NCBI GenBank assembly: GCA_038741495.1
Contig: JAVYKX010000001.1
Location: 552,918-616,917 of the forward strand
Length of the DNA: 64,000 nt
DNA from: Thermofilum sp.
Lineage (GTDB): Archaea > Thermoproteota > Thermoprotei > Thermofilales > Thermofilaceae
Direction: 5' to 3'
The number at the start of each line of letters is the position of its first letter. The stretch's first letter is position 1. Under the pieces are notes generated by a model. That model was given only the letters and a program-made list of their open reading frames with translations, was not told where the DNA came from and did no database searches. The position numbers and the translations under genes are program-made. Below, one piece after another: positions 1 to 64,000 of this stretch.

Positions 1-1018
1 CTTCAATTTTCATTAATAAAATTGTATCGGGAAGGCCGCCCAATTTCTTAACCAAGGCCTGATCTATGCCATTGCTCAGAAGGCCGAAAGCCTTCGCTGT
101 AGCAAGTCTTGAATTCACGTCCTGAGGTAGCGCGTTGTACGATATGTGAACGCGTTCGTTTCCCCGCTCAAGTGTGAGAACTCTGAACTCCTCACTCACA
201 TTTATCTTCCATGACTCGTCGTAGATTTTTTCCAGTAATGCTTCGAGGAGGAGGGTAAAACCGTAGAGCTCATACAGCTTACTCACCGGCAGCTTCAACG
301 CTAACCTTTCTCCGAAGTCTCTTGCGTTCTTTTCTATTATGTGAACGTTCATACGCAGCTCTCTACGTAATTTGAGTAGAGGGCGGTATGCGCGGTACTC
401 ACGCGGTCTCATAACTGCGTTGAGGCGCACCCTAGCTTCCAGTTCGTTAAGCAGCCTTTCATCGCCAGCGATAACGCTAGCCTTTGGAATCAACTGCCGG
501 AGTAGGGGTTCGTTTAGCAGATACTCATAGCTTGAGATGGTCTCGATTAATCGTTTGACGGCTATATCGACCAGTGGGTTACTTCCAGTATGTCGTGTAC
601 TGAGCAAGTTTTGTAGTATCCTTTTCAAGCGAGTTTCAATTTCAATTATCGTGGCAGCAAGTAGAAAGTTAGCGGGAGTCTCGTAACTCACCCTTGTGGT
701 TTTTACCGGGACTGCGACGGGTAAATGCCTAGCCGCTAACTGGGTGTTGACTCTCCCAGCAATTGTATCAACATTAACGAGCATTAGTTCTTCAGCCATA
801 AGGACTTGTAGTCTTTTCAAAGCCGATTTGACGGCTAATGTTAACTCCCTAAGCGTTTTCTGCGCTCTAACGACGTCTGCTACGCTACCCGTAATTACGA
901 GATCGTCGCTGTAGACGCGTAGTCGTAACGGCTCGGCTAGCTTCAGCCTGCTGTAGAGGGAGAGGAGCGTTGTGAGAACGTAGTTTGCCATGAAATTAAC
1001 TTCTGAATTTAATTTCAT
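1..1018 (-). CDS. mcrC: McrC-like subunit (DUF2357 type), C-terminus beyond the left edge
   Basis: An open minus-strand frame runs from an ATG at 1018 to the window edge (about 339 residues, no stop). Its start overlaps the stop of the upstream mcrB in an ATGA, the usual sign of translational coupling. Visible features are a hydrophobic helical start, a segment reading ETPANFLL near residue 115 that resembles the dTpEN-type motif of McrC/DUF2357 proteins, and an Arg-rich middle. The region around YELYGFTLLLEALLEKIY resembles the lead-in to the PD-(D/E)XK nuclease of McrC proteins; the catalytic residues themselves would lie off the window. In known systems McrC is the nuclease that docks on the McrB AAA+ ring. 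The family call rests mainly on the neighbour plus these weak motifs. Confidence 0.7.
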   Translation of the reverse strand, partial: MKLNSEVNFMANYVLTTLLSLYSRLKLAEPLRLRVYSDDLVITGSVADVVRAQKTLRELTLAVKSALKRLQVLMAEELMLVNVDTIAGRVNTQLAARHLPVAVPVKTTRVSYETPANFLLAATIIEIETRLKRILQNLLSTRHTGSNPLVDIAVKRLIETISSYEYLLNEPLLRQLIPKASVIAGDERLLNELEARVRLNAVMRPREYRAYRPLLKLRRELRMNVHIIEKNARDFGERLALKLPVSKLYELYGFTLLLEALLEKIYDESWKINVSEEFRVLTLERGNERVHISYNALPQDVNSRLATAKAFGLLSNGIDQALVKKLGGLPDTILLMKIE

Positions 1019-2631
1019 AGTTCTCTTAACATATTTATTTCTTTAAGGTAGAAACTATCAAAAGTTCTAACAGATTTTCTTAGATCTATCTCGTTTAGAA
1101 TTTTTCTTATATTCTCTAAGGCGGAAGTAGGCAATCCTTCGAGTTGAGGGATCACTATCATCGCTACAGCATTATCAAGAGCCTCATCCTTATTAATCCC
1201 TTGATTTTCTAATTCACTTGCAATCTTTGCTACATCTATTAGAATTGCGACACCCAACTCGAGCCCAGCAGCTCTTAGTTTGCTATTCAAATCGAGGATA
1301 CGTTCAATGATTCCAGCATCTTTACAATATAATCTCAGAATCTCTTGAATCTTGCTTGAATCTGGATTGCTTACCTCAATTACGGCAAAGCGCCGTAAGA
1401 GGGCATAACCTAAAGTGAAGAGGTAACGTCTATCATAGAGATTCATTGTGGCAATTACTCGAAGGTTCTCAGGAACTTTAAGCATATTGTCCTTCGAGTA
1501 GACTTCAAGCAGTAAAGAACCCCACCTATCTATTTTGCCGTCTCCCGCGTATGACCGCATCTCCTCTATGAGACTCTGAGGCACTCTCCACTCTTTCGGA
1601 TCAGCGGTGCCAAATATTGTAAAAAACTCGCCAAACGCTCTATCGAGGTTAGCTCTGTTAATCTCATCAATAAGTAAGATCGCTCCATACCCGTTGCTTT
1701 CATGACAGCGAGCTATGGCTTCTAGCAGAGCACCGCATTTCCATACGACGTTACCACCAATGAACACGGGGCCGCCTACAACGTCAACCCTACTCCACTC
1801 ACTTGTTGCCGTCTTCTCAACAAGCGGCACTTTATATATTTCTGCTAACATTTTAACTAGAATTGTTTTTCCAGTGCCAGGTGGTCCTACGAGTATAACG
1901 TGCTTCCCACTTTTAAGCGCGGCGATGAGCTCATACAGTACATCCTGATGGATTACTAACCCTTTATTCCGCAGCCCCTCTTCAATCTCTTCTACTCTTA
2001 ATCGATCCAACCAGCTGACAGGTAGAGGCTGAGGACCGGTCGGTGGGGGTTGGCTAAGACGTTTCTTTAACAGTTCTCGGAGTTTATTAACTACAGCTAT
2101 GTCGACTACGTGCTGAAGACCGCTTACAGCGTAATTCCTAAGCAAGCTAGTAAGCTCCTCATCCCCCCTCCAGGCTCCCGTACGGATAGACTCGTGAAGC
2201 CATAGAATCTGCATTTTATACCTGAACGGAAACACTACTTCACCTCTCCTCCTCTCCTCGGGCCAAAATAGGTTGAGAAAATCGAATTCACATTCGATAA
2301 CCAAACCTGCTCCAATGATTCCGCTACCAGTTACGTAGAAGAGCACTACGTTCGGTTTATCACGCATCAAAAGAATACCTTCAAAGAGCTTAGCAGAGGA
2401 AGTTCGAACTCCTCCAGCTTCTTCGAATATTCCCTGGAACTGTTTCTTATCGATCCTTGAGCCCCAATAAGTGTGGTTTTCCTCGTATTCTAGGGCATAC
2501 CTCAAGCTCCATTCCCAGTGCTCACGAGACCCGGCAGAGACCCAAAAATCAGCTTCGTCAAGCATCGCTCCGGGGTCTTTAAGCCACTTATCCAGTTGGT
2601 GACTAGGGATAGCAGAGCGGAAGTGAACCAC
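1015..2631 (-). CDS. mcrB: McrB-like AAA+ GTPase/ATPase with EVE/YTH-like N-terminal region
   Basis: 538 residues. The C-terminal half is an AAA+ motor of the McrB clade: Walker A GPPGTGKT at 249-256, Walker B with the signature LLIDEINRANLDR at 319-331, and ATMNLYDRR near 422 corresponding to the McrB MNxxDR sensor. The N-terminal 190 residues hold a beta-rich segment (GSGIIGAGLVIE near 102-113, then FPFRYKM near 134-140) that looks like a PUA/EVE/YTH fold. In the family, N-terminal domains recognise modified DNA, and an archaeal McrB with a YTH reader is known. The predicted role is modification-dependent restriction with the downstream McrC-like subunit. The GTG start at 2631 is supported by a TATA-like element 25 bp upstream. 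Reader specificity is not deducible here. Confidence 0.86.
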   Translation of the reverse strand: MVHFRSAIPSHQLDKWLKDPGAMLDEADFWVSAGSREHWEWSLRYALEYEENHTYWGSRIDKKQFQGIFEEAGGVRTSSAKLFEGILLMRDKPNVVLFYVTGSGIIGAGLVIECEFDFLNLFWPEERRRGEVVFPFRYKMQILWLHESIRTGAWRGDEELTSLLRNYAVSGLQHVVDIAVVNKLRELLKKRLSQPPPTGPQPLPVSWLDRLRVEEIEEGLRNKGLVIHQDVLYELIAALKSGKHVILVGPPGTGKTILVKMLAEIYKVPLVEKTATSEWSRVDVVGGPVFIGGNVVWKCGALLEAIARCHESNGYGAILLIDEINRANLDRAFGEFFTIFGTADPKEWRVPQSLIEEMRSYAGDGKIDRWGSLLLEVYSKDNMLKVPENLRVIATMNLYDRRYLFTLGYALLRRFAVIEVSNPDSSKIQEILRLYCKDAGIIERILDLNSKLRAAGLELGVAILIDVAKIASELENQGINKDEALDNAVAMIVIPQLEGLPTSALENIRKILNEIDLRKSVRTFDSFYLKEINMLREL

Positions 2632-2649
2632 ACCAGTGTCTTTAAAACG

Positions 2650-2661
2650 TTAAAATAAATA
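2650..2661 (-). promoter_or_regulatory. TATA box of mcrBC
   Basis: The AT-rich element TATTTATTTTA lies in the 36-bp gap after the radical SAM gene, centred about 25 bp upstream of the GTG at 2631. This suggests a leaderless mcrB transcript, so mcrBC may not depend on transcription from the gene upstream. Confidence 0.5.
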
Positions 2662-2667
2662 TTTTTC

Positions 2668-3792
2668 TTAGCCTAAGATCCTTTGAAGTAGTTCTTTATT
2701 TGCCAGCGCTTTATATACTAAATGAAAGTGTTTTCTTAGCTTTCTTCTCGCAGCAGGAAGCGGTAAATGTTCCACATCTTCGGGCTGTATGTATCGGTAG
2801 CCGGGCTGAAAACCATGAAATTGTTCACGCAGAGTAACGCGCATAATTCTTTCACGCAATAGATGGATGCCGCAACAGTCCGGCGCCGTGTTTAGGTCAA
2901 AAAACCCCTCTCTGCATAAACCAATAGTAAGTCCCCTTCTCGATAGTCTTTCAACAGCAAGTTCGTAAATGCTCCGTCTCCACTCTCGTCTTGGATGCTT
3001 GTGTGCCCCCCATGGGTACAGCTCCCAAAGGGCTGGATTAGTTAATCTTGTGAAATCAAGTTTTGGCATCACAACTTTGAAGCACTCAAGATCTTGCCAG
3101 CTCAAAATCCTCAATGCTTCGAGAATCACGTGTTTAGCTCCAACTGAGCGCGCTGTATCCGCATACTCTTCCAGGAATTCTGTGCTCGAGTTGAGATAGG
3201 GGATTAGCGGCTGCAGCCTTAAGACCACGGGGATCTGCTCATCTGTCAGCTTCTCTGCCGCTTTAAACCTCTCCGATGGAGGAGGCGCCCCCCTCTCCAG
3301 CTTTCTTGCAACTTCATCGTTCAGAAAGGCTATACTCAGTTGGACGATTGCTAGCCCCTCGCCTACTAGCTCCTTCACAGCGTCAAGCCATGGTCCCCGG
3401 GCTATCAACGTCGATTTCGTGCAGATAATGAGAGGGATTTCCAGCCTCTTTGCCACCTTCATAACCTCCAGTGCGATACCCAGCTTTTCCTCGATTGGTG
3501 GAAGGGGGTCAGTTAAAGCCGATAACCTGAACGGGGGCAGAGGCACACCTGAGCTGCGCCACTTCTCTAACGCTGCGCGAAGCAGCCTGGAATAATTCGT
3601 AATGGCTTTGAAACTTCTTCTATACCCAGGAAGAAATTTTGTATAACAGTATGAGCAGGAGTGTTGACACCCTATGTAGGGATCCAGGCGAAAGATGGAG
3701 TAGCAGAAGCACGACATTATCAGACCGGCGCCGATCACTAACTCTCCATCAAGCTGATCTCTCAGCACCGCGAATCCCTCATCATAAAACAT
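2668..3792 (-). CDS. Radical SAM protein, spore photoproduct lyase-like (SplB family)
   Basis: 374 residues with the [4Fe-4S] motif C42-X3-C46-X2-C49 (GCQHSCSYCY), followed by YRR and a run of TIM-barrel strands. The CX3CX2C spacing and the following TKF/LPGY context fit the SplB-like group of archaeal radical SAM proteins (COG1533). The substrate is unknown; the family name reflects the DNA-repair member, and most archaeal relatives are uncharacterised. Several other cysteines (for example in the C-terminal DCCG segment) could hold a second cluster. It lies 36 bp upstream of mcrB on the same strand, so read-through is possible. The ATG at 3792 is preceded by an AT-rich AGTTTAAT stretch about 20 bp upstream. 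Confidence 0.8.
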   Translation of the reverse strand: MFYDEGFAVLRDQLDGELVIGAGLIMSCFCYSIFRLDPYIGCQHSCSYCYTKFLPGYRRSFKAITNYSRLLRAALEKWRSSGVPLPPFRLSALTDPLPPIEEKLGIALEVMKVAKRLEIPLIICTKSTLIARGPWLDAVKELVGEGLAIVQLSIAFLNDEVARKLERGAPPPSERFKAAEKLTDEQIPVVLRLQPLIPYLNSSTEFLEEYADTARSVGAKHVILEALRILSWQDLECFKVVMPKLDFTRLTNPALWELYPWGAHKHPRREWRRSIYELAVERLSRRGLTIGLCREGFFDLNTAPDCCGIHLLRERIMRVTLREQFHGFQPGYRYIQPEDVEHLPLPAARRKLRKHFHLVYKALANKELLQRILG

Positions 3793-3993
3793 GTACTCTC
3801 ATTAAACTTAGCTAATCTTTGCTTAAAAGGCAGAAAGGCTTCGTTACGCTTTAAGCGTGCACTGTGGACGCGGTGGATTTTAAGTGCCCCCTACAATACC
3901 TCGCTAGGTTCCAGTGTTTGCTATTGAGTTCAGATCGCAGGTGAGGCGTCAGGCGAAGAGTTCAGAGGTTTCCACCCGGAGCGGGGTACGGCG

Positions 3994-4287
3994 TTGTCGA
4001 AGCACCTAGAGGTCGCGTGGAGCTACTACGGGAGGGCGGTGAAGCTCCTGTCGGAGGGCGACCCCTGCGACGCGGCCGAGAAGGTCTGGGTTGCGGTGTG
4101 GCACGTCACCCTGGCGCTCGCAGAGAAGTACGTGGGATCCACGAGGCCGCCGGAGGGAGTGACGTGGAGGGAGTTCGTGGAAAGCGCGTCGATGGGAGCT
4201 GGCTTGGGTGAGTGGGAGGCTGCAGAGAGGGGGGCCTCGAACCGGATGAGAGGTGTGCTCCGCGATGGGCAGTTTTCCGGGCCGTGA
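3994..4287 (+). CDS. PaREP1-like/HEPN-type helical protein, probably a C-terminally truncated remnant
   Basis: 97 residues from a TTG. Residues 5-70 (WSYYGRAVKLLSEGD, AAEKVWVAVWHVTLALAEKY) match the pattern of crenarchaeal PaREP1 proteins, which are small helical HEPN-related proteins of unknown function. The expected C-terminal helices are missing: after about residue 72 the sequence turns into low-complexity Gly/Arg-rich text and stops. Neither alternative frame restores a recognisable end, so a deletion or old decay is more likely than a single frameshift. It stands between the radical SAM gene and the RloB-like gene, convergent with the latter. Confidence 0.5.
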   Translation: MSKHLEVAWSYYGRAVKLLSEGDPCDAAEKVWVAVWHVTLALAEKYVGSTRPPEGVTWREFVESASMGAGLGEWEAAERGASNRMRGVLRDGQFSGP

Positions 4288-4417
4288 CGACCGTCGAGCT
4301 GTACGGTGGGAAGGAGCTGCGAGGAGCTTGGGAGCAGGCTGGTTTCACTTCAGCTCAGCGCTGCTTATCACTGCTGTTAGCTGCAGGGGGCTCTTTGGAC
4401 TATGGGGGTTTGTGGGT

Positions 4418-4987
4418 TTACGCTCGCTGCTGGCAGCCTGTTTTCGCGACGTCTACTATGCGGGCCAGGTAGCCCGGTAGGGCTCCGTGCCTCTTTATGT
4501 ATTCGAGTGTGTGCTGCGTCAGGAGTGTGTGGAATCTGCTTTTCCTGTACTCTCCCCCTCTTCTGCCTAAGCGCCTGTTGATCAGCTCGATGGCTTCGTC
4601 GCACAGCTGGAGGGATGAGCTGCCGGCGATCTCCATGGCTTCGCAGAGCCATACCTCGTGGCAGGGCTTTGAGGGAAGCTGCTTCACCTTCCTCTTGTCA
4701 GCGCCGCTGAGGTTGGCTAGGTGCCTTTGAACGTGCTCCTCTGTAACTTCCCGTTCGAGGTCGTACACTATCAGGATGAGGTTGTAACCCTCCTTGAGGG
4801 CGCCCTCCACGTACCTGGCGAGCTTGTTGTCGCACGCGTTGACTGGCTGCGAGATCCTGTACTCGGCGACCGGCCACTCCACTTGCAGGCCCTGCTCCTC
4901 TCTTAGCCTCGATAGCAGCTTGAAGAGCTCGTCAAGCGCCTTCCTCGCGTAGGTGTTATCGATTACGATGTACAGGTTGCAGCGCAC
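4418..4987 (-). CDS. RloB-like putative TOPRIM/nuclease partner of an AAA ATPase
   Basis: 189 residues. The strand-rich core includes NLYIVID at 4-10, NLILIVYDLE at 69-78 with acidic D76, and PCHEVWL at 108-114. The last resembles the PcFExWL motif of RloB/DUF4276-like proteins, which have been grouped with TOPRIM-type folds. The gene begins 9 bp after the stop of an AAA-type ATPase, which is the classical arrangement of RloA/RloB-like and PARIS-like (ATPase + TOPRIM) defence pairs. The presumed role is an effector nuclease held or activated by the ATPase. The family assignment is based on short motifs and context, so it is moderate; a generic hypothetical ATPase-associated protein is the alternative. 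Confidence 0.55.
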   Translation of the reverse strand: MRCNLYIVIDNTYARKALDELFKLLSRLREEQGLQVEWPVAEYRISQPVNACDNKLARYVEGALKEGYNLILIVYDLEREVTEEHVQRHLANLSGADKRKVKQLPSKPCHEVWLCEAMEIAGSSSLQLCDEAIELINRRLGRRGGEYRKSRFHTLLTQHTLEYIKRHGALPGYLARIVDVAKTGCQQRA

Positions 4988-4996
4988 CCTTAACCC

Positions 4997-6664
4997 CTAC
5001 TCGAGCTTCCCCAGCATTAAGCCGGAGAGGAGGGCCTCGCTGGTGGTGAGCCCCAGCTCGGCCAGCCAGCTCTTCAGCTCTTCGGGCGACTTAGCTCTAA
5101 GCGCCCTTGTTTCGCCCCTCTCCCACTTCAGGAGGACGAGCTCGTCCAGCCTCTTCAAGTAGTCCAGGACGACGGGCGAGTGCGTCGTGATGACTGCGTA
5201 CGCGCCGCTGCTCCTGACCTCGTCGAGAAGGAACTGCTGGGCTAGGGGGTGCAGGCTGTTCTCGAACTCGTCTATAGCGATCACCGAGGGCTTCGAGAGA
5301 AGGGCAGCTTCCACGAGCAGCGCTTTCAGAGCGCCGTCGGGCTGCGAGGGCGGTAGAAGCTTAACCCCGTCGACCTGGATCGAGATGTAGACTCTCCCGT
5401 CGTCGGTGACCGGCATGCCCAGCTTCACCTCCTCGCAGCCCTCGAGAACGTACTCCAGCGCCCCTTCGACCTCCCTCGGGACCCTACCCTCTGTGATTGT
5501 GTAGAGGTAGGGTGCGAGGTTCGACCCGTCGCTCTTCAGCGCTTCCTCCCTGGTGAGAGGCTGTGGGGTTTTCAGCTCGGAGGACTTGACTCCCCGCAGG
5601 ACGACTACCCCCTCTATGAACTCCCAAACCCCCACCGCCGCGCCAGTGATTGCCACAGCACTCTCGAAGGCACTCATCCTCGCCACCTCTGCTAAGGCTT
5701 TCAAAACCAGCCCCCCGATGCTCTCAGCTCCCTTAGAAAGGTCGGGAAGCTTCGCGTTGGACCCAAGATAACTGATCAAGGTCTCTTTCCGCTTCTCCAG
5801 CGCCTCATGGATAGAATCTGTGATCATTTCTTGGAAGATATCTATTAGAGTATCATACCAGTTAATACTTTTCCCAAATCTGTCGTAGATGTACGCCAGC
5901 GTTTCAGTTAATAGCTCGCTGTATTCGATTGTCGGGCGATACACGCTTCTGAACCAGTCCTCGGTGCACAAGGATTCCACAATCCCCACTACTCGGCGGT
6001 AGAGCTCCTCCCGGTCTGGAGCATCAGCGCTTAAAGCTGACTTCATCTTAAGGATAGCATTTTCCAGCTTTAGAAGTTCGCAAAGGTTAATGTCGATGGA
6101 AAACTTTTTCTTCGCAAAGGAGCCGTCAACGCTCAATGACCCTGCCTTGAGCTTGAAGACCTCGTCCTCGGCTGAGAACTTGTGGCGCCCATTCAGGGAG
6201 ACCTCGTAGTAAACCGATAGCTCGTTCGCGCCCAAGAATCTTAGCGCCCTGCCGAGGAGCTCCATGAGATCGCGCGCTGATGAGCGGACCTCCTCCTCAG
6301 TGGTTGCTTCCAGTTCTCTGTCCCGCTCTGCGGCTCTCAGCTTCTCTTCGAGCTTCTCTCTGCTTAGCTTCAGTTTCAGCCCGATGGTGATGCTTCTGGT
6401 TTCGTCGTGCTGGTAGACGACGTTCCTGTAGCCCCACCACTTGGAGAAGGGGTTAGCTGTGCGGCCTCTCGCCCACTCCTGGACGTCCTTGAGGAGCTCG
6501 AGGGCTTCCACGAGCGCTGTCTTGCCTGAGCCGTTGGGCCCGGCGACGACTGTCACGCGCGTGGGGAAGGAGAGCTCGAAGCTTCGAAGCGACTTGAAGT
6601 TTCTAACCACGAGTTTCTCGAGCTCGAAGAGTCTCGCGAAATCCCTCAAGCTGAACTTCTCCAT
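4997..6664 (-). CDS. AAA_15/AAA_21-type ATPase (RloA/OLD-like)
   Basis: About 555 residues. The N-terminus has a RecF/ABC-type strand LEKLVVRNFKSL followed by Walker A GPNGSGKT near 42-49. The middle is a long helical insertion (dimerisation arms). The C-terminus carries IAIDEFENSLHP (Walker B plus D-loop) and TTHSP (H-loop), as in OLD, RloA and AriA ATPases. There is no TOPRIM domain fused to it; instead a separate RloB-like gene follows after 9 bp. An ATG at 6694 exists in frame but lies inside a TATA element, so the ATG at 6664 is preferred. This type of two-gene unit is typical of anti-phage abortive defence; the trigger cannot be read from sequence. Confidence 0.75.
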   Translation of the reverse strand: MEKFSLRDFARLFELEKLVVRNFKSLRSFELSFPTRVTVVAGPNGSGKTALVEALELLKDVQEWARGRTANPFSKWWGYRNVVYQHDETRSITIGLKLKLSREKLEEKLRAAERDRELEATTEEEVRSSARDLMELLGRALRFLGANELSVYYEVSLNGRHKFSAEDEVFKLKAGSLSVDGSFAKKKFSIDINLCELLKLENAILKMKSALSADAPDREELYRRVVGIVESLCTEDWFRSVYRPTIEYSELLTETLAYIYDRFGKSINWYDTLIDIFQEMITDSIHEALEKRKETLISYLGSNAKLPDLSKGAESIGGLVLKALAEVARMSAFESAVAITGAAVGVWEFIEGVVVLRGVKSSELKTPQPLTREEALKSDGSNLAPYLYTITEGRVPREVEGALEYVLEGCEEVKLGMPVTDDGRVYISIQVDGVKLLPPSQPDGALKALLVEAALLSKPSVIAIDEFENSLHPLAQQFLLDEVRSSGAYAVITTHSPVVLDYLKRLDELVLLKWERGETRALRAKSPEELKSWLAELGLTTSEALLSGLMLGKLE

Positions 6665-6692
6665 GGCCTCTAGGAAACCTGGGTAGCTTCGC

Positions 6693-6700
6693 ATATATAA
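6693..6700 (-). promoter_or_regulatory. TATA box of the ATPase/RloB-like operon
   Basis: TTATATAT on the minus strand, centred 33 bp upstream of the ATG at 6664. It overlaps the alternative ATG at 6694, which argues against that start. Confidence 0.5.
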
Positions 6701-6906
6701 GTTGCAGCCGTGAGCAGCTCTCTCCGCTTCTGTCGGGGCCGTGTGGAGTCGAGTTCATGACGGTGCCGCTGAGGGAGTGCCCTGTTTTCCGGTGATGGCT
6801 CCGGCGTCCCGCGGCATTACGCAAGCGGTCGAGCGGGCTTGGGAGGCGTCCCCCGACCGTATCTGGTCGGAAGCTTTGGTTTTGTTTTGCTGGATGGTTG
6901 TGAAAA

Positions 6907-6915
6907 ATTTTAAGT
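6907..6915 (+). promoter_or_regulatory. TATA box of the Lhr helicase gene
   Basis: ATTTTAAGT is centred 26 bp upstream of the GTG at 6937 and is preceded by an A-rich stretch, consistent with a leaderless transcript. Confidence 0.45.
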
Positions 6916-6936
6916 TTTGCGAGTAGACTGTTTTTC

Positions 6937-9540
6937 GTGAAGTTCGAGCGGTTAGAGGCTTGGGCTTCGTTCATTTCTTGGTACTCTGGTGTGCTGCTCG
7001 AGCCTTTTGTGAGCCGGCTTCGAAGCGGGGTTTCGCTCGCGCTCTGCGATGCGAGGTTGTCTCTGCTGAGGTTCCTCAAGGGGGATGCCTACCCGTTCAC
7101 GCTGCTCAGGAAAGAGGTTGTGGAGGCGTTCAGGAGGGTGAGGGGGCTCGAGCGTATCGCTCCCACGCCGATACAGGTTCTGGCGGTTCCGCGAATCCTT
7201 AAGGGGAGGAGCGTCCTCATCACTGCTCCGACGGGTTCCGGCAAGACGGAGGCAGCGTTCCTCCCGATCCTGCACAGGCTGCTGGAGGATAAGGAGAGGG
7301 CTGAGCGCGAGGGGGAGGGTTGGCCCAGCGGCGTTCACGTTCTCTACATTACCCCCCTGAGAGCTCTCTGCAGCGACATTGAGGCGAGGCTGGAAAGTTA
7401 CGTGCGGGCGGTGCTGCCGTTCTACTGCCGCGTGTCTGCGTGGCACTCCGACGTGGAGGAAGAGAAGAAGAGGCTGATGGAGGAGAATCCGCCCACCGTG
7501 CTGGTTACGACGCCTGAGTCGCTCGAGTCGATGCTGGATAGGGCGCGGAAAATCAACTTACGCTTGAAGAATCTTAAGTACGTCATCATCGACGAGGTTC
7601 ACGAGCTGGTGGACAGCAAAAGGGGTCATCAGCTGCTCATCCTGTTGGAGCGGTTGAAGTACTCGCTAGGCATAGGGAGGCTGCAGAGGGTGCTTATCTC
7701 AGCCACGGTTGCTGACCCCGCGAGGATCGCCAGAATGTTTGGAGGGTCTGATGGTGCGGTCGAAGTCATCTGCTATCCACGGGTAAGGAGGATGCGAGTC
7801 AGTGTGGTCTTCCGTCCGAGCGCCGACGAGGTGGAAGCGACTAGGGCCTTGAGCGATTTCGTGGGGAGCGAGAAGAGCCTTGTCTTCGTTAGCACCAGAG
7901 CTGAAGCCGAGCAGATACACGCTAGCTTGGAGAAGCTCGGAATCGGTGATTTCGGCGTGCACCACAGCTCATTGAGCCCTGAGGTTAAGCAAGAGGTGGA
8001 AAGTAAGTTTAGGGGTTGCGAGCTTCGAGCGATTGTATGCACTAGGACGCTAGAGCTCGGGATAGATATCGGGAGTGTGGGAAATGTTGTTCAGGTGGGG
8101 TCTCCGTCCCTGCCGGAGGCGCTGGCGCAGAGGCTCGGTAGGAGTGCCCACAGGCCTGGAGGGGAGGCGCGGGGCGTCGTCCTGTGCTTGGAGACATCAG
8201 ACATCTTGGAGACGCTTGCTCTGCTCAGCATGCTGAGCAGAGGTAGGCTAGCTGGCGAGGTGAAGCTTCCCGCTTGCCTTGACGTCGTCGCTCGCACTCT
8301 GACTGCGATCGCGCTTCAGAGGCAGAGGTGCGGGGAAAGAGGGGGGCCCGAGCTGGGCATCAGGGTGCCCGCGAGGGTGGACGAAGCCTTCGCGCTGATA
8401 ACGGCGGTCGAACCATACAGGAAGCTCGAGAGGCGCTCTCTGGAGAGAGTCTTGAGAGAGCTGATGAGCAGGAACGTGCTCAGCCTCGACTCCGGTGCGA
8501 GCACTCTGAGGCTGGGTGAATCCTTTGAGATTATCTGGAAGGGGAAGCGTCGCGGCAGTTTCTTCTCAATGATTCCTGAAAGAGATCACGTAGTCGTGGA
8601 ATATGAGAAGAAAAAAATCGGGGAGATCGACCCCGTTAACCTCCGTTTCATCCGCGTGGGCTCGGTGATACGGCTTGCTGGCGAGAACTGGAGGGTGGTG
8701 AGGATTGGGAGCAAGATCTCTGTGAAGAGGGCTATCGGGGAGAGGTACACTGTGCCGGTGTGGAAAGGGGGATATCTCATGACACCTAGAGCTGTTAGCA
8801 TCGAGACGTGCAGGATTCTATCCCAGCTTCTAAAGAAGCGCGCTCCAGGCGGAGCAGATGGAGTGGGCCCTTACCTCCCTTCCGGAGATCACGTGGCCTT
8901 GGAGCTAGATGGGAACGCTCGCAAGACTGTTGAAGAGTTGCTACGCGAGATTGCTGAGAAACGTCTCCCTCTACCCAGCCCCAGGTTGATGGTTGTGGAG
9001 AAGTTCTCCGCGGAGGAGATGACGCTGGATCGTTTTCTCGAGGGGGTAGAGACGTCGAAAGCTGCGGGTAGATCTGCGGTATCCGTATTCCTGTATCCTT
9101 TCGGAGAACGTTTATCCAACACTCTAGCTTCACTCCTCTGGGGGAGTGGGGAAGTGCGCCTTATTGTGCCGAAAAGCCTTGGAATACTAGTTAAGCACTC
9201 CTCCAAATTCGATCCTTACGCGTACCTTCTGAGCGTACCGAAGGGTATACTGCAGCAATGCATTGAGAACTCTGAAAACCCCTACATCCTAACTTTATCT
9301 TACGAGATGAGGAGGAGCTTCGGGTACATTAAACTGAAGGAAGCGCTCAAGTCCGTCCTTGTTCGTAATGAGAGCGCTCGCCAGGCTTCCGCGCGCTTCT
9401 ACGATGTTGAAGGGGCTTTGAAGCTGCTGAAGTGGATCAGGCACGGCTGCGTCAAGGTGATCCGTAGGGAGGCGGGATCCGTGAAGGAGCTCCACCCGCT
9501 CACGCTCCACATCTTCAGGGCCGACACATTCTTCTACTGA
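6937..9540 (+). CDS. lhr: Lhr-family superfamily 2 DNA/RNA helicase
   Basis: 867 residues. The SF2 core is complete: Q-motif region TPIQ near 77-80, motif I APTGSGKT at 97-104, motif II DEVH at 219-222, motif III SAT at 255-257, motif VI QRLGRSAHRPG near 398-408. The conserved TPESLESML between I and II and the RSAHRPG form of motif VI are typical of Lhr proteins. After residue 430 come the winged-helix and Lhr-specific regions. Lhr proteins are 3'-5' helicases linked to replication-coupled repair or RNA handling. It starts with a GTG behind a TATA box and stands alone, divergent from the ATPase operon. Its 3' end overlaps the convergent PIN gene by 26 bp. Confidence 0.88.
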   Translation: MKFERLEAWASFISWYSGVLLEPFVSRLRSGVSLALCDARLSLLRFLKGDAYPFTLLRKEVVEAFRRVRGLERIAPTPIQVLAVPRILKGRSVLITAPTGSGKTEAAFLPILHRLLEDKERAEREGEGWPSGVHVLYITPLRALCSDIEARLESYVRAVLPFYCRVSAWHSDVEEEKKRLMEENPPTVLVTTPESLESMLDRARKINLRLKNLKYVIIDEVHELVDSKRGHQLLILLERLKYSLGIGRLQRVLISATVADPARIARMFGGSDGAVEVICYPRVRRMRVSVVFRPSADEVEATRALSDFVGSEKSLVFVSTRAEAEQIHASLEKLGIGDFGVHHSSLSPEVKQEVESKFRGCELRAIVCTRTLELGIDIGSVGNVVQVGSPSLPEALAQRLGRSAHRPGGEARGVVLCLETSDILETLALLSMLSRGRLAGEVKLPACLDVVARTLTAIALQRQRCGERGGPELGIRVPARVDEAFALITAVEPYRKLERRSLERVLRELMSRNVLSLDSGASTLRLGESFEIIWKGKRRGSFFSMIPERDHVVVEYEKKKIGEIDPVNLRFIRVGSVIRLAGENWRVVRIGSKISVKRAIGERYTVPVWKGGYLMTPRAVSIETCRILSQLLKKRAPGGADGVGPYLPSGDHVALELDGNARKTVEELLREIAEKRLPLPSPRLMVVEKFSAEEMTLDRFLEGVETSKAAGRSAVSVFLYPFGERLSNTLASLLWGSGEVRLIVPKSLGILVKHSSKFDPYAYLLSVPKGILQQCIENSENPYILTLSYEMRRSFGYIKLKEALKSVLVRNESARQASARFYDVEGALKLLKWIRHGCVKVIRREAGSVKELHPLTLHIFRADTFFY

Positions 9541-9988
9541 CCTTCAGCTCCAGCAAGAAGGCATCGTGTTTCTCGGCTGTTGCCCATATCATGAGATCCT
9601 GGTGGCGGCTCCTCCAGTAGTCTTTTTCACCTACCGTGCTTAAGCGCTGGTAGATGCCTGAAGCTCGCTTCAGGATTTTAGAGTCCCAGGATTGAACGAT
9701 CATGCATTTAAAACTCTGAAAATATTCTCTGATGTCCTTTAAAATACCAACTAAAACCTCAAGCTTCTCTTCTGTAGCGATGTGTTCGACTATAACCATT
9801 CTGGTTAAGGCACGGCGGCACTCGATAAGTATGAGTTCTGGAAGGAGTACGGTGAGCTTATCCTCTATTGACGTTTTGAGAAGCTTTTCTACGAGCTGGG
9901 CGGTTGGAGCTTCGCTTGTTTCAACTAGGTGATCTGCTAGAAGATTAGCGTCGATTACGAGACGACAACCCACGTACTCACCACTCAA
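9515..9988 (-). CDS. PIN-domain ribonuclease-like protein (VapC-type)
   Basis: 157 residues. RLVIDANLLADHL near 9-21 gives the first PIN aspartate (D13), the glutamate of LPELILIECRRAL follows near 55, and the C-terminal HQDLMIWATAEKHDAFLLE supplies the later aspartates. This is the Mg2+-dependent RNase fold of VapC toxins. No recognisable antitoxin precedes it; the upstream partner position is filled by a frameshifted helical gene that overlaps its start by about 11 bp. It converges with and overlaps the end of the Lhr gene. A toxin role is an inference; some archaeal PIN proteins are processing enzymes. Confidence 0.75.
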   Translation of the reverse strand: MSGEYVGCRLVIDANLLADHLVETSEAPTAQLVEKLLKTSIEDKLTVLLPELILIECRRALTRMVIVEHIATEEKLEVLVGILKDIREYFQSFKCMIVQSWDSKILKRASGIYQRLSTVGEKDYWRSRHQDLMIWATAEKHDAFLLELKVSRRMCRP

Positions 9989-10646
9989 AGTAATCTTTGA
10001 AGTTGTACTCGGTGAGGATCTCGCGGATGACTTTCACGCCTACGTCGAGGTAGTAGGAGGCGCGGAGGGCCCTGGCCCAGGCTCCGGGGTCCTTCCAGGG
10101 CTCGGCGCCGGGCTTCCCCACCTTGAGCTCGGCTGCGTACGCTGCCAGCGCGAGAGCTTCTTCCGCGCGCCCGCTGAGGAAGCGCGCCACAGCTGCCAGG
10201 CAGTACAGCTTCTTCGCTCCGGCCGACTTCACCGCAGCGTAGAGGAGCATGTTGAGTGAAGAAACCATGCGTCGTGGAAGTGAAGGTACAGTAGGTGGAT
10301 AGCTTTCAGGAGGATCTCCACGCTCATTTCCAGCCTAACGTCCAGCTCGTAGAAGCTTTCGGAAAGCTCTTCGGGTAGGGTAATCAACCTCGCTGGCTGG
10401 CTGCGCCGCCTGGCTAGCATACCGGGACTCGAGAAGCGCTAAGGATTTGAAAACGACGTCGAGGCTCTGGTGGGAGAAACCCCGGTCGACGGCATCTTCT
10501 AAAGCCAGCTCGGTATCCATCATGATATCTTTCCATGCAGATCTTACTTTATGCGTGAAATTGCTCAACGACTCCTTGAAATTCCTCTTATCTTCCAATT
10601 TTTCAAAATGATCTACAAGCTCGTTAAGAATAGCCACGGACCTCAT
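9978..10646 (-). pseudogene. Frameshifted helical protein upstream of the PIN gene
   Basis: A coding-like stretch on the minus strand moves through three frames. It begins at an ATG at 10646 (MRSVAILNELVDHFEKLED) with a TATA-like AAGTTTTCTTA about 30 bp upstream. It shifts near 10400 to a frame reading RLITLPEELSESFYELDV, then near 10255 to one reading LNMLLYAAVKSAGAKK and ending ILTEYNFKDYFEW. Joined, it gives about 220 mainly helical residues. I do not recognise the family; the last part (repeated Ala-rich helices with YCLAAVARFLSG) looks like a HEPN-like or tetratricopeptide-like helical bundle. The end overlaps the PIN gene start, so it may have been the antitoxin or partner. Two frameshifts indicate decay unless both are sequencing errors. 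Confidence 0.5.
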
Positions 10647-10826
10647 TTCAACCTCGCTCCGAAGAGTACAGTAAGAAAACTTACGCTTTCCGCACTCCCG
10701 CGAAAGGTCTTTGGTTGATGCCCCTGGCAGCTGGCTGGGCCTCCCAAACCCTCTACGGTCTCGAAAAGCTTTCGCGTCCTCAACCAGGCCCCTGGGCGGG
10801 GAGGGGTAGAGGCATAGCACCCTCCC

Positions 10827-11233
10827 TTACCTCTGGGGTGAGGCTTCCTGCACCGTGTTTGGGCGGGGGTGCCAGCTCATGGCTTTCCTCCTTTTGAGCT
10901 GTAGTGCTTCGAGCTCTTCAGCTGCGTGGAGCCTCAGAGTTGCTCTCAACCCGCAGGTTTTCTCGAAGAGCAGTATCCCCCTGAGCGCCGCCAGCCTGAA
11001 GGAGGGGGGAGCGTAGTCGAGCAGCTGGACGTCGATGGGGAGGCCAGCCCTCTCTTCCAAGGTTTCCCGGAGCTCGTCGACGTACACGGGCTCGCTGTCG
11101 TAGCTCACCGCGTACCCTGTGTAGACGGCCACGTCAACATCCCGGAAGATATTTGAGCTCGCAAACCCCCCGTGCACAACCGCTAAGAGCACCTCCCCCG
11201 CTCTTGCAGGAGCCCCCGTAGAAGCTCCAGCAC
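10827..11233 (-). pseudogene. Minimal nucleotidyltransferase (MNT) with a frameshift in its N-terminus
   Basis: The intact frame from a GTG at 11192 reads LLAVVHGGFASSNIFRDVDVAVY, a nucleotidyltransferase GS..R...DvD pattern (HGGFASSN, then DVDVAVY). The preceding helix VLELLRGLLQERG lies in another frame starting at a GTG at 11233, which has a strong purine-rich ribosome site just upstream. Merging the frames requires one shift inside the G5 run (11196-11200). MNT proteins are the antitoxin/AMPylator half of MNT-HEPN pairs. If the shift is real the product lacks its first helix; if it is a homopolymer error the gene is intact, about 135 residues. The C-terminal 30 residues look unstructured. 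Confidence 0.55.
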
Positions 11234-11240
11234 CCCCCTC

Positions 11241-11583
11241 CTCTCCCCCCAGGGCATCGACCTGGGCCGTCGCCTCTCCTCTTCAAGGGTCCTCAGCCTT
11301 GACATACTCCTCCACTTCTTTGATGAAGCGTTCAACCGCCTTTACACCCCTCCCTAACCCTAATTACCAGCCTGACTCTCACCGGTACGCTCCCGGACAC
11401 CCCGGAACTTGATCCGGCCTACCCGCGCCACCCTCCTGAAAACAATCCTCCCCACTCTCGCCAAGCTCCGCACCGAGTCGGCGCGCCGGCTGCCGGCTAA
11501 TAAACCTCTCTCACTATCTTACCGCACTGGCGGGCCGCAGCCTCCTACTCAAGCTTGCGCGCAGAGTGGGTAAAACGGGAAGC
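11241..11583. other. Stretch without an intact gene; weak minus-strand coding remnant
   Basis: No open gene was found. On the minus strand a short piece ending at 11283 reads VKAVERFIKEVEEYVKAEDP. It can be joined to VRVRLVIRVREG in another frame (about 11345-11385) by one shift, which may be the relic of a small antitoxin-like gene. The rest is C-rich on the plus strand with no TATA or repeat that I can recognise. Confidence 0.25.
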
Positions 11584-12027
11584 TTACTCGACTTCGACGC
11601 CGAAGACCTCCTTGAGGAGATTGACGCAGGCAGTGTAGTGCTTCTCTGCTTTCCTGAGGGCTTCGGGCGCGTAGTCCTTAAAGTAGCTTTCATCTGCTCC
11701 CATCTCGTAGCCGTAGCTTGCTATCGCTCTCAGCCTGGCTAGCTCTGATGCATCTTCGGCTAGCTCCTCGAGCTGTGAGGTGAACCATCTTGGTAGCTCT
11801 CTCCTGGAGGGGAGGAGCCTGAGGACTGGGCTGACGTCGTGTACTTTCGGGAACTCTACTCCGAAGGCGATGAGTACTCCCTTTGCAGAGTGCTCGACGG
11901 CCATCTGCGAGGCGTAAACTACATCGTCCCACCTTCCGTCCTCGAGCGCTCTCCTCGCTCCTTGAAGCCACCTCTTCGCCCTCCTGAGCGCTGCTCTCGC
12001 GAGGTCGAGGGTCGTGGCGCTACCCAA
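11584..12027 (-). CDS. HEPN-domain protein, toxin half of an MNT-HEPN pair
   Basis: 147 residues, all helical: DLARAALRRAKRWLQGARRAL, VVYASQMAVEHSAKGVLIAFG and a C-terminal helix KAEKHYTACVNLLKEVF. This is the PF05168-type HEPN fold. The region corresponding to the RX4-6H ribonuclease motif reads RLRAIASYGYEMG: the arginine is there, but the histidine is replaced and tyrosines follow, so RNase activity is uncertain. The tyrosines are candidate targets for AMPylation by the partner MNT, as shown for HepT/MntA. It overlaps the upstream MNT gene by 8 bp and is therefore translationally coupled. Confidence 0.8.
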   Translation of the reverse strand: MGSATTLDLARAALRRAKRWLQGARRALEDGRWDDVVYASQMAVEHSAKGVLIAFGVEFPKVHDVSPVLRLLPSRRELPRWFTSQLEELAEDASELARLRAIASYGYEMGADESYFKDYAPEALRKAEKHYTACVNLLKEVFGVEVE

Positions 12028-12778
12028 GCTTTACCACCTTCTCTCCGCCCAGGATCCAGTAGTACTGCCCGCTCGGCAGCGTGACTCTCACCGCTCCCGC
12101 TTTCTCAAGCTTCTGCTTGACGGAGCGTAGCACCTCGGATATGAAGGATTCTTTGTCGTAGAGCACGATACCCTCCAGCACGAGGTCCAGGTAAGCTGTT
12201 CGGAACTCTCTCGCTTCGTCTTTGGAGAGCGGGTGCGGTTGAATCACCGGCATGTAGCCAGCCTCGATAGCCTTCAGGTACTCGGGGCTTGCCTCGAGCT
12301 CCTTCTCCGCCTTCCGGAGCTCTCTCAGCCTCTCCCAGACTGGTTTACTCTCCCAGCCTTCGGCGACTACGAGGAGGTCTATGTCGCTGTCCTTGCTCCA
12401 GTTTCCCCTCGCCACCGAGCCGAAGAGGACGACGCTCACGAGCCTTTCTCCGAGCGCTTCGTAGAGCTTCTCGCAGAACCTCCTGATGAGTGGGGCGTAG
12501 TAGGCGTGCGGTATCCTCTCGATGTTCTGGATCTTCGGGCGGCTGCGGAGCAGCTCCTCGACTTCGGCCAGCTTCTCTAAAGCTTTCTCGCCCAGCTCGG
12601 TCAGAGAGTATGAGGAACCGTCTCTCTCGACGAGGCCTAGCTTGCTGAGCAGCTTCAGCCTCGAGGAAAGAGTCTTCGGGTTTGGGACAACAGCTCTCAG
12701 CTCTTTAAATCTCGCTCTCCCAGACTCCTTGATCGCTTTGAGCAGCCTCAGCGAGTACTCGTCCACCAGCGAAGCCAT
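12020..12778 (-). CDS. Winged-helix/minimal nucleotidyltransferase fusion, antitoxin of the MNT-HEPN pair
   Basis: 252 residues. Residues 1-75 form a winged helix (ARFKELRAVVPNPKTLSSRLKLL, then ELGEKALEKL), as in ArsR/PadR-like regulators. Residues 110-140 carry the nucleotidyltransferase motif LFGSVARGNWSKDSDIDLLV with G120-S121 and the metal-binding aspartates D132 and D134. The third acidic residue should lie further along, before the C-terminal helices. MNT enzymes neutralise HEPN toxins by adding AMP. The fused winged helix suggests that this antitoxin also represses its own promoter, which has a matching palindrome around its TATA box. HEPN follows with an 8-bp overlap. Confidence 0.82.
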   Translation of the reverse strand: MASLVDEYSLRLLKAIKESGRARFKELRAVVPNPKTLSSRLKLLSKLGLVERDGSSYSLTELGEKALEKLAEVEELLRSRPKIQNIERIPHAYYAPLIRRFCEKLYEALGERLVSVVLFGSVARGNWSKDSDIDLLVVAEGWESKPVWERLRELRKAEKELEASPEYLKAIEAGYMPVIQPHPLSKDEAREFRTAYLDLVLEGIVLYDKESFISEVLRSVKQKLEKAGAVRVTLPSGQYYWILGGEKVVKLG

Positions 12779-12787
12779 GCTATACTA

Positions 12788-12818
12788 CGCTATACCATCG
12801 CTGTATTTAGGTATAGCG
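12788..12818. promoter_or_regulatory. Operator palindrome flanking the TATA box of the MNT-HEPN operon
   Basis: Perfect 9-bp arms CGCTATACC (12788-12796) and GGTATAGCG (12810-12818) are separated by 13 bp that hold the TATA-like CTAAATAC (minus strand, 12802-12809). That TATA lies 24-30 bp upstream of the ATG at 12778. A protein bound to the arms would cover the core promoter. The winged helix of the first gene is the obvious candidate ligand. Confidence 0.65.
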
Positions 12819-12963
12819 ATCGAGCCTAGCGGTCTGCGCCGGTTGCCCACCCCCCTTACCGGCTTACCGGTGCAGCGCCGCCGAGCTTCGAGTCCTTCTA
12901 CACCGTCGTGCTATCTGCGCTGGAGCTTACAAGTGTGTAATACGGAGGGGTGCAATAACGCTC

Positions 12964-12971
12964 TTATATTA
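12964..12971 (+). promoter_or_regulatory. TATA box of the orphan vapB
   Basis: TTATATTA is centred about 21 bp upstream of the TTG at 12988. Confidence 0.4.
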
Positions 12972-12987
12972 CTCCTGGTGGGCTCGA

Positions 12988-13209
12988 TTGTGGAGTACGG
13001 CGGTTTCTGCTAGGGTCGGCAGAGAGGTTTGGGAGAAGGCGAAGAGGTGCGGGATCAGCGTGAGCGAGATGGTCAGGAGGGCTCTCGAGAGGGAGGTGAG
13101 GAGGAGGGAGGTGGATTGGGCGGTCAACGTGATGGATGATATCGCGGGGAGGGCTCAGCTCGATAAACCTTCCTGGCAGGTTATCAGAGAGCACAGGGAG
13201 AAGCTGTGA
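12988..13209 (+). CDS. vapB: VapB-type ribbon-helix-helix antitoxin, partner truncated
   Basis: 73 residues from a TTG. STAVSARVGREVWEKAKR is a strand plus helix A, and GISVSEMVRRALEREV is helix B of a ribbon-helix-helix fold. A charged tail (DKPSWQVIREHREKL) would bind the toxin groove. The stop overlaps the GTG of vapC as GTGA, the canonical vapBC coupling, but the toxin ends after about 13 recognisable residues. The antitoxin is intact and so is either an orphan or acts on another VapC. Confidence 0.75.
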   Translation: MWSTAVSARVGREVWEKAKRCGISVSEMVRRALEREVRRREVDWAVNVMDDIAGRAQLDKPSWQVIREHREKL

Positions 13210-13355
13210 GGATCGTCCTCGACGCTAGCGCTGCTGTGAAGTTTCCGCGCCGGTGCTCATCTCCTCTCATCGGCTTAGGCCTTAGGGCCCGCCCTGCGGC
13301 CTCCACAGCTTTTAGCCGTGGACAGCTGGGGGCGGGTCATGGGGGCAGGCTCTAG
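13206..13355 (+). pseudogene. VapC stump: PIN N-terminus only
   Basis: The GTG at 13206 opens a frame reading VRIVLDASAAVKF, the canonical first strand of a PIN domain with its catalytic aspartate (compare DASVVVKW in the intact neighbour). After codon 13 the sequence becomes unrelated Pro/Arg/Gly-rich text to a TAG at 13353-13355. The remaining roughly 115 residues of the toxin are absent in all frames, so this is a deletion and not a simple frameshift. Confidence 0.7.
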
Positions 13356-13395
13356 AGGTGGGAGCTAGCGGAGGGGGTGAACGGCTGGCGCGGAC

Positions 13396-13833
13396 CTATA
13401 AGCGGAACTCGGAGACGTGCTTTCCCACGTTCAGGTTGGCGATTCTCGCTAGCAGCTTTCCATCTGCCGTGTACAGCGGCGCGCCCAGCTGTAAGGCTAG
13501 CGCTACGTAGCTAGCGTCGTAGATCGTCAACCCCTTTCTCACCGCGATTTCAACCGCTCTATCTGCTACCTCCTCGAAGCTGTGCAGGCTGATCTGCAGA
13601 TCGGCGAGGATTCTAGCAACTTCCTTGAGCTCCTCCTCGCTGAAAGCTCCCGAGTACTTTAGAGCGTTCACCACCTCGAAGGGGAGGATTGCGGGGGCTG
13701 ACAAGTCCACTAGCCCTGCAGCGTACGCGTCTCTCAGCAGCCTGGACTCCCTGCTGTGCTCCTCCTCCACGAACCACTTGACAACGACGGAAGCGTCAAC
13801 TACGCCTCTCCCTCCACTTTCGAATCTCTTCAA
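13396..13833 (-). CDS. vapC: VapC-type PIN ribonuclease toxin
   Basis: About 145 residues. RGVVDASVVVKWF holds the first catalytic aspartate, LPFEVVNALKY the conserved glutamate, and LTIYDASYVALALQLGAPLYTADGKL the last two aspartates, so all four PIN acidic positions are present. The start is uncertain: an in-frame GTG/ATG-class codon lies at 13851, but the TTG at 13833 is closer to the domain start. Both are inside the end of vapB, an overlap of 38-56 bp. It forms an intact vapBC operon and would act as a Mg2+-dependent endoribonuclease when free of VapB. Confidence 0.82.
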   Translation of the reverse strand: MKRFESGGRGVVDASVVVKWFVEEEHSRESRLLRDAYAAGLVDLSAPAILPFEVVNALKYSGAFSEEELKEVARILADLQISLHSFEEVADRAVEIAVRKGLTIYDASYVALALQLGAPLYTADGKLLARIANLNVGKHVSEFRL

Positions 13834-14047
13834 CGCTGCTCCACCCCTCAACCCTCCTCGACAGCTTCTCGCTCCTCAGAACAGCCTCCCTAACCCTGTC
13901 CATGTCCCGGCTCCGGAGCTTCGCCTCCTCTCTGACGACAACCTCGTATATGGCTCTCCGCACGACCTCGCTCCAGTTCACGTGCTTAAGCCTATCCATC
14001 CTCTCCTTCAGCTCTCTACTCACTCTGAAGCTGACGACTACGCTCAC
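13796..14047 (-). CDS. vapB: VapB-type ribbon-helix-helix antitoxin
   Basis: 83 residues when started at the GTG at 14047. VSVVVSFRVSRELKERMDRL and WSEVVRRAIYEVV form a ribbon-helix-helix, followed by a charged linker and VEEIRKWRERRS, the likely VapC-binding tail. A longer reading from 14128 is disfavoured because it would cross the TATA element at 14070-14078. A 16-bp palindrome covers that TATA box, consistent with autorepression by the VapBC complex. The vapC gene follows with overlap. Confidence 0.8.
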   Translation of the reverse strand: MSVVVSFRVSRELKERMDRLKHVNWSEVVRRAIYEVVVREEAKLRSRDMDRVREAVLRSEKLSRRVEGWSSVEEIRKWRERRS

Positions 14048-14066
14048 ACGTCTGTAGTGCAGAAGC

Positions 14067-14082
14067 GTAATATATGTATTAC
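14067..14082. promoter_or_regulatory. Operator palindrome on the vapBC core promoter
   Basis: Arms GTAATA and TATTAC around TATG form a perfect 6-4-6 palindrome. The minus-strand TATA box (ATATATTAC) lies inside it, 25-30 bp upstream of the GTG at 14047. This is the expected position of an autorepression site for a ribbon-helix-helix antitoxin. Confidence 0.55.
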
Positions 14083-14614
14083 TCCCGCGAGCGCCGGGGC
14101 GCGCCCCCTCAAGGGGAGCGCTGAGCATCCCGTTCTTTTCCCGGGCTGGTGGGAACGCGCTTGTGCTCCGCAGGCTGCCTGCACTTCTAGAGTGACGCGT
14201 CTTCTTCCCGCAGACGCTCTACGAGCATGGTTTCGCTGCTGCAGGCTCCGCTGCGTGTTTTTGATAACAACTTTATGCTTTATAATAACTATGTTATCAT
14301 TAGCTCCCGCGCCCTCCTCGAAGACCCCCCAACTTAAGATAACAGCATTATAATCTATGATAACGTTGTTATCACAACTCCCCGGTTTCCGCAACCCCAG
14401 AGGTACCGTCCGCTTGGGGCAGCGGTCTCGGATCCGCTTCACCTGCCTTGACTGTGCGACGGGGCTCGGTTTTCCTCGCAGGTGCTGCCGCGCACCTCTA
14501 ACACCGCCGGCTCCTTGCTCAGCAGGCTGCAACGCTCCGGCGCGCCGCCCCTTTCGGGCTTCTTCCAGCGCGCGAGCCTTTTATAATCCTCAGCGCCTTG
14601 ACGTACTCGCTGCA
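14083..14614. other. Long intergenic stretch with a GATAAC repeat island
   Basis: No gene is seen between the divergent vapB and the coiled-coil nuclease. The flanks are GC-rich, but 14260-14375 is AT-rich and carries GATAAC at 14263, 14338 and 14359 and its complement GTTATC at 14293 and 14368. The pair at 14359-14373 forms GATAAC-GTT-GTTATC. A TTTTATAATCC at about 14579-14590 is a good TATA box for the ATG at 14615. Confidence 0.5.
14263..14373. repeat. Cluster of five GATAAC/GTTATC hexamers in an AT-rich island
   Basis: Three direct and two inverted copies of a 6-bp word occur within 111 bp, including one pair with a 3-bp spacer. Such clustering in a GC-rich genome suggests a protein-binding array. 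It is more than 200 bp from either flanking start codon, which is unusual for a simple operator. Confidence 0.45.
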
Positions 14615-15610
14615 ATGTCCGAGCGCGGGTTGAGAAAGAGGTTCCTGGAGCTCCTGGAGAGGGATAAGGAGTTCCGCCACGCTGTAGCTGGCCTACTCGG
14701 CCTGGGGGAGATTCTGCAGAGGCTCGACAAGAACGAGAAGCAGCTCGTGAAGCTCAGGAGAGACTTGAGGAGGGGGTTCAAGCTCTACGAAGAGGAGATG
14801 GCTAGGCTCAGGGAGGATATGAAGGAGGGGTTTAGAAGGCATGGCGAGGAGATAGCGAGGATCTGGGAGGAGCTCGCGAAGCTTAGGGAGGATATGCAGG
14901 AGGGCTTCAAGAGGCATGACGAGGAGATAGCGAAAATTTGGGAGGAGCTGACCAGGCTTCGCGAGGACATGATCATGGGCTTCAAAAGACACGACGAGGA
15001 GCTTGCTAAGCTCCGCCAAGACATGCTAGAGGGCTTCAAGCGGCACGACGAGGAGATAGCGAAGATCTGGGAGGAGATGGCTAGGCTCAGGGAGGATATG
15101 AAGGAGGGGTTTAGAAGGCATGATGAAGAGCTAGTGAAGCTTAGGGAAGACATGAAGGAGGGGTTTAGGAGGCACGAAGAGGAGATGGCTAGGCTCAGGG
15201 AGGATATGAAGGAGGGGTTTGCGCTCCTTGAGAGGCGAGTTTCAGCGCTAGGTGCACGCTGGGGGTTGATGAGCGAGGCTGCCTTCAGGGAGGGGCTTAG
15301 GAGCCTTGTGGAGAAGGAGTTTGGGTTCAGGGTTAGCAGGTGGGTGAGGTTCGACGAGAGAGGGGTTGTGTACGGCTACCCGAGCCAGGTAGAGATCGAT
15401 GTGGCGGTGCACGACGAGAGGATTATCCTTGTGGAGATCAAGTCCAACGTGAGGGCTTCAGACGTCTACACGTTCAAGAGGAAGGCTGAGCTGTACGAGG
15501 AGCTGGAGGGCAGGAAGCCGTCGAGGCTGGTCCTGGTAACCCCATACGCTGAGGAGGAGGCAGTGGAGGCGGCGAGGCACCTAGGCGTAGAGATCTGCAC
15601 GGAGGTTTAG
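14615..15610 (+). CDS. Coiled-coil PD-(D/E)XK nuclease-like protein (DUF3782 type)
   Basis: 331 residues from the ATG at 14615. Residues 1-45 are helical; about 45-205 is a repeated coil in which units such as ARLREDMKEGFRRHDEE recur about nine times in variant form. The C-terminal 120 residues are a restriction-endonuclease-like fold: YGYPSQVEIDVAVHDERIILVEIKS gives the D...E-X-K core, followed by YTFKRKAELYEEL. DUF3782 proteins of this layout are frequent in crenarchaea and of unknown role; the coil probably oligomerises or acts as a ruler that positions the nuclease. The longer frame back to 14357 is not coding-like. The gene stands alone. Confidence 0.8.
   Translation: MSERGLRKRFLELLERDKEFRHAVAGLLGLGEILQRLDKNEKQLVKLRRDLRRGFKLYEEEMARLREDMKEGFRRHGEEIARIWEELAKLREDMQEGFKRHDEEIAKIWEELTRLREDMIMGFKRHDEELAKLRQDMLEGFKRHDEEIAKIWEEMARLREDMKEGFRRHDEELVKLREDMKEGFRRHEEEMARLREDMKEGFALLERRVSALGARWGLMSEAAFREGLRSLVEKEFGFRVSRWVRFDERGVVYGYPSQVEIDVAVHDERIILVEIKSNVRASDVYTFKRKAELYEELEGRKPSRLVLVTPYAEEEAVEAARHLGVEICTEV
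14792..15220 (+). repeat. Three identical 42-bp direct repeats inside the coiled-coil gene
   Basis: The same 42-bp stretch occurs without mismatch at 14792-14833, 15071-15112 and 15179-15220, and partial copies lie between. It encodes the repeated coil unit with ARLREDMKEGF. Identity at silent positions suggests recent duplication or gene conversion. Confidence 0.75.
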
Positions 15611-15708
15611 CCCCAGCGGGCCCTGCCTGAGGCTCGCTTCTCGCCCTCCCGCTGAGCAGTGCGGGAGAGCGGTGCAGCCTCCTTCAGACTCCTCGGGGCT
15701 GGCCGCTC

Positions 15709-16731
15709 TCACGCGAGCTCGGCTTCGACTTCGAGCCCTGTGAGGGCGGTGAAGGCCCTCGCCTTCTCGGAGAGCCTGCCTCCGGCTTGCGCGATCAGGC
15801 TCCACTCGAGCTGGAAGACAAGCCTCGAGCCGCGTAGCTCGACTCCGCGGTAGAGGCCTTCACCCTCGTATACGCTGTTGAAAGCGTCCGCGAGCCTCAC
15901 AGCCGCAGCTACGAGCTGGGCAGCAGTGCCCATTCTCCGCAGCTCTACGTCGCCGAGGAGGTCTGTAGCCCGCCTGTGGTGGAGCACGGCTTTTGCGACC
16001 AGGAGGGGGTTACAGCAGCTCCTGACTTCGGGCATCTCAGCAGCGAAGAGAGCCCCCGCCGCGTGGTGGTTCTCGCTACTTGCGAGCACTCTACCTACGT
16101 CGTGGAGGAGGCCAGCCGCGTAGGCGGAGCGGAGCTCGGCCTTCGAGAGCCCGTAGCTGTCCGAGATTGTTTCCAGCACGTCGAGCGCTACGTTAGCGAC
16201 AGTAGAAGCGTGCGCAGCGTAGGTAGCCCAGTAGCTCCCACCGCGCTCTCCGCCCACATTCTTCAGCTTCTTCACTACTGCTGCGATCCAGCCGGGGCCG
16301 ATCAAGTCTCTCGCCCTGAAGAACCAGCGGAACGCTAGCTGCTGGGAGAGCGTCTCGCCCTGAAAGCCCAGCCTAGCTAGCTTCTCCTTCACCTCCCCCG
16401 CCGAGGCACCGCTCCTGAGGCCGAGGATCATGGAGACTACTACGCCGCTCCTCCCTATGCCCCCACGGCAGTGGACGAGCACCTTCTCGCCCTGCTTCAG
16501 CCGCTCGAGCGCGGGGAGCGCGACCTCCACGAGGACATCCTCGAAGGCCTTGAAGGAGAAGTCGGGTATAGGGTACTCGAGCTTCTCGACGCCTTGCGGT
16601 AGCGCGTAGCGGCACTCACCCATCGTTAAGTCGACGACTAGGCTCACGCCCTCCCTGGCCAGCGCTGCTACGGTTTCGCTGTCAGGGCACGAGGACCAGT
16701 AGAGGTTGTCGAGCGCACGGAGCTTAACCAT
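15709..16731 (-). CDS. Fusion of a dual-specificity tyrosine phosphatase and an HD phosphohydrolase
   Basis: 340 residues. Residues 1-145 are a cysteine phosphatase: P-loop VHCRGGIGRSG with C88 and R94, and a likely general acid D57 in IPDFSF. Residues 165-300 are an HD domain with H174, H210-D211 (GLLHDVGR), H222/H223, H251/H252 and D282 (RLADAF), the complete metal-binding set. The HD part is nearest to HD/HDIG or Ppx-GppA C-terminal-type domains by eye. The combination suggests hydrolysis of two phosphate bonds, either on one small-molecule ligand or as a regulated protein phosphatase. A TATA box at 16755-16761 gives it its own promoter, 85 bp after csx3. Confidence 0.82.
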   Translation of the reverse strand: MVKLRALDNLYWSSCPDSETVAALAREGVSLVVDLTMGECRYALPQGVEKLEYPIPDFSFKAFEDVLVEVALPALERLKQGEKVLVHCRGGIGRSGVVVSMILGLRSGASAGEVKEKLARLGFQGETLSQQLAFRWFFRARDLIGPGWIAAVVKKLKNVGGERGGSYWATYAAHASTVANVALDVLETISDSYGLSKAELRSAYAAGLLHDVGRVLASSENHHAAGALFAAEMPEVRSCCNPLLVAKAVLHHRRATDLLGDVELRRMGTAAQLVAAAVRLADAFNSVYEGEGLYRGVELRGSRLVFQLEWSLIAQAGGRLSEKARAFTALTGLEVEAELA

Positions 16732-16754
16732 CCGGGCTTAAGCTTCTCGCGCTG

Positions 16755-16761
16755 TAATATT
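16755..16761 (-). promoter_or_regulatory. TATA box of the phosphatase-HD gene
   Basis: AATATTA on the minus strand, centred 27 bp upstream of the ATG at 16731. Confidence 0.45.
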
Positions 16762-16816
16762 GGTAATGGTGAAGGCTGGAGGGGTCGGAGGCGCGCGGGT
16801 CCTCAGAGCCCGCACC

Positions 16817-17113
16817 CTAGGGTAGCGTGCCCACCTCTATGACTTCGCCGATTTCGCGCTCCGGGGTGTGCGTTTCGACGACTACTGCGCCGATCCTGGG
16901 GTCGTAGACGGCTACGAACTTCGCCGGGTGGTAGTGGTGGACGAGGAAGCCGTACAGCCAGATGGGGCCCCGCCCGCTCAGAACAACCCCCTTAGCCAGG
17001 TTAACGGCGGGAGGCTTAACCGACTGCAGGTCCCGCGGCTCCAGCACGCCCTCAAGATCGAAGTGAACTACCGTGTATTCCTCTCTCTGGATTACCTTGA
17101 AGCTGACCTTCAT
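16817..17113 (-). CDS. csx3: Csx3, CRISPR-associated ring-nuclease family protein, without CRISPR neighbours
   Basis: 98 residues. The family signature is clear: LEPRDL near 24-29, GVVLSGRGPIWLYGFLVHHY at 42-61, AVYDPR at 68-73 and THTPE near 81-85. Conserved polar residues H59/H60, D71, R73 and H82 are candidates for the active site. Csx3 proteins degrade cyclic tetra-adenylate made by type III CRISPR complexes, or bind RNA; they work as multimers sandwiching the ligand. No cas gene or repeat array occurs in this window. The ATG at 17113 has a TTTAAA 35 bp upstream and a GGGAG ribosome site. The phosphatase-HD gene follows on the same strand. Confidence 0.85.
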   Translation of the reverse strand: MKVSFKVIQREEYTVVHFDLEGVLEPRDLQSVKPPAVNLAKGVVLSGRGPIWLYGFLVHHYHPAKFVAVYDPRIGAVVVETHTPEREIGEVIEVGTLP

Positions 17114-17464
17114 AGGTGCTCCCGCCGGCTCACGTAGCGCTCGAATTTAAAGCCTAGCCCCCAGCTCCCGCCGCGGTTGGAGGCGATTTGCAGCTATCTG
17201 CTACTGGGGTTCCGCCCGGAGGGCGAGGAAGCCGCGCGACCTTCTGAGGGGCGCGGGCTTCAAGGTAGATAAGTGTCTTGAATCCATGGGAGTCGCCCTG
17301 GTGAGGGCTGTCACAGCCTAAAGGGCGCTTTAGCCACTTTGGCGAAGAACACACCTCTACGAAATCCGGGAGATCTCCAGCTATGCTGAGAAGCCTTGCC
17401 TCGGCTTTCTCTGAAGGCAGCTTTCCCCCGCGCGGAGCCGCACCCATCTTATTTCATAAAATAT

Positions 17465-17484
17465 ATAGATACTGTCGTATCTAT
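17465..17484. promoter_or_regulatory. 20-bp palindrome upstream of pstS
   Basis: Perfect 8-bp arms ATAGATAC and GTATCTAT flank TGTC. It lies about 26 bp upstream of the pstS TATA box, a position suited to an activator. It is a candidate phosphate-response site. Confidence 0.6.
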
Positions 17485-17510
17485 TTATTAAACTCGATTA
17501 GACCAGCGGT

Positions 17511-17518
17511 AATATATA
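17511..17518 (+). promoter_or_regulatory. TATA box of pstS
   Basis: AATATATA is centred 26 bp upstream of the ATG at 17541, so pstS is probably leaderless. Confidence 0.55.
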
Positions 17519-17540
17519 GACAGCGCGCCTTGGCACGCCG

Positions 17541-18677
17541 ATGAAGCTAAGCAAAACCAGGTTGATAACCATCGGAGCCGCTGTAGCTCTAGTGGCTGTC
17601 GCCGCGCTACTTCTCCTGCAGCGCCCCGCGCCCTCTTCCAGCTCGCCTTCAGAGCCTCAGCTCACCGAGGCTGTAGTGCTGCTACAGGGTAGTGGGGCCA
17701 CGTTCCCGATGGAGCAGATCCTGGCTTGGGCCTCGCGGGTGAGGCAAGCCCACCCCTGGCTGCGGGTCGAGTACGCTGGCGGCGGCTCGGGGAAGGGGCA
17801 GAGCGACTTCCTGCAGGGGGTTGTGGACTTCGCCTGCAGCGACGTGCCTCTCAAGACAGTGGACTGGGAGAAGGCTAGGGCGCAGTTTGGCGGCGTGTAC
17901 CAGCTTCCGATTATTCTCGGCGGGGTAGCGGTGGTTTACAACATTCCGGAGATCCCGGTGGGCGTTAACCTGCGCTTATCGGCTGAGGTCCTTGCCGACA
18001 TCCTGCTGGGGAAAATCGAGTACTGGGATGACGCGAGGATAAGGGAGCTCAACCCGGGCGTCAGCTTGCCGCACGCTAAGATTACTTTCGTACACAGGAG
18101 TGACGCGAGCGGCACGACCGAGGTCTTCACCACGTTCCTCAGCATTTACTCCGCGGAGTGGAAAGAGAAGGTGGGCGCCGGCAAGACCGTGAAGTGGCCT
18201 CTCGACGAGCTCGGCCGAGGCGTAGGCGCGCCGGGCAACCCTGGTGTAGCCCAGGCGGTGAAGAGCACTCCCTACTCTATAGGCTACGTAGAGCTCGCTT
18301 ACGCGAAAGGGCTGGGGGTAGCTGCGATCAAGAATAAGGCTGGTAACTTCGTCTTGCCGAGCGCGGATTCGATCAGAGCTGCTGCCGGCGCCACCGCTAT
18401 CGCTGACGCTAGCGTGAACCTCGCTGAGCTGAAGATACTAGAGAGCATTCTCCGCTCTGACAGGCCGGACGCCTACCCAATCGCTTCCCCAAGCTACATG
18501 TACGTGAGGCCTCCTGCAGCGTACACTCCCGAGAAGAGGAAAGCTATCGCGGCTTTCCTGGAGTACATCTTCTCTAAGGGGCAGTCTCCCGAGAACGTGG
18601 TCGAAGGCTACGTGCCAGTGCCTGAGAGCTGGCGCCAGCTAGGGCTTGAGGTGGCTGCAGAGTTCAAGAAGCAATAG
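17541..18677 (+). CDS. pstS: Phosphate ABC transporter, substrate-binding protein PstS
   Basis: 378 residues. Residues 8-27 are a hydrophobic signal or anchor segment followed by a Ser/Pro linker. The binding fold begins LLQGSGATFP and contains GGGSGKGQSDFLQGVVDFACSD, the GSG...D phosphate-binding loop, then VHRSDASGTTEVFTTFL and GNPGVAQAVKSTPYSIGYVE, all hallmarks of PstS. It captures orthophosphate outside the cell and feeds PstCA. It is the first gene of pstSCAB with a TATA box and palindrome upstream; 88 bp of AT-rich sequence separates it from pstC, so some transcripts may end between them. Confidence 0.93.
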   Translation: MKLSKTRLITIGAAVALVAVAALLLLQRPAPSSSSPSEPQLTEAVVLLQGSGATFPMEQILAWASRVRQAHPWLRVEYAGGGSGKGQSDFLQGVVDFACSDVPLKTVDWEKARAQFGGVYQLPIILGGVAVVYNIPEIPVGVNLRLSAEVLADILLGKIEYWDDARIRELNPGVSLPHAKITFVHRSDASGTTEVFTTFLSIYSAEWKEKVGAGKTVKWPLDELGRGVGAPGNPGVAQAVKSTPYSIGYVELAYAKGLGVAAIKNKAGNFVLPSADSIRAAAGATAIADASVNLAELKILESILRSDRPDAYPIASPSYMYVRPPAAYTPEKRKAIAAFLEYIFSKGQSPENVVEGYVPVPESWRQLGLEVAAEFKKQ

Positions 18678-18765
18678 TATATATAGTTAAAAGAATTTTC
18701 TATAGTAACGATATTTCTCTCGCTTTCTTATAGATAAGCTATATAAATGCGGAGGTGTTGCATGT

Positions 18766-19674
18766 ATGATGCCGCAAGCAAGGCTAGAACCGCTGCTGCT
18801 TGTGCTCGCTCCAGCAGCTGCGGCTCTCCTGGTTGCCGCGGCAGCCATCATTCTCGTCCTGGCAAAAGGCTCCGTAGACGCATTAGCTCAGGGCGGTGCC
18901 GGCTTCCTGGCTAGCTCTGAGTGGAGTCCGAGCGAGGAGGAGAGAGGCTCCTACGGAGTGCTAGCGCCTCTGGCGGGGACGCTCGTAGTGGCGGGTATCG
19001 CATCGGCTATCGCCGCCTACCTGGCGGTAGCGGTCGCAGTATACCTCTACGAGTACGCTCCCCGCCGCGCGAGGGAAGCGGTGGAGCTGTCCCTCTACAG
19101 CATGGCTGCGCTGCCCACCATCGTCTTCGGGATGTGGGGGCTCAGCACCGCGGCGCCGATTATCAGGCAGAGCGGGCTTACTTTGCTGTGCGCTAGAGGC
19201 TCCCCGACAGGGCAGTCGTTCTTCACAGCCGGGCTCGTGGTAGGCTTGATGATTGCGCCTTACGCGGCTGCCATCGTCTCAGAGGCTTACCGCGCCGTCC
19301 CCTTCACCTACGTGGAAGCGCTGCACAGCCTCGGAGCTAGAGGCTTCGAGCGCGCGCGGGTTCTTCTTGGGATGGTGAAAGGCAGCGTGCTGGCTGCAGC
19401 CCTGCTGAGCTTCGGGAGAGCTGTCGGGGAGACGACAGTCGTGGCCTTGACTGTGGGGAGCGCGGTCAACATGCCGCTCTGCCCCTTCGAGCCGGGGCAC
19501 ACGGTCTCGAGCCTTATAGCGAGCCAGTTCGGGAACGCTTACCTCTACCCCGGCATGGAGAGCGTCCTGCTGACTGCAGCGCTAGTCATGGTGCTGGTCA
19601 GCTCTGCGAGCACAACGCTCGGCCTCAAGCTCGCTAGAGCAGCGGTCAGGAAAGCCCAGGGTGGGGAAGCGTGA
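18766..19674 (+). CDS. pstC: Phosphate ABC transporter permease PstC
   Basis: 302 residues with about six membrane helices. The SYGVLAPLAGTLVVAGIA segment, LPTIVFGMWG, and the EAA loop EALHSLGARGFERARVLLG followed by GRAVGETTVVALTVG are typical of PstC. Pro/Gly-rich turns around 130-150 match the family. It forms the translocation pore with PstA. The ATG has a GGAGG ribosome site 8 bp upstream. A TATATAAA at 18740-18747 is also present but would place the transcript start at the ATG; the two signals compete, so both co-transcription with pstS and an internal start are possible. It overlaps pstA by 4 bp. Confidence 0.92.
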   Translation: MMPQARLEPLLLVLAPAAAALLVAAAAIILVLAKGSVDALAQGGAGFLASSEWSPSEEERGSYGVLAPLAGTLVVAGIASAIAAYLAVAVAVYLYEYAPRRAREAVELSLYSMAALPTIVFGMWGLSTAAPIIRQSGLTLLCARGSPTGQSFFTAGLVVGLMIAPYAAAIVSEAYRAVPFTYVEALHSLGARGFERARVLLGMVKGSVLAAALLSFGRAVGETTVVALTVGSAVNMPLCPFEPGHTVSSLIASQFGNAYLYPGMESVLLTAALVMVLVSSASTTLGLKLARAAVRKAQGGEA

Positions 19675-20519
19675 GGCTGCACGAGCTCAAGAGGGCCGTC
19701 CTCGACAAGCTGTTTCACGCAGCTGCTGCTTCAGCGTCAGCAGCGCTGCTGGCGGTGAGTGCTCACATCATCGCGGCGTCGGTCGTCGAGGGCCTTCCCG
19801 CGCTCCTCGCCGCTGGACCCGCGCTCTTCGTAGAGCCCCCGGGGCTGCCCGGCGGCGAGCTCGGCGGCTTGGGCCCCGTGCTGGCCGGGACGCTCGTGAT
19901 CGTCTCCCTAAGCGTGCTCATGAGTGCTCTCATCGGCGTGCCGGCTGGCATCCTGCTGAGCGAGTACGGAGGCTCGTGGCTCGCGAGATCTGCGGGCGCG
20001 GCGCTGCAAATGATCTCCGAAATCCCCTCGGTGGTTGTCGGGCTGGTGGTCTTCACTCTCCTCGTGCTGCCGATGCGCACTCCCTCGGCGCTCGCCGCCG
20101 CAGTAAGCCTCTGCATCACCGCCCTCCCCTACGTTGCGGCGCAAACCCGGGAGAGCTTAGCGGCGATTCCGCTGACCTACCGGGAGGCTGCCTTCTCCCT
20201 CGGGCTGCCCAGGTGGAAGGCTGTGCTCATGCTTCTCGTACCTATGAACGCGAGGGGTGTGGCTACCGCGGTGCTCCTTGGCGCTGCGCGCTCTCTCGGC
20301 GAGACCGCACCCGTCCTCTTCACGGCCGGCGCGGCTTTTACAGCGTTCTACGGGTTAACAGGGCCTTCGAGCACGCTCTCCCTGCTCATCTTCTACTTCG
20401 CCCCCTCCCCCTACGAGAACTGGAGGAGGCTCGCGTGGGCTGCGGTTCTCCTGCTTGTAGCGCTCACGGCGGCTCTCTCCCTGGCGGTTAGGAGGCTCTC
20501 CCGAGGGGTGAGGATGTGA
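19671..20519 (+). CDS. pstA: Phosphate ABC transporter permease PstA
   Basis: 282 residues from a GTG that overlaps the pstC stop (GTGA). It has six predicted membrane helices, SEIPSVVVGLVVFTLLVLPM, and the EAA-type loop TYREAAFSLGLPRWKAVLML with GAARSLGETAPVLFTAG, the standard PstA cytoplasmic loop that contacts PstB. The partner PstC is immediately upstream and PstB overlaps downstream, so the three are coupled. Confidence 0.92.
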   Translation: MRLHELKRAVLDKLFHAAAASASAALLAVSAHIIAASVVEGLPALLAAGPALFVEPPGLPGGELGGLGPVLAGTLVIVSLSVLMSALIGVPAGILLSEYGGSWLARSAGAALQMISEIPSVVVGLVVFTLLVLPMRTPSALAAAVSLCITALPYVAAQTRESLAAIPLTYREAAFSLGLPRWKAVLMLLVPMNARGVATAVLLGAARSLGETAPVLFTAGAAFTAFYGLTGPSSTLSLLIFYFAPSPYENWRRLAWAAVLLLVALTAALSLAVRRLSRGVRM

Positions 20520-21286
20520 TGGTTGAGGCGGTCAAGGTCAGGAACCTTAGCGTGTGGTACGGGAGCCAGAAAGCCCTCGACAGCGTGTCCCTCACAGTGC
20601 CCGAGGGCTCGGTCTACGCGGTCCTGGGCCCCTCCGGGTGCGGCAAGTCCACCCTCCTCAGAGCGATCAACAAGCTCGTCCTGCTCAGGGAGGGCGCGAG
20701 GGTGGAGGGAAGGGTGGAGGTCTTCGGCGTCGACGTGTACGGGGACTCGCGCGCCGACGAAGCGCTGGCTAGAGTAGGCATGGTGTTCCAGACCCCCAAC
20801 CCCTTCCCCCACCTCAGCATCTACGACAACGTGGCGATCGGACCTAGGCTGCGCGGCGCCGCTAAGGGCAGGGAGCTCGACGAGCTCGTACGCTACGCCC
20901 TCGAGAAAGCAGGGCTCTGGGAGGAGGTGAAGGGCAGGCTGAGGAAGCCGGCCTCGGAGCTGAGCGGGGGCCAGCAGCAGCGCCTCTGCATCGCGAGGGC
21001 TCTAGCGCTGAAGCCCAAGCTCCTCCTCATGGACGAGCCCACCGCCAACCTGGACCCCTTGAACGCGGCGAAGATCGAGGAGCTTGTGAGGGAGCTTTCC
21101 CGGGAAGTTACTGTGATTATAGTCACTCACGACGCGGAGCAAGCTAGGAGGCTGGCTACCCGTGGGGCTATCCTGTTCATGGGAAGAGTGGTGGCAGAAG
21201 GCCCCCTCTCGAGAGTTCTAAGCATGCCGTACGGCAAGCTTCTCCAGGCTCTCGTAGCGGCACACAGCCCCTCCCATACCCCTTGA
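20516..21286 (+). CDS. pstB: Phosphate ABC transporter ATPase PstB
   Basis: 256 residues. Walker A GPSGCGKSTLL near 38-48, Q-loop VFQTPNPFPHLSIYDNV (a PstB-specific wording), signature [15 protein letters not shown], Walker B LLLMDEPTANLDP and H-loop THDAEQA are all present. It may start at the GTG at 20516 or the ATG at 20519; both overlap the pstA stop. It drives phosphate import. No phoU follows, unlike the common bacterial layout; an MBL-fold gene comes next with its own promoter. Confidence 0.94.
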   Translation: MMVEAVKVRNLSVWYGSQKALDSVSLTVPEGSVYAVLGPSGCGKSTLLRAINKLVLLREGARVEGRVEVFGVDVYGDSRADEALARVGMVFQTPNPFPHLSIYDNVAIGPRLRGAAKGRELDELVRYALEKAGLWEEVKGRLRKPASELSGGQQQRLCIARALALKPKLLLMDEPTANLDPLNAAKIEELVRELSREVTVIIVTHDAEQARRLATRGAILFMGRVVAEGPLSRVLSMPYGKLLQALVAAHSPSHTP

Positions 21287-21448
21287 GGCGCTGGGGCCCC
21301 ACAGCCCAAGAGGGTGCGGAAGCGGCTTCTCTATGCTTCAAGGTAGCGGAGGAAGGCTTCTCGGCGCATTCCGCTAATCTTCGCCTTAGCGCGGGCGCGC
21401 CCACCAGCTCCATCGAGAGCGGGCAGTGCACGTTCACCAGCCGCTTAG

Positions 21449-21457
21449 GTTTAAAAG
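21449..21457 (+). promoter_or_regulatory. TATA box of the MBL-fold gene
   Basis: GTTTAAAAG is centred 24 bp upstream of the GTG at 21477. This decides the start, because the earlier in-frame ATG-type codon at 21426 would precede the promoter. Confidence 0.55.
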
Positions 21458-21476
21458 CCTCGCGGCTCTACAGGGT

Positions 21477-22172
21477 GTGGCTTTACCTGCGGGAAAATCT
21501 AGCGTACGGGTCACGGTTCTCTACGACAACCAGGAGCTCGATAAACGCCTGATCGCTTCGCACGGCTTCTCCTGCCTTATCGAGGTGAACGGTGAGAAGA
21601 TTCTATTCGACACTGGAGGAAACCCCGCTGTGCTGTTCTACAACATGGGGGTTCTCGGCTTGAACCCCCGGAGCTTAACCGCTGTAGTGGTTTCACACCA
21701 CCACTGGGACCATGCGGGAGGCCTCTCGCACATACTCTCGCTGAACCCCGGGATTCGCGCAGCGCTGCCTACAAGCAGCGACGGGCACGTTACCGAGAGC
21801 GCTCGCACCGTGGGGCCCCTAGAGGTAGACTACAAAGGTGTCAGGATCAGGGAGCAGGCTCTAGCCGTAGCTACCCCTGAAGGGGTCGTGCTTTTGGTCG
21901 GCTGCGCTCACCCCGGAGTCGAGAAGCTTGTCTCAGAAGCCGCGAAAGTTTTCCCGGGAACCCGCGTGGCGGCAGTGATCGGAGGCTTCCACCTGGTGGA
22001 GAGCAGAGAGGAGGAGGCCGTCAGCGTTGCCTGGAAGCTTCGAGCGCTCGGCGTCGAGAAAGTTGCCCCCTGCCACTGCACGGGTAAACGCGCAGCCGAA
22101 GCCATGAGCCGCGTCTACAGGAGTGTTCTGCCGTGCGGAGTCGGAGCAAGCTACAGCTTCGGCGGCGCGTAG
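21477..22172 (+). CDS. MBL-fold metallohydrolase (dihydropterin-linked subgroup)
   Basis: 231 residues from the leaderless GTG. VTVLYDNQE at the start, HGFSCLIEVNGEKILFDTGG, and VVVSHHHWDHAGGL with the HXHXDH zinc motif place it in the group often annotated as 7,8-dihydropterin-6-methyl-4-(beta-D-ribofuranosyl)-aminobenzene-5'-phosphate synthase. Later histidines occur in LVGCAHPGVEK, GGFHLVE and CHCTGKRA. Archaeal members are thought to act in pterin metabolism, but most are unproven. It is 190 bp downstream of pstB with a separate promoter, so a phosphate link is not implied. Confidence 0.82.
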   Translation: MALPAGKSSVRVTVLYDNQELDKRLIASHGFSCLIEVNGEKILFDTGGNPAVLFYNMGVLGLNPRSLTAVVVSHHHWDHAGGLSHILSLNPGIRAALPTSSDGHVTESARTVGPLEVDYKGVRIREQALAVATPEGVVLLVGCAHPGVEKLVSEAAKVFPGTRVAAVIGGFHLVESREEEAVSVAWKLRALGVEKVAPCHCTGKRAAEAMSRVYRSVLPCGVGASYSFGGA

Positions 22173-22227
22173 AAGGTTTCCGGGAAGCCTCGGGGGACGG
22201 GCAGGGCTTCGAGCACCAATAGACTTA

Positions 22228-22247
22228 TTAACTATTGTTATAGTTAA
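22228..22247. promoter_or_regulatory. 20-bp palindrome on the promoter of the HEPN-like gene
   Basis: Perfect 8-bp arms TTAACTAT and ATAGTTAA flank TGTT. It overlaps the only TATA-like sequence, ending 7 bp before the GTG at 22254, so a bound protein would block initiation. Confidence 0.55.
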
Positions 22248-22253
22248 CTAAGC

Positions 22254-22685
22254 GTGGCGGAGTCCCGTACCGCCTTCAAGCTGCACGAGCCTCTACAGCG
22301 CGCTGTGGAAGACTACTTGCGCACCGCGCACAAGCTGTGCGAGGAAGCCACGAGAGCCCTCGCCCAGAGGGGTCTTCCCGAGGCTGCTGTGAAAGCTTGG
22401 TCTGCAGTCCTCCACGCTACAGCAGCACTCGTAACTGCTGCGAGCGGGAGGCTCTGCTCGCTGAGCGATGTGCTGCACGGGGAGCCTGTAACGAGCTTTT
22501 TCACGAAGATTTGCCCTGCAAGCGCTGAGGAGCTCGGAGCGCTGTTTCGCAGCGTTCGCAGCGGGTACTGCGATGCTGTCTATAACGGGTGGATCTCTGG
22601 AGACCAGGAGCAGATCGTCCAGGAGGCAGGAGAGTATCTGAAGCGCGTGAGCGAGCTCCTCGAGCCCCCAAGTGCCAGACACTGA
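22254..22685 (+). CDS. PaREP1-like/HEPN-fold helical protein
   Basis: 143 residues from a GTG, all helical. VEDYLRTAHKLCEEATRALAQ and EAAVKAWSAVLHATAALVTAASG match the two-helix pattern of PaREP1/HEPN proteins, and the C-terminal helix is EAGEYLKRVSELLE. It has no clear RX4-6H motif; four cysteines are present. It resembles the fragment at 3994 in layout. No nucleotidyltransferase partner is adjacent. The function of this group is unknown; the operator-like palindrome over its promoter suggests tight control. Confidence 0.6.
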   Translation: MAESRTAFKLHEPLQRAVEDYLRTAHKLCEEATRALAQRGLPEAAVKAWSAVLHATAALVTAASGRLCSLSDVLHGEPVTSFFTKICPASAEELGALFRSVRSGYCDAVYNGWISGDQEQIVQEAGEYLKRVSELLEPPSARH

Positions 22686-22927
22686 GCTAGAGCGGCTAAC
22701 TCTAATAGCCAGGGTGGCATCTACCGGGGCGACTAGAGGTAGGTGTGTCACAGTTTCCGCGAAGTTAGGGAAGGAGCTTGGTACCGCTTGTCGGCTTAGG
22801 TGTTCTCCGGGGGTTTTAGCACAGGTATAAGGCTAGAACTGGTTTCGCGGACCGCGCGCCCCCCTCTCCGCGGGGAAGGTTGCAAAGCCTTTTATTCGGT
22901 CCAGCTTCATGTAGGCGGGAAGCAGTC

Positions 22928-24862
22928 TTGCCTCGCGCAGCTGCAGCCCTGCTCGCAGCGGTCGTGCTTCTCGCGAGCTTCACGCCCGCTCAGCCCACCC
23001 TCAAGATCACGGAGATTGAGCTCGGCCACTTGAGAGGCGGGGTCTTCGAGCCAAACCCTTCCCGGGTTTTCAGCGCCGGCGAGCCTGTAGCTCTCCGAGT
23101 CACGCTCAGCGTTCCCACGGCCCTGCCGGTGCGCTTCGAGGCAAAGCTCGTCCACCCCCTCGGCCCAGTGATCAAGGCGGTCTCCCAGAACCTCGAGCCC
23201 CTCCCGCGAGGAGGAGAGTGGGTGCTCACGGCAGTGCTCGACCTGAGCGGCTTGCCGGAGGGCTACTACCGGCTTGCGCTAGCTGCGGAGGCTGGCGGCA
23301 GCCGCGTTGAAGACAGTGTGGTTTTCTACTACCGCGGGCTCGTCGCGCTGAGGAACGTGGTCGAGGCGCTGTACGAGGTGAGGGTGGAGGGAGAGGGGGA
23401 TCTCGAAACCCTGATCGTGGCGCTACCTAACGACCCTCTGGCCAGGCTCGTCGGAGAGCCTCTCATCACCCCCAGGCCTAGCGCGGTGCTCAGGGACGGC
23501 TTGGGGAACGCTTACGCCCTCTACAGGAACGTTAAGGTGCGAGGGGTCTTCAGGGTTATCGTCGGCTTCACAGCTGTCCAGGAGCTCACGTACGTCAACG
23601 CAGACGCGCCTCTCAGCGAGCCCCCGCCTGCAGAGGTGAGAGCCTTCCTGGAGCCCGCCCCGCTCATCGAGTCCAACCATCCGGACATCGTGAGCTTAGC
23701 GAGGAGGCTGACCGCGGGCGCGAGCACCTACAGGGAGGCGCTGAGCAGGATCGCGGACTTCACCTCCTCCACGATCAAGTACGATGAGGCGGTCGCCAGC
23801 CTCCCCAACTACAACCAGCTCGGCGCGCTCTGGACCCTGAGCGCCAGGAGGGGTGCGTGCCTCCAGTTCGCCAGGCTCTTCACAGCTCTGGCGAGAGCAG
23901 CTGGCATCCCAGCGAGGGTTGTGACAGGCTTGAGCGTGAAGCCCCCCGGTGTCGAGGGAGAGGCTATCACCCACGCGTTCGTCGAGGCCTACATCCCCGG
24001 CTACGGCTGGCTCCCGGTCGAGCCCCAGCAGCGCGGCTCGATGCTCGGCTTCGCCCCGCCAGCGCCAGGCTACATCGCCCTCGTGAGAGGCTCGGGCGAG
24101 CGCACAGAGCTCGCGGGGGCTGAGCGGGAGGCAGTTCCCTTCCTCCTAATGTACACGGGCTTCCTGCGAGCTTCCTTCAACTACACGGGCCGGATTTACC
24201 CCGCATCCCAGCCGCCGGCAGCCCTCCAGCTCCACGTCCAGGTACCGCAGCGCGCTTTCTTCGGCGACAAGCTCAAGGTCCAGCTGCCCCAGCTCCCCGG
24301 AGGTATCTGCGAGATCGCAGTGCGTGCGCCAAGCTTCACCTCGACCGCAAAAGCCTCCTGCGGCGGGCTCTTCGAGCTTGAGCTTAACGAGACCGGCAGC
24401 TGGCTCATCGAGCTTTTCGCCTGGGCACCGGGCTACCTGCCTGCGCACGCCAGCGCCGAGGTGCTCGTGGAGCCGAAACCCCTGAAGCTCTTTCTGAGCA
24501 TTGCCGACAGCGCTCTCTTCAGGAGCGCAGAGATAACTGCCGTTACGCAGCCGCCAGTGCCGCGCGCAGAAATCCGCTTCACCGTGAAAACCTGCTACTA
24601 CAGCGAGAAGCTAGCCGCGGTCACCGACGAGCACGGAGTCGCAGTAGTTCGCACAGGCCCCCTCCTGCTCCCCTGCCAGCTCGAAGTCTCAGCGAGCACC
24701 GCGCCCAGAGGCTACGCGGAGGCTACCTCGTCTCTAGAGACCTCAGTGGAGGTGCCGGCTGAGCTCTACCTGGTCGCTGCAGCAGCGCTCATCGCCGCAG
24801 CGCTAGCGAATGTGAGGAGAAAGCCCCGCGCAGGCTTACACCCGGCTGTGCCGGCTGGTTAA
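22928..24862 (+). CDS. Secreted/membrane-anchored transglutaminase-like protein
   Basis: 644 residues from a TTG at 22928 that sits directly before a signal peptide (PRAAAALLAAVVLLASF). Residues about 20-270 are beta-sandwich-like. The transglutaminase core carries C311 (GACLQFARLFTALARAAGIP), H349 (THAFVEAY) and E365 in GWLPVEP, where the family usually has Asp. The remainder is further Ig-like sequence and ends in a membrane helix (LYLVAAAALIAAALA) and a basic tail. It probably works on the cell surface as a peptidase-type or cross-linking thiol enzyme. A TATA-like CCTTTTATTC lies about 38 bp upstream. The adjacent pilin-like operon suggests a surface-structure region. Confidence 0.75.
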   Translation: MPRAAAALLAAVVLLASFTPAQPTLKITEIELGHLRGGVFEPNPSRVFSAGEPVALRVTLSVPTALPVRFEAKLVHPLGPVIKAVSQNLEPLPRGGEWVLTAVLDLSGLPEGYYRLALAAEAGGSRVEDSVVFYYRGLVALRNVVEALYEVRVEGEGDLETLIVALPNDPLARLVGEPLITPRPSAVLRDGLGNAYALYRNVKVRGVFRVIVGFTAVQELTYVNADAPLSEPPPAEVRAFLEPAPLIESNHPDIVSLARRLTAGASTYREALSRIADFTSSTIKYDEAVASLPNYNQLGALWTLSARRGACLQFARLFTALARAAGIPARVVTGLSVKPPGVEGEAITHAFVEAYIPGYGWLPVEPQQRGSMLGFAPPAPGYIALVRGSGERTELAGAEREAVPFLLMYTGFLRASFNYTGRIYPASQPPAALQLHVQVPQRAFFGDKLKVQLPQLPGGICEIAVRAPSFTSTAKASCGGLFELELNETGSWLIELFAWAPGYLPAHASAEVLVEPKPLKLFLSIADSALFRSAEITAVTQPPVPRAEIRFTVKTCYYSEKLAAVTDEHGVAVVRTGPLLLPCQLEVSASTAPRGYAEATSSLETSVEVPAELYLVAAAALIAAALANVRRKPRAGLHPAVPAG

Positions 24863-24894
24863 CGGCTCCCAAGAGCCTATCGAGGGTAAACAAT

Positions 24895-25017
24895 ATGACT
24901 GAGAAGAGCTCTTCTAAAGCGATGAGAATCTTCAGGCCGGTCGAGCGGAGGAGAAGGATAAAGAAGAGGATGAAGAGAAGATACGTAGTCGAAAGGTGCG
25001 ACCCCTTCATCTTCTAG
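24895..25017 (+). CDS. Candidate 40-residue highly basic protein
   Basis: ATG at 24895 to TAG at 25015-25017. The product has a Ser/Lys start, a central run rich in Arg and Lys (RRRRIKKRMKRR) and a hydrophobic end with one Cys (CDPFIF). The T-rich CCTTTTAAGG just after the stop could end transcription. No family is recognised; it could be a nucleic-acid-binding microprotein or chance. It lies 32 bp after the transglutaminase gene. Confidence 0.35.
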   Translation: MTEKSSSKAMRIFRPVERRRRIKKRMKRRYVVERCDPFIF

Positions 25018-25119
25018 CCTTTTAAGGCCGCTGGAATTTTTCCAATCGAGTGAGCCTTTTTGGAGTAGCAGCTTCGTGACCGCAGCCGTCTCTGAGTACG
25101 CTTACGGGCTGAAGCAGCC

Positions 25120-25959
25120 TTACGGCACGGTGGACTGGGCTAAGACGAGAATGCCGCGCTCATCGGAGGCGACTATGAGGAACCTCGTGCCCCTCCTCAG
25201 CCTTTCCTCTACCGTGATCCTGTAGTAGCCGAAGCCTTCGTAAGTGACGTCCTTGATCTTCGCCTTCACCCACTTCTCCGCGGAACTGTCGAAATAGTAG
25301 AGCTCAACCCACCCCCTCGCTAGGAGCGCACCGTAGTAGGTGCCGTTATCCACAAGTGCTCTCAGCCTTACGGTGCTGTTAGAGCTGTAGAACGTGTCGA
25401 TGATGAGCGTGAAGCCTATCAGGGAGCGGGTTTCCCAGTTGTAGAAGCCCGCGTTTGTCAGGTTCAGCCTCATCCAGCCGCTAATGTAGGAGCCCGCCGC
25501 CGTCTTGTTCCAGTCGATGAGAATCACGGGGTTCTGCAGAGGTTCGGGAGCCCTGCCTAAGAGGTGTAGGACTCTGGGAGGCTCCAGCGCCCAAGCGAGC
25601 TGAAGCCCCTGCTCCGCGAATATAACTCTCGCCGCTGTCGCCCAATTCTCGATAAACCTGGCGGCTACGAGCCCTGCTGAGGAGAGATTGCCCGGCTCCA
25701 GGCCTTGATCCTCGAACCTCGACACGAAGTCGGAAAACCGAGTGTGGTTGTAGTAAGACCTTGTCGCGAGGGCGAGCATCGCCGCAAGCGCCCTGTTGAA
25801 GTCGGCGGTCACAGCACCCACAGTCTCCCTGACTACAAGGCCCCTTGTCCTCAGGAAGAGTGCGTGAGTGTGGTACGTTACCAGGAGAAAACTCATCACT
25901 ATGAGACCCACGATGAGAATCGCAGCAACCAGCATCTGGCCTCTGCGCCTAACCAGCAT
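25120..25959 (-). CDS. Pilin-like membrane-anchored protein, last gene of a five-gene operon
   Basis: 279 residues. VRRRGQMLVAAILIVGLIVMSF at 3-24 is a class III (prepilin-type) leader: basic residues, G-Q cleavage-like site and hydrophobic helix. The rest is a beta-rich ectodomain with many aromatic residues (WMRLNLTNAGFYNWETRSL, RITVEERLRRGTRFLIVAS). It overlaps the upstream gene by 11 bp. It is probably a minor pseudopilin, exposed outside the cell. Confidence 0.7.
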   Translation of the reverse strand: MLVRRRGQMLVAAILIVGLIVMSFLLVTYHTHALFLRTRGLVVRETVGAVTADFNRALAAMLALATRSYYNHTRFSDFVSRFEDQGLEPGNLSSAGLVAARFIENWATAARVIFAEQGLQLAWALEPPRVLHLLGRAPEPLQNPVILIDWNKTAAGSYISGWMRLNLTNAGFYNWETRSLIGFTLIIDTFYSSNSTVRLRALVDNGTYYGALLARGWVELYYFDSSAEKWVKAKIKDVTYEGFGYYRITVEERLRRGTRFLIVASDERGILVLAQSTVP

Positions 25960-26482
25960 ACCCGATCACCAGGACCACGTAGAGCATCCTCCCGCGCATG
26001 CTGTCCGGGTCGCGTGTGCAGACGTAAACGTACTGGATGGACTCGCTCTCGATCAGGGTCGCTCCCGGCTTCATGTTGGTTATACCTCCACTATCTAGCC
26101 GCCGTATCACCGGCAAGCCCCCCTCCCCCACCTCTACCGAGTAGACCTCCATAGAGAACACTATTCCTGGGGGCAGGTTGGAGTACACGAGCATGCGCAT
26201 TCTCCCTTCCCACGTGCTATCACCCGAGAAAGCTCCCTCCAAGACTCGCTCGAATGCCCCAGCGTCGGCAAGGTTTCCGAGAAGGTTGTAGGCCAGTCTC
26301 CTCAGATCGCTTACTTCGCGCAGGTACACGCTCCTCAAAGGCCTCGTGAAGTTCATCACCATGATGATGACAGCTACTACCATGAAAACTGCGAGCACCA
26401 GCTCGACTAGCCTTATCTGCCCCCGCCTAGAGCTGCGCCCGGGCTCCCGGAGCGTCAAGGCAACCCCTCGCTCCACCGCCAA
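25949..26482 (-). CDS. Pilin-like minor subunit
   Basis: 177 residues. SSRRGQIRLVELVLAVFMVV near 17-36 resembles a prepilin leader, with RRG before the cleavage-like site and a hydrophobic helix after it. The ectodomain is short with a helical part (LRRLAYNLLGNLADAGAFERVL). It overlaps the upstream gene by 28 bp and the downstream one by 11 bp. Confidence 0.65.
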   Translation of the reverse strand: MAVERGVALTLREPGRSSRRGQIRLVELVLAVFMVVAVIIMVMNFTRPLRSVYLREVSDLRRLAYNLLGNLADAGAFERVLEGAFSGDSTWEGRMRMLVYSNLPPGIVFSMEVYSVEVGEGGLPVIRRLDSGGITNMKPGATLIESESIQYVYVCTRDPDSMRGRMLYVVLVIGYAG

Positions 26483-27678
26483 ACGGTTAAGCGCACCACG
26501 TACGGGTAGTTGTAGATCTGTGCGATTCTCGTGAGCGTAACAGCGTTCACGGGCTGAGCGCTAGTAGGCCCATAAGAGATGTCGATCTCGGGGATCCTGC
26601 TGATCACGATAGCTCTCCAGTCCCCCCTCCACTTGCCGAAGATGATCACGTGGCTCGAAAGCATCTCTAGATAGACGACCTTCCCGATCAGGTAGTTAAC
26701 CCCCTGGCGCCGCCTCGAGGGGAGGACGTTCCCGGCAACCTCGTGGCACCACTCAGGGTCGTTAGGCATCGATCTGCACCAGATAACGTCTGTCGGCTCA
26801 AGAAGGATTGAGTACTGGGGCACTACCTGCACGATCTCATCTTTCACGATCACGGCTCCCGGAGCGGCATCTTCAGGTCTCTCGATGAACACGTTGCTAC
26901 CGATGATGTAGCCGCTGACAGGAGAGCCGCCTATGTCTGGCGAGTAGCCGACGACGCTCACGAACCCCTCCCAGTTTATGTGCAAGACGAGGAAAGTTGA
27001 GGGGAATTGACCACCACCTACACGCAAACTGGATACATCTCCCGAGTAGTCGAGCGTGCAGAAGCCGATAGCATCGGTAACGCAGCTCCGGCTGAAGCTT
27101 TTTAGCTCATCGAGGTCGATCGCCTGCCCTGCGCCTCCCTTAAGGAGGGCGACGACGTAGAGCCCCGATACCTTAGCGTTGGGTAAGCCTACCCCGTAGA
27201 AGTTCACCACCTGTACTTCAAACCTCGAAGCTATGTTTCCGGTCCAACCTGTGGTATTTACTCTAGCGGTGATGAGCGGCTTCATCTCGAGCCTGAAGCC
27301 GTACTTGCCCTTGATGCCCAGGAGCTCGGCTATCTTCTCTGCGTCCACCGGCATGGGGTTAGGTAAGATGCTCAAGTTCGCCAGCCTCATCACTTTGTCG
27401 GGGTCAACGATGTAGGGTGCTGCCGCACCAGCCAGCGCGATGCCGAAGTCCGTGAGATTCTCCTGCGTGATTAGGGTGTTGGAGCCCCAGTCGTAAGGGT
27501 AGCCGGGTGTGAGCAGAATCTTATCCATAAGCCTCTCTGCTACCGTGAAGAGCTGCTCCGCTTTCACGTTCTCCGCCGTCCTCAAGGGAGACTCGATCAT
27601 CTGAGTAGCCGCTAGGAGGACCAAAGCTATGAGAACCCCGATGGCGATGTACTCGAGTACAGGGTGCATCCTACCCAC
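26455..27678 (-). CDS. Pilin-like surface protein with large ectodomain
   Basis: 407 residues. MGRMHPVLEYIAIGVLIALV gives a short N-terminal membrane helix resembling the pilin N-terminus (H-P-V-L-E before the helix recalls the conserved Glu5 of pilins). The ectodomain contains a beta-sandwich stretch with NTTGWTGNIASRFEVQVVNF and SRLRVGG-type strands. It is in the third position of the operon, 25 bp after the 761-residue gene and overlapping the next. No enzymatic motif was recognised. Confidence 0.65.
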   Translation of the reverse strand: MGRMHPVLEYIAIGVLIALVLLAATQMIESPLRTAENVKAEQLFTVAERLMDKILLTPGYPYDWGSNTLITQENLTDFGIALAGAAAPYIVDPDKVMRLANLSILPNPMPVDAEKIAELLGIKGKYGFRLEMKPLITARVNTTGWTGNIASRFEVQVVNFYGVGLPNAKVSGLYVVALLKGGAGQAIDLDELKSFSRSCVTDAIGFCTLDYSGDVSSLRVGGGQFPSTFLVLHINWEGFVSVVGYSPDIGGSPVSGYIIGSNVFIERPEDAAPGAVIVKDEIVQVVPQYSILLEPTDVIWCRSMPNDPEWCHEVAGNVLPSRRRQGVNYLIGKVVYLEMLSSHVIIFGKWRGDWRAIVISRIPEIDISYGPTSAQPVNAVTLTRIAQIYNYPYVVRLTVWRWSEGLP

Positions 27679-27703
27679 CTAGCAGAGTAGCGGCTTAAAT
27701 CCC

Positions 27704-29989
27704 TTACGAGGAAACCAGGTAGAACGCATCCCCGCCAACCAGCATGCTGTAACTCTTTCGCAGCGCCTCCCGCCCATAAGGGTCTATAATCACGAGCTCC
27801 GCGCCGCTGAGAATCGGCCCGCTCACGACTGATAGGCCGACCTCGCCTGAACCGCTTGAGACAGACCTGGCTATAAGCTGCCCCCCTGACCACAGCTCGG
27901 CAGCCCAACCCGCTGGCAGCCCGTACACCTTCACGTAGCGGGAGTCGCCAGTAGCGGCAACAACGTCGTCGAACTCGCCGGCCCCTTCGGATATGAAGAG
28001 TGCTAAGTAGTATGGTTCGAAGGCTCCCGGAACCCTGCTCTCTTTCGCAAGCAGCAGTTTAGCGCCGCTGTCATATAGCTCGAAGATGAAGTGCGCCATA
28101 CTCCCGTCGTAGGAGTACTTTAGGAAGAGCGTGTACCATCCCACTGCGAGGTTGCTGGCGGTGGAGCTCGTATCCAGCTTATCCCAGCTTCCACCCACCT
28201 CAAACCTCTCAAGTAGGAGCTGCGCAGAAGTGTTCCTAGCTCTGAAAACCGCAACGTCATAGAGCTTCTTTAGATCCTGGCTTAGAAGCGCGAAGCCCCT
28301 ATAAACATCCTGGTCACTTTTGTCGAAGTACAACCTTACAACTGCAGTGAAACCCGAAGCGTAACCGGAGATGCTGCTCTTCCAGTAGTAGGCTATGGCA
28401 CACCTTCTCAACTGACCCTTCCCGGAACACAGTGGTGTGCTCCCGGTCATCTGCCCTCCGAGCACCCCAGAAGATACTTTCCACTGCCCCCCGTACTCCA
28501 CCCAGTCCCCTGGTGTGGAGCTGAAGTCTTGGCTGAGAAAGGCTGAGGAGATGGGGCCGGAAAGCTCCTTCGCTGTAACTGTCACGAATGCTGAGTCCTG
28601 CAGCGTGCCCGAGCTTACGAGCGAGACGTTCCACTTGTAGACTCCTTTCTTCGCTGGCAGAGTGGCCCAGAAGCTTACCTCTACTGAACTGCCGGCATCT
28701 ACGGTGATCCCGCTAGCTACCTGGCTACCGTTCAGGAGAAGATCTACCGTCGCTGGAGCAGCGCCGGAGTTCTTCACCCTTGCGTGCAGCTTTGCTGTCC
28801 AGCCAGCTAGCCCTTCAACAGTTGCATTTATCCAATCAATTTCGAGAAACGCGTCTAAACTTCTGACCTGGATGAGTACCGAGTAAGCTTCGACGCAGCT
28901 CGTCTCCTTCGTCTCTACCGCAAGCTCCGCGGTGTACGTGCCTGGAAGATCCGGCAAGAGCACGGGTATTGTCGCGTTGACAGCTTGCCCCTCATCGAGC
29001 TGTTGTTCGTAGACCTCTGTACCGTTATAGAGCACTCGCGCGCTCCCCGGGTAGTTGCCCACATTGGTCAGCGTCAGGTTGAGCAGCGCTTGAGAGCTGG
29101 GGAAGCCCGAGAGGCGCCTGCTGTAATCGGTGATTATCACGCGTGGCTCACCAGCCAGGACCTCGAAGATGGCTTGGTCGTGGGTGAGCCAGCTGCCGTA
29201 GGGCCCCGGCCCCTCGCAGACTACTCTCCAGCGGTAGGATCCGGGTGCTGAGCTCAACCTGAGAGAGAGGCTGCCCCACCTAAACTCCCTGCTGGGGACC
29301 GCCAAGCTGGTCTGGTTCACCAGCTCTCCCAGCTCGTTGTACACCTTCACGTCGAAGCTTCCGGTCGAGCCTCCCGCGTTGTACACAACGAAGTTGAACT
29401 GGTGTGTAGAGCCTGCGAGTCCAGCGAGTTTCGAGTTCCAGCTTGCGAGTAGGCACATGGGTAGCGATCCCGGAGAAACTGCTCCGGGAGGCTGAAGCGT
29501 GAAGCCGACGTAAACGGTGTCGCCGGTTTTCACTGCGATGATCGCAGGCTCTAAGCCGGGCGGGGTGGGGATCAGGATGTGCTGGGACACTGTGACTTCG
29601 CCGAATCTGACTACCCCGCTAACAGCGTACACAGGCGCTTTCCCGAAGTTCGGGGTGACGACGACCTTAACCTGCTGCAGGAGCTGCAGCTGCGCTTTCA
29701 CGAGGATAACGTTCTCCGCGACGTTCTCCAGAGAGAGGTTGTACGGCTGGTCCCCGAGCAGGGGCGGTAGGGTGAGCTTCATGTAAGTGTACTCTCCTCC
29801 GCCCAGCGTTTGGAGGGATACGAGCTCGACGAGCTCTCTCGCGCAGCTCTCCGCAACTTCCGAGAGCATCACGCTCAACGCATCTAAGTAGGCTATCTGC
29901 TGCACTGCGGAGATGGAGGCGGCGACCAGCAGCGCTACCCCCAGGAGCGCGATTGTGCCGATAACGTGAGTGATTACCGGCTCCGGCAC
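27704..29989 (-). CDS. Large surface protein with CARDB-like repeats and a lectin-like domain
   Basis: 761 residues. One N-terminal membrane helix (IGTIALLGVALLVAASI) of pilin type without a basic leader anchors it. Three CARDB/Ig-like repeats follow at about 185-480 (typical wording NVGNYPGSARVLYNGTEVYE and KNSGAAPATVDLLLNGSQVAS). About 500-690 is a LamG/concanavalin-like sandwich (SQDFSSTPGDWVEYGGQWKV, FELYDSGAKLLLAKES). This is an adhesin-like architecture. It begins 4 bp after the pilin gene upstream and dominates the operon. Confidence 0.75.
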   Translation of the reverse strand: MPEPVITHVIGTIALLGVALLVAASISAVQQIAYLDALSVMLSEVAESCARELVELVSLQTLGGGEYTYMKLTLPPLLGDQPYNLSLENVAENVILVKAQLQLLQQVKVVVTPNFGKAPVYAVSGVVRFGEVTVSQHILIPTPPGLEPAIIAVKTGDTVYVGFTLQPPGAVSPGSLPMCLLASWNSKLAGLAGSTHQFNFVVYNAGGSTGSFDVKVYNELGELVNQTSLAVPSREFRWGSLSLRLSSAPGSYRWRVVCEGPGPYGSWLTHDQAIFEVLAGEPRVIITDYSRRLSGFPSSQALLNLTLTNVGNYPGSARVLYNGTEVYEQQLDEGQAVNATIPVLLPDLPGTYTAELAVETKETSCVEAYSVLIQVRSLDAFLEIDWINATVEGLAGWTAKLHARVKNSGAAPATVDLLLNGSQVASGITVDAGSSVEVSFWATLPAKKGVYKWNVSLVSSGTLQDSAFVTVTAKELSGPISSAFLSQDFSSTPGDWVEYGGQWKVSSGVLGGQMTGSTPLCSGKGQLRRCAIAYYWKSSISGYASGFTAVVRLYFDKSDQDVYRGFALLSQDLKKLYDVAVFRARNTSAQLLLERFEVGGSWDKLDTSSTASNLAVGWYTLFLKYSYDGSMAHFIFELYDSGAKLLLAKESRVPGAFEPYYLALFISEGAGEFDDVVAATGDSRYVKVYGLPAGWAAELWSGGQLIARSVSSGSGEVGLSVVSGPILSGAELVIIDPYGREALRKSYSMLVGGDAFYLVSS

Positions 29990-29993
29990 TCGA

Positions 29994-30773
29994 TCACCCC
30001 GTGCCGACCTCCACCTGAGACACCTTAACGATCACGACGGAGCCCAGAGCTGAAGGAGAACCGGTGAGCGTTAGCGAGCTGCTTTTAGAGCCGTACTGGG
30101 CTACCACGTTGAGAACCGGCGTGTCGAACCGGTACTCGTTCACGACCACCCCCCTGTTCCTGAAGACCAGGAGCACTGTGCCGGAGCCGCCGAGCCTACC
30201 GAAGCTCATATTGATCACGTGGATTACGTAGAAGTTGTACGGCAAGCTCTGCAACCCTTGCTGCACGTGAGTCAGTCCGCTGTACGTAGCTCTAACTCTG
30301 TATGTTTCAAGCACCGCGCAAGCCCTCCCGCTGAAGATCTCATACGCTACGGCGAGAGGCTCCCCCTCCTCTATGACCAGCCTGTCTACCTCCTCGAAGA
30401 AACCTGTCTCGGGGTAGAGGAGCCTCGGCACGGTCGTCACGAGAGAGCCTCCGCAGAGCTTGACGGAGCCCGGCAGAAGCCTGAGAACCTCTCTACCGTT
30501 GATGGAGACGACTAGAGGCGTGCTGCTCCGCTCGAAGTTCAACCCCGTGCTGGACAAGCTGAGCCTCACGCTCCTCGCGCCGCCCGTACCGAAGCTTACC
30601 TGCTCGAGCGCGCTCGCTGCGTAGGCTAGCAGGCTCTTAGAGTACTCGTACTCCATCAACTGCCGGTTCATGTCGATGAGCGTGGTCGAGTAGTAGATCG
30701 CCACCGAGACTACTGTGAGCATGATGCTCGCTAGGATTACAGTAGCCACTACGGGCGAGATGCCTCTACGCAT
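29994..30773 (-). CDS. Archaeal type IV pilin-like protein, first gene of the operon
   Basis: 259 residues. MRRGISPVVATVILASIMLT is a textbook archaeal prepilin leader: RRG-IS with the SPVVATVIL helix. The ectodomain is beta-rich with two cysteines (KLCGG and GRACAV). A TATA-like CTAAATC lies about 32 bp upstream of the ATG. It would be cleaved by the archaeal prepilin peptidase and assembled. No assembly ATPase or TadC-like platform gene is adjacent, so the machinery must be encoded elsewhere. Confidence 0.8.
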   Translation of the reverse strand: MRRGISPVVATVILASIMLTVVSVAIYYSTTLIDMNRQLMEYEYSKSLLAYAASALEQVSFGTGGARSVRLSLSSTGLNFERSSTPLVVSINGREVLRLLPGSVKLCGGSLVTTVPRLLYPETGFFEEVDRLVIEEGEPLAVAYEIFSGRACAVLETYRVRATYSGLTHVQQGLQSLPYNFYVIHVINMSFGRLGGSGTVLLVFRNRGVVVNEYRFDTPVLNVVAQYGSKSSSLTLTGSPSALGSVVIVKVSQVEVGTG

Positions 30774-30853
30774 GCTTCCCGAAAGGAAAAGGGAGGACGA
30801 AGATTTAGACTTTCCGGCATCATGCTCTTAAGACTGCAAAGGCACCACATCCT

Positions 30854-31519
30854 ATGCTTTTGAAGAGCTGCTCGGAGCACCCTCGAGAACTACCCGGAGA
30901 CTTTCATCCGATTAGGCGCTGGGTCATCATCCCTCTCGCCTCTCTGCTAGCACTCGTCGTCGCTGCAGCCATTTTCGCGCACTTCAGCAGCTCAGCGGTA
31001 GAAGCCGATTCGGCGCATCGGAAACCTGAGCAGCAGGAGGAGGTTGAGGCGAGCAGCCCCAGCAGCGAGCCGCCGGCGCTACCTCAAGTCGAGCCGCCTC
31101 CGCCGAATCGCACTTCACAGCTCACCCCACCGCTGCGCATCTGCAGGTCCTTCTCGCTCAGAGTCACTCTAAAGGAGGGGGACCTCGCGGGGCCCGAGGC
31201 GGCAGTTTTCTCCGAGAACACGACCCTGGAAGTCCTTAGCGTCAGAGGGAGCTGCACCGCAGCTCTCGAGACAAGCGTGGAGGCGAGGTTTGAGAGCGGC
31301 TACCTTATCCTCACTGTCTCAGTACCGAGCCCGACGCCATGCCACAGACTAGAGGTCACTAACGTAGCTATCTCGAAGAACTCTGTCACAGCCGAGCTTC
31401 GCCTCGTGGAACCCGAAGGGTTCTGCGTGCAGTGCTTGGGGTCTGTAGAAGCTGAGATAAAGCTGGGCCCCGCGCCGCCCGGCAGGTACTCCGCATGCCT
31501 TACCCCGCTATCCTGCTAG
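30854..31519 (+). CDS. Membrane-anchored extracellular protein of unknown function
   Basis: 221 residues. A cytoplasmic start of about 20 residues precedes a membrane helix (WVIIPLASLLALVVAAAIF), then a Glu/Ser/Pro-rich spacer at 50-95, then a beta-rich domain with six cysteines (CRSFSLRV, GSCTAAL, TPCHRLE, FCVQCLG, ACLTPLSC) that may form disulfides. It is divergent from the pilin operon, 80 bp away, and converges with bax1 by a 4-bp overlap. Confidence 0.6.
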   Translation: MLLKSCSEHPRELPGDFHPIRRWVIIPLASLLALVVAAAIFAHFSSSAVEADSAHRKPEQQEEVEASSPSSEPPALPQVEPPPPNRTSQLTPPLRICRSFSLRVTLKEGDLAGPEAAVFSENTTLEVLSVRGSCTAALETSVEARFESGYLILTVSVPSPTPCHRLEVTNVAISKNSVTAELRLVEPEGFCVQCLGSVEAEIKLGPAPPGRYSACLTPLSC

Positions 31520-32943
31520 GCGCGCTTAGCCCTCCTCAAGAGCGATGCACCGATGTCTAGCCCCCTCCACTCAATTTCGAGGCCCGCTGCTCTGATCGCT
31601 TCGAAGCACTCCTCCTCGGTGAGGCCGAGAGCTGTAAGCTCTCGGATCACTTGGTCGAGAGTCTTTCCCTCGGCGTTCTCGAGGAGCTTCAGCGCTTCTG
31701 GAGGCACCTTCCTGGCTTCGCGCAGCTCTTCGCGCGGCTCTCGCCTCTCCACCTCCAGCGACTTGAGGATCCTGTAGACGCGCTCCACGGGGACTTTCCT
31801 TCGGAAAGTGATCACCGTGTGCGGCAGGTCGAGCGGGCCTGTAGCGCAGGCCCCCTCTTCGTCTACCGCAACGATCATCGTGACGCCGCTCAGGGCCCTG
31901 AGCTTCTCAACCTTCCTCTTGAGGTAGCCCGGGGTCCAGAAGCCCACAATCTCCATGTACACCTTCACCCCGTTCTTCTCGAAAGCGAAGTCGGGGATCA
32001 GCACGTGGCTCCCGGCGACCAGCGGCTCAGGCTCCCTGACGATAGACCAGCCGCTGCCAGCGGAAAGGAAGCTCTTGTGGAACTCTCTCTCCACGCTGCT
32101 GTCGTACTCGACGGGCTGCGGCTCGCGCTTCGGCAGCGGCGGCGCGGAATCGCTGCTCAGCTCGAAGAGGAGCTGGCCGCGCCTCCCTTTAATCTGAGCG
32201 GAGACGCTCCAGTGCTCGGCGGCCACGATGAAGGGGAGGAGCTTCGCCAGCCTTGTCCCGTACCTCTCGGTCTGCCTGAGCAGGCTGGCGGGCCCCTCGA
32301 GCTCGAGGACCAGCATGCTTCCCGAGGCGGAGGCTGTGTACATGAGCCCCAGCCTCTTCACCCAGCGGAGCAGGTGCTTCACCTCAGTTCCCGAGGCGCG
32401 GATCGCAGCCTTGATGTTCAGAGCCCTGAAGAGGACGGTCTGGGCAGCGGAGAGGTTGTACTCGCGGATCAGATCCTCAGGCTTCACGGGCTCGAAGCGG
32501 GAGAGCGTCTCCTCATCTTCGTGCACTGCTTTCAGCGCAACCTCCACTTCCTCCGGCTTGAGCCCCAGCTTCCCCGCTACCTCTCTGACGACCGATGCTC
32601 GCTCTGCTTCTGACACGGCTGCGCCCAGCCTGCCAGCAGCCCGGAAGACTTCTAGCCTGACGCGCACAGGCTCCACGGGCAGTTGCGGCGCCGAGAAGGT
32701 GGACTCGCGGAGGAGGATGTGCGCGAGCCCCCTGACGACCTTGTAGTGGACACCTAGCCGGAAAGCTCTCTCCTCGATCTCGCCCAGCTTCTCCTCCAGC
32801 TCGCCCCGCTTTCTACCGACGTGCTCCTCGAAGGTTCTAACCAGCTCCTCGGCGATGTACAGCTCTTCCTCGCGCATCGTGAGGAAGAGCGGGAGGAGCC
32901 TGCCCCTAGCTGCCCTGACCACCAGCAGCTCCGCCGGCAGCAA
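31516..32943 (-). CDS. bax1: Bax1 nuclease (DUF790), XPB partner
   Basis: 475 residues, the usual size. The N-terminal 250 residues contain the Cas2-like/helical parts of DUF790. The nuclease core is IPDFAFEKNGVKVYMEIVGFW, with the P-D and E-I residues of a restriction-type fold, followed by TPGYLKRKVEKL. In archaea Bax1 binds XPB, and the pair makes incisions in bubble DNA, a candidate nucleotide-excision machinery. xpb is divergent with 48 bp between the starts, so the two share a control region. The 3' end overlaps the convergent surface-protein gene by 4 bp. Confidence 0.88.
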   Translation of the reverse strand: MLPAELLVVRAARGRLLPLFLTMREEELYIAEELVRTFEEHVGRKRGELEEKLGEIEERAFRLGVHYKVVRGLAHILLRESTFSAPQLPVEPVRVRLEVFRAAGRLGAAVSEAERASVVREVAGKLGLKPEEVEVALKAVHEDEETLSRFEPVKPEDLIREYNLSAAQTVLFRALNIKAAIRASGTEVKHLLRWVKRLGLMYTASASGSMLVLELEGPASLLRQTERYGTRLAKLLPFIVAAEHWSVSAQIKGRRGQLLFELSSDSAPPLPKREPQPVEYDSSVEREFHKSFLSAGSGWSIVREPEPLVAGSHVLIPDFAFEKNGVKVYMEIVGFWTPGYLKRKVEKLRALSGVTMIVAVDEEGACATGPLDLPHTVITFRRKVPVERVYRILKSLEVERREPREELREARKVPPEALKLLENAEGKTLDQVIRELTALGLTEEECFEAIRAAGLEIEWRGLDIGASLLRRAKRA

Positions 32944-32991
32944 AGCCCTCTAGCGTTACCTCAGGCGCAGGCTCAAATACCTGTCCTCTTA

Positions 32992-34359
32992 GTGAGCAGG
33001 GGGCGCCGCTTGGAGCTAGTTTACGACCGCGGAACAATCCTCCTGGTCGGTGCACCGCCTAGCTTCAAGCCGCCCCCGTACTTCAGGTACGACCCCCGGG
33101 TCAGGGCCTACAGGGCGCTAGCCAAGGACTACTGGAGGGCGCTGAGCGACCTGCCAGGGGTCAGGGACAGCGTGCTGTCCGAGCCGGAGTGCGCGTGGAG
33201 CAGCGCGAGCATCCCTCTGAGGCCCTACCAGGAGGATGCTCTCGAAGCTTGGCTCGCCTCCGGCATGAGAGGGGTTGTCGTGCTGCCCACAGGCGCTGGA
33301 AAAACCAGGGTTGCTCTAGTCGCGGTCGCGGAGCTCCGGTGCCCCACGCTCGTCGTCGTGCCGACGCTGGAGCTAGTGGATCAGTGGTCGAGGGAGGTTC
33401 GCAGGCTGCTGAGAATGGAGGCCGCGGAGTTCACAGGGGAGTCGAAGGAAGTGGGCTGCGTCACGGTGGCAACGTACAGCTCCGCCTACTTGAACGCGGA
33501 GCAGCTCGGGAACAGGTTCCGCCTCCTCGTCTTCGACGAGGTGCACCACCTCCCCGGCGAGGCTTACAGGCAGATCGCAGAGCTCGCAGCAGCGCCGTGG
33601 CGCATGGGCCTCACAGCCACGCCTGAGCGCCCCGACGGGCTGCACCAGCTTCTCCCCGACCTCGTCGGGCCCATCGTGTACCGGGCTTCGCCCTCGGAGC
33701 TGCGCGGCAGGTACCTCGCCGAGTTCGAAGTGGTGCGCATCCACGTCGACATGCCGGAGAGCGAGAGGAAGAAGTACGAGGCTCTCGTGGAGAGGTACGA
33801 GAGGATTCTCTCCAGCCTCGGCCTCCGCGTGCGGACTAGGGAGGATTTCGAGAAGCTCGTGCTGCTGAGCTCGAGGAGCCTAGAGGCCAGGGAGGCTCTG
33901 CTCTCCCTGCTCGAGGCGAGGAAGCTCGCTTTCAGCGCTGAGGCGAAGCTCGAGAAGCTCGCCGAGATCCTGGAGAAGCACCGCGGCGACAAGATCATCA
34001 TCTTCACGGATAGCAACGAGCTGGTGCGCAGGATCTCGCTGAGGTTCCTCATCCCCGAGATCACCCACAAGACCAGCAAGGACGAGAGGAGGATAGTCCT
34101 AGAGATGTTCCGGAAAGGGGAGGTGAGGGCCATCGTCACGAGCCACGTTCTAGAGGAGGGGGTCGACGTCCCCGACGCCTCAGTAGCGGTGGTGATCAGC
34201 GGTACGGGCAGCCCCCGGGAGTTCATCCAGAGGCTGGGTAGGCTGCTCCGCCCCAGAGAGGGGAAGAAAGCAGTCCTCTACGAGCTTGTGGCGCGCGGCA
34301 CGAGGGAGGTCTACGTCTCCAGACGGAGGAGGGCTGGCCTCCGAAGCCGGAGAGCCTGA
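32992..34359 (+). CDS. xpb: XPB/Rad25-family DNA helicase
   Basis: 455 residues from the GTG at 32992. An N-terminal damage-recognition-like domain precedes motif I LPTGAGKT (98-105), motif II DEVHH (182-186), motif III LTATPERPDG, the RED motif R283-E284-D285, and motif VI RLGRLLRPREGK. This is the archaeal XPB architecture. It works with the divergent Bax1 in DNA opening and incision. A longer reading from 32821 would run inside bax1 and is rejected. Confidence 0.9.
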   Translation: MSRGRRLELVYDRGTILLVGAPPSFKPPPYFRYDPRVRAYRALAKDYWRALSDLPGVRDSVLSEPECAWSSASIPLRPYQEDALEAWLASGMRGVVVLPTGAGKTRVALVAVAELRCPTLVVVPTLELVDQWSREVRRLLRMEAAEFTGESKEVGCVTVATYSSAYLNAEQLGNRFRLLVFDEVHHLPGEAYRQIAELAAAPWRMGLTATPERPDGLHQLLPDLVGPIVYRASPSELRGRYLAEFEVVRIHVDMPESERKKYEALVERYERILSSLGLRVRTREDFEKLVLLSSRSLEAREALLSLLEARKLAFSAEAKLEKLAEILEKHRGDKIIIFTDSNELVRRISLRFLIPEITHKTSKDERRIVLEMFRKGEVRAIVTSHVLEEGVDVPDASVAVVISGTGSPREFIQRLGRLLRPREGKKAVLYELVARGTREVYVSRRRRAGLRSRRA

Positions 34360-34436
34360 GCTTCCCGTGACGTTGCCGCGCGCAAGCCGGAAAAACACCC
34401 TACCGTAAGCCTTCCCGTAAGGAGGGAGTTTGAGTG

Positions 34437-36617
34437 CTAGCCAGAGCTGCGGCCGGCTAGCTCGAGAGGTATTTCAGCTACCTGGTTGAAGCTGTCCGCG
34501 TCAAACACCCTGACCTGGCTCGGGGAGACCGTGTAGATCTCGCTTCCGATGTAGAGGCTCCTCGAAGCCCCCGGGTGCTCCAGGAGGGTCGTGAAGCTCA
34601 CAGCCCTCTCCTTGATTTCGAAGACCGCGACCCCTTCTATGTTGCCCCGAGCGGTCAAGGGGATGAGCGCCAAGCTCCTGCTGAGCCAGACCTGAACCGC
34701 GTGGTGGTCCTGGAGGGCTGGCGAGTAAGCACCAGCCAGCTTGACGCTCGAGATTTCGCGCATCGCGCCGGGGTCTGAGACGTCGAAAAGCGAGACTTTC
34801 AGGGAGCTGCTGTCCGGGTCGAGGCCTACCCCCAGGAGGAGGCCGCCGGGCAGCGGGTGAAGGTACTCGCTGAAGCCCGGAATCTTCACGTAGCCGAGGA
34901 CTCTCGGCGCAGCCGGGTCGGAGACATCGATCGCGAAGAGCGGGTCGACGTTCCGGTAAGTGACCAGGTAGAACGTGTCGCCTACCAGGCGGCTCGAGTA
35001 CACTCTCTCGCCCGGCGCGAGCCCAGACAGGTTGCCCACGACCTTCAGGTCGGCCAGCCTAACGGTGAAAACACAGTTGTCAGGCTCTAGCGCCTCAGGC
35101 CAGAGGCTCACGTAGAACCTGCGCCACCCCGCCGGGTACTGCGTCGTGTTCGGCTTAACCACCTTCTCCACGCACCGCGCCTCTTCGCACTCCACGACCC
35201 TGAGCTCGCCGGGCTCGCGCGGAACCACTCTCGGCCCCTCCACGACGACGCCCTTAACCACCCAAGCGGCTCGCGTTGCCGCGACGATGAAGTACCCTCT
35301 GTGTTCCTCCATGGAGAACTGGTCCAGCACAACCCCCGGGACCGAGAAGGAGCCCAAGTAGCCGACCGCCGTGCCGTTAACGCGGAAGACGTGGAAGCTC
35401 GTGCCATCCCAGCTGAGCCTCACCCTGGCGGCAGCCTCCGCAGCTAGCCTGTGAGCCTCTTCGAAGGAGAGCCTCGAGATGTACTCGAGGAAGGCTTCGA
35501 GCGCTCCCGTGATGTTGCCGCGCGCGAGCTGGGAAACCATCCTGCTGTAAAGCTCCTCCGGGACGAGCCCGGAGAGGCTGCGGAGGAACTGCTCGTAGAG
35601 CTCCTCCACCCTGGGCGCTGCAGAGTAGCCTACGTACAGGCGCTCCCCGCTCATGTAGAACCAGCCGCGCCCGCTGAGCTCGGTGAGTATGGAGAGCGTC
35701 TCCACTCTACCTGCCAGCAGGTCTAGCGCAAGGACGTTAACGTACCCGTTAGCCCGCGGGCTCACAGCCACAACTCTTCCGGGGTCGATGGGCCTGCCGT
35801 TAACCTCGGGGATCTCTACCTCCGCGATCGGCTGCAAGGCCACGAGGTAAACGTTTCTCCCGGTCATCCTCGAGGCGGAGAACCAGCCAGTGACTGTAGC
35901 GTTGCTCAGAAGCCTGGGCTTCGCCGGGTCGCTGATGTCGTAGACCAGCAGGGCTGAGATGGGCTTCCCCGGGGAAGGCACCCTGTCGACTGGGAGCACC
36001 CGGTACTCCGGAGCCGCGCACACCACGATCAGCTTGCTGTCCGCGATGTAGACGCCGCGGGGGGCGAGCGGGAGCTCGACGACGCTTGCAACGCGCCTCT
36101 GAGCAGCGCTGACCAGGTAGACTCTCGAACCCGAAACGGCGGCGATCACGCGCCCGTCCGTCTTCACTATGTCGGGCTCGTCAACCCCCTCCACCTGGAT
36201 GTTCGTTCGAGAATACTCGGGCCCAGCTTTCTCCTGCGCCACCGAGAGCGGAAAAGATGCGGGCGCAGCTCTCCCAACGTAGATGGGGAGGATGGGGGTG
36301 GTTGAGAGGTACTCGCTGAGGCGCTCTGCCTCTAGCTCTGCTTCCCTGAGCGCTGAGACGAAGTTCTTCAGCTCGCTAAGCGAGCTGAAAGTCCTCAACC
36401 CTGGGGGCACGTTAAGCGCGGCGGTGGAGATAGGGGCCTCGAAACCCTCCTGCCGGGGCGTCCCCACCGGCTGGGTAGGAGCGCGGGGGGCGACCTGGAC
36501 CGCGAGCATCGACAGCAGCTGCGGGATCGCGAAGCCGACTAGCAGCGCTAAGGCGAGCGTGAGAGCCCACCTGGCAGTCTTCCTGTAGCTCCCCCTGCCG
36601 CTACTTCCTCGGCTCAT
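34437..36617 (-). CDS. Surface beta-propeller protein (COG4880 type)
   Basis: About 726 residues. After a basic start there is a membrane helix (WALTLALALLVGFAIPQLL), then a linker. The diagnostic TNIQVEGVDEPDIVKTDG precedes a long series of propeller blades (for example VYLVSAAQRRVASVVELP and VLLVYDISDPAKPRLL, FAIDVSDPAAPRVLGYV). COG4880 proteins are secreted or anchored proteins of unknown role in archaea and some bacteria. An ATG at 36626 lies 3 codons upstream. The membrane-anchored HTH gene is divergent with a short gap, hinting at dedicated control. Confidence 0.8.
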   Translation of the reverse strand: MSRGSSGRGSYRKTARWALTLALALLVGFAIPQLLSMLAVQVAPRAPTQPVGTPRQEGFEAPISTAALNVPPGLRTFSSLSELKNFVSALREAELEAERLSEYLSTTPILPIYVGRAAPASFPLSVAQEKAGPEYSRTNIQVEGVDEPDIVKTDGRVIAAVSGSRVYLVSAAQRRVASVVELPLAPRGVYIADSKLIVVCAAPEYRVLPVDRVPSPGKPISALLVYDISDPAKPRLLSNATVTGWFSASRMTGRNVYLVALQPIAEVEIPEVNGRPIDPGRVVAVSPRANGYVNVLALDLLAGRVETLSILTELSGRGWFYMSGERLYVGYSAAPRVEELYEQFLRSLSGLVPEELYSRMVSQLARGNITGALEAFLEYISRLSFEEAHRLAAEAAARVRLSWDGTSFHVFRVNGTAVGYLGSFSVPGVVLDQFSMEEHRGYFIVAATRAAWVVKGVVVEGPRVVPREPGELRVVECEEARCVEKVVKPNTTQYPAGWRRFYVSLWPEALEPDNCVFTVRLADLKVVGNLSGLAPGERVYSSRLVGDTFYLVTYRNVDPLFAIDVSDPAAPRVLGYVKIPGFSEYLHPLPGGLLLGVGLDPDSSSLKVSLFDVSDPGAMREISSVKLAGAYSPALQDHHAVQVWLSRSLALIPLTARGNIEGVAVFEIKERAVSFTTLLEHPGASRSLYIGSEIYTVSPSQVRVFDADSFNQVAEIPLELAGRSSG

Positions 36618-36734
36618 CGTCAACACAGCGGGGGCGGCTACCTAAAACTCTGAAGGTTGAACGAGCTTGTTCAGCACGCTGGACAGACGGCGAGCCGGGC
36701 AAAGCTTTTCTACTATCGCGCCTCTCCCTGCACA

Positions 36735-37130
36735 GTGTCGGACGAGGAGCTGACCGGCAACGCTCTCAAAATCTACCTGCAGATCCTCGCTAGCAGGAAG
36801 CCTGTCGGCGTCAGGGAGCTGGCTAGGGCGCTAGACCTCCCCGTAAGCACGGTGCACTACCACCTTAAGAAGCTGGAAGAAGAGGACCTGGTTCGGAGGA
36901 GCAGCGACGGCTACGTCGTTTCCCGCACCGTCGTCCCTCCCGGCTACGTGCTCCTCGCCGGCAGGCCGTTCAAGAGGCTCGCCGTCTACGGCGCCTTCTT
37001 CACCGGCTTCTCCCTGGGTGAAGTTTACCTCTGTCTCGCCACAGGAGTAACCCTGGAGCGGGCAGCGCTCGCAGCGGTCACGGCCCTGGCGGCAGCTCTC
37101 TTTCTCATCGAGTCGCGGGCCGCGCGGTGA
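36735..37130 (+). CDS. Winged-helix transcription regulator with C-terminal membrane helices
   Basis: 131 residues from the GTG at 36735; the longer reading from 36657 has no coding-like start. Residues 4-60 form a winged helix (ALKIYLQILASRKPVGVRELARAL, VSTVHYHLKKLEEEDLVRR). Residues 75-125 form two hydrophobic helices (LAVYGAFFTGFSLGEVYLCL, AALAAVTALAAALFLI). This is a one-component, membrane-tethered HTH. It is divergent from the beta-propeller gene and may control it. A weak TATA-like AAGCTTTTC lies about 32 bp upstream. Confidence 0.75.
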   Translation: MSDEELTGNALKIYLQILASRKPVGVRELARALDLPVSTVHYHLKKLEEEDLVRRSSDGYVVSRTVVPPGYVLLAGRPFKRLAVYGAFFTGFSLGEVYLCLATGVTLERAALAAVTALAAALFLIESRAAR

Positions 37131-37168
37131 CGCAGAGCGCTTTTTAGCTAGCACTCGCTAGTGCCGGG

Positions 37169-37708
37169 GTGCCAGTGCAGGAGATGTGGGAGCGCTTTCA
37201 GCTTCGCGGCGGCGAGGCTCCGGCTAGCGGGCGGGGCTGCGGCGCGGAGCCCTCGAGGGGCTTCTTCACGAGCGCTTTCTGCCGCAGCTGCGGCTTGTGC
37301 TGCAGAGCTACCGAGATGATCCTCCTGAGGAAGGATGTGGAGCGCCTCGAGCGGCTGGGCTACCGCAGAGGGGACTTCGCGGTCGAGAGCGGGGGGTTCG
37401 CGCGCCTGAGGAACGTGGACGGCTACTGCTACTTCTACGACAAGGCTACCGGGCTCTGCAGGGTGTACGAGCATAGGCCCCTGGGCTGCAGGCTTTACCC
37501 GCTCGTGTTCGACGAGGCGAGGGGTGTGCTCCTCGATCCGGAGTGCCCGCTCAGCAGCTTCTTCGCCGAGGACTGTTCCTGTCTCCGCGCCGCGCTGCCC
37601 GTGCTGCGCAGCGTGCTTGAAGCGCTGGGCGAGGAGTACGGTGTCAGGTACGATGAGCGTGTCTTCGAGCAGTCTTCGAAAAAGCTTCTGAGCAGCTGCA
37701 GGCCTTAA
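37169..37708 (+). CDS. YkgJ-type cysteine-cluster protein
   Basis: 179 residues. FCRSCGLCCRATEM (CX2CX2CC) near 37-50 and YCYFYD...CRVYEHRPLGCRLYP later give the eight-cysteine metal or Fe-S site of the YkgJ/CxxCxxCC family. A further DCSC motif follows near 148. Family members are of uncertain function and probably bind zinc or an iron-sulfur cluster. It overlaps the end of the convergent acetyltransferase gene by 4 bp. Confidence 0.82.
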   Translation: MPVQEMWERFQLRGGEAPASGRGCGAEPSRGFFTSAFCRSCGLCCRATEMILLRKDVERLERLGYRRGDFAVESGGFARLRNVDGYCYFYDKATGLCRVYEHRPLGCRLYPLVFDEARGVLLDPECPLSSFFAEDCSCLRAALPVLRSVLEALGEEYGVRYDERVFEQSSKKLLSSCRP

Positions 37709-38451
37709 TCCTCCTCCAGGTCTTTAGCGAGAAGGTACTCTGTGCGGTGCGTCCTGAAGCCGGAGCGGTACAGCTCCTCGACGATCACCTCCTTCGAGGC
37801 GTCCACTGGGATTACCACCCTCTCCGAGCCCTTCTCGACGCTCACGCTCCTGAGGCCGTGCAGGAGCGCTCTCAGAGCCTCCAGCGAGCTGTACGAGGAG
37901 ATCGCCATGTAGTCCACGAGCAGCTCGTCGTCTGCTGTGAACTCCGCTAACCCTCTCACCCGCTTACCCCTGTAGGCTAGGAGCACCTCCTCACCACCCT
38001 GGTACCTCTTGTAAACCATCCTGTCGACAGGCTCCGTCAGCGTGCTCCACCAAGTAGTCGGCTTAAAGCTCCTCAGTCTGCCGAGCACGCTCGCCCGCTT
38101 CAGCTTCAGAGCGTAGCCGTTGGGGAGGCTTTCGGGGAGCTTAGCCGGCTCCGCGCTCATGATGAGGATAACTCCTAGGACGCTGTAGCCCCGCCGCAGG
38201 TAGAAGTCCAGAGCCCTGAAGTTCCCCTCCTTCACGCTCAGCGCTACGCGCTCTACTCCCTCGCTCTTGAGGACGCTCTCGAGGTCCTCGAGGAGCCTTC
38301 CCCCAATCCCCTTGTCCCTGAACGCCGGGTCCACGGCCAAACTGTCGACGTAAGCCTGGCTCCTGCGCTTGTAAGCTATCACGAAGCCCGCGACCTCGCC
38401 CCCGACTTCAGCTACGAGAACCTTCCTCCTCCTCGAGCGCACCGAGAGCAT
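37705..38451 (-). CDS. GNAT acetyltransferase, two-domain; start region unclear
   Basis: 248 residues from the ATG at 38451. VLVAEVGGEVAGFVIAYKRR, VDSLAVDPAFRDKGIGGRLL (acetyl-CoA loop) and NFRALDFYLRRGY form a standard GNAT core in the first 100 residues; a second GNAT-like half follows. Upstream and in frame the sequence reads LVIRPACLRDVEAIFRIHRR, the typical first strand and helix of GNAT enzymes. No ATG, GTG or TTG precedes it before a TGA; the only non-standard option seen is a CTG at 38577. Either the start is non-canonical or there is a sequence error or frameshift near 38570. Confidence 0.78.
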   Translation of the reverse strand: MLSVRSRRRKVLVAEVGGEVAGFVIAYKRRSQAYVDSLAVDPAFRDKGIGGRLLEDLESVLKSEGVERVALSVKEGNFRALDFYLRRGYSVLGVILIMSAEPAKLPESLPNGYALKLKRASVLGRLRSFKPTTWWSTLTEPVDRMVYKRYQGGEEVLLAYRGKRVRGLAEFTADDELLVDYMAISSYSSLEALRALLHGLRSVSVEKGSERVVIPVDASKEVIVEELYRSGFRTHRTEYLLAKDLEED

Positions 38452-38670
38452 AGCCTTGAACCAGCCGAAATCCTCTTCGTCGAGGCCTTCGAGCGAGCGG
38501 CGGTGTATCCTGAAGATGGCCTCAACGTCTCTGAGGCAGGCAGGGCGGATAACAAGGGCTGCCTCGCTAGCTGGCAGGGGCTTACCGAGTCAACTCATTA
38601 CTTGAAACCACCTTGCGGGGACTCCCCTGCACAGCCCCCTTTAAGCTTTTCTACACGCTGCCGGAAACAG

Positions 38671-38677
38671 TTTTTAG
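38671..38677 (+). promoter_or_regulatory. TATA box of egsA
   Basis: TTTTTAG is centred 26 bp upstream of the ATG at 38700, supporting that start over upstream in-frame codons. Confidence 0.45.
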
Positions 38678-38699
38678 CCCCCAGCGCGGTGAGACGAGC

Positions 38700-39761
38700 A
38701 TGCGGATCAGGCCTTCGGGAAGCGCCCCCCTCCGCCTACCCAGCGTTGTGGTGATCGAGGAAGGCGCTCTGGAGGCTCTACCTCAAGTGTTGGCGGAGCT
38801 GGACTGCAGGAAGCTGCTCGTCGTGAGCGACGAGAACGTTTGGAAGCTTCTCGGCGACCGCTTAAGCTCGGCGCTGCGGGGGGAGGCGGAGATCCACCTT
38901 GCTTTCGCGCCGGGGAGCGACTACCCGACGCTGAACAGGCTAAGGCCTATCGTGACCGAGAACAACCCCTGCGCGGTTCTGGGGCTGGGGGGCGGGAGGC
39001 CTATCGACATGGCGAAGTACACGGCTCACCTGGAGCGGAAGCTTTTCGTGAGCGTCCCCACGGTGATAAGCCACGACGGCTTCGCCTCCCCGATCGTAGC
39101 GCTGAAGGACGAGCAGGGGAATCCCGTCTCCACCTTCACTTCCCCACCCCATGCCGTGATCGTAGACTTGTCGGTAGTCGCGAGCGCGCCGCGCCGCCTC
39201 CTGGCCAGCGGGGTCGGAGACATTCTCGGCAAGCTCACCAGCGTTGCGGACGCTAGGCTCGCTCAGCGTGAGGTGGGCGAGAAGGTGAGCGAGGCAGCTC
39301 TCGAGATGGCTCTCAGCGCCTACAGGATAGTTTCCTCGAGCATTGAGAAGCTGTCCACCTGGAACCTGGAGGGCGCGAAGCTCCTGGCGGAGGCCGGGCT
39401 ACTCGCGGGGATGGCGATGGCTGTCGCAGGGAGCAGTAGACCGTGCAGCGGGAGCGAGCACCTCTTCAGCCATGCGCTGGACAAGCTGTACCCTGGGAGG
39501 CGGAGCCTGCACGGCGAGCAGGTCGGCGTCGGCGCTGTCGTGAGCGCATACCTCCACGGCCTCGGCTGGGAGGAGCTCAAGAGGATGCTCCGGGCTGTGG
39601 GAGCGCCCGCGACAGTCAGAGAGCTTGGAGTAACCCCAGAGCAGGCTGCGGAGGCTCTCGCGGTGGCTCCTAGCTTGAGGGACCGGTACACGATTCTCCA
39701 CAAACTCAGGCTGGGTAGAGAAGAGGCTTTGAGGATACTGAGAGAAACAGGGGTTTCTTAA
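38700..39761 (+). CDS. egsA: sn-Glycerol-1-phosphate dehydrogenase
   Basis: 353 residues, the normal length. The iron-alcohol-dehydrogenase-type fold shows the nucleotide part (VLGLGGGRPIDMAKYTA) and the metal part: VPTVISHDGFASPIVAL, then HGEQVGVGAVVSAYLHG with catalytic metal histidines and SGSEHLFSHALDKL. It reduces dihydroxyacetone phosphate to glycerol-1-phosphate with NAD(P)H, the step that sets the stereochemistry of archaeal membrane lipids; this is strong evidence for an archaeal source. Confidence 0.95.
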   Translation: MRIRPSGSAPLRLPSVVVIEEGALEALPQVLAELDCRKLLVVSDENVWKLLGDRLSSALRGEAEIHLAFAPGSDYPTLNRLRPIVTENNPCAVLGLGGGRPIDMAKYTAHLERKLFVSVPTVISHDGFASPIVALKDEQGNPVSTFTSPPHAVIVDLSVVASAPRRLLASGVGDILGKLTSVADARLAQREVGEKVSEAALEMALSAYRIVSSSIEKLSTWNLEGAKLLAEAGLLAGMAMAVAGSSRPCSGSEHLFSHALDKLYPGRRSLHGEQVGVGAVVSAYLHGLGWEELKRMLRAVGAPATVRELGVTPEQAAEALAVAPSLRDRYTILHKLRLGREEALRILRETGVS

Positions 39762-39771
39762 AGCTGGTTAA

Positions 39772-40761
39772 TTACAGAGAGCTCAGGTAGGCGTCGATGC
39801 TCTGCGCGGCGAGGCGGCCGCTCCTCATCGCTAAGCCGATGTTCGAGGGCCCGTGCACGACGTCTCCAGCTGCGAAGAGCCCTTTCACGCCGGTCATGTA
39901 GTTCTCATCGACAGCGATTGTTCCGTCGCGGTTCAGCTTCACGCCGAGCTCGCTCAGCAGCCTGGGCGGCGTGGCTTCAAGCCCGACTGCAACTACTAGC
40001 GCGTCGAGAGGTAGCTCGAACTCGGACCCGGGGATCACCTCCGTGGGGGCTTTCCTGTCTGTCGTGGGCTTCACTCTAACTAGCTTCACCCCTGTAGCGC
40101 AGCAAGCTCCCGTTACCTCTAGCGGGATCACGTTCTCGAAAAACCTCACTCCGAGCTTCTCGAGGTGCTTGAGCATGTGCTTTGCTGGCGCTACGCTCAT
40201 AGGCCTCCTGTACAGGATGATGGGCCTGGCCTTGTACTCGTAGACAGCAAGCTCGCAGATATCGACAGCCGTTAAGCCCGCTCCCACGATCCCGACATCT
40301 CCCTCAAGCGGCGGGGGCTCATCGGAGCGGTAGCCGAGCTTGTAGGCCATGAAGTGGCTTATCCAGTCGAGCGCATCGTACACTTTGTGCTTATCTTCGC
40401 CGGGGATTCCGAGCTTCCTCCCCTTCCAGGTCCCCGTGGCGACGAGAACTGCGTCGTACTCGCTCAGCAGCTCCCGGAGTGCGCTGGAGTCTACTTCCCT
40501 GTTCACGACGAAGCGTACTCCAAGCCTCTTCAGCTGAGCGATACTTTCGCGTACATCCGATTTAGGGATCCGGAACTCTGGTATAGCGAAGAGGAGCATT
40601 CCGCCAGGCTCGGGAAGCCGGTCGTAGACGACCACTTCGTGGCCCCTGCAGGCAAGGTACCCTGCAGCGGCGAGGCCCGCGGGCCCTGACCCGATGACGG
40701 CGACTTTCCTGCCCGTAGGCTGAGGCGCTTCAGAGCAAGGAGCGATCTTGATCACTGGCAC
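39772..40761 (-). CDS. FAD/NAD(P) oxidoreductase, glutamate-synthase small-subunit type
   Basis: 329 residues. GSGPAGLAAAGYLACRGHEV is the FAD-binding dinucleotide fold, followed by RLPEPGGMLLFAIPEFRIPK, a sequence typical of GltD/NfnB-like proteins, a second nucleotide site GIVGAGLTAVDICELAV, and the C-terminal GLFAAGDVVHGPSNIGLAMRSG. The N-terminal Fe-S domain of full GltD is missing, so it is a stand-alone flavin module that transfers electrons from NAD(P)H to an unknown partner. The GTG start at 40761 has a strong AT-rich TATA element 28 bp upstream. Confidence 0.85.
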   Translation of the reverse strand: MPVIKIAPCSEAPQPTGRKVAVIGSGPAGLAAAGYLACRGHEVVVYDRLPEPGGMLLFAIPEFRIPKSDVRESIAQLKRLGVRFVVNREVDSSALRELLSEYDAVLVATGTWKGRKLGIPGEDKHKVYDALDWISHFMAYKLGYRSDEPPPLEGDVGIVGAGLTAVDICELAVYEYKARPIILYRRPMSVAPAKHMLKHLEKLGVRFFENVIPLEVTGACCATGVKLVRVKPTTDRKAPTEVIPGSEFELPLDALVVAVGLEATPPRLLSELGVKLNRDGTIAVDENYMTGVKGLFAAGDVVHGPSNIGLAMRSGRLAAQSIDAYLSSL

Positions 40762-40783
40762 GGATTAAAAATCTTTAAGGTGC

Positions 40784-40795
40784 TAATTAATATTA
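40784..40795 (-). promoter_or_regulatory. TATA box of the FAD oxidoreductase gene
   Basis: TAATATTAATTA is centred about 28 bp upstream of the GTG at 40761. Confidence 0.5.
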
Positions 40796-40882
40796 CCCTT
40801 TACTTTAGCAAAGACCGGTGGGACTGCTACACGTGGAGAAGAGCCCTCGGGAGCCCGCGCGGGCAGCCCCCTCTACATAGTC

Positions 40883-41731
40883 TTAGGTGTTGCTTTGCTG
40901 AAAGTAGAAGTCGGTTAGCTTAGCGCTAGCCTTCCTCCTGGGGAAAGCAGGCTCGCAGGTAAGCCCTATCTCCCTGCAGATCCTCTCCACCCTTTCCTCG
41001 ACGGCTCTCCGCCAGCTAGGCGGCGTAGATGCTGCTAGGGGGTACTCTGCCAGGACTGGTGCTAAGTGCTTCTCGAGGCCCGGCTTCAGGTGCAGGTAGT
41101 CGTAGTAAAGCTTCGAGCCCGTCTCGAGAGCAAGCTCAGCAACCTCCCGGATACTTTCCTCCGAGTCATTCACCCCTCTGAGGATAGGCCCCAAGAAGAC
41201 CCAAGTCTCTAAGCCGGCGCCAGCGACGTCCGCGAGAGCCTTAGCCCTGCTGGAGGGCGGTGGAGCGCGAGGCTCTATCGCGGAAGCAGCCTCGTCGTCC
41301 AGGGTCGTGATCGTGAAGCCGACATCAACCCTCCCCCTGTAGGGGGCGAGCAGGTCGAGGTCCCTCGTGACGAGCGGCGACTTCGTCTGAATGCTGACCC
41401 TGAAGCCCGCGCTGAGGAGGACTTCGAGGCCCTTCCTCGTGAGCGTCTCCTCGGCTTCTACAGGCTGGTAGGGGTCCGTAGTCGTGGAGACGCCTACTAC
41501 GCCGGGCCTCAGCCTTCTCACCTCACGCGAGAGAACTTCGACAATGTTCTCCTTGATGTAGACCACCTCGCCCCACTTCTCAGCCACCTCCCTGTACGGT
41601 GTGTAGTACCTCGCGTAGCAGTAGAGGCACGCGTGGACGCAGCCGCCGTAAGGGTTGTACGCGTAGTCGAGGTCGTAGAGCCCCGACCTCGTGAGGGCGC
41701 GAGAGACTTTCACGCGCAAGTACCTGGGCAA
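40883..41731 (-). CDS. Radical SAM protein, SplB-like
   Basis: 282 residues. C31-X3-C35-X2-C38 in GGCVHACLYCYAR binds the [4Fe-4S] cluster; GVSTTTDPYQPVE is a typical second motif of the COG1533 group. The TTG start is 1 bp after the nreA stop, with a GGAGGTGG ribosome site inside the end of nreA, so both are one operon. Linkage to a repair gene fits, but does not prove, a DNA-related function. The second such protein in this window is at 2668. Confidence 0.85.
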   Translation of the reverse strand: MPRYLRVKVSRALTRSGLYDLDYAYNPYGGCVHACLYCYARYYTPYREVAEKWGEVVYIKENIVEVLSREVRRLRPGVVGVSTTTDPYQPVEAEETLTRKGLEVLLSAGFRVSIQTKSPLVTRDLDLLAPYRGRVDVGFTITTLDDEAASAIEPRAPPPSSRAKALADVAGAGLETWVFLGPILRGVNDSEESIREVAELALETGSKLYYDYLHLKPGLEKHLAPVLAEYPLAASTPPSWRRAVEERVERICREIGLTCEPAFPRRKASAKLTDFYFQQSNT

Positions 41732-41732
41732 C

Positions 41733-42947
41733 TTAACCCACCTCCAGCTTCCGCTGCAAGAGCATGTCCCTCAACAGCCGGGATGCCTTTAGCCACGTGG
41801 AGAGGGGCAGCCTCGTCGAGCGGCTCAGCCTCTCGAGGACTTCGCGGAAGCTGCTGTAGCGCTCCGGTTGGGATCGGAAGAGCTCGCGGACATTCTCCCT
41901 TACGAACCAGACCCCGATGGGCAGGAAGAAGCCCTCGTAGATCTCCCTCAGGAGGATAGCAGTCGCCTGCCTCCTCACCTTGACCAGGTACTCCGCGGTG
42001 GCTAGCCGCGCCGCGTAGTAGCACCCGCCCAGGCTCGCGTAGGAGTCCCTGCCCCTGAAGCCCTCCCAGTCTCCCTCGACACTCACCTCGATGCCAGGGT
42101 TCCACGTTGTGTGGGGGAACCACGCTTCAATCCACTCGTAGCTCCACGAGCCCGGCGCGAGTATCGCGACGAAAGTATTGTCCGCGAACCTCCTCTCGAA
42201 GAAAAGGTAGCTGTCCAGCTGCTCGAAGCGGCGGACCTGCCTGAGGAGGTGCCTTGACAGGATGTCGTCAACCGCGGTGATCGACCACCTGGTGGGCACG
42301 AGCCTCCTCAGCCTCGCGCTCCCGAGAGCACCCACGGAGAACGCTCTCTGGATCTGCGAGACGGGCACGCCGCTCTCGTAGAGGTACACCACAGCCTCCT
42401 CAGCCTTCAAGCTCTCATCCCCGCGAACGCGCTCCAGCGGCTTCGGCACTGCCGGGTTGCTCAGCACGCACACTTTCTCCGCCACCCCGGCGGGCCCGAA
42501 AGGCGGGCTGAAGAGGTCTAGGTGTACTCGAGGCTTCGGCGGCTTCTCGAAGCGGATATCCAGCTCCACCGGCTTGGAAGACATCGCGGCGAGCGTGATC
42601 TCCTCGAGGATTCTCGGCTTGCGGACATCTGCCTGAACTACGCCGCGAACCAGGCTCAACCTCATCCTTAAAACCTCCTCGAGCGGCATCTCCAGCCACA
42701 GCTCAGGCTTCTCGTAGAGTTCAGCGCTACCTCCTCCCGTGGTGACCGCTGGCGCAACCCTAACCTTCGGGTAGCCTACTCTGCCCACGAAGACTGAGGG
42801 GGGTGAGAGCTCTTCAAGCTCGGGCGAGGACGGCGGCTTCACAGACTCTACCGCTCTCCACAGCGCGAGCACCGGGCAGCTCCGCTTACCGCAAAGCCCC
42901 TTCGCACCCCTGCACAGCAAGCAAAGCTCCGCTCCTCGGCTCGACAT
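41733..42947 (-). CDS. nreA: Archaeal DNA repair protein NreA
   Basis: 404 residues. CLLCRGAKGLCGKRSCP near 9-25 is the N-terminal zinc-binding signature of Nre proteins. Family segments SPPSVFVGRVGYPKV, DLFSPPFGPAGVAE and RRLVPTRWSITAVDD follow. NreA proteins act in DNA damage tolerance in archaea and usually bind PCNA through a C-terminal motif; here the end reads LLRDMLLQRKLEVG without a clear PIP box. It is co-transcribed with the radical SAM gene downstream. Confidence 0.9.
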   Translation of the reverse strand: MSSRGAELCLLCRGAKGLCGKRSCPVLALWRAVESVKPPSSPELEELSPPSVFVGRVGYPKVRVAPAVTTGGGSAELYEKPELWLEMPLEEVLRMRLSLVRGVVQADVRKPRILEEITLAAMSSKPVELDIRFEKPPKPRVHLDLFSPPFGPAGVAEKVCVLSNPAVPKPLERVRGDESLKAEEAVVYLYESGVPVSQIQRAFSVGALGSARLRRLVPTRWSITAVDDILSRHLLRQVRRFEQLDSYLFFERRFADNTFVAILAPGSWSYEWIEAWFPHTTWNPGIEVSVEGDWEGFRGRDSYASLGGCYYAARLATAEYLVKVRRQATAILLREIYEGFFLPIGVWFVRENVRELFRSQPERYSSFREVLERLSRSTRLPLSTWLKASRLLRDMLLQRKLEVG

Positions 42948-43060
42948 CTCCCGGGAAGCTGCCTCGAGAAGCAGAATAAAAACACTAGCATGCAGAACGC
43001 TGAAAGTGAGCTAAGGGGGCTGGTACGATACCCCCGGATCCTCGCGGACCAGCTCGGCGG

Positions 43061-43588
43061 TTACAGGAAGCTGAGAAGCACCACTATAGCTGCGGAGGCC
43101 AGGAAGACCGCGAGGAGCGCTAGCAGGTAGCGTACATCGCCCCCGCCCCGGGGAGACAGCGGCGAAACCGCCACTACAGCTGGCTTAGCCTGCCGCCCCG
43201 CCTCCACCTCAGCTTCCAGGATCCTCGCCAGCGAGGGCCTATCGGTCTGCTGAACGTTCGGGTACACCTCGAGCAGGATGTTCAGCACATCGCTCCTAGT
43301 GCCGTGGAGGTCTCCGCGCACTACAGCTTCCCGCGGGATACCCAGCTCCTCCACGAGCTTCACGATCTCCGATGCGACGAACCCGCGCAGCTCCTCCTCC
43401 CTGCCGGGGAACATCCTGTAGCCCTCGTCCAGCATCACCCTGGCGAGCCACGCCGTCCGCGTGACGATCTTAGACTGCTCGTAGGAGAAGGCGAAGAGGC
43501 CGTACTGCCTAACCCACCGCTTAAACTCCTCAACCTCGCTCTGCACTCTCTGCGACTCGAGCAAGCCTGAGAGGCTCACGCCCCTCAC
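43061..43588 (-). CDS. Tail-anchored membrane protein of unknown function
   Basis: 175 residues. A helical cytoplasmic domain (SEVEEFKRWVRQYGLFAFSY, VRGDLHGTRSDVLNILLEVYP) is followed by a linker and one C-terminal membrane helix (YLLALLAVFLASAAIVVLLSF). No family is recognised. It is the third gene of a run with the macrodomain and amidotransferase genes (31 bp after the latter), so it may anchor or regulate that module. Confidence 0.6.
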   Translation of the reverse strand: MRGVSLSGLLESQRVQSEVEEFKRWVRQYGLFAFSYEQSKIVTRTAWLARVMLDEGYRMFPGREEELRGFVASEIVKLVEELGIPREAVVRGDLHGTRSDVLNILLEVYPNVQQTDRPSLARILEAEVEAGRQAKPAVVAVSPLSPRGGGDVRYLLALLAVFLASAAIVVLLSFL

Positions 43589-43619
43589 CCAGCGGCTCCG
43601 TGTAAAAAACTTGTGCTAG

Positions 43620-44453
43620 CTAAAGCTCCCCCCAGCGCTCCCCCTCAACCCTTCCTGAGCCGCTGAGCTCGAGCACGCAGACAGCATTCCTCCTGAAAGG
43701 CTCCCAAAACAAGCTGCTCATCCTCTCTGTGAGAGAGCTCGAGGCCACCGCGGTGAACCCCCCACCCCTGTGCAAGTAGAGCTCGCCGTACCGCTCGGCG
43801 CTCTCATCGGCGATGTGCCGCACGACACCGAGCTGGGCAGACCAGCGGGAGCCCTCCCGCCTGACCAGCAGAGCGGCTGTGTTCGCCATTCTCTTGACGC
43901 CTCCGCTGCTCGCCAGCGCGCAGTGCAGCTCTGAGAGAGCGCTGAAGAGGTCTCCCCCTTCCTCTACGAGGTCCGCTAGAGCTACGGCGTAAGCGAAGGT
44001 GTCGACGACTTCCCCAGGCTTCACTCTACCCGCAACGCCGGGAACCTTCTCCACTGTGACTTCACCGTTCTGAGCAACGAAGAGCGCGCCGCCGTCTCTG
44101 CCCACGTGAAGCGCAAACGGGTGTGCTGCGCCCACCCCCAGGGGAGTACCCCTGCTCGCCCTCCGGACGTGCACGATGAGAAGCGTTGGCGTGCTCACCA
44201 GCTCGGCTGCGAGCTCCAGCCTGCTATCCTCCCACGCGGGCAGCGAGGACCTGTAGTGGAAGATGCTAGCTTCGCCTTCTAGAGGCCCGCCGCCTCTTCT
44301 CGAGAAGGCTGCTAGGCCCCAGCCGTCGCCGTGGGAGGGATTCTCCGCGCCTTCACGCTCCAGGGCCGGGTCCCGCCTAGCCACGTCCCTGAGCGCGGCG
44401 AGCCACTCTCGAAGGGCGAACCCGAACCCTGCTAGCGCGAGCAGCCTGCACAA
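43620..44453 (-). CDS. Class II glutamine amidotransferase (YafJ/GAT-II type)
   Basis: 277 residues. The N-terminal nucleophile is Cys2 (MCRLLALAG); SHGDGWGLAAF is the typical GAT-II wording, with HVRRASRGTP and AQNGEV further on. There is no synthetase domain, so the acceptor is unknown. It begins 3 bp after the macrodomain gene and is translationally linked to it. Confidence 0.83.
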   Translation of the reverse strand: MCRLLALAGFGFALREWLAALRDVARRDPALEREGAENPSHGDGWGLAAFSRRGGGPLEGEASIFHYRSSLPAWEDSRLELAAELVSTPTLLIVHVRRASRGTPLGVGAAHPFALHVGRDGGALFVAQNGEVTVEKVPGVAGRVKPGEVVDTFAYAVALADLVEEGGDLFSALSELHCALASSGGVKRMANTAALLVRREGSRWSAQLGVVRHIADESAERYGELYLHRGGGFTAVASSSLTERMSSLFWEPFRRNAVCVLELSGSGRVEGERWGEL

Positions 44454-44456
44454 GCT

Positions 44457-45011
44457 CTAAGCACCCTGAAGCTCCTCGGCGAAAACCCTCTCGAAAACCT
44501 CGTAAGCTTCCCGCCCGTAGAGGCAGACGGTGACCCGCTCCAGGCTCCGAGCCGAGGGAGCGAACTCTTTAAGCACTCTCGCCGTTATCCTGGCGCAGCG
44601 GTCGTACGGGTAGCCGAAAACCCCTGTGGAGATCGCTGGTAGAGCGATGCTCCTCAAGCCGAGCTCCTCCGCCTTCCCCAGGGAGTTGCGAACCGCCGAA
44701 GCGAGCTTCTCGTCGCCCCCTTCCTCGCCGAACCTCGGGCCCACGGCGTGAATAACGTACCTAGCTTTAAGCTTCCCCGCACTCGTCACTGCTACCCCGC
44801 CGACAGGCACGGGGCCGCGCTCCCTCACCCAGCGGTCGCTCTCCTCCTGGATCACCTGCCCACCTTTCCTCACGATAGCAGCAGCTACGCCGCCGCCGTG
44901 CTTCAGGTAGGAGTTCGCAGCGTTCACGATCGCGTCAGCTTCCAGCTCCGTGATGTCGCCCTCCACGAGCTCGACCTTGAGCCGGCCTAGCTGGAAGCTC
45001 CTGCCGTGCAT
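44457..45011 (-). CDS. Macrodomain ADP-ribose-processing protein
   Basis: 184 residues, a complete macrodomain. VELVEGDITELEADAIVNAA, LKHGGGVAAAI and ALPAISTGVFGYPYDRCA are the ADP-ribose-binding loops; the acidic, Asn and Gly residues of the MacroD-type hydrolase are present. Its likely substrates are O-acetyl-ADP-ribose or ADP-ribosylated macromolecules. It heads the operon with the amidotransferase and the tail-anchored protein, and is divergent from the HD gene. Confidence 0.88.
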   Translation of the reverse strand: MHGRSFQLGRLKVELVEGDITELEADAIVNAANSYLKHGGGVAAAIVRKGGQVIQEESDRWVRERGPVPVGGVAVTSAGKLKARYVIHAVGPRFGEEGGDEKLASAVRNSLGKAEELGLRSIALPAISTGVFGYPYDRCARITARVLKEFAPSARSLERVTVCLYGREAYEVFERVFAEELQGA

Positions 45012-45057
45012 CGAGGACTCTACGCGCGCGGCGTCTTAAACCCTCCGCGCTGCGCAA

Positions 45058-45066
45058 GTTTTTAAC
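45058..45066 (+). promoter_or_regulatory. TATA box of the HD hydrolase gene
   Basis: GTTTTTAAC is centred 26 bp upstream of the GTG at 45088, which is therefore preferred over the GTG at 45070. Confidence 0.5.
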
Positions 45067-45087
45067 GGCGTGAGCTCTCCCCTGCGC

Positions 45088-45648
45088 GTGAACCGCGAGG
45101 AAGCGCTCAACCTTCTCAGGAATCACCTCAAAGATGAGAGGATGGTGAAGCACTGCCTCGCCGTGGAAGCGGTGATGAGAGCTGTCGCGCGCAGCCTTGG
45201 CGAAGACGAGGAGCTCTGGGGTCTCGTGGGCTTGCTGCACGACATAGACTACGACGAGGTTGGGCGGGACATGCACCAGCACGGCTTGAAAGCCCTAGAG
45301 ATCCTGGCCGGGAAGCTTCCCGCGGATGCTCTCGAGGCGATCGCGGCGCACAACGAGCACAACGGCTTCAAGGTGAGCAGCCCTGAAGCTGAACGCTTAA
45401 CTCATGCGCTGAGGGCTGCCGACCACGCGAGCGGCCTCGTCGTCGCCACCGCCCTAGTGATGCCGGGCAAGAAGCTCGCCGAAGTCAAGCTGGAGAGCCT
45501 CCTCCGCAAGTTCAAGCAGAAAGACTTCGCGAGAGGCGTGGACAGGGAGCGCGTCAAGGAGTGCGAGCTCCTGGGCCTCAAGCTCGAGGACTTCCTCCAC
45601 ATATCCCTTGAAGGAATGAAGGGGGTCGCCAAGGAGCTGGGTCTCTAA
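45088..45648 (+). CDS. HDIG-type HD-domain phosphohydrolase
   Basis: 186 residues from the leaderless GTG. VKHCLAVEAVMRAVAR, GLLHDIDYDEVGRDMHQHGLKAL and IAAHNEHNG give the HD metal residues, and RAADHASGLVVA the final Asp. Archaeal HDIG proteins of this size hydrolyse nucleotides or act on cyclic nucleotides; the substrate is unknown. It is adjacent and divergent to the macrodomain operon. Confidence 0.85.
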   Translation: MNREEALNLLRNHLKDERMVKHCLAVEAVMRAVARSLGEDEELWGLVGLLHDIDYDEVGRDMHQHGLKALEILAGKLPADALEAIAAHNEHNGFKVSSPEAERLTHALRAADHASGLVVATALVMPGKKLAEVKLESLLRKFKQKDFARGVDRERVKECELLGLKLEDFLHISLEGMKGVAKELGL

Positions 45649-45845
45649 CTCTAAGCTCGCCTCGGGTATCTGTCCTGCCTCTACCTTACTTTAGGTTAAA
45701 GGCATGGGTTGGACGCGGCAGCTAGCCCGGCTCGGCTGAGAAACTCTGCTGACAGCGAGGGCCTGAAGCACCTTCGAGCTCCCTACAAGCCTGAAAAATC
45801 TAAGCTTTAGCGTTTCACTTCCTTTCACTCTTGCTCAGCAGCTCT

Positions 45846-46195
45846 TCACTCGACCAGCTCGAGGTCTAAGCCGAGGTCTTGGAGCGCTTTGAAGTTTGTC
45901 TCCGCTCTTCAAGGCGAGGTTGTCAGCGATAGCTGTAGCGGCGGTCAGCAGGTCTGCGTCGGGAATCGCTGCCCCCGCCGCTCCAAGCTGTCGTAGAGCT
46001 CGCAGTAAACCTCGACCACCCTGTCGTCGATGCCCAGAATGCCGAAGCTCTCCTGGAGGAGCTTCCTCACAGCTCCATGCTTCCCGGCCGAGACTCCCCT
46101 GAGGAGCTCGACCAGCGTGATGATGGAGACCGCGCCTTCCTCGAAAGCCTTCTTCCCGAGAATCTCATAAGCCAGCTCGTGTCGATCAGCTTCAT
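45846..46195 (-). pseudogene. Decayed vapC (PIN) with three frameshifts
   Basis: The pieces read in order MKLIDTSWLM (46195 on), EILGKKAFEEGAVSIITLVE in a second frame, IPDADLLTAATAIADNLALK in a third, and TNFKALQDLGLDLELVE to a TGA at 45846. Together they form a full PIN domain with DTS, the E of LVELLRG and the late DADLLTAA. Shifts lie near 46170, in the C-run at about 45972-45976, and near 45900. The start overlaps the stop of a broken vapB in ATGA, so a once-coupled vapBC operon has decayed as a unit. Confidence 0.72.
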
Positions 46196-46412
46196 CTTAG
46201 AGCGAACCCCTCCTTGAACTCCCTGGAGGAGCTGGCGACCGATTCGAGATCTTCTTCATCCAACACCGCGGCCAGCTCCCTGAAAGCTTTCTCCCTCTTA
46301 AGCCTCTTAGCCTACAGGTAGAGCTTGAGGAGGAACCTCCACTCCATGCCCCTTTCTCCCCCAGCAACTCCCCCACTTCAACCGGGACGGAGATGGTTGC
46401 GTACCTCTGCAA
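46192..46412 (-). pseudogene. Decayed vapB antitoxin
   Basis: The first frame reads MQRYATISVPVEVGELLGEKG, then a shift leads to MEWRFLLKLYL, an in-frame TAG at 46312-46314, and AKRLKREKAFRELAAVLDEE to FALR. This matches the small antitoxins with a ribbon start and a helical toxin-binding tail. The TGA overlaps the ATG of the broken vapC. With both a shift and a stop, loss of function is the likely state. Confidence 0.65.
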
Positions 46413-46758
46413 CTACATTGCCGCGCGACCATGTAGCCGGAAGCCTATGTACACTGCTAACTCTCACGCCCCGCGCACCTGTGCGAGAACCTTTCTCTTG
46501 AGATGACCAGCGATTAATTGCTTAGCTGGGGCTTGCACCTAAGAGGTATAGCCGATTCACTTAGGGGTGGGATGCCCCTCCGCAGCGTGCGCGACGCTCT
46601 GAACTTCTAAGTTAGTCAACAGTGCTGAAAGCCTCTTCACTCTGCTCAACAAGGTGGTCTCTGCACGGGCTAACTCCATACCAGTAGCCTTTAGGCGAGA
46701 AAGTGGGATTTGGGAGTAAAACCATCTTATTTTGGTAGATGCCGATGCAAGTGGTAGG
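46413..46758. other. Stretch without a recognised gene
   Basis: Lies between the divergent broken vapB and the broken abrB. It is less GC-rich than the surroundings; a TCTTATTTTGG at about 46724 could be a TATA element for the latter. A CCTAAG/CTTAGG inverted pair with a 16-bp spacer occurs near 46530-46565. I see no coding signal. Confidence 0.35.
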
Positions 46759-47004
46759 ATGAGGGTTAGAGTGGAGCTCAAGAAAGTGGATTCGCAGGGC
46801 CGTATTGTGCTGCCTGCCGACTGGCGTGAGTCCGAGATGGGGTGGTAGCAGAGAGGTGTACGTCATCAAGGGGGAGGGTACTTGAAGATAATTCCGAAGA
46901 GGAGGATCGACCTGACTGACTACTTCGACCGGATCGATCTAGGCGTGGAGGCGATTGAGGAGTGGGGGGAATTCGAGAGGAAGATTCGCGAGGCGAGCGT
47001 GTGA
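46759..47004 (+). pseudogene. AbrB-type antitoxin gene with two frameshifts
   Basis: The ATG at 46759 opens MRVRVELKKVDSQGRIVLPADWR, a standard AbrB swapped-hairpin start. It shifts near 46840 to SREVYVIKGEG and again near 46875 to YLKIIPKRRIDLTDYFDRID, ending REASV at a TGA overlapping the start of the toxin (GTGA). The reading in three pieces covers the whole antitoxin. The downstream toxin remains intact. Confidence 0.65.
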
Positions 47005-47426
47005 GGTTTCTGGACGCGGACGTCTTCATCTACGCGTACTACAAGCCTAGGAGGCAGCTCACCCAGAAGGAGGGGCAGGTGAAGGAGCTTGCTAAGAGGA
47101 TAATCAGCGATGTATCGCAGGGCAGGGAGAGAGTCGTGACGACGGTTGTTCATCTCTCTGAGGTTGTTAGCATTCTCAAGCACGGCATGCCGGCGGAGGA
47201 TCTGGCTAGGCTGATCACCGGCCTACTCACGATGGATAATGTTGAAGTGCACGGAGTGTCCGGGGAGGACTACCTCGCGGCGGCCGAGCTCGGTAAGGAA
47301 TTGAGGCTCGACCCGAACGATGCTCTTGCAGTTGATGTGATGAGGGCGAGAGGCATTACCGAGATCTACTCCTTTGGCAGAGACTTCGAAAAGATCGAAG
47401 GAATAACTGGGCTGCCGAGAATCTGA
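47001..47426 (+). CDS. vapC: VapC-type PIN toxin, antitoxin broken
   Basis: 141 residues from the GTG at 47001, which overlaps the broken antitoxin stop. RFLDADVFIYAYYKPRR carries the first aspartates, TTVVHLSEVVSIL the glutamate, and LDPNDALAVDVMRARGITEIYSF the last aspartates, so the PIN site is complete. The toxin would act as an RNase. Survival with a frameshifted antitoxin suggests weak toxicity, protection by another VapB, or that the frameshifts are sequence errors. Confidence 0.8.
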   Translation: MRFLDADVFIYAYYKPRRQLTQKEGQVKELAKRIISDVSQGRERVVTTVVHLSEVVSILKHGMPAEDLARLITGLLTMDNVEVHGVSGEDYLAAAELGKELRLDPNDALAVDVMRARGITEIYSFGRDFEKIEGITGLPRI

Positions 47427-47544
47427 AGCTAGTGGTCACGAGGCTGAAGCATTAGATATAAACAGTTGAGAAGTCTTCAGCAAACTTGAGAGTTGGTATT
47501 TCGCAGATAAGGAAATTAGACATAATCGGGGTCCTGTTTTTCCG

Positions 47545-48264
47545 ATGGACTGGGAGCGCTGCCCGAGTAGGCGTGTTGTTAAAGTCGCTCGGGCTTCAGA
47601 CATCGCGAGGCTCATCGCTCAACCGACTCCAGCTGATGAGGTGATGCTGAAGTTCGGTAAGATATTCGAGGAGGAATACTCGTTTGCGAACTACATCTAC
47701 CGTCGTGCATTCAACCAGAGAGCAGTCCCTTACCTCTTCATCAGGAAGATCGCGGTGCGGCTGAGGAAAGAGGGTATTTACTCCCGCGACCTTGTGGCGA
47801 AGGCGTATAAGGCTTACTCAGCCCTCATCGCCGCAGGTGTTGTGGGGTTAAAGCCAAAGACAAGGTTCAGAGTCTACGGCTCAGTGCGCATCGCCGCCCA
47901 ACCAGATTTAAGGTCCTTCGAGGGAGATACTCTTTTCGAGTTTAAGCTCTGCCCCATCGATACCTACGCGCGGGTTCAGTCCAGCATCTTCGCCTACGTT
48001 TGGGAGTGCCCTGTAAGGCTGGTTGGCTTGATCGAAGAAGGGGGACGCTACAAGGTTGAAGCGGAGACGATCTCACTTCCTCGAAGCTTGAAGGACCTGG
48101 GCATCACGCCGGAACTCGTCGAGACCGTCGCGCACGAGCAACTCTGGTGCACAAGGTGGGGCGAGCCGGTGGACTACGAGGACTGCTACGAGTGCGAAGC
48201 TGCCTGGACCTCGGAAGAAGATTGGGAGGGTGAAGACGAGCGGGAGGGCTGGGAGGATGAGTGA
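47545..48264 (+). CDS. PD-(D/E)XK nuclease-like protein (RecB/Cas4-like core)
   Basis: 239 residues. D121 in AAQPDLRSFEGD, E132-F-K134 in TLFEFKL and Q145 in YARVQSSIFAYV reproduce the D...EXK...QXXXY core of RecB/Cas4-type nucleases. Cysteines occur at 6, 136, 155, 203, 213 and 216 (WCTRWG, CYEC), so a metal or Fe-S site is possible but not in the Cas4 pattern. The C-terminal 20 residues are very acidic. It is downstream of the vapC locus with a gap of about 120 bp, and its end overlaps the convergent nucleotidyltransferase gene by 79 bp. The role is unknown. Confidence 0.6.
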   Translation: MDWERCPSRRVVKVARASDIARLIAQPTPADEVMLKFGKIFEEEYSFANYIYRRAFNQRAVPYLFIRKIAVRLRKEGIYSRDLVAKAYKAYSALIAAGVVGLKPKTRFRVYGSVRIAAQPDLRSFEGDTLFEFKLCPIDTYARVQSSIFAYVWECPVRLVGLIEEGGRYKVEAETISLPRSLKDLGITPELVETVAHEQLWCTRWGEPVDYEDCYECEAAWTSEEDWEGEDEREGWEDE

Positions 48265-49001
48265 GCGAGCAGCCAGCTTTCCAGCTCGCGTAGCGCCGCT
48301 TTTTTCCGCTCCAGCTCCGCCAAGCTTGGAGCTACCAGGACATCCTGCGCCAGCTGGATCAGCTGCGGCGGTTTCTCCTCCAGTGAAGAGACGGCGTGCA
48401 GGAGCCACTTGTCGGGAGGCGGTGGGATCCCGTTGTAAACCGCGAGCGCGCGCAGGAAGTGCTTCAGCGAAGTGATTGCGACGAAGTGGGCGCTGAGCGG
48501 GTCGCCCCTGTGCAGCCACGCATCGACGTCGCTCAAGCTCCACCTAGCTTTAGCCAGCTCCTCCTCTAGAAGCCTCCGCCTCTCGCTCTCGCTCAGCGGT
48601 ACCTTAAGCTCGAAAAGCCTTCTCACCAGCCCCTGCGGGTCGTAGCGGACGAGCGCGTGGAGGAAGACCCAGCGCTCTTCAAAGCTCCAGCGCCTGTGGA
48701 GATCCCTCTCGTAATCCCTAACCTCGAGGTCGATCGCGAAGCCCCCGTACTCGTACTCTTTCTCCCGGGGCCAACCGATCCTGGCACCCCTCCTCTTGTA
48801 CACGACTATGTCGACGTCTGAGTGCACGTCAAAGTACCCGCGCGCCAGCCCGCCCAGGTAGACGATCCCTACGATGCCCCTCTTCCCTACGAAAGCCGAA
48901 GAGATCTCCTCAGCTACCCTCATAGCAGCCTCCAGCAGAGCCTGGCCATCGCTTCGAGTGCTCACGCCTCTTCCAGGCACGCCGGCTGGAAATATCACCA
49001 C
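48186..49001 (-). CDS. Nucleotidyltransferase fused to a HEPN-like helical domain
   Basis: 271 residues. YLGGLARGYFDVHSDVDIVV is a nucleotidyltransferase motif (GG..RG...SDVDIVV; the usual GS is GG). The C-terminal half (AHFVAITSLKHFLRALAVY, KWLLHAVSSLEEKP) is a HEPN-type bundle, giving an MNT-HEPN on a single chain as in some kanamycin-nucleotidyltransferase-like proteins. A GTG at 48965 is a plausible later start. The last 25 residues are Ser-rich and lie within the overlap with the nuclease gene; coding in both strands of that piece looks low in complexity, so the true end may be affected by a mutation. Confidence 0.7.
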   Translation of the reverse strand: MVIFPAGVPGRGVSTRSDGQALLEAAMRVAEEISSAFVGKRGIVGIVYLGGLARGYFDVHSDVDIVVYKRRGARIGWPREKEYEYGGFAIDLEVRDYERDLHRRWSFEERWVFLHALVRYDPQGLVRRLFELKVPLSESERRRLLEEELAKARWSLSDVDAWLHRGDPLSAHFVAITSLKHFLRALAVYNGIPPPPDKWLLHAVSSLEEKPPQLIQLAQDVLVAPSLAELERKKAALRELESWLLAHSSSQPSRSSSPSQSSSEVQAASHS

Positions 49002-49277
49002 CGCTTACGTGAAGCTTGCGCGCCAGCGGGGATAGTTAAAGCCGGAGTTCCAGTATCTCCCGGAGAGAGAGGCTTGAACGCAAGCCCGCTACGTGCTCTG
49101 CTACCTCAGCGTTTCCTCAGCCTTGAAGCCTGCCCGGGTAGAATGCTGGAGGAGTGATGGAGATAACCCGGAAAGTTAACCGCGCTTCACATCATGCTCT
49201 CATAAGCGCTGCAGCCGCACCCCTCGAGCTGCTGGGGGCCGGAGGGTGATCCGGTGCGCAGCCCCCAGTGACAGCTC

Positions 49278-49694
49278 TCAGAGCGCGTAGGGAGGCTTCG
49301 CGCTTACCCTGACCTTGCCCGGAGGGTCTCGCGCATGCCTCCAGAGCCCTTTGCTGAAGCTCAGCACGGAGATTCCGAGCTCGTCAATCGTAGCGTCCGT
49401 TATGAGTGGTTCCTCCAAGCCGGGGTGTATCACCAGGTGAGCCTTTAGACGCGCCAGCTCCTCCCCCTCCTCACCTACCAGCACTAGCTCAACCGCTCCC
49501 CTCACGATGTACACCCTCCTGCGGGCATCCGCTACTGAAGCCTCCGCGACCTCGCCCGTGGTGTACCCCAGCTCCCTCGCAGTGATCTCGTCAACAACGA
49601 GCACTGGCTCCGGGCTGTGAGCACCTCCATTAACTAGGACTACGAGCTCCCTCTCCTCCCTCCCCCTGACTCTCAGCTTCACGTAGACGACCAA
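49278..49694 (-). CDS. Small beta-rich protein, possibly retropepsin-like without a catalytic Asp
   Basis: 138 residues with strand-rich text: VYVKLRVRGREERELVVLVN at the start, ITARELGY and later ATIDELGISVLSFSKGLWRH. The pattern is reminiscent of a crenarchaeal family of about 130 residues with aspartic-protease-like topology; here the DTGA-type position reads VNGGA, so catalysis is unlikely. The ending KVRVSAKPP is typical of these proteins. There is no partner gene. The assignment is tentative. Confidence 0.5.
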   Translation of the reverse strand: MVVYVKLRVRGREERELVVLVNGGAHSPEPVLVVDEITARELGYTTGEVAEASVADARRRVYIVRGAVELVLVGEEGEELARLKAHLVIHPGLEEPLITDATIDELGISVLSFSKGLWRHARDPPGKVRVSAKPPYAL

Positions 49695-49930
49695 GGCTCC
49701 TCCCCCCTAGAACCCACCTCCCCCAGCGTAGGAGTGGCCTTCCGGGCTTTAGAATCCACCTGCCGTACTTCAGCCTCACAGCTGGAGAGACGTACGCAGC
49801 GCTATAAAGCTTCCGAGTTTCCGGGGAAGCCGCCCCGCCTACCATGCCGAGACTTGCTGATGCTAGCCGGCAAGCGCCCCGGGACTCCTCACCCGCGCTT
49901 ACTCTCCAGTCATCCCTCAGTTCTGCGGAG

Positions 49931-50353
49931 TTAACCTCCCGGAGGGAGGAGCGCTGTCACGATCTCGCAAACATACTCGGCCATCTTAATGGCTTCCTCA
50001 GCGTCCTCCCTGTCGTAGAGCTCGTCCGGCGGGCTGCCGCTTTCCTCGTCGCCGTACATGGAGGGTTCTCGCTCTCTCCTTAACCTCCTCGAGTACCTGG
50101 CGAGAGTTGGTATGCTTTCCCGGAACCACTCCGGGAACCTGGCAGCCTCCCTCCGGAGGACTGGGCCCACGTCGTGCCATCGTGGAGGCTCGACCCCCAC
50201 TAACCTAAGCGCGGCTTTGAGCATCAGCTCCACTGCCTCCTGGCACTGCCTAACGACGTAGGGGTAGTTGCCCCGCTCTAGCGCTTCGCGGGCGTGGTGC
50301 AGCCTCTCCTTCGCCTGCTTCGCGTAGGAGAGGGCGATCTCCGTGTTCTTCAC
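49931..50353 (-). CDS. HEPN-domain protein of an MNT-HEPN pair
   Basis: 140 residues from the GTG at 50353, which overlaps the MNT stop (GTGA). KNTEIALSYAKQAKERLHHA, NYPYVVRQCQEAVELMLKAAL and a C-terminal helix form the HEPN bundle. The motif region reads RREREPSMYGDEE, lacking the RX4-6H histidine but with a tyrosine that could be AMPylated by the partner. A longer reading from 50416 is inside the MNT gene and is not favoured. Confidence 0.8.
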   Translation of the reverse strand: MKNTEIALSYAKQAKERLHHAREALERGNYPYVVRQCQEAVELMLKAALRLVGVEPPRWHDVGPVLRREAARFPEWFRESIPTLARYSRRLRREREPSMYGDEESGSPPDELYDREDAEEAIKMAEYVCEIVTALLPPGG

Positions 50354-50880
50354 AGCTCGATTACCTCGCCGAACTTGTAGTCGCGCTTCAACCTCCAGTA
50401 CCAGAGCTTCCCGCACTTTACGCGCTCTGCGCCGAGCTCTTCAAGCCTCTTCCTTAAGCGCTCCAGGACACCTTGGAAGAAGCCTCCTCTGTCGTAGAGG
50501 ATCACTGCGTCTTCCACCATGTCGAGGTACAGGGGGGTGGTTCGCGCAGCCTCCTCCGGCGTCTTGAGCAAGGGTGAGAACTCGATTGTGTAGCCGAGCT
50601 TCTCAGCTTCCTCGATCAGCGGCCGGAGGCTTTCCTCAACCTCCATGAAGAGGTCCTGCCTCTCGAACCTGCCCCTCGGCAAATCCTCGGCGACCACTAG
50701 CAAGTCGATATCGCTATCCCTCCTCGCCTCCCCCCTCGCCACCGACCCGTAAACGACCACCGATACTAGCGAGTCCCCTAGCCTCCTCCTCAAAGCCTCG
50801 ACAAGCTCGAGCAGAATGCTCTTATAAGGCTCCTTCAACGCGCGCCCCGCCCCAACCCCGGCCACAGTTAAAACTTTCAA
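50350..50880 (-). CDS. Minimal nucleotidyltransferase (antitoxin) of an MNT-HEPN pair
   Basis: 176 residues from the TTG at 50880; a TTG at 50838 is an alternative that better follows the TATA-like GTTTTAACTG. VVYGSVARGEARRDSDIDLLVV is the GS...D-D nucleotidyltransferase motif, and EFSPLLKTPEEA and ILYDRGGFFQGVLERL follow as in MNT proteins. It probably AMPylates the HEPN protein with which it is coupled. Unlike the pair at 12020 it has no winged helix. Confidence 0.82.
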   Translation of the reverse strand: MKVLTVAGVGAGRALKEPYKSILLELVEALRRRLGDSLVSVVVYGSVARGEARRDSDIDLLVVAEDLPRGRFERQDLFMEVEESLRPLIEEAEKLGYTIEFSPLLKTPEEAARTTPLYLDMVEDAVILYDRGGFFQGVLERLRKRLEELGAERVKCGKLWYWRLKRDYKFGEVIEL

Positions 50881-51027
50881 GCCCGCACCTATAATAGCTT
50901 ACCGAGAAGCGCCCCTGCCCCTCCCGCCAGAAGTGCCGACCGCCCGCGGGCTGATCGACCTCGGTATTTTTCGGCGCGGAGGCTGCCAGCTGGCGCCCGC
51001 CGGCTGCGCTTCAGCCTCCAGGTTTGT

Positions 51028-51927
51028 TCAGCTGAGCAGGTGCACGTACCGGAACATCGAGTCAGGTGCTAGCGTGACAACTGCACCAGAGCCTAGCTCG
51101 CGCGCGACCTTGCTCGCCGCGGCCACGTTCGCACCGGTGGAGAGCCCGCCCAGCACCCCCTCCTCCTTGGCAAGCCTGAGCATCATCCGGTAAGCATCGC
51201 TGTAGCTCACCTCAACAACCTCGTCGATGATGGCCGAGTACCTCTGGTAGATGCCGGGCAAGCTACTGGTCGCCAACCCCTCAATGGGTTCGCCGAGCGT
51301 GGCCGCCCCAGTCGCTACGGGCGAGCCCCTCGGTACGACCCCCACGACCTTGACCCTGAGCCCCTTCTCTCTAAGGTACTTCGCCACGCCGGCGATGGTC
51401 CCGCCCGTTCCGATACCCATCACGAAGGCAGAGATCTCAGGCACCTGCTGGTAGATCTCGGGCCCCGTTGTCTCGTAGTGAGCCATCACGTTAGCCTCGT
51501 TCTCGTACTGGTTCAGGAAGACTCCCCCCAGCTCCTCCGCAACTCTCCGCGCCACGTTAATCATGTGCTCAGGGTGGTCGCGCGGCACTCTAGGAGCGGT
51601 AACCACCTCTGCGCCCAGAGCCCTGATCACCGCCACCTTCGCGGGGGATGTACCCTCCTCTACGACGATGACAGCCCTGTAGCCTAGCTGCGAAGCGAGC
51701 CACGCCACGGAAATAGCGGTGTTACCGCTCGAAGCCTCAACCACCACACCGCCGGGCTTCAGCAGCCCGCGCCGCTCAGCCTCTCGGATCATGTAAAACG
51801 CCATCCTGTCCTTGTGGCTTCCCGTAGGGTTCATGTACTCCAGCTTCACGTATGTTGGAGCCCCCTCTCTCGCTACTCTGCGGAGCCTGACTACGGGTGT
51901 CCTTCCGATCAAGTCGGTGATGCTCAC
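51028..51927 (-). CDS. cysK: PLP-dependent cysteine synthase family enzyme
   Basis: 299 residues. The catalytic lysine is in NPTGSHKDR, the substrate-binding loop is SSGNTAISVAW, and GIGTGGTIAGVAKYLRE is the phosphate-binding glycine loop. It fits cysteine synthase (O-acetylserine or O-phosphoserine sulfhydrylase); cystathionine-beta-synthase-like activity is possible, since archaeal specificity cannot be told from motifs. It is divergent from the creatininase-family gene. Confidence 0.85.
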   Translation of the reverse strand: MSITDLIGRTPVVRLRRVAREGAPTYVKLEYMNPTGSHKDRMAFYMIREAERRGLLKPGGVVVEASSGNTAISVAWLASQLGYRAVIVVEEGTSPAKVAVIRALGAEVVTAPRVPRDHPEHMINVARRVAEELGGVFLNQYENEANVMAHYETTGPEIYQQVPEISAFVMGIGTGGTIAGVAKYLREKGLRVKVVGVVPRGSPVATGAATLGEPIEGLATSSLPGIYQRYSAIIDEVVEVSYSDAYRMMLRLAKEEGVLGGLSTGANVAAASKVARELGSGAVVTLAPDSMFRYVHLLS

Positions 51928-52039
51928 AGGCTAGCGGAAACACCCCCCAGCTAAAGCTTTAGCTCTCAAGAAATCTTTCCGCAGCCTGCGCAAGCCCTCA
52001 AGGGGATACGGATATAACGATTGAGGGGGTGAGCACTCC

Positions 52040-52798
52040 GTGCCTGCGAGGAAGCTCGGAGAGTACACTTACGCGGAGCTTAAAGAGCTCCTCCGCGAGG
52101 GGGTCGACTCGGCCATCCTCCCCGTAGGGACTCTCGAACCCCACGGCCTCCATCTCCCGCTCGCTACCGACACCTTGATCGCCGAGAAGGTTGCGGAGCT
52201 TGTAGCGGAGAGGAGCGGAGCTCTCCTGCTCCCCGCGCTGCCCTACGGCGTGAACACGGGGCTGCACGGTTACCCTGGCTCGGTCAGGGTTGAACCCGAC
52301 ACTCTGGAGAAAATAGTGCTGGAGATCTTGAAGAGCTTGTCGAGCTCTGGTTTCAGGTACGTGCTCGTGGTGAACGGTCACGGCGGCAACACGCAGAGCC
52401 TCGACAACGCAGCCAGGAGAGCGTGGCTCGAGCACAGGCTTGCCGTTCTCGTCGTAGACTGGTGGGTTCTCGCCCGGGAGGTCGGGCTCACAAAGGAGAT
52501 CCTCGGGAAGGAGGGCGGGCACGCGGCTACTGACGAGACGGCAGCCGTCCTAGCTTTCAGGCCGGACCTCGTGAAGCGCGAGCTGTACTCTGAGAGCTCG
52601 ATACACGTTTACAAGCCGGGAGTGAGGGCTTACCCCAGCCCCGGTACAGTGATCAACTACAGCGCGACAGAAGGGGGCGTGGAGTTCCCCTCGAGCGAGA
52701 CATGCCGAAGATTCCTCGAAGCTGTAGCGGAAGCTATCACCAGCGAGTTCGAGAAATTCCGGGAAGGAGTCCGGCTGCTTCGAGAAGGTAGCGCCTGA
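52040..52798 (+). CDS. Creatininase-family amidohydrolase
   Basis: 252 residues from the GTG. LPVGTLEPHGLHLPLATDTL carries the metal residues E-H and D, VVNGHGGNTQSLDNA the second His motif, and GGHAATDETAAVLAF the last. This is the creatininase/MftE/ArfB superfamily of Zn/Mn amidohydrolases. The substrate is unknown; in archaea some members act on a formamidopyrimidine intermediate of riboflavin or F420 synthesis. Stand-alone, divergent to cysK. Confidence 0.82.
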   Translation: MPARKLGEYTYAELKELLREGVDSAILPVGTLEPHGLHLPLATDTLIAEKVAELVAERSGALLLPALPYGVNTGLHGYPGSVRVEPDTLEKIVLEILKSLSSSGFRYVLVVNGHGGNTQSLDNAARRAWLEHRLAVLVVDWWVLAREVGLTKEILGKEGGHAATDETAAVLAFRPDLVKRELYSESSIHVYKPGVRAYPSPGTVINYSATEGGVEFPSSETCRRFLEAVAEAITSEFEKFREGVRLLREGSA

Positions 52799-52835
52799 GC
52801 AGCTAGGGCGCAGCTCTCCTCTTATACGCTGCGCG

Positions 52836-53279
52836 TTAAAGCTCGCCCGGCAGCACTAGCGTGTCTTTCAAGCCGTTCCTCCTGACGAACTCCTTGAGTT
52901 CCCTGTCCAGCGTGAGCAGCTGTAAGCCGTAGCGGAGTGAGCTCGCGTAGAGTAAGTTATCGATCATGTCCCGGTGGCCCAGCGCGTAGAGCCTTAAAGC
53001 TTCCCTGAAGACCCAAGCGTCCTCTTTGACCTCCCTGTACCTACCGCTCTCCACCACGCTCCTGAGCCCTATGCTGAAAGCTTCATCTACCTCTCCGCGT
53101 GTAAGCTTCGCCACCACCCACAAGGACTCTAAGATGCTGAAACGTGAGTAGAACACCTCCGCCTCGGCTTCTGCGAGCTTCTTCAAGCCCTGGAGAACTT
53201 CCCTCCCGACGTCGATGCCGAGCGAAGGGAGAATGAAGGAAGTGTCAAGGAGTACTCGTAAACCTTTCCTGCCCTTCAA
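52836..53279 (-). CDS. vapC: VapC-type PIN toxin
   Basis: 147 residues. RVLLDTSFILPSLG carries the first PIN aspartate, FSILESLWVVAK the glutamate, and HRDMIDNLLYASSLRYGLQLLTLD the later aspartates. It overlaps the end of the AbrB antitoxin gene by 35 bp, so the true start may be a little later than 53279 (the PIN strand begins near residue 8). Complete vapBC pair. Confidence 0.82.
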   Translation of the reverse strand: MKGRKGLRVLLDTSFILPSLGIDVGREVLQGLKKLAEAEAEVFYSRFSILESLWVVAKLTRGEVDEAFSIGLRSVVESGRYREVKEDAWVFREALRLYALGHRDMIDNLLYASSLRYGLQLLTLDRELKEFVRRNGLKDTLVLPGEL

Positions 53280-53496
53280 CGCTCACCGCCTCTACCTCCT
53301 CAGGTTTCACCGAAGCGAACTTCCTCCCAGTCAGAGCGAGCTCGATAGGGTCGCGGATCACCTCTAGGATAATAGCCTCCCCCTCAACTCTTAGCAGCAC
53401 CTTATCCCCCTCCTTCACGCCAACAGCTTTAGCGATGGACTTGGGTAGGTACACAGCGTACTTCTTACCGATTCGAGCCTCTACAGCCAGGCTCAA
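53245..53496 (-). CDS. vapB: AbrB-type antitoxin of a vapBC pair
   Basis: 83 residues from the TTG. VEARIGKKYAVYLPKSIAKAV and KEGDKVLLRVEGEAIILEVI make the AbrB swapped-hairpin; the tail (FASVKPEEVEAVSVE) is likely to bind VapC. A palindrome at 53505-53524 lies just upstream, and a TATA-like CTTTTTAATTC at 53528-53537. Confidence 0.8.
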   Translation of the reverse strand: MSLAVEARIGKKYAVYLPKSIAKAVGVKEGDKVLLRVEGEAIILEVIRDPIELALTGRKFASVKPEEVEAVSVEGQERFTSTP

Positions 53497-53504
53497 CGCG
53501 GTGC

Positions 53505-53524
53505 ACCAGACTAAACTATCTGGT
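53505..53524. promoter_or_regulatory. Operator-like palindrome upstream of vapBC
   Basis: Arms ACCAGA and TCTGGT around 8 bp, located between the TATA element and the TTG at 53496. AbrB-type antitoxins commonly repress such sites. Confidence 0.5.
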
Positions 53525-53716
53525 CAGAATTAAAAAGCATTACCTGACTTAACCCTCACTGCCTGGAGGAGCTGCTGCGCAAGCCGGGCGAAAGTCGCTC
53601 TAGAAGCTCACGGTGGTGCGAGCACTGCGGCCTCTCAATGGTCTTCTCGGCGCGCTCAGCCAGCTAAGGCCGCTAGACTATCTAGACTATCTTGACCCAG
53701 TACTTTGAGGCACCCC

Positions 53717-54010
53717 TCAGGACCACATCCTTTCCTTCAAGTACTGGAACTCGCTCGGTGTGAGTACGAAGATGTCCGCAGGTAGCTCGTTAGTCCAAAC
53801 CTCGTAAACCAGCTTTATCCTCTCGCCAGGCCTCAATCCCTCGACGGATGATACGACCAAATGTCCACGCCGCTGGATCTAAGCCCCCCGCGGTCGATCC
53901 GAAAAGGTAGCACTCCGCCACCTCTATGCGCTCGCTCAGCCTCTCCAAAGTACTTCCTAAGGATTGCTAGGATCTTATCACGCTCTGTGCTCGATAACCT
54001 TGCGCATCAT
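53717..54010 (-). pseudogene. Decayed minimal nucleotidyltransferase (MNT) of an HEPN-MNT pair
   Basis: Fragments in order read ERDKILAILRKYFGE, LSERIEVAECYLFGSTAGG, SSGVDI and LVVSSVEGLRPGERIKLVYE, then ELPADIFVLTPSEFQYLKE to a TGA at 53717-53719. Together these are an MNT with a GS...D-D motif (FGSTAGG...SGVDI) and its usual C-terminal part. At least three frameshifts are needed. The ATG at 54010 overlaps the stop of the HEPN relic as ATGA. Confidence 0.65.
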
Positions 54011-54364
54011 CCCGACAGCTCTTTGGCGAACTCCAAAAACCTCAAAGCCGTACTCCTGTGGACGACAGGAACCCCCATGAAGATGTCCGGGTACCTGGAC
54101 ACCGAGTAGTAGGGGGTCAGCTTGCTCAAAAACTCCTCTCCAACTCCGCTAAGCAGGCCACTGGCGAGGCGGTAGAGCTCTACCAGGTTGTGAGTCTTGG
54201 GCGGATTTCCCCTCTTAAAAAGTATTAGAGCCTAAAGGGAGAACTCAACCGCCTGCTGCGCCCAGAAAGCAGCCGCCTCGAAAACCTCCCTCTCGACGAC
54301 CGCCTCAGCTCTTTCAATATTCTTCTCAGCGGCTCTGAGCCACCCACTTAACCTCCTCCCTCAA
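54007..54364 (-). pseudogene. Decayed HEPN protein with a nonsense codon
   Basis: From a TTG at 54364 the text reads LREEVK, shifts to RWLRAAEKNIERAEAVVERE and AAAFWAQQAVEFSL, meets TAG at 54232-54234 where a lysine would be expected, and continues ALILFKRGNPPKTHNLVELY, then YSVSRYPDIF, ending ELSG at 54007. This is a PF05168-type HEPN with the RYPD motif. One shift and one stop disable it; the order HEPN then MNT is the reverse of the other pairs here. Confidence 0.68.
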
Positions 54365-54530
54365 CCGACCCCCTGCAGCCTCGTAGATTACAGTAGTGGC
54401 CTGGCAGAACCTCCTTAATGCACTTTCGCGTCCTGGCTCTGCAGCCCCGGAGTTTTTGGGCCTTACGGGCCTTACCTGCAGCCTGGACGGTGAAAAGGTC
54501 TCCGCTTCTCGAGGAGAGTGCGGGCAGCTT

Positions 54531-55211
54531 TCACCCACCACCGGCTGAGGTGATGACGCGAGCTAGCCTGCGGCGCCTCCAGGCAGCGTACTCGTAAGTG
54601 ATGATCACCAGTGCCAGCACGACAAGGATGATCAACAGTATCGTGCCGGCAAACTCTGAAGAGGATAGCGTGACGCCCGCCACATTGATGAAGACGTCGA
54701 GGCTTAGCGAGGCTTTACCCGGCAGCCTGGCTGAAGCTTCAACCCTCCTGCCACCGTACTCTGCGACAACAAGGTAGGTGGCTGGCGGCAGCGTTGTCCT
54801 GTAAACCCCTCCTGCGTCGGTGGTGCCCGACTCTACGAGCCTGCCGCCGTAGTAGATCTCGACCCTCGCCCCGCTCAGCGCCTGCCCCCTAGAGCCTTTC
54901 ACCTCTATCTCTGCAGTGCTTACTCCCGGGACCCGGATGGTCATGTCCTCGTAGACTCTGAAGAAGTCTGTCGCGTAGCCGATGGGGACCCCCTTCCACG
55001 AGATCACCTCCACCTTGATCGTGCCGAGCACGATATCCTTTAGGAGCACGGGGGCGCCCAGCTCGAATTCCTGCGCCTGGCCGTCGAGAGTAACGATGCG
55101 CACCCGGGCTCCGAGCATAGGCTCACCGTTCTCAGCCCTGATCCTAACCGTGGGCTGGGCGAGCACGGGCGCGAGCAGGAGCAGCACGAAGGCTAGGGCC
55201 ACCGCCCTCAT
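54531..55211 (-). CDS. Secreted protein with carboxypeptidase-regulatory-like domains and C-terminal anchor
   Basis: 226 residues. Signal peptide AVALAFVLLLLAPVLAQ, then two Ig-like beta domains; ALSGARVEIYYGGRLVESGT and TTDAGGVYRTTLPPATYLVV show the CarboxypepD_reg pattern. A C-terminal membrane helix (AGTILLIILVVLALVIITYEY) precedes a basic tail. Surface-exposed; no enzymatic motif. It is divergent from the glycosylase gene. Confidence 0.7.
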   Translation of the reverse strand: MRAVALAFVLLLLAPVLAQPTVRIRAENGEPMLGARVRIVTLDGQAQEFELGAPVLLKDIVLGTIKVEVISWKGVPIGYATDFFRVYEDMTIRVPGVSTAEIEVKGSRGQALSGARVEIYYGGRLVESGTTDAGGVYRTTLPPATYLVVAEYGGRRVEASARLPGKASLSLDVFINVAGVTLSSSEFAGTILLIILVVLALVIITYEYAAWRRRRLARVITSAGGG

Positions 55212-55271
55212 ATCTCTCGAAGATAAGTGCTGGTGTCGCGCTTATAGCCGTGACGGTGCGCTGGAAAAGGC

Positions 55272-55880
55272 GTGGGGCAGAGCGGGAAAGTCGCCGCCTT
55301 CGCCGGCAGGCTACTCGAGTGGTTCAAGGAGAACAAAAGGGAGTTCCCGTGGAGAGTCGGAATGAGTGACGAGTGGCGTGCAGCGCTCACCGGGATCCTT
55401 CTGAGGAAGACCAGGGCCGAGACCGTCGCGAAGCACTACGAGAGGATTGTCGGCTCCCTGAGCACGCCGGAGAAAGCTGTCGAGCTCGGCGTGGATAGCA
55501 TCGAGAAGCTTCTCGAGCCTTTAGGGCTCCACAGGACCAGGGCGAGGCAGATTTATGAGCTCGCGAAATCCTGGCGCAGCGGCAGCCGCTCACCCGGGCT
55601 CGGCCCCTACGCGCTTTCCCTCATCGAGTGCCTCGCTCGGGGGAAGCTGGTGCCCGTGGTTGACGTGAACACGGTGCGCGTCGTGAAGAGGGTTTTCGGC
55701 GCGGAGGATGTAGAGGAGGTTCGGGAGCTGCTCCGGGAGGCCGTCCTCTCAGCGGGCACTTGCGAGCTGAACCTGGCTGTGATGGATTTCGCAGCTAGAG
55801 TTTGCACGGCGCGGAGGCCCCGCTGCGAGTCCTGCCCTCTCGAGGATCTCTGTCTTCACCGTGCTGCTAAAAAAGTTTAA
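55272..55880 (+). CDS. HhH-GPD DNA glycosylase with Fe-S cluster, Mig-like
   Basis: 202 residues from the GTG. PGLGPYALSLI is the helix-hairpin-helix with a tyrosine where EndoIII has Lys and MutY has Ser; PVVDVNTVRV holds the catalytic Asp, and the end has CTARRPRCESCPLEDLC, CX6CX2CX5C, for a [4Fe-4S] cluster. The Tyr at this position matches the T/G-mismatch glycosylase Mig of archaea, so repair of deaminated 5-methylcytosine is the likely role. A TATA-like CTTATAGCC lies about 30 bp upstream. Confidence 0.83.
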   Translation: MGQSGKVAAFAGRLLEWFKENKREFPWRVGMSDEWRAALTGILLRKTRAETVAKHYERIVGSLSTPEKAVELGVDSIEKLLEPLGLHRTRARQIYELAKSWRSGSRSPGLGPYALSLIECLARGKLVPVVDVNTVRVVKRVFGAEDVEEVRELLREAVLSAGTCELNLAVMDFAARVCTARRPRCESCPLEDLCLHRAAKKV

Positions 55881-55914
55881 ACACGGCTCCCGGATACCTG
55901 GGGGTGCAGCAGGC

Positions 55915-57066
55915 GTGAGTGTGCTGAGGCTAGCGCTGAAGTTTGTTGAGCGCGATATGCTTTTCAAGAAGCTGATCACTGTGCTAACGATTCTAGCGAT
56001 CGCCAGCGGTGTTGCAACCTTCATTTCCCTGCGCATCCTGGGTATCGGTAGCCGAACCGCTGCGGTCAGCATCGTAGAGCAAGTGCTGCCCGGCGAAGTC
56101 ATCGTGTACGGGCAAGGGATCTATGACGTCTCCGAGGACATCGTGCAGGAGATCGAGAAACTGCCGGGAGTGGCTAGGGCGACACCAGCGATCCTCGTCA
56201 CAGGGTACGCTGGAAGGACCTCCGTCTTCGTGCTCGGCGTTAGGCCCGAAGACTTGAGGAACGTGGTCTCCCGCTTCGTGGAGGGGGGCGGCTTCACCAG
56301 CCTCAGCGGGCCTTACGCTGTCGCCGATATCGGGCTTGCAGAGAAGCTCGGGCTTAGAGTAGGGGACAAGATCTCGGTGAAGCCGCCCTACAGCGGCTCT
56401 TTCAAGCAGTACTCGGTCGTCGGCATCGCGGAAGTCACGATGAAGATTGAGGAGATCGCAGCCGCCGGAGGCTACGTCGTCCTGCCTCTCCGCGAAGCGC
56501 AAAACCTCCTCGGCAGGCCCGGCTACGTGAGCATGGTTGTCGTGAAAGTGGAGGAGGGAGTCGACCCTAACGCGATGAAGCAGATGCTCTCCCTGATCTA
56601 CCCCGGCTCCCGAATCATGCTGAGAGAGGAGGTTATCGGCGTCGTCTTCAAGGTGATGTCGCTCATCGAGGGCCTCCTCCTCTCCACGACTGTGATAGGG
56701 CTGGCCGTAGCGATCTTCGGGACCACGAGCACGATCACCTCGACCGTGAGGGAGCATCAGCGCGAGATCGCGATCATGAGGGCTAACGGTGCGCTTCGCA
56801 GGGATGTAGCTCTCATCTTCATTCTCGAAGCGCTCATGTTCGGCGTCGCGGGAGGGCTCCTTGGGGTGATATTCGGCATCGCGGGAGCCCAGGTCGGCAT
56901 CGAGATTGTCTCCTCCTACGGCTTCCTGAACCCACCCCTCATCCTCGACCCTGTGAGCCTCGCGCTCGGCTTCTTCCTTGCCGCCGGGATCAGCGTTCTT
57001 TCGGCGATCTACCCGGTTTGGAGAGCTACTTCGATCAGGCCGATAGAGGTGCTGAAGAGTGAGTGA
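55915..57066 (+). CDS. ABC transporter permease of the FtsX/MacB type
   Basis: 383 residues from the GTG at 55915. It has an N-terminal membrane helix ([20 protein letters not shown]), a large extracytoplasmic domain (about 50-260) and three C-terminal membrane helices with [20 protein letters not shown], the FtsX-type coupling segment. This is a mechanotransmission permease and not a classical pore. It pairs with the ATPase that overlaps it by 8 bp. Confidence 0.85.
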
Positions 57067-57952
57067 GGAAGCTCTCTCCCTCAAAAACATCTGGAAAATC
57101 TACAGGACTCAGAGCGAGGAAGTAGAAGTGCTCAAGGGTGTAGACTTGTCAATCGCGGATGGAGAGCTCGCAGTCATCATGGGCCCCTCGGGCAGCGGGA
57201 AGAGCACCCTGCTCTCTATAGCGGGCGGTCTCGACAAGCCGAGCAAGGGGAGGGTGATCGTCGGGGGCGTAGACATCACGGATATGAGCGAGGAAGAGCT
57301 AGCGAAGGTTAGAGCGAGGAAGATAGGCTTCGTCTTCCAGTCTTTCAACCTGATCCGGAACCTCACCGCGCTCGAGAACGTGATGACGCCGCTAGTTTTC
57401 ACCGGGCTCTACAGCTGGCGCGACGCCGCTGAGGTAGCGAAGAGGATGCTGGAGGTCGTCGGCCTTAAGGGGCACGAGCACAAGTTCCCCGGGCAGCTGA
57501 GCGGCGGGCAGCAGCAGAGGGTGGCGATAGCGAGAGCCTTGGCGCCCGGACCCGACGTTGTCTTGATGGACGAGCCTACGGGCAGCCTGGACGTCGACAC
57601 AGCCGTCAGGGTGCTGAGCCTAGTGAAGTGGCTGAACGAAGTGTTCGGGCAGACGATAATCATCGTGACGCACAACCCCGAGATCTCGCAGCTCGCGACG
57701 AGGACTTTCTACATCAGGGGTGGCAAGATACTCGAGCAGCCTCCAGCACAGACGCTCGCTGACAGGATAAGGGAGCTCAAGAGCGGTTTCGACACTAGAG
57801 ACCTCAGAGCGCTGCAGCTCAGCATCCTCAGGGTTAAGCTGGACGCGCTAGAGAAGGTGGCTGCGAAGGGGGTTGCTGACTCTCGAGCCCTGGAGGCTGA
57901 GCTCAAGTCGCTCGAGCGGAGGATCGCGCGCCTCGAGAAGCTGCTCCCGTAA
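57059..57952 (+). CDS. ABC transporter ATPase (LolD/MacB type) with C-terminal coiled coil
   Basis: 297 residues. Walker [13 protein letters not shown]-loop [17 protein letters not shown], signature [15 protein letters not shown], Walker [13 protein letters not shown] and VTHNPE are complete. After residue 230 there is an extension not usual for LolD-type ATPases, ending in a heptad-like helix ([20 protein letters not shown]). It may contact the tail of the membrane coiled-coil protein encoded next. Partner of the upstream permease. Confidence 0.88.
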
Positions 57953-58000
57953 TTTGCTTCGTTTATTGTCGAAAAAAGATGTTCTTTAAAGAGTTAGGTT

Positions 58001-58007
58001 TATAAAG
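58001..58007 (+). promoter_or_regulatory. TATA box of the coiled-coil membrane protein gene
   Basis: TATAAAG is centred 32 bp upstream of the ATG at 58036. The gene therefore has its own promoter in addition to possible read-through from the ABC genes. Confidence 0.5.
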
Positions 58008-58035
58008 AAGATAGCAGCACTTGCTTCGAGCGTGT

Positions 58036-59766
58036 ATGGCGCGTATCCGCTGGGTCCTGCTCCTCCTGATTTTCCTTAACTTGATCGCGGGAGCTCTCGC
58101 CCAGCCGCAGGTTACTGTGAGGAAGAATATCCTAAGGGTTCAGAAAGTGACTCCTGGCTACGGAAGCAGCACTGAGGTGTCTGTAACCCTCCTCTTCGAG
58201 TCCGAGGGGGTTTACAGCTTCACCGACAACCTCGTGTTCGCGGAGTGCGGTAGCGTAACCTCTACAGCCCCCGCTTCCGGCTACTTCTGCAGAGACGGCC
58301 GCCTCCGCGTATCCTGGCTCAACCTCAGTGTGAGCTCGGGGGAGCCTTTAAAGTACACTGCTCCCGGGGTAAGCCTCCTCGAAGTAAGCCTCGTCGTCAG
58401 CGCGGAGGGACAACCACTGCAGCTTAGCTGCGAGGCAGGCTACTGCAGGGGTGTAGCTCCGGGTGTACGCGAAGTGAACTACACAATCATTCTAAGCCCT
58501 TCGAGCGTGATCCCCGAGGGCGTTCAGCTCCCAGTATCGATTAGCTGGAGCATTGACCCCGCTTTCCTGTACCCCATCGCTTTCTCCGAGAACCCTCAGA
58601 GCCTGCGGGAGAGCGGGACGGAGATTTCTTTCCAGTGGTCAGTTTTCCTCAGCGGGACCTACAAGCTTAGTGTGGTCTTCGAAGTAAGGGGCGAGAACCC
58701 TTGGGGAGAGGTCCTGGTGCCAGCGCCGACGATAACCGCTAGCCTCGACCCCAGGCTCCAGCTCTCGCTGATAGAGAGGTACAGGAGCCTGATGGCTTCT
58801 TTCATGGAGCGCAGCTTGGGGAACCTCACCGAGATGCGTAATAATATCACGAAGCTTCGCGACCTCCTCCTCAACTTGAGTGCCCAGCTCGAAGAGCAGT
58901 CTGCGATGCTGGCAAGCGCAGCTGGCGCTGCCGACCAGGCGAGCGACGCTATCAGCGTTGCAGTATACCAGCTGAGCAGCGCGGCTCAGACCATCGAAAG
59001 TGCCGAGAGCGCACTGAAGAGGGGTCTCGAAAACGCCTCTAATGCTTTGAAGCTTGCGAGAGAACTAGCTCAGAGAGCGCTGGAGAACGCTGAGGAGCTG
59101 GAGCGGGAGTTCTCCAAGCTTAACATTACTTGGGTCGGCAACTACACTTTCTCAGAGCTGGTGAATCAGGCAAAGAGTACTCTCACTACTATGCAGAGCC
59201 AGCTGGGCAGCTACGAGAACCTGCTTGCGCAGTACTCCATCGCTAAGGGGAGCCTCTACACGGGAGTGAACGAGCTGAGGGTAGCTGCTTCCCAGCTGAG
59301 AAAGCTGGGCAACATGCTGCGCGAAGGTTCCCGCGGCATGGCCCAGCTGGCGAAAGGCTTCCGAGAAGCAGCAGAGCTCATCGACTCGACCATTCTCAAG
59401 CTTGCATCCTCCCTAGAGGCTCAGCCTTACCCTGAAGGCTTACTCGAGTTCAACCGGACTATCACTTCCCAGGTGGTTGAGCCCATCGGAGAGGTGAGCG
59501 TTAAGAGCGAGCTGATGAGCGACGTGGTCTACGTGTCCCTACCCCTCTTGAAGCTTAAGAGAAGCGAGCCGCAGGCTCTTACTTTACCCTCCTACGCTGC
59601 ACCCCGGAGAAGCGGGCTAGCGCTGGAGCTTGCAGCTCTCCTCCTCGTTGCCGCAGCCACGTACGCAGTTCTCTCCAAAAGCAATAAGAGGGCTCGAGGC
59701 TCTGAGCAGATGCTAGCCGAGATACGCCAGCTGCGCGAGAGGCTTTCGAGGCTTGAGGTTGGGTAG
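58036..59766 (+). CDS. Membrane-anchored extracytoplasmic coiled-coil protein linked to the ABC operon
   Basis: 576 residues from the ATG at 58036. Signal peptide IRWVLLLLIFLNLIAGALAQ; beta-rich domain at 20-230; long coiled coil at about 245-470 with many Asn-glycosylation-like sites (NNITKLRDLLLNL, NALKLARELAQRALENAEEL); then a beta segment, a membrane helix (GLALELAALLLVAAATYAVL) and a cytoplasmic heptad tail (MLAEIRQLRERLSRLEVG). It may form an adaptor with the permease. I do not recognise a named family. Confidence 0.7.
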   Translation: MARIRWVLLLLIFLNLIAGALAQPQVTVRKNILRVQKVTPGYGSSTEVSVTLLFESEGVYSFTDNLVFAECGSVTSTAPASGYFCRDGRLRVSWLNLSVSSGEPLKYTAPGVSLLEVSLVVSAEGQPLQLSCEAGYCRGVAPGVREVNYTIILSPSSVIPEGVQLPVSISWSIDPAFLYPIAFSENPQSLRESGTEISFQWSVFLSGTYKLSVVFEVRGENPWGEVLVPAPTITASLDPRLQLSLIERYRSLMASFMERSLGNLTEMRNNITKLRDLLLNLSAQLEEQSAMLASAAGAADQASDAISVAVYQLSSAAQTIESAESALKRGLENASNALKLARELAQRALENAEELEREFSKLNITWVGNYTFSELVNQAKSTLTTMQSQLGSYENLLAQYSIAKGSLYTGVNELRVAASQLRKLGNMLREGSRGMAQLAKGFREAAELIDSTILKLASSLEAQPYPEGLLEFNRTITSQVVEPIGEVSVKSELMSDVVYVSLPLLKLKRSEPQALTLPSYAAPRRSGLALELAALLLVAAATYAVLSKSNKRARGSEQMLAEIRQLRERLSRLEVG

Positions 59767-59767
59767 C

Positions 59768-60244
59768 ATGGGGGAGAGGAACGGCAAGAACGTCCTGCTC
59801 AGGGGAGTGGACCCCGGGGCTTACACCGAGCTCGCATCACTAGCTAAGCGCACAGGAGTCACTGTCGGGACGCTAGCCTCCCAGGCTTTCAAGCTCCTCG
59901 CCGGGCTTGCTGACGCGGGGCCCGCGCTCGTGGGCCTTCCAGCTGACGCTCCCGCTGCGCTGCGCAAGCTGATCCCTTTCTCCAAGATGAAGCAGAAGCC
60001 TGTGTTCGTCCGCCACGTGGGCCGCCTCACGATTACTCGTGAAGATCTCGAGCGCGCAGCCGGCCCCCTCTTCTTCTTTAACGTGAAAGAGCTCGTTTTC
60101 GACCCCAGCGTCGATACTAGGCTCTTCGAGGAGAAGGTGCTGCGGCTAGTCGACTGCGAGAAGGTTGTGATACACCGTGGTCTAGACAAGCTTGCTGTGC
60201 TCGCGCGGTCCCTATTCATCGGGGAAGTAGTCGAGAAAGTTTAA
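59768..60244 (+). CDS. Conserved-looking protein with a ribbon-helix-helix-like start
   Basis: 158 residues from the ATG at 59768, overlapping nothing and starting 1 bp after the coiled-coil gene. KNVLLRGVDPGAYTELASLA and TVGTLASQAFKLLAG resemble a ribbon-helix-helix DNA-binding module; the remaining 110 residues (PVFVRHVGRLTITREDLERA, FFFNVKELVFDPSVDTRLF) are a small alpha/beta domain. It is the last gene of the ABC block and possibly a regulator. No family name can be given. Confidence 0.55.
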   Translation: MGERNGKNVLLRGVDPGAYTELASLAKRTGVTVGTLASQAFKLLAGLADAGPALVGLPADAPAALRKLIPFSKMKQKPVFVRHVGRLTITREDLERAAGPLFFFNVKELVFDPSVDTRLFEEKVLRLVDCEKVVIHRGLDKLAVLARSLFIGEVVEKV

Positions 60245-60257
60245 GGAGCGCTCGCGC

Positions 60258-60995
60258 TCAAGCCCCCCTGTGGCGGGCGATAACTTCTCTAACCATTTTC
60301 GGGTCATCGGCTGTTATGAAGTCCACCCCGCACTCCAGCGCTTTCTCAACCCCCTCCCTGTCAGCGACCCCCCAAACGTCCACGAGCAGCCCCCTCCTGT
60401 GCGCGTAGGTCACGATGCTCTCCTCCAGGTTCAAAACGTGGATGCTCACTATGTTGGCGAGAAACCTTAGCGCGGCGTTGATCGAAGCAGCGCTCGGCAC
60501 AGGAACGTCGGCTTGAGTCGTGATGGAGGGGTCGAGCTCCTTGACCCTCTTCAGGCAGCTCCAGTGCTCAGATATTATAACGACCTTCTCCTCAAGCCCC
60601 CACCTGTGAACCTTGCTCACAACCTCGTCCTCGATCCCCGGCTGCTTGATCTCGAGAAAACCCCCCACGCTGCTCGAGCTGAGGAAGTCGAGAAGCTCCT
60701 CGAGGAGGGGAACCTTCACGCCCTTGTACTTCTCGGAGAACCAGGAACCCGCGTCAAGAGCCCTGACCTCTAAGGAGGTTAGCTCGGAGACGAAGCCTTT
60801 GCCGTTCGTCGTCCTATCTACGCGCGCGTCGTGAATGCACACGATAGCTCCATCGCGGGTAGCCCTCAAGTCGGCTTCCACGAAGTGCGCGCCGAGCTCA
60901 GCAGCTTTCTCGAACGCGGGAAGCGTGTTCTCCGGAGCGTAGGCGCTCGCCCCCCTGTGCGCGACGACGAAGACTTCCCGAGCCACGGCGTGCAA
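60258..60995 (-). CDS. Glycerophosphodiester phosphodiesterase
   Basis: 245 residues. VVAHRGASAYAPENTLPAF carries the first catalytic His and Arg, VEADLRATRDGAIVCIHDAR the metal-binding Glu, Asp and the second His, and LEIKQPG the final Glu. It cleaves glycerophosphodiesters, releasing glycerol phosphate; in archaea, turnover of lipid headgroups is a likely role. No signal peptide, so cytoplasmic. Confidence 0.9.
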   Translation of the reverse strand: MHAVAREVFVVAHRGASAYAPENTLPAFEKAAELGAHFVEADLRATRDGAIVCIHDARVDRTTNGKGFVSELTSLEVRALDAGSWFSEKYKGVKVPLLEELLDFLSSSSVGGFLEIKQPGIEDEVVSKVHRWGLEEKVVIISEHWSCLKRVKELDPSITTQADVPVPSAASINAALRFLANIVSIHVLNLEESIVTYAHRRGLLVDVWGVADREGVEKALECGVDFITADDPKMVREVIARHRGA

Positions 60996-61131
60996 GGCGG
61001 GTTGGGCTATAAGAGAGTATCGAAGCCTCTACTTCGCAGCCTCTCCAGGCGGCAAGCGAAGCTCTCGCTCCCGGCAGCTCCGGCGGCTGGAAAGAGAAAG
61101 GAATTTCTAGACCGGGAAGCCCGGATGGAGC

Positions 61132-61623
61132 GTGAGCTGCACGGGTCTCCTGGAGGGAAGGCGCAGCGTGAGGAAGTTCCGAGCAGAAGAAGTGCCTGAC
61201 GAGCTCATCATCAAAGCGCTTGAAACGGCCCGGTGGGCGCCGAGCGCGAGGAACGCCCAGCCCTGGCGCGTCGTCGTCATTAAGAGCAGGGAAGTCCTCG
61301 AGAAGCTCGGCTCTGTGGCTCCCGGCGCCGCCCCCCTTAAAGGCTGCACGGTGGCCTTCGCTGTGATCGTGAAGCCGGAGGAAGCTCCCGTAACGTTCCT
61401 CGTGGATGGAGCGATATTCGCCACCTACCTGTGGCTCTCTCTCCACGCTCACGGGATCGGGGCTGTCTGGATCAACGCGCTGCGAAAACCCGAGTACGCG
61501 CAGCTCGTAGGAGCTGAGCCGGGCGAAGTCGTCGTAGCTATTCTCGCAGCAGGCTTCCCGGCGGAGCAGCCGCCACCCAAGCCCAGGAAGAAGCTGGAGG
61601 AGATGGTCAGCTGGATTAGGTGA
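61132..61623 (+). CDS. Nitroreductase-family flavoprotein
   Basis: 163 residues from a GTG. LLEGRRSVRKFRAEEVPDEL is the N-terminal FMN-binding RRSxR motif; ARWAPSARNAQPWRVVVI is the second; GAIFATYLWLSLHAHGIGAVWI and VVAILAAGFPAEQ the third. It is a short member with FMN. The substrate is unknown. Its start lies 136 bp from the divergent phosphodiesterase gene. Confidence 0.87.
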   Translation: MSCTGLLEGRRSVRKFRAEEVPDELIIKALETARWAPSARNAQPWRVVVIKSREVLEKLGSVAPGAAPLKGCTVAFAVIVKPEEAPVTFLVDGAIFATYLWLSLHAHGIGAVWINALRKPEYAQLVGAEPGEVVVAILAAGFPAEQPPPKPRKKLEEMVSWIR

Positions 61624-61748
61624 GAGTCCGAGAGCCGAGAAGCCCTACGGGACGAGCGAATGCCTGCCGGAGCGAGCACCTCTGCAGGTCGCAGAGGCTA
61701 AGCTTGAGGGAGGAGCCAGCGAGGAAGGCTACTCGCAGAGGCGAGCCT

Positions 61749-63176
61749 CTATATCTGGGGTGGTGGGCTGCCGGCCCGCTCGTAGAGCTTGGCGAAAACC
61801 CTGTCTAGAGCTGCCCGCGCATCACCCTCGAGAACGGGAGGCTCGTGCTCCCTCAGGATGCGCTCGGCTTCCGCGTGGGCCCAGTCCAGCAGGTTTCTCC
61901 TTTCTCGCGCAGCGCTAGCGACATCCCAGACGCCTGAGAGGTGGAGTTCAGCCCGGTAGTTGCTCCGCGTGTGCTTGTGTGCGAGGAAGTTGCCTCTCTT
62001 CGTCAGGACAACCTCTCTGACGACGTCCAGGGCTTCGGCGTCAGGCCGGAAGCCTCTTGAGAGCCTTCTCGCCATGAGGCACACTTCGTTGTCGAGTACG
62101 AGCTTCTCCATCGACTGGACGCTTTCGAACTCCAGCATCCCCGGCCCTGAAACCACGTCGAAGCCGGCAGCGGCGGCGAGCGCAGCGGTGAGCGCGGTTT
62201 CGGCACCGGCTTGGAAGTCGACGGCTTTGCTGTCGCTGAGCGCCATGTAAGTGTGGCACGGAAGCCCGATCTCCCGGGCGAGGTCGCGGTAAGCGAGGCT
62301 TAGGAGCGCGCTCTCCGGTGCCGTGATTAGCGCAGTACCGTAGTAGGGGTGGATGACGGTCGGTGAGCCCCCGTAGATGACGGGAGCCCCAGGCTGGGCG
62401 AGCTGAGCAATAACAATCCCGCTGAGGACTTCCGCGTGATGCTGGGTGAGCGCACCGTAGATGGTTACCGGCGCGGTTCCGCCCAGCCCGGGCATTGAGA
62501 TTATCTCCGCGGGGACTCCGAGCCTAGCGAGGTCCACTACGTTCCTCGACGTGATAGAGCTCCAGGAGAGGGGTGGCGTGGGGCACACGTCGAAGATCGC
62601 GAAAGGCCTCTCGCGGTAATCCTCCCTGACGGCTCTCAGCATCTCCACCATCAGGGGGAGGTTTTCGACCGTGAAGGCACCAGTGACTACAGGCTTCCTG
62701 GAGTACTTCAGCACCACGTACAGCCTCGCAGCGTCCCGAATCTCTGCCGGCACGTCGCCCGGAACCACGGCAGTGCTCTGCGCTTGAAGCCCGCTCAGCG
62801 CGTCGGCGAGCACAGCGAACTTCTTCACGTCCTCCAGCGTCGGGGTCCTCGGCTCAGGAGAGCCGTAGTCGAGCACTCTTATAGCCGCGGAGCCGGGGTT
62901 GAAGACCAGCGCCTCCTCTCCCAGGGTCGCGACGTGCCGCCCTTCGCGGTCGTGCAGCGCGATCCTCTTGGGCGCCTTTCTCAGCGCCTCCTCTACGAGA
63001 TCCTCCGGGATCAGCACCCTGCTGCCGGACAGCGCGCACCCGCCGCTCACCAGTAGCTTCTCCACCAGGCTGTCCTCCACCCTGACCCCGACCTTCGAGA
63101 GGAGCTCGAGAGCCGCGCTGTGCACATCCTCCACGTCGCTCTTCTCCAGAAGTAGCAAGCGCGGCCGCGGCATCAC
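61749..63176 (-). CDS. MttB-superfamily methyltransferase without pyrrolysine
   Basis: 475 residues. VFNPGSAAIRVLDYGS, RPFAIFDVCPTPPLSWSSIT, GGTAPVTIYGALTQHHAEVL and SGPGMLEFESVQSMEKLVLD identify the trimethylamine-methyltransferase superfamily (COG5598). The frame contains no internal TAG, so it is of the non-Pyl type, like enzymes for glycine betaine, proline betaine or carnitine. It would transfer a methyl group from a quaternary amine to the corrinoid protein encoded upstream, with which it overlaps in an ATGA. The acceptor methyltransferase and reactivase are not in the window. Confidence 0.88.
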   Translation of the reverse strand: MMPRPRLLLLEKSDVEDVHSAALELLSKVGVRVEDSLVEKLLVSGGCALSGSRVLIPEDLVEEALRKAPKRIALHDREGRHVATLGEEALVFNPGSAAIRVLDYGSPEPRTPTLEDVKKFAVLADALSGLQAQSTAVVPGDVPAEIRDAARLYVVLKYSRKPVVTGAFTVENLPLMVEMLRAVREDYRERPFAIFDVCPTPPLSWSSITSRNVVDLARLGVPAEIISMPGLGGTAPVTIYGALTQHHAEVLSGIVIAQLAQPGAPVIYGGSPTVIHPYYGTALITAPESALLSLAYRDLAREIGLPCHTYMALSDSKAVDFQAGAETALTAALAAAAGFDVVSGPGMLEFESVQSMEKLVLDNEVCLMARRLSRGFRPDAEALDVVREVVLTKRGNFLAHKHTRSNYRAELHLSGVWDVASAARERRNLLDWAHAEAERILREHEPPVLEGDARAALDRVFAKLYERAGSPPPQI

Positions 63177-63823
63177 TCAACACCTAGCAGCTTCTTGACT
63201 TTCGCCACAGCCTCGAAGGCATCGCGCCCCCACACGTCGGCGCCTATCTCGCGCACGTACTCCTCGGTCACCGGAGCTCCGCCGGCTATCACGATGACCC
63301 TGTCCCTAAGGCCCCGCTTCTTCAGCTCTTCTACGACATTCCTCTGCTCAAGCATCGTTGTCGTCATGAGGGCGCTCATGCCTACGATCCTCGCACCGTA
63401 CTGCTCCACAGCTTCAGCGAACTTTTCCGGCGGGACGTCCACCCCGAGGTCGACGACCTCGAAGCCCTCCGCTTCGAAGACCGCCGCCGCCAGGTTCTTT
63501 CCGAGCTCGTGGATATCCCCGCGAACAGTCCCGAAGACCGCTACAGCTTTCACAGGCAGGCCACCGCGCTTAAGCTTCGCTTTCACAACCTCCATCGCAG
63601 CTCTGAAAGCTTCAGCGGCCATCACCAGCTCGGGGATGAAGTACTCTCCCCTCTCGTACAGCTCGCCCACCCTCCTCATCGCGGGCACAAGAACCTCCGA
63701 GACGATCTCCCGGGGGTCTCTCCCAGCGCTCAGGAGCTCGGAGGCTGCGCGCCTGCTTCGCTCCTCGTCACCCTCCACGACAGCGTCGAAAAGCTCCCTC
63801 TCGGCACTCCCGGGCTCGCTCAC
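63173..63823 (-). CDS. Corrinoid protein, methyltransferase partner
   Basis: 216 residues from a GTG. An N-terminal helical cap (LVPAMRRVGELYERGEYFIPELVMAAEA) is followed by the B12-binding domain with GTVRGDIHELGKN (DXHXXG, the His that ligates cobalt), VDLGVDVPPEKF, and SALMTTTM near 150. It carries the methyl group between MttB-like enzymes and an acceptor. It is the first gene of the methyltransferase operon; the TATA at 63847-63853 is 27 bp upstream. Confidence 0.92.
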   Translation of the reverse strand: MSEPGSAERELFDAVVEGDEERSRRAASELLSAGRDPREIVSEVLVPAMRRVGELYERGEYFIPELVMAAEAFRAAMEVVKAKLKRGGLPVKAVAVFGTVRGDIHELGKNLAAAVFEAEGFEVVDLGVDVPPEKFAEAVEQYGARIVGMSALMTTTMLEQRNVVEELKKRGLRDRVIVIAGGAPVTEEYVREIGADVWGRDAFEAVAKVKKLLGVE

Positions 63824-63846
63824 ACCACAGCAGCTCTACAACCTTC

Positions 63847-63853
63847 TTTTAAG
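63847..63853 (-). promoter_or_regulatory. TATA box of the corrinoid protein gene
   Basis: CTTAAAA on the minus strand, centred 27 bp upstream of the GTG at 63823, consistent with leaderless transcription of the two-gene methyltransferase unit. Confidence 0.5.
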
Positions 63854-63906
63854 GGCAGCGCCCGGTGCGCGCGAGGTATTTCTAGCCGGAGAGCGCTCGG
63901 CAACTG

Positions 63907-64000
63907 ATGCTCGACTTCCACGTGCACCTCCCGCTACACACGGGCCCGGATGCAGTGAAGTTAGCCCAGGCAGCTCTCGCCTACATCGAGGGGGAGGGGC
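63907..64000 (+). CDS. Amidohydrolase/TIM-barrel metal hydrolase, N-terminus only
   Basis: Starts at the ATG at 63907 and runs off the right edge (31 codons visible). MLDFHVHLPLH has the HXH metal motif at the end of the first strand, as in PF04909-type amidohydrolases or PHP proteins. It is divergent from the corrinoid protein gene and could share its control region, so a role in the same catabolic unit is possible. Confidence 0.55.
   Translation, partial: MLDFHVHLPLHTGPDAVKLAQAALAYIEGEG

Follow-up and report, generated by a model that had tools for sequence, protein, structure and literature searches.

The closest described counterpart of the gene examined here is AfCsx3 of A. fulgidus (AF1864; PDB 3WZI, 6YUD, 6VJG), two dimers of which sandwich cyclic tetra-adenylate (cA4) and cut it with Mn2+ (PMC7371418). 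H60 and D69 are essential in this protein, R71 and H80 are important, and H57, S44, G45, R46, I49, and I22 are conserved (PMC7371418). Published Csx3 orthologues adjoin III-B operons, Csx1 genes, or CARF genes (PMC7371418). Crn1 and Crn2/AcrIII-1 resemble Csx3 in being stand-alone cA4-degrading enzymes, and Crn1 is in use by crenarchaeal type III systems, but their folds (CARF and DUF1874, respectively) differ from that of Csx3. For 31 type III loci that have a ring nuclease but no local effector, it was proposed earlier that the nuclease serves a different type III locus of the genome in trans (PMC12409355). That survey covered 6 kb around type III loci, and a distant Csx3 like the one described here would go uncounted.

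We analysed a window of 64,000 nucleotides (C1:552918-616917) from a 1.6 Mb Thermofilum genome that comprises four contigs and is 95.9% complete. An ORF on the minus strand of this window (16817..17113, 98 aa, ATG start), located at 569.7-570.0 kb of the 815.3-kb contig C1, had been named Csx3 in a first-pass annotation, which left the strand unstated. Judged by its sequence, the product is indeed a member of the Crn3/Csx3 family, with matches far above chance to Pfam PF09620 Cas_csx3 (E 1.3e-32, 111.9 bits, cut-off 21) and NCBIfam TIGR02579 Crn3/Csx3 (120.8 bits, cut-off 55.4). PADLOC makes the same call, and the closest match in a sequence search of the PDB is A. fulgidus Csx3 (E 4.6e-29), to which the protein is 53% identical over the domain and which is likewise a free-standing protein of ~100 aa. 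Identities to other archaeal Csx3 range from 53% to 56%. The GC3 of the gene (0.79) is close to that of the neighbouring genes and the cas genes, and a possible archaeal TATA element (GCTTTAAATTC, 17142..17152, minus strand), recognised by eye ~30-40 bases 5' of the ATG, points to a separate promoter for csx3.

Alignment with AfCsx3 places the equivalents of the residues named above at H62, D71, R73, H82, H59, S46, G47, R48, I51, and L24. The last of these is the only listed residue that is changed (I22 in AfCsx3), and the replacement is conservative; the catalytic and cA4-contact residues are otherwise the same. On the minus strand, the codons for the cA4-contact loop S46-G47-R48-G49-P50-I51 (AfCsx3 S44, G45, R46, I49) span 16961..16978, and those for H59-H60-Y61-H62, which include the presumed Mn2+ ligands (AfCsx3 H57, H60), span 16928..16939. 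The catalytic half-site on the other face, D71-P72-R73 (AfCsx3 D69, R71), is encoded at 16895..16903, and H82 (AfCsx3 H80) at 16868..16870 (all by alignment and PMC7371418). An AlphaFold2 model built on two sequences (mean pLDDT 72, below 50 at the C-terminus) has as its top match in the PDB the AfCsx3 structure with bound cA4 (6yud, TM 0.82, E 1.1e-10), and all 13 top matches are AfCsx3 structures. With a model of moderate quality, the protein is thus predicted to share the Csx3 fold. The full candidate catalytic set that had been claimed from the letters alone was recovered, and the loss of the active site that might have spoken against it was not found.

The genomic location of this gene differs from that of the published orthologues (PMC7371418), and the usual, although not obligatory, position of Csx3 in or beside a type III locus does not apply. 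Searching the window for direct repeats revealed no CRISPR array, and genome-wide searches for the Cas10 palm, Csx1 CARF, and APE2256 CARF families gave matches on contig C3 only and none in the window. In a PADLOC scan of 60 window ORFs, the 25 families listed of 245 matching ones include no cas effector, generic Cas3-helicase matches aside. The absence of arrays and cas genes from the window noted in the first-pass annotation was therefore borne out, and its concern that a cas operon might lie just outside the region did not materialise; we rejected a nearby operon because the Cas10 and Csx1 matches are confined to C3. Its label "orphan" is appropriate for the window but not for the genome, since a III-B operon whose Cas10 has the GGDD motif is present on C3. 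The csx3 gene lies 245 kb from the nearer end of C1 and cas10 about 5 kb from the nearer end of C3, so that csx3, with unrelated genes adjoining it, is separated from the operon by at least about 250 kb, the minimum if those contig ends abut.

The genome has a single Csx3 match and a single match to the Cas10 palm, the latter at about 158.2-161.6 kb on C3. This Cas10 belongs to a III-B (Cmr) operon with the order Cmr4, Cmr5, two RAMP proteins, Cas10/Cmr2, Cmr3, and a 565-aa CARF protein (Csx1), directly followed by a CRISPR array of 17 repeats. Its palm domains contain YAGGDDLMAF and RADGDNIGKL, and LLHDPPEKPW is found near the N-terminus (all recognised by eye), so the cyclase (GGDD) site and the HD site both seem intact. 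The C-terminal part of Csx1, a CARF-HEPN protein, contains RNFYAH, which by eye fits an R-x4-H motif. Encoded upstream of the operon are Cas6, Csa1, and Cas1, as well as a type I-A module of Csa3 (a CARF and winged-helix regulator), Csa2/Cas7, and a Cas3-type helicase, accompanied by an 84-copy CRISPR array. The 120-167 kb stretch of C3 (G000:C3; loci L057, L003, L005) thus holds the type I-A module followed by the complete III-B operon, and its two arrays have different repeats. The genome that encodes Csx3 thus also encodes a CARF effector and a cyclase-competent III-B system, and the search of the genome for type III cas genes and a Cas10 cyclase motif that had been recommended lends support, through the operon, the GGDD Cas10, Csx1, and the arrays, to the earlier suggestion that Csx3 serves a type III system elsewhere.

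We consider it very likely that the window gene encodes a stand-alone Crn3/Csx3 cA4 ring nuclease that acts in trans, and it is best read as a correctly annotated gene whose product is a ring nuclease of a known kind and whose location is unusual. The C3 Cmr complex would bind target RNA, upon which the palm of its Cas10 would make cA4, the probable signal in this organism. This cA4 would activate Csx1 and probably modulate Csa3; Saccharolobus Csa3 is reported to recognise cA4 (PMC8699464). By analogy with AfCsx3 (PMC7371418), Csx3 dimers would stack head to tail around cA4, combining H62 and H59 of one dimer with D71 and R73 of the next as catalytic halves, and would cut it with Mn2+ to linear A2P, returning the cell to rest. 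The gene is presumably expressed and its enzyme active, as far as the sequence allows such a prediction, and its physiological role would be to reset or dampen signalling. As cA4 diffuses, gene distance is no obstacle, and an off-switch need not adjoin the system it serves. Looking at cas neighbourhoods is hence not enough to decide whether a ring nuclease is present; surveys within a few kb of Cas10 would score the III-B system of this genome as lacking an off-switch.

A family search of the genome found no Crn2 (DUF1874 family), and Crn1 was not recognised, as the sole APE2256-type CARF match is Csa3. Among the Crn1, Crn2, and Csx3 families covered, no stand-alone ring nuclease other than Csx3 was thus detected. 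Csx1 proteins can themselves break down cA4 (PMC7371418), and the C3 Csx1 may do so as well.

A different function could be suspected from the immediate neighbours of csx3. As the first-pass annotation had pointed out, the gene sits between a phosphatase and a phosphate importer: a dual-specificity-type phosphatase with an HD domain (DSP-HD, 15709..16731, minus strand) begins 85 bases 3' of csx3 on the same strand, and PstS (17541..18677, plus strand), the first gene of the pst importer cluster, is divergent from it. Csx3 might accordingly have been repurposed to degrade or sense another nucleotide signal linked to these proteins, and its original description as an RNA deadenylase (PMC7371418) as well as the close, co-oriented spacing to the phosphatase gene and the adjoining pst cluster would fit this view. 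However, a homologue of the phosphatase-HD protein occurs in 15 of the 17 genomes of the family and PstS in 12 of 17, and the two genes are never together but on separate contigs or hundreds of kb apart (e.g. at C1:446 kb and 886 kb in G026, and at C2:31 kb and 998 kb in G022). The genes flanking the phosphatase-HD gene vary between genomes, Csx3 was not found beside either gene in other genomes of the family, and the junction of csx3 with its flanks is not conserved in close relatives, so that csx3 and its flanks seem to have been brought together by a local rearrangement. Because the two flanking genes are unlinked in the relatives, the location of csx3 gives little information on its function; the phosphatase-HD protein, kept in the family without Csx3, is probably not part of Csx3 function, and PstS is probably unrelated to it. 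On these grounds we rejected a functional link between csx3 and the phosphatase or pst genes. The unchanged cA4-contact and catalytic residues and the presence of a cyclase-bearing type III system in the genome also argue against repurposing, which we regard as improbable, and nothing was found in favour of the other nucleotide signal that had been raised as an option.

Several further features were observed on the phosphatase side of csx3. The gene at 14357-15610 encodes a protein that combines DUF3782 with PD-(D/E)XK and whose coiled-coil region consists of 54/75-base repeats; the protein matches PADLOC C3a181 (E 1.4e-24). Similar 54-base repeats occur on C3 (L057 2448-2996). Just past the phosphatase and DUF3782 genes, at 9978-14128, small genes resemble HEPN/nucleotidyltransferase and PIN/ribbon-helix-helix toxin-antitoxin pairs (by eye), forming a putative toxin-antitoxin cluster.

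The distribution of Csx3 is sporadic. Within the order, it was found only in the window genome (1 of 27), and Cas10 is present in 11 of 27; the ten genomes with Cas10 and without Csx3 indicate that Csx3 is dispensable. This patchiness, together with intact Csx3 genes on phage-like contigs (see below), would be compatible with capture of an anti-CRISPR ring nuclease from a virus, or with a remnant of a provirus, that the chromosome has retained or that is now decaying there. Yet none of the genes directly adjoining csx3 was recognised as virus-like, the composition of the gene is like that of its host, and the protein clusters with archaeal cellular Csx3 rather than with phage Csx3 (support 0.90, on a short alignment), making viral capture an unlikely origin. 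That csx3 is a non-functional remnant of a rearranged ancestral cas locus is hardly credible: its detachment from the operon and the Cas10-bearing relatives that manage without it would fit, but the reading frame is intact, every catalytic residue is kept, and the identity to other archaeal Csx3 is at the level given above, whereas decay would be expected in a gene of 98 codons that is not under selection.

Across the phylum, Csx3 is encoded by 7 of the 398 genomes sampled, in five of them together with Cas10. Csx3 lies ~12.5 kb from Cas10 in G069 (L020), near cas4-, cas2-, and cas1-like genes (by eye), and ~6.6 kb from Cas10 in G129. A single-protein scan of genome contigs yielded one related locus, L011, that adjoins a CARF gene, and a plasmid scan yielded three bacterial crn3 genes. 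Close relatives of the window Csx3 are therefore located in or near cas loci (L020 of G069) or beside a CARF gene (L011). Neither a Cas10 nor a RAMP match was found in the Csx3-encoding genomes G160 and G088, both of which are nearly complete, and their Csx3 genes have a stronger claim to be true orphans than the window gene. In G160 (L013/L021, 8938-9237, G160:C25), the gene is located at a contig end of a fragmented genome, in which the absence of Cas10 is not proven; in G088 (L024, 8199-8528, G088:C3), it adjoins an APE2256 CARF gene and stretches resembling CRISPR repeats.

Scanning IMG/VR with a Csx3 alignment revealed five loci, and a second scan added a sixth contig; the six contigs range from 77 to 273 kb. 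Phage-type genes are recognisable near csx3 on four of them: DNA primase and UvsX in L060 (Csx3 at 4953-5288), a Dda-like helicase in L062 (4974-5270), an RNA polymerase beta-like protein in L063 (4992-5285), and a terminase in L064 (about 5001-5294). For L061 (4974-5285) and L067 (9965-10333), the phage assignment comes mainly from IMG/VR. The pooled proteins of the phage-like loci match virion, endolysin, integrase, and RusA families, matches that are not assignable to single contigs. All six proteins have the S-G-R motif, both histidines, the aspartate, the arginine, and the last histidine at the AfCsx3 positions, and no cas effector besides Csx3 was found in the flanks among the 25 PADLOC families listed. 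Searches of the INPHARED phages with three Csx3 queries gave no match, and a study of 28,114 phage genomes (PMC12409355) listed only AcrIII-1/Crn2, Csx20, and Csx16; a literature search of partial coverage found no report of a phage-encoded Crn3.

We hypothesise that these six proteins are candidate phage-encoded Crn3 anti-CRISPRs. A broader proposal, namely that Csx3 is separable from type III loci as an independent off-switch or dampener and that the same enzyme serves phages as an anti-CRISPR, is possible but tentative, its phage half setting six phage-like contigs with intact Csx3 against none in two sequenced-phage collections. If host cA4 were degraded by phage Csx3 with complete active sites, these would widen the known range of viral ring nucleases. 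The window gene is no more than the entry point to this lead, and the side lead may matter more than the gene itself. Divergent Csx3-like proteins also occur elsewhere in the phylum. One is encoded at L023 7555-7974 (G348:C17), in a proviral-looking stretch that also encodes a tail tape-measure-like protein and contains many short ORFs, and two tandem copies are found in L025 at 9047-9358 and about 9403-9735 (G276:C189).
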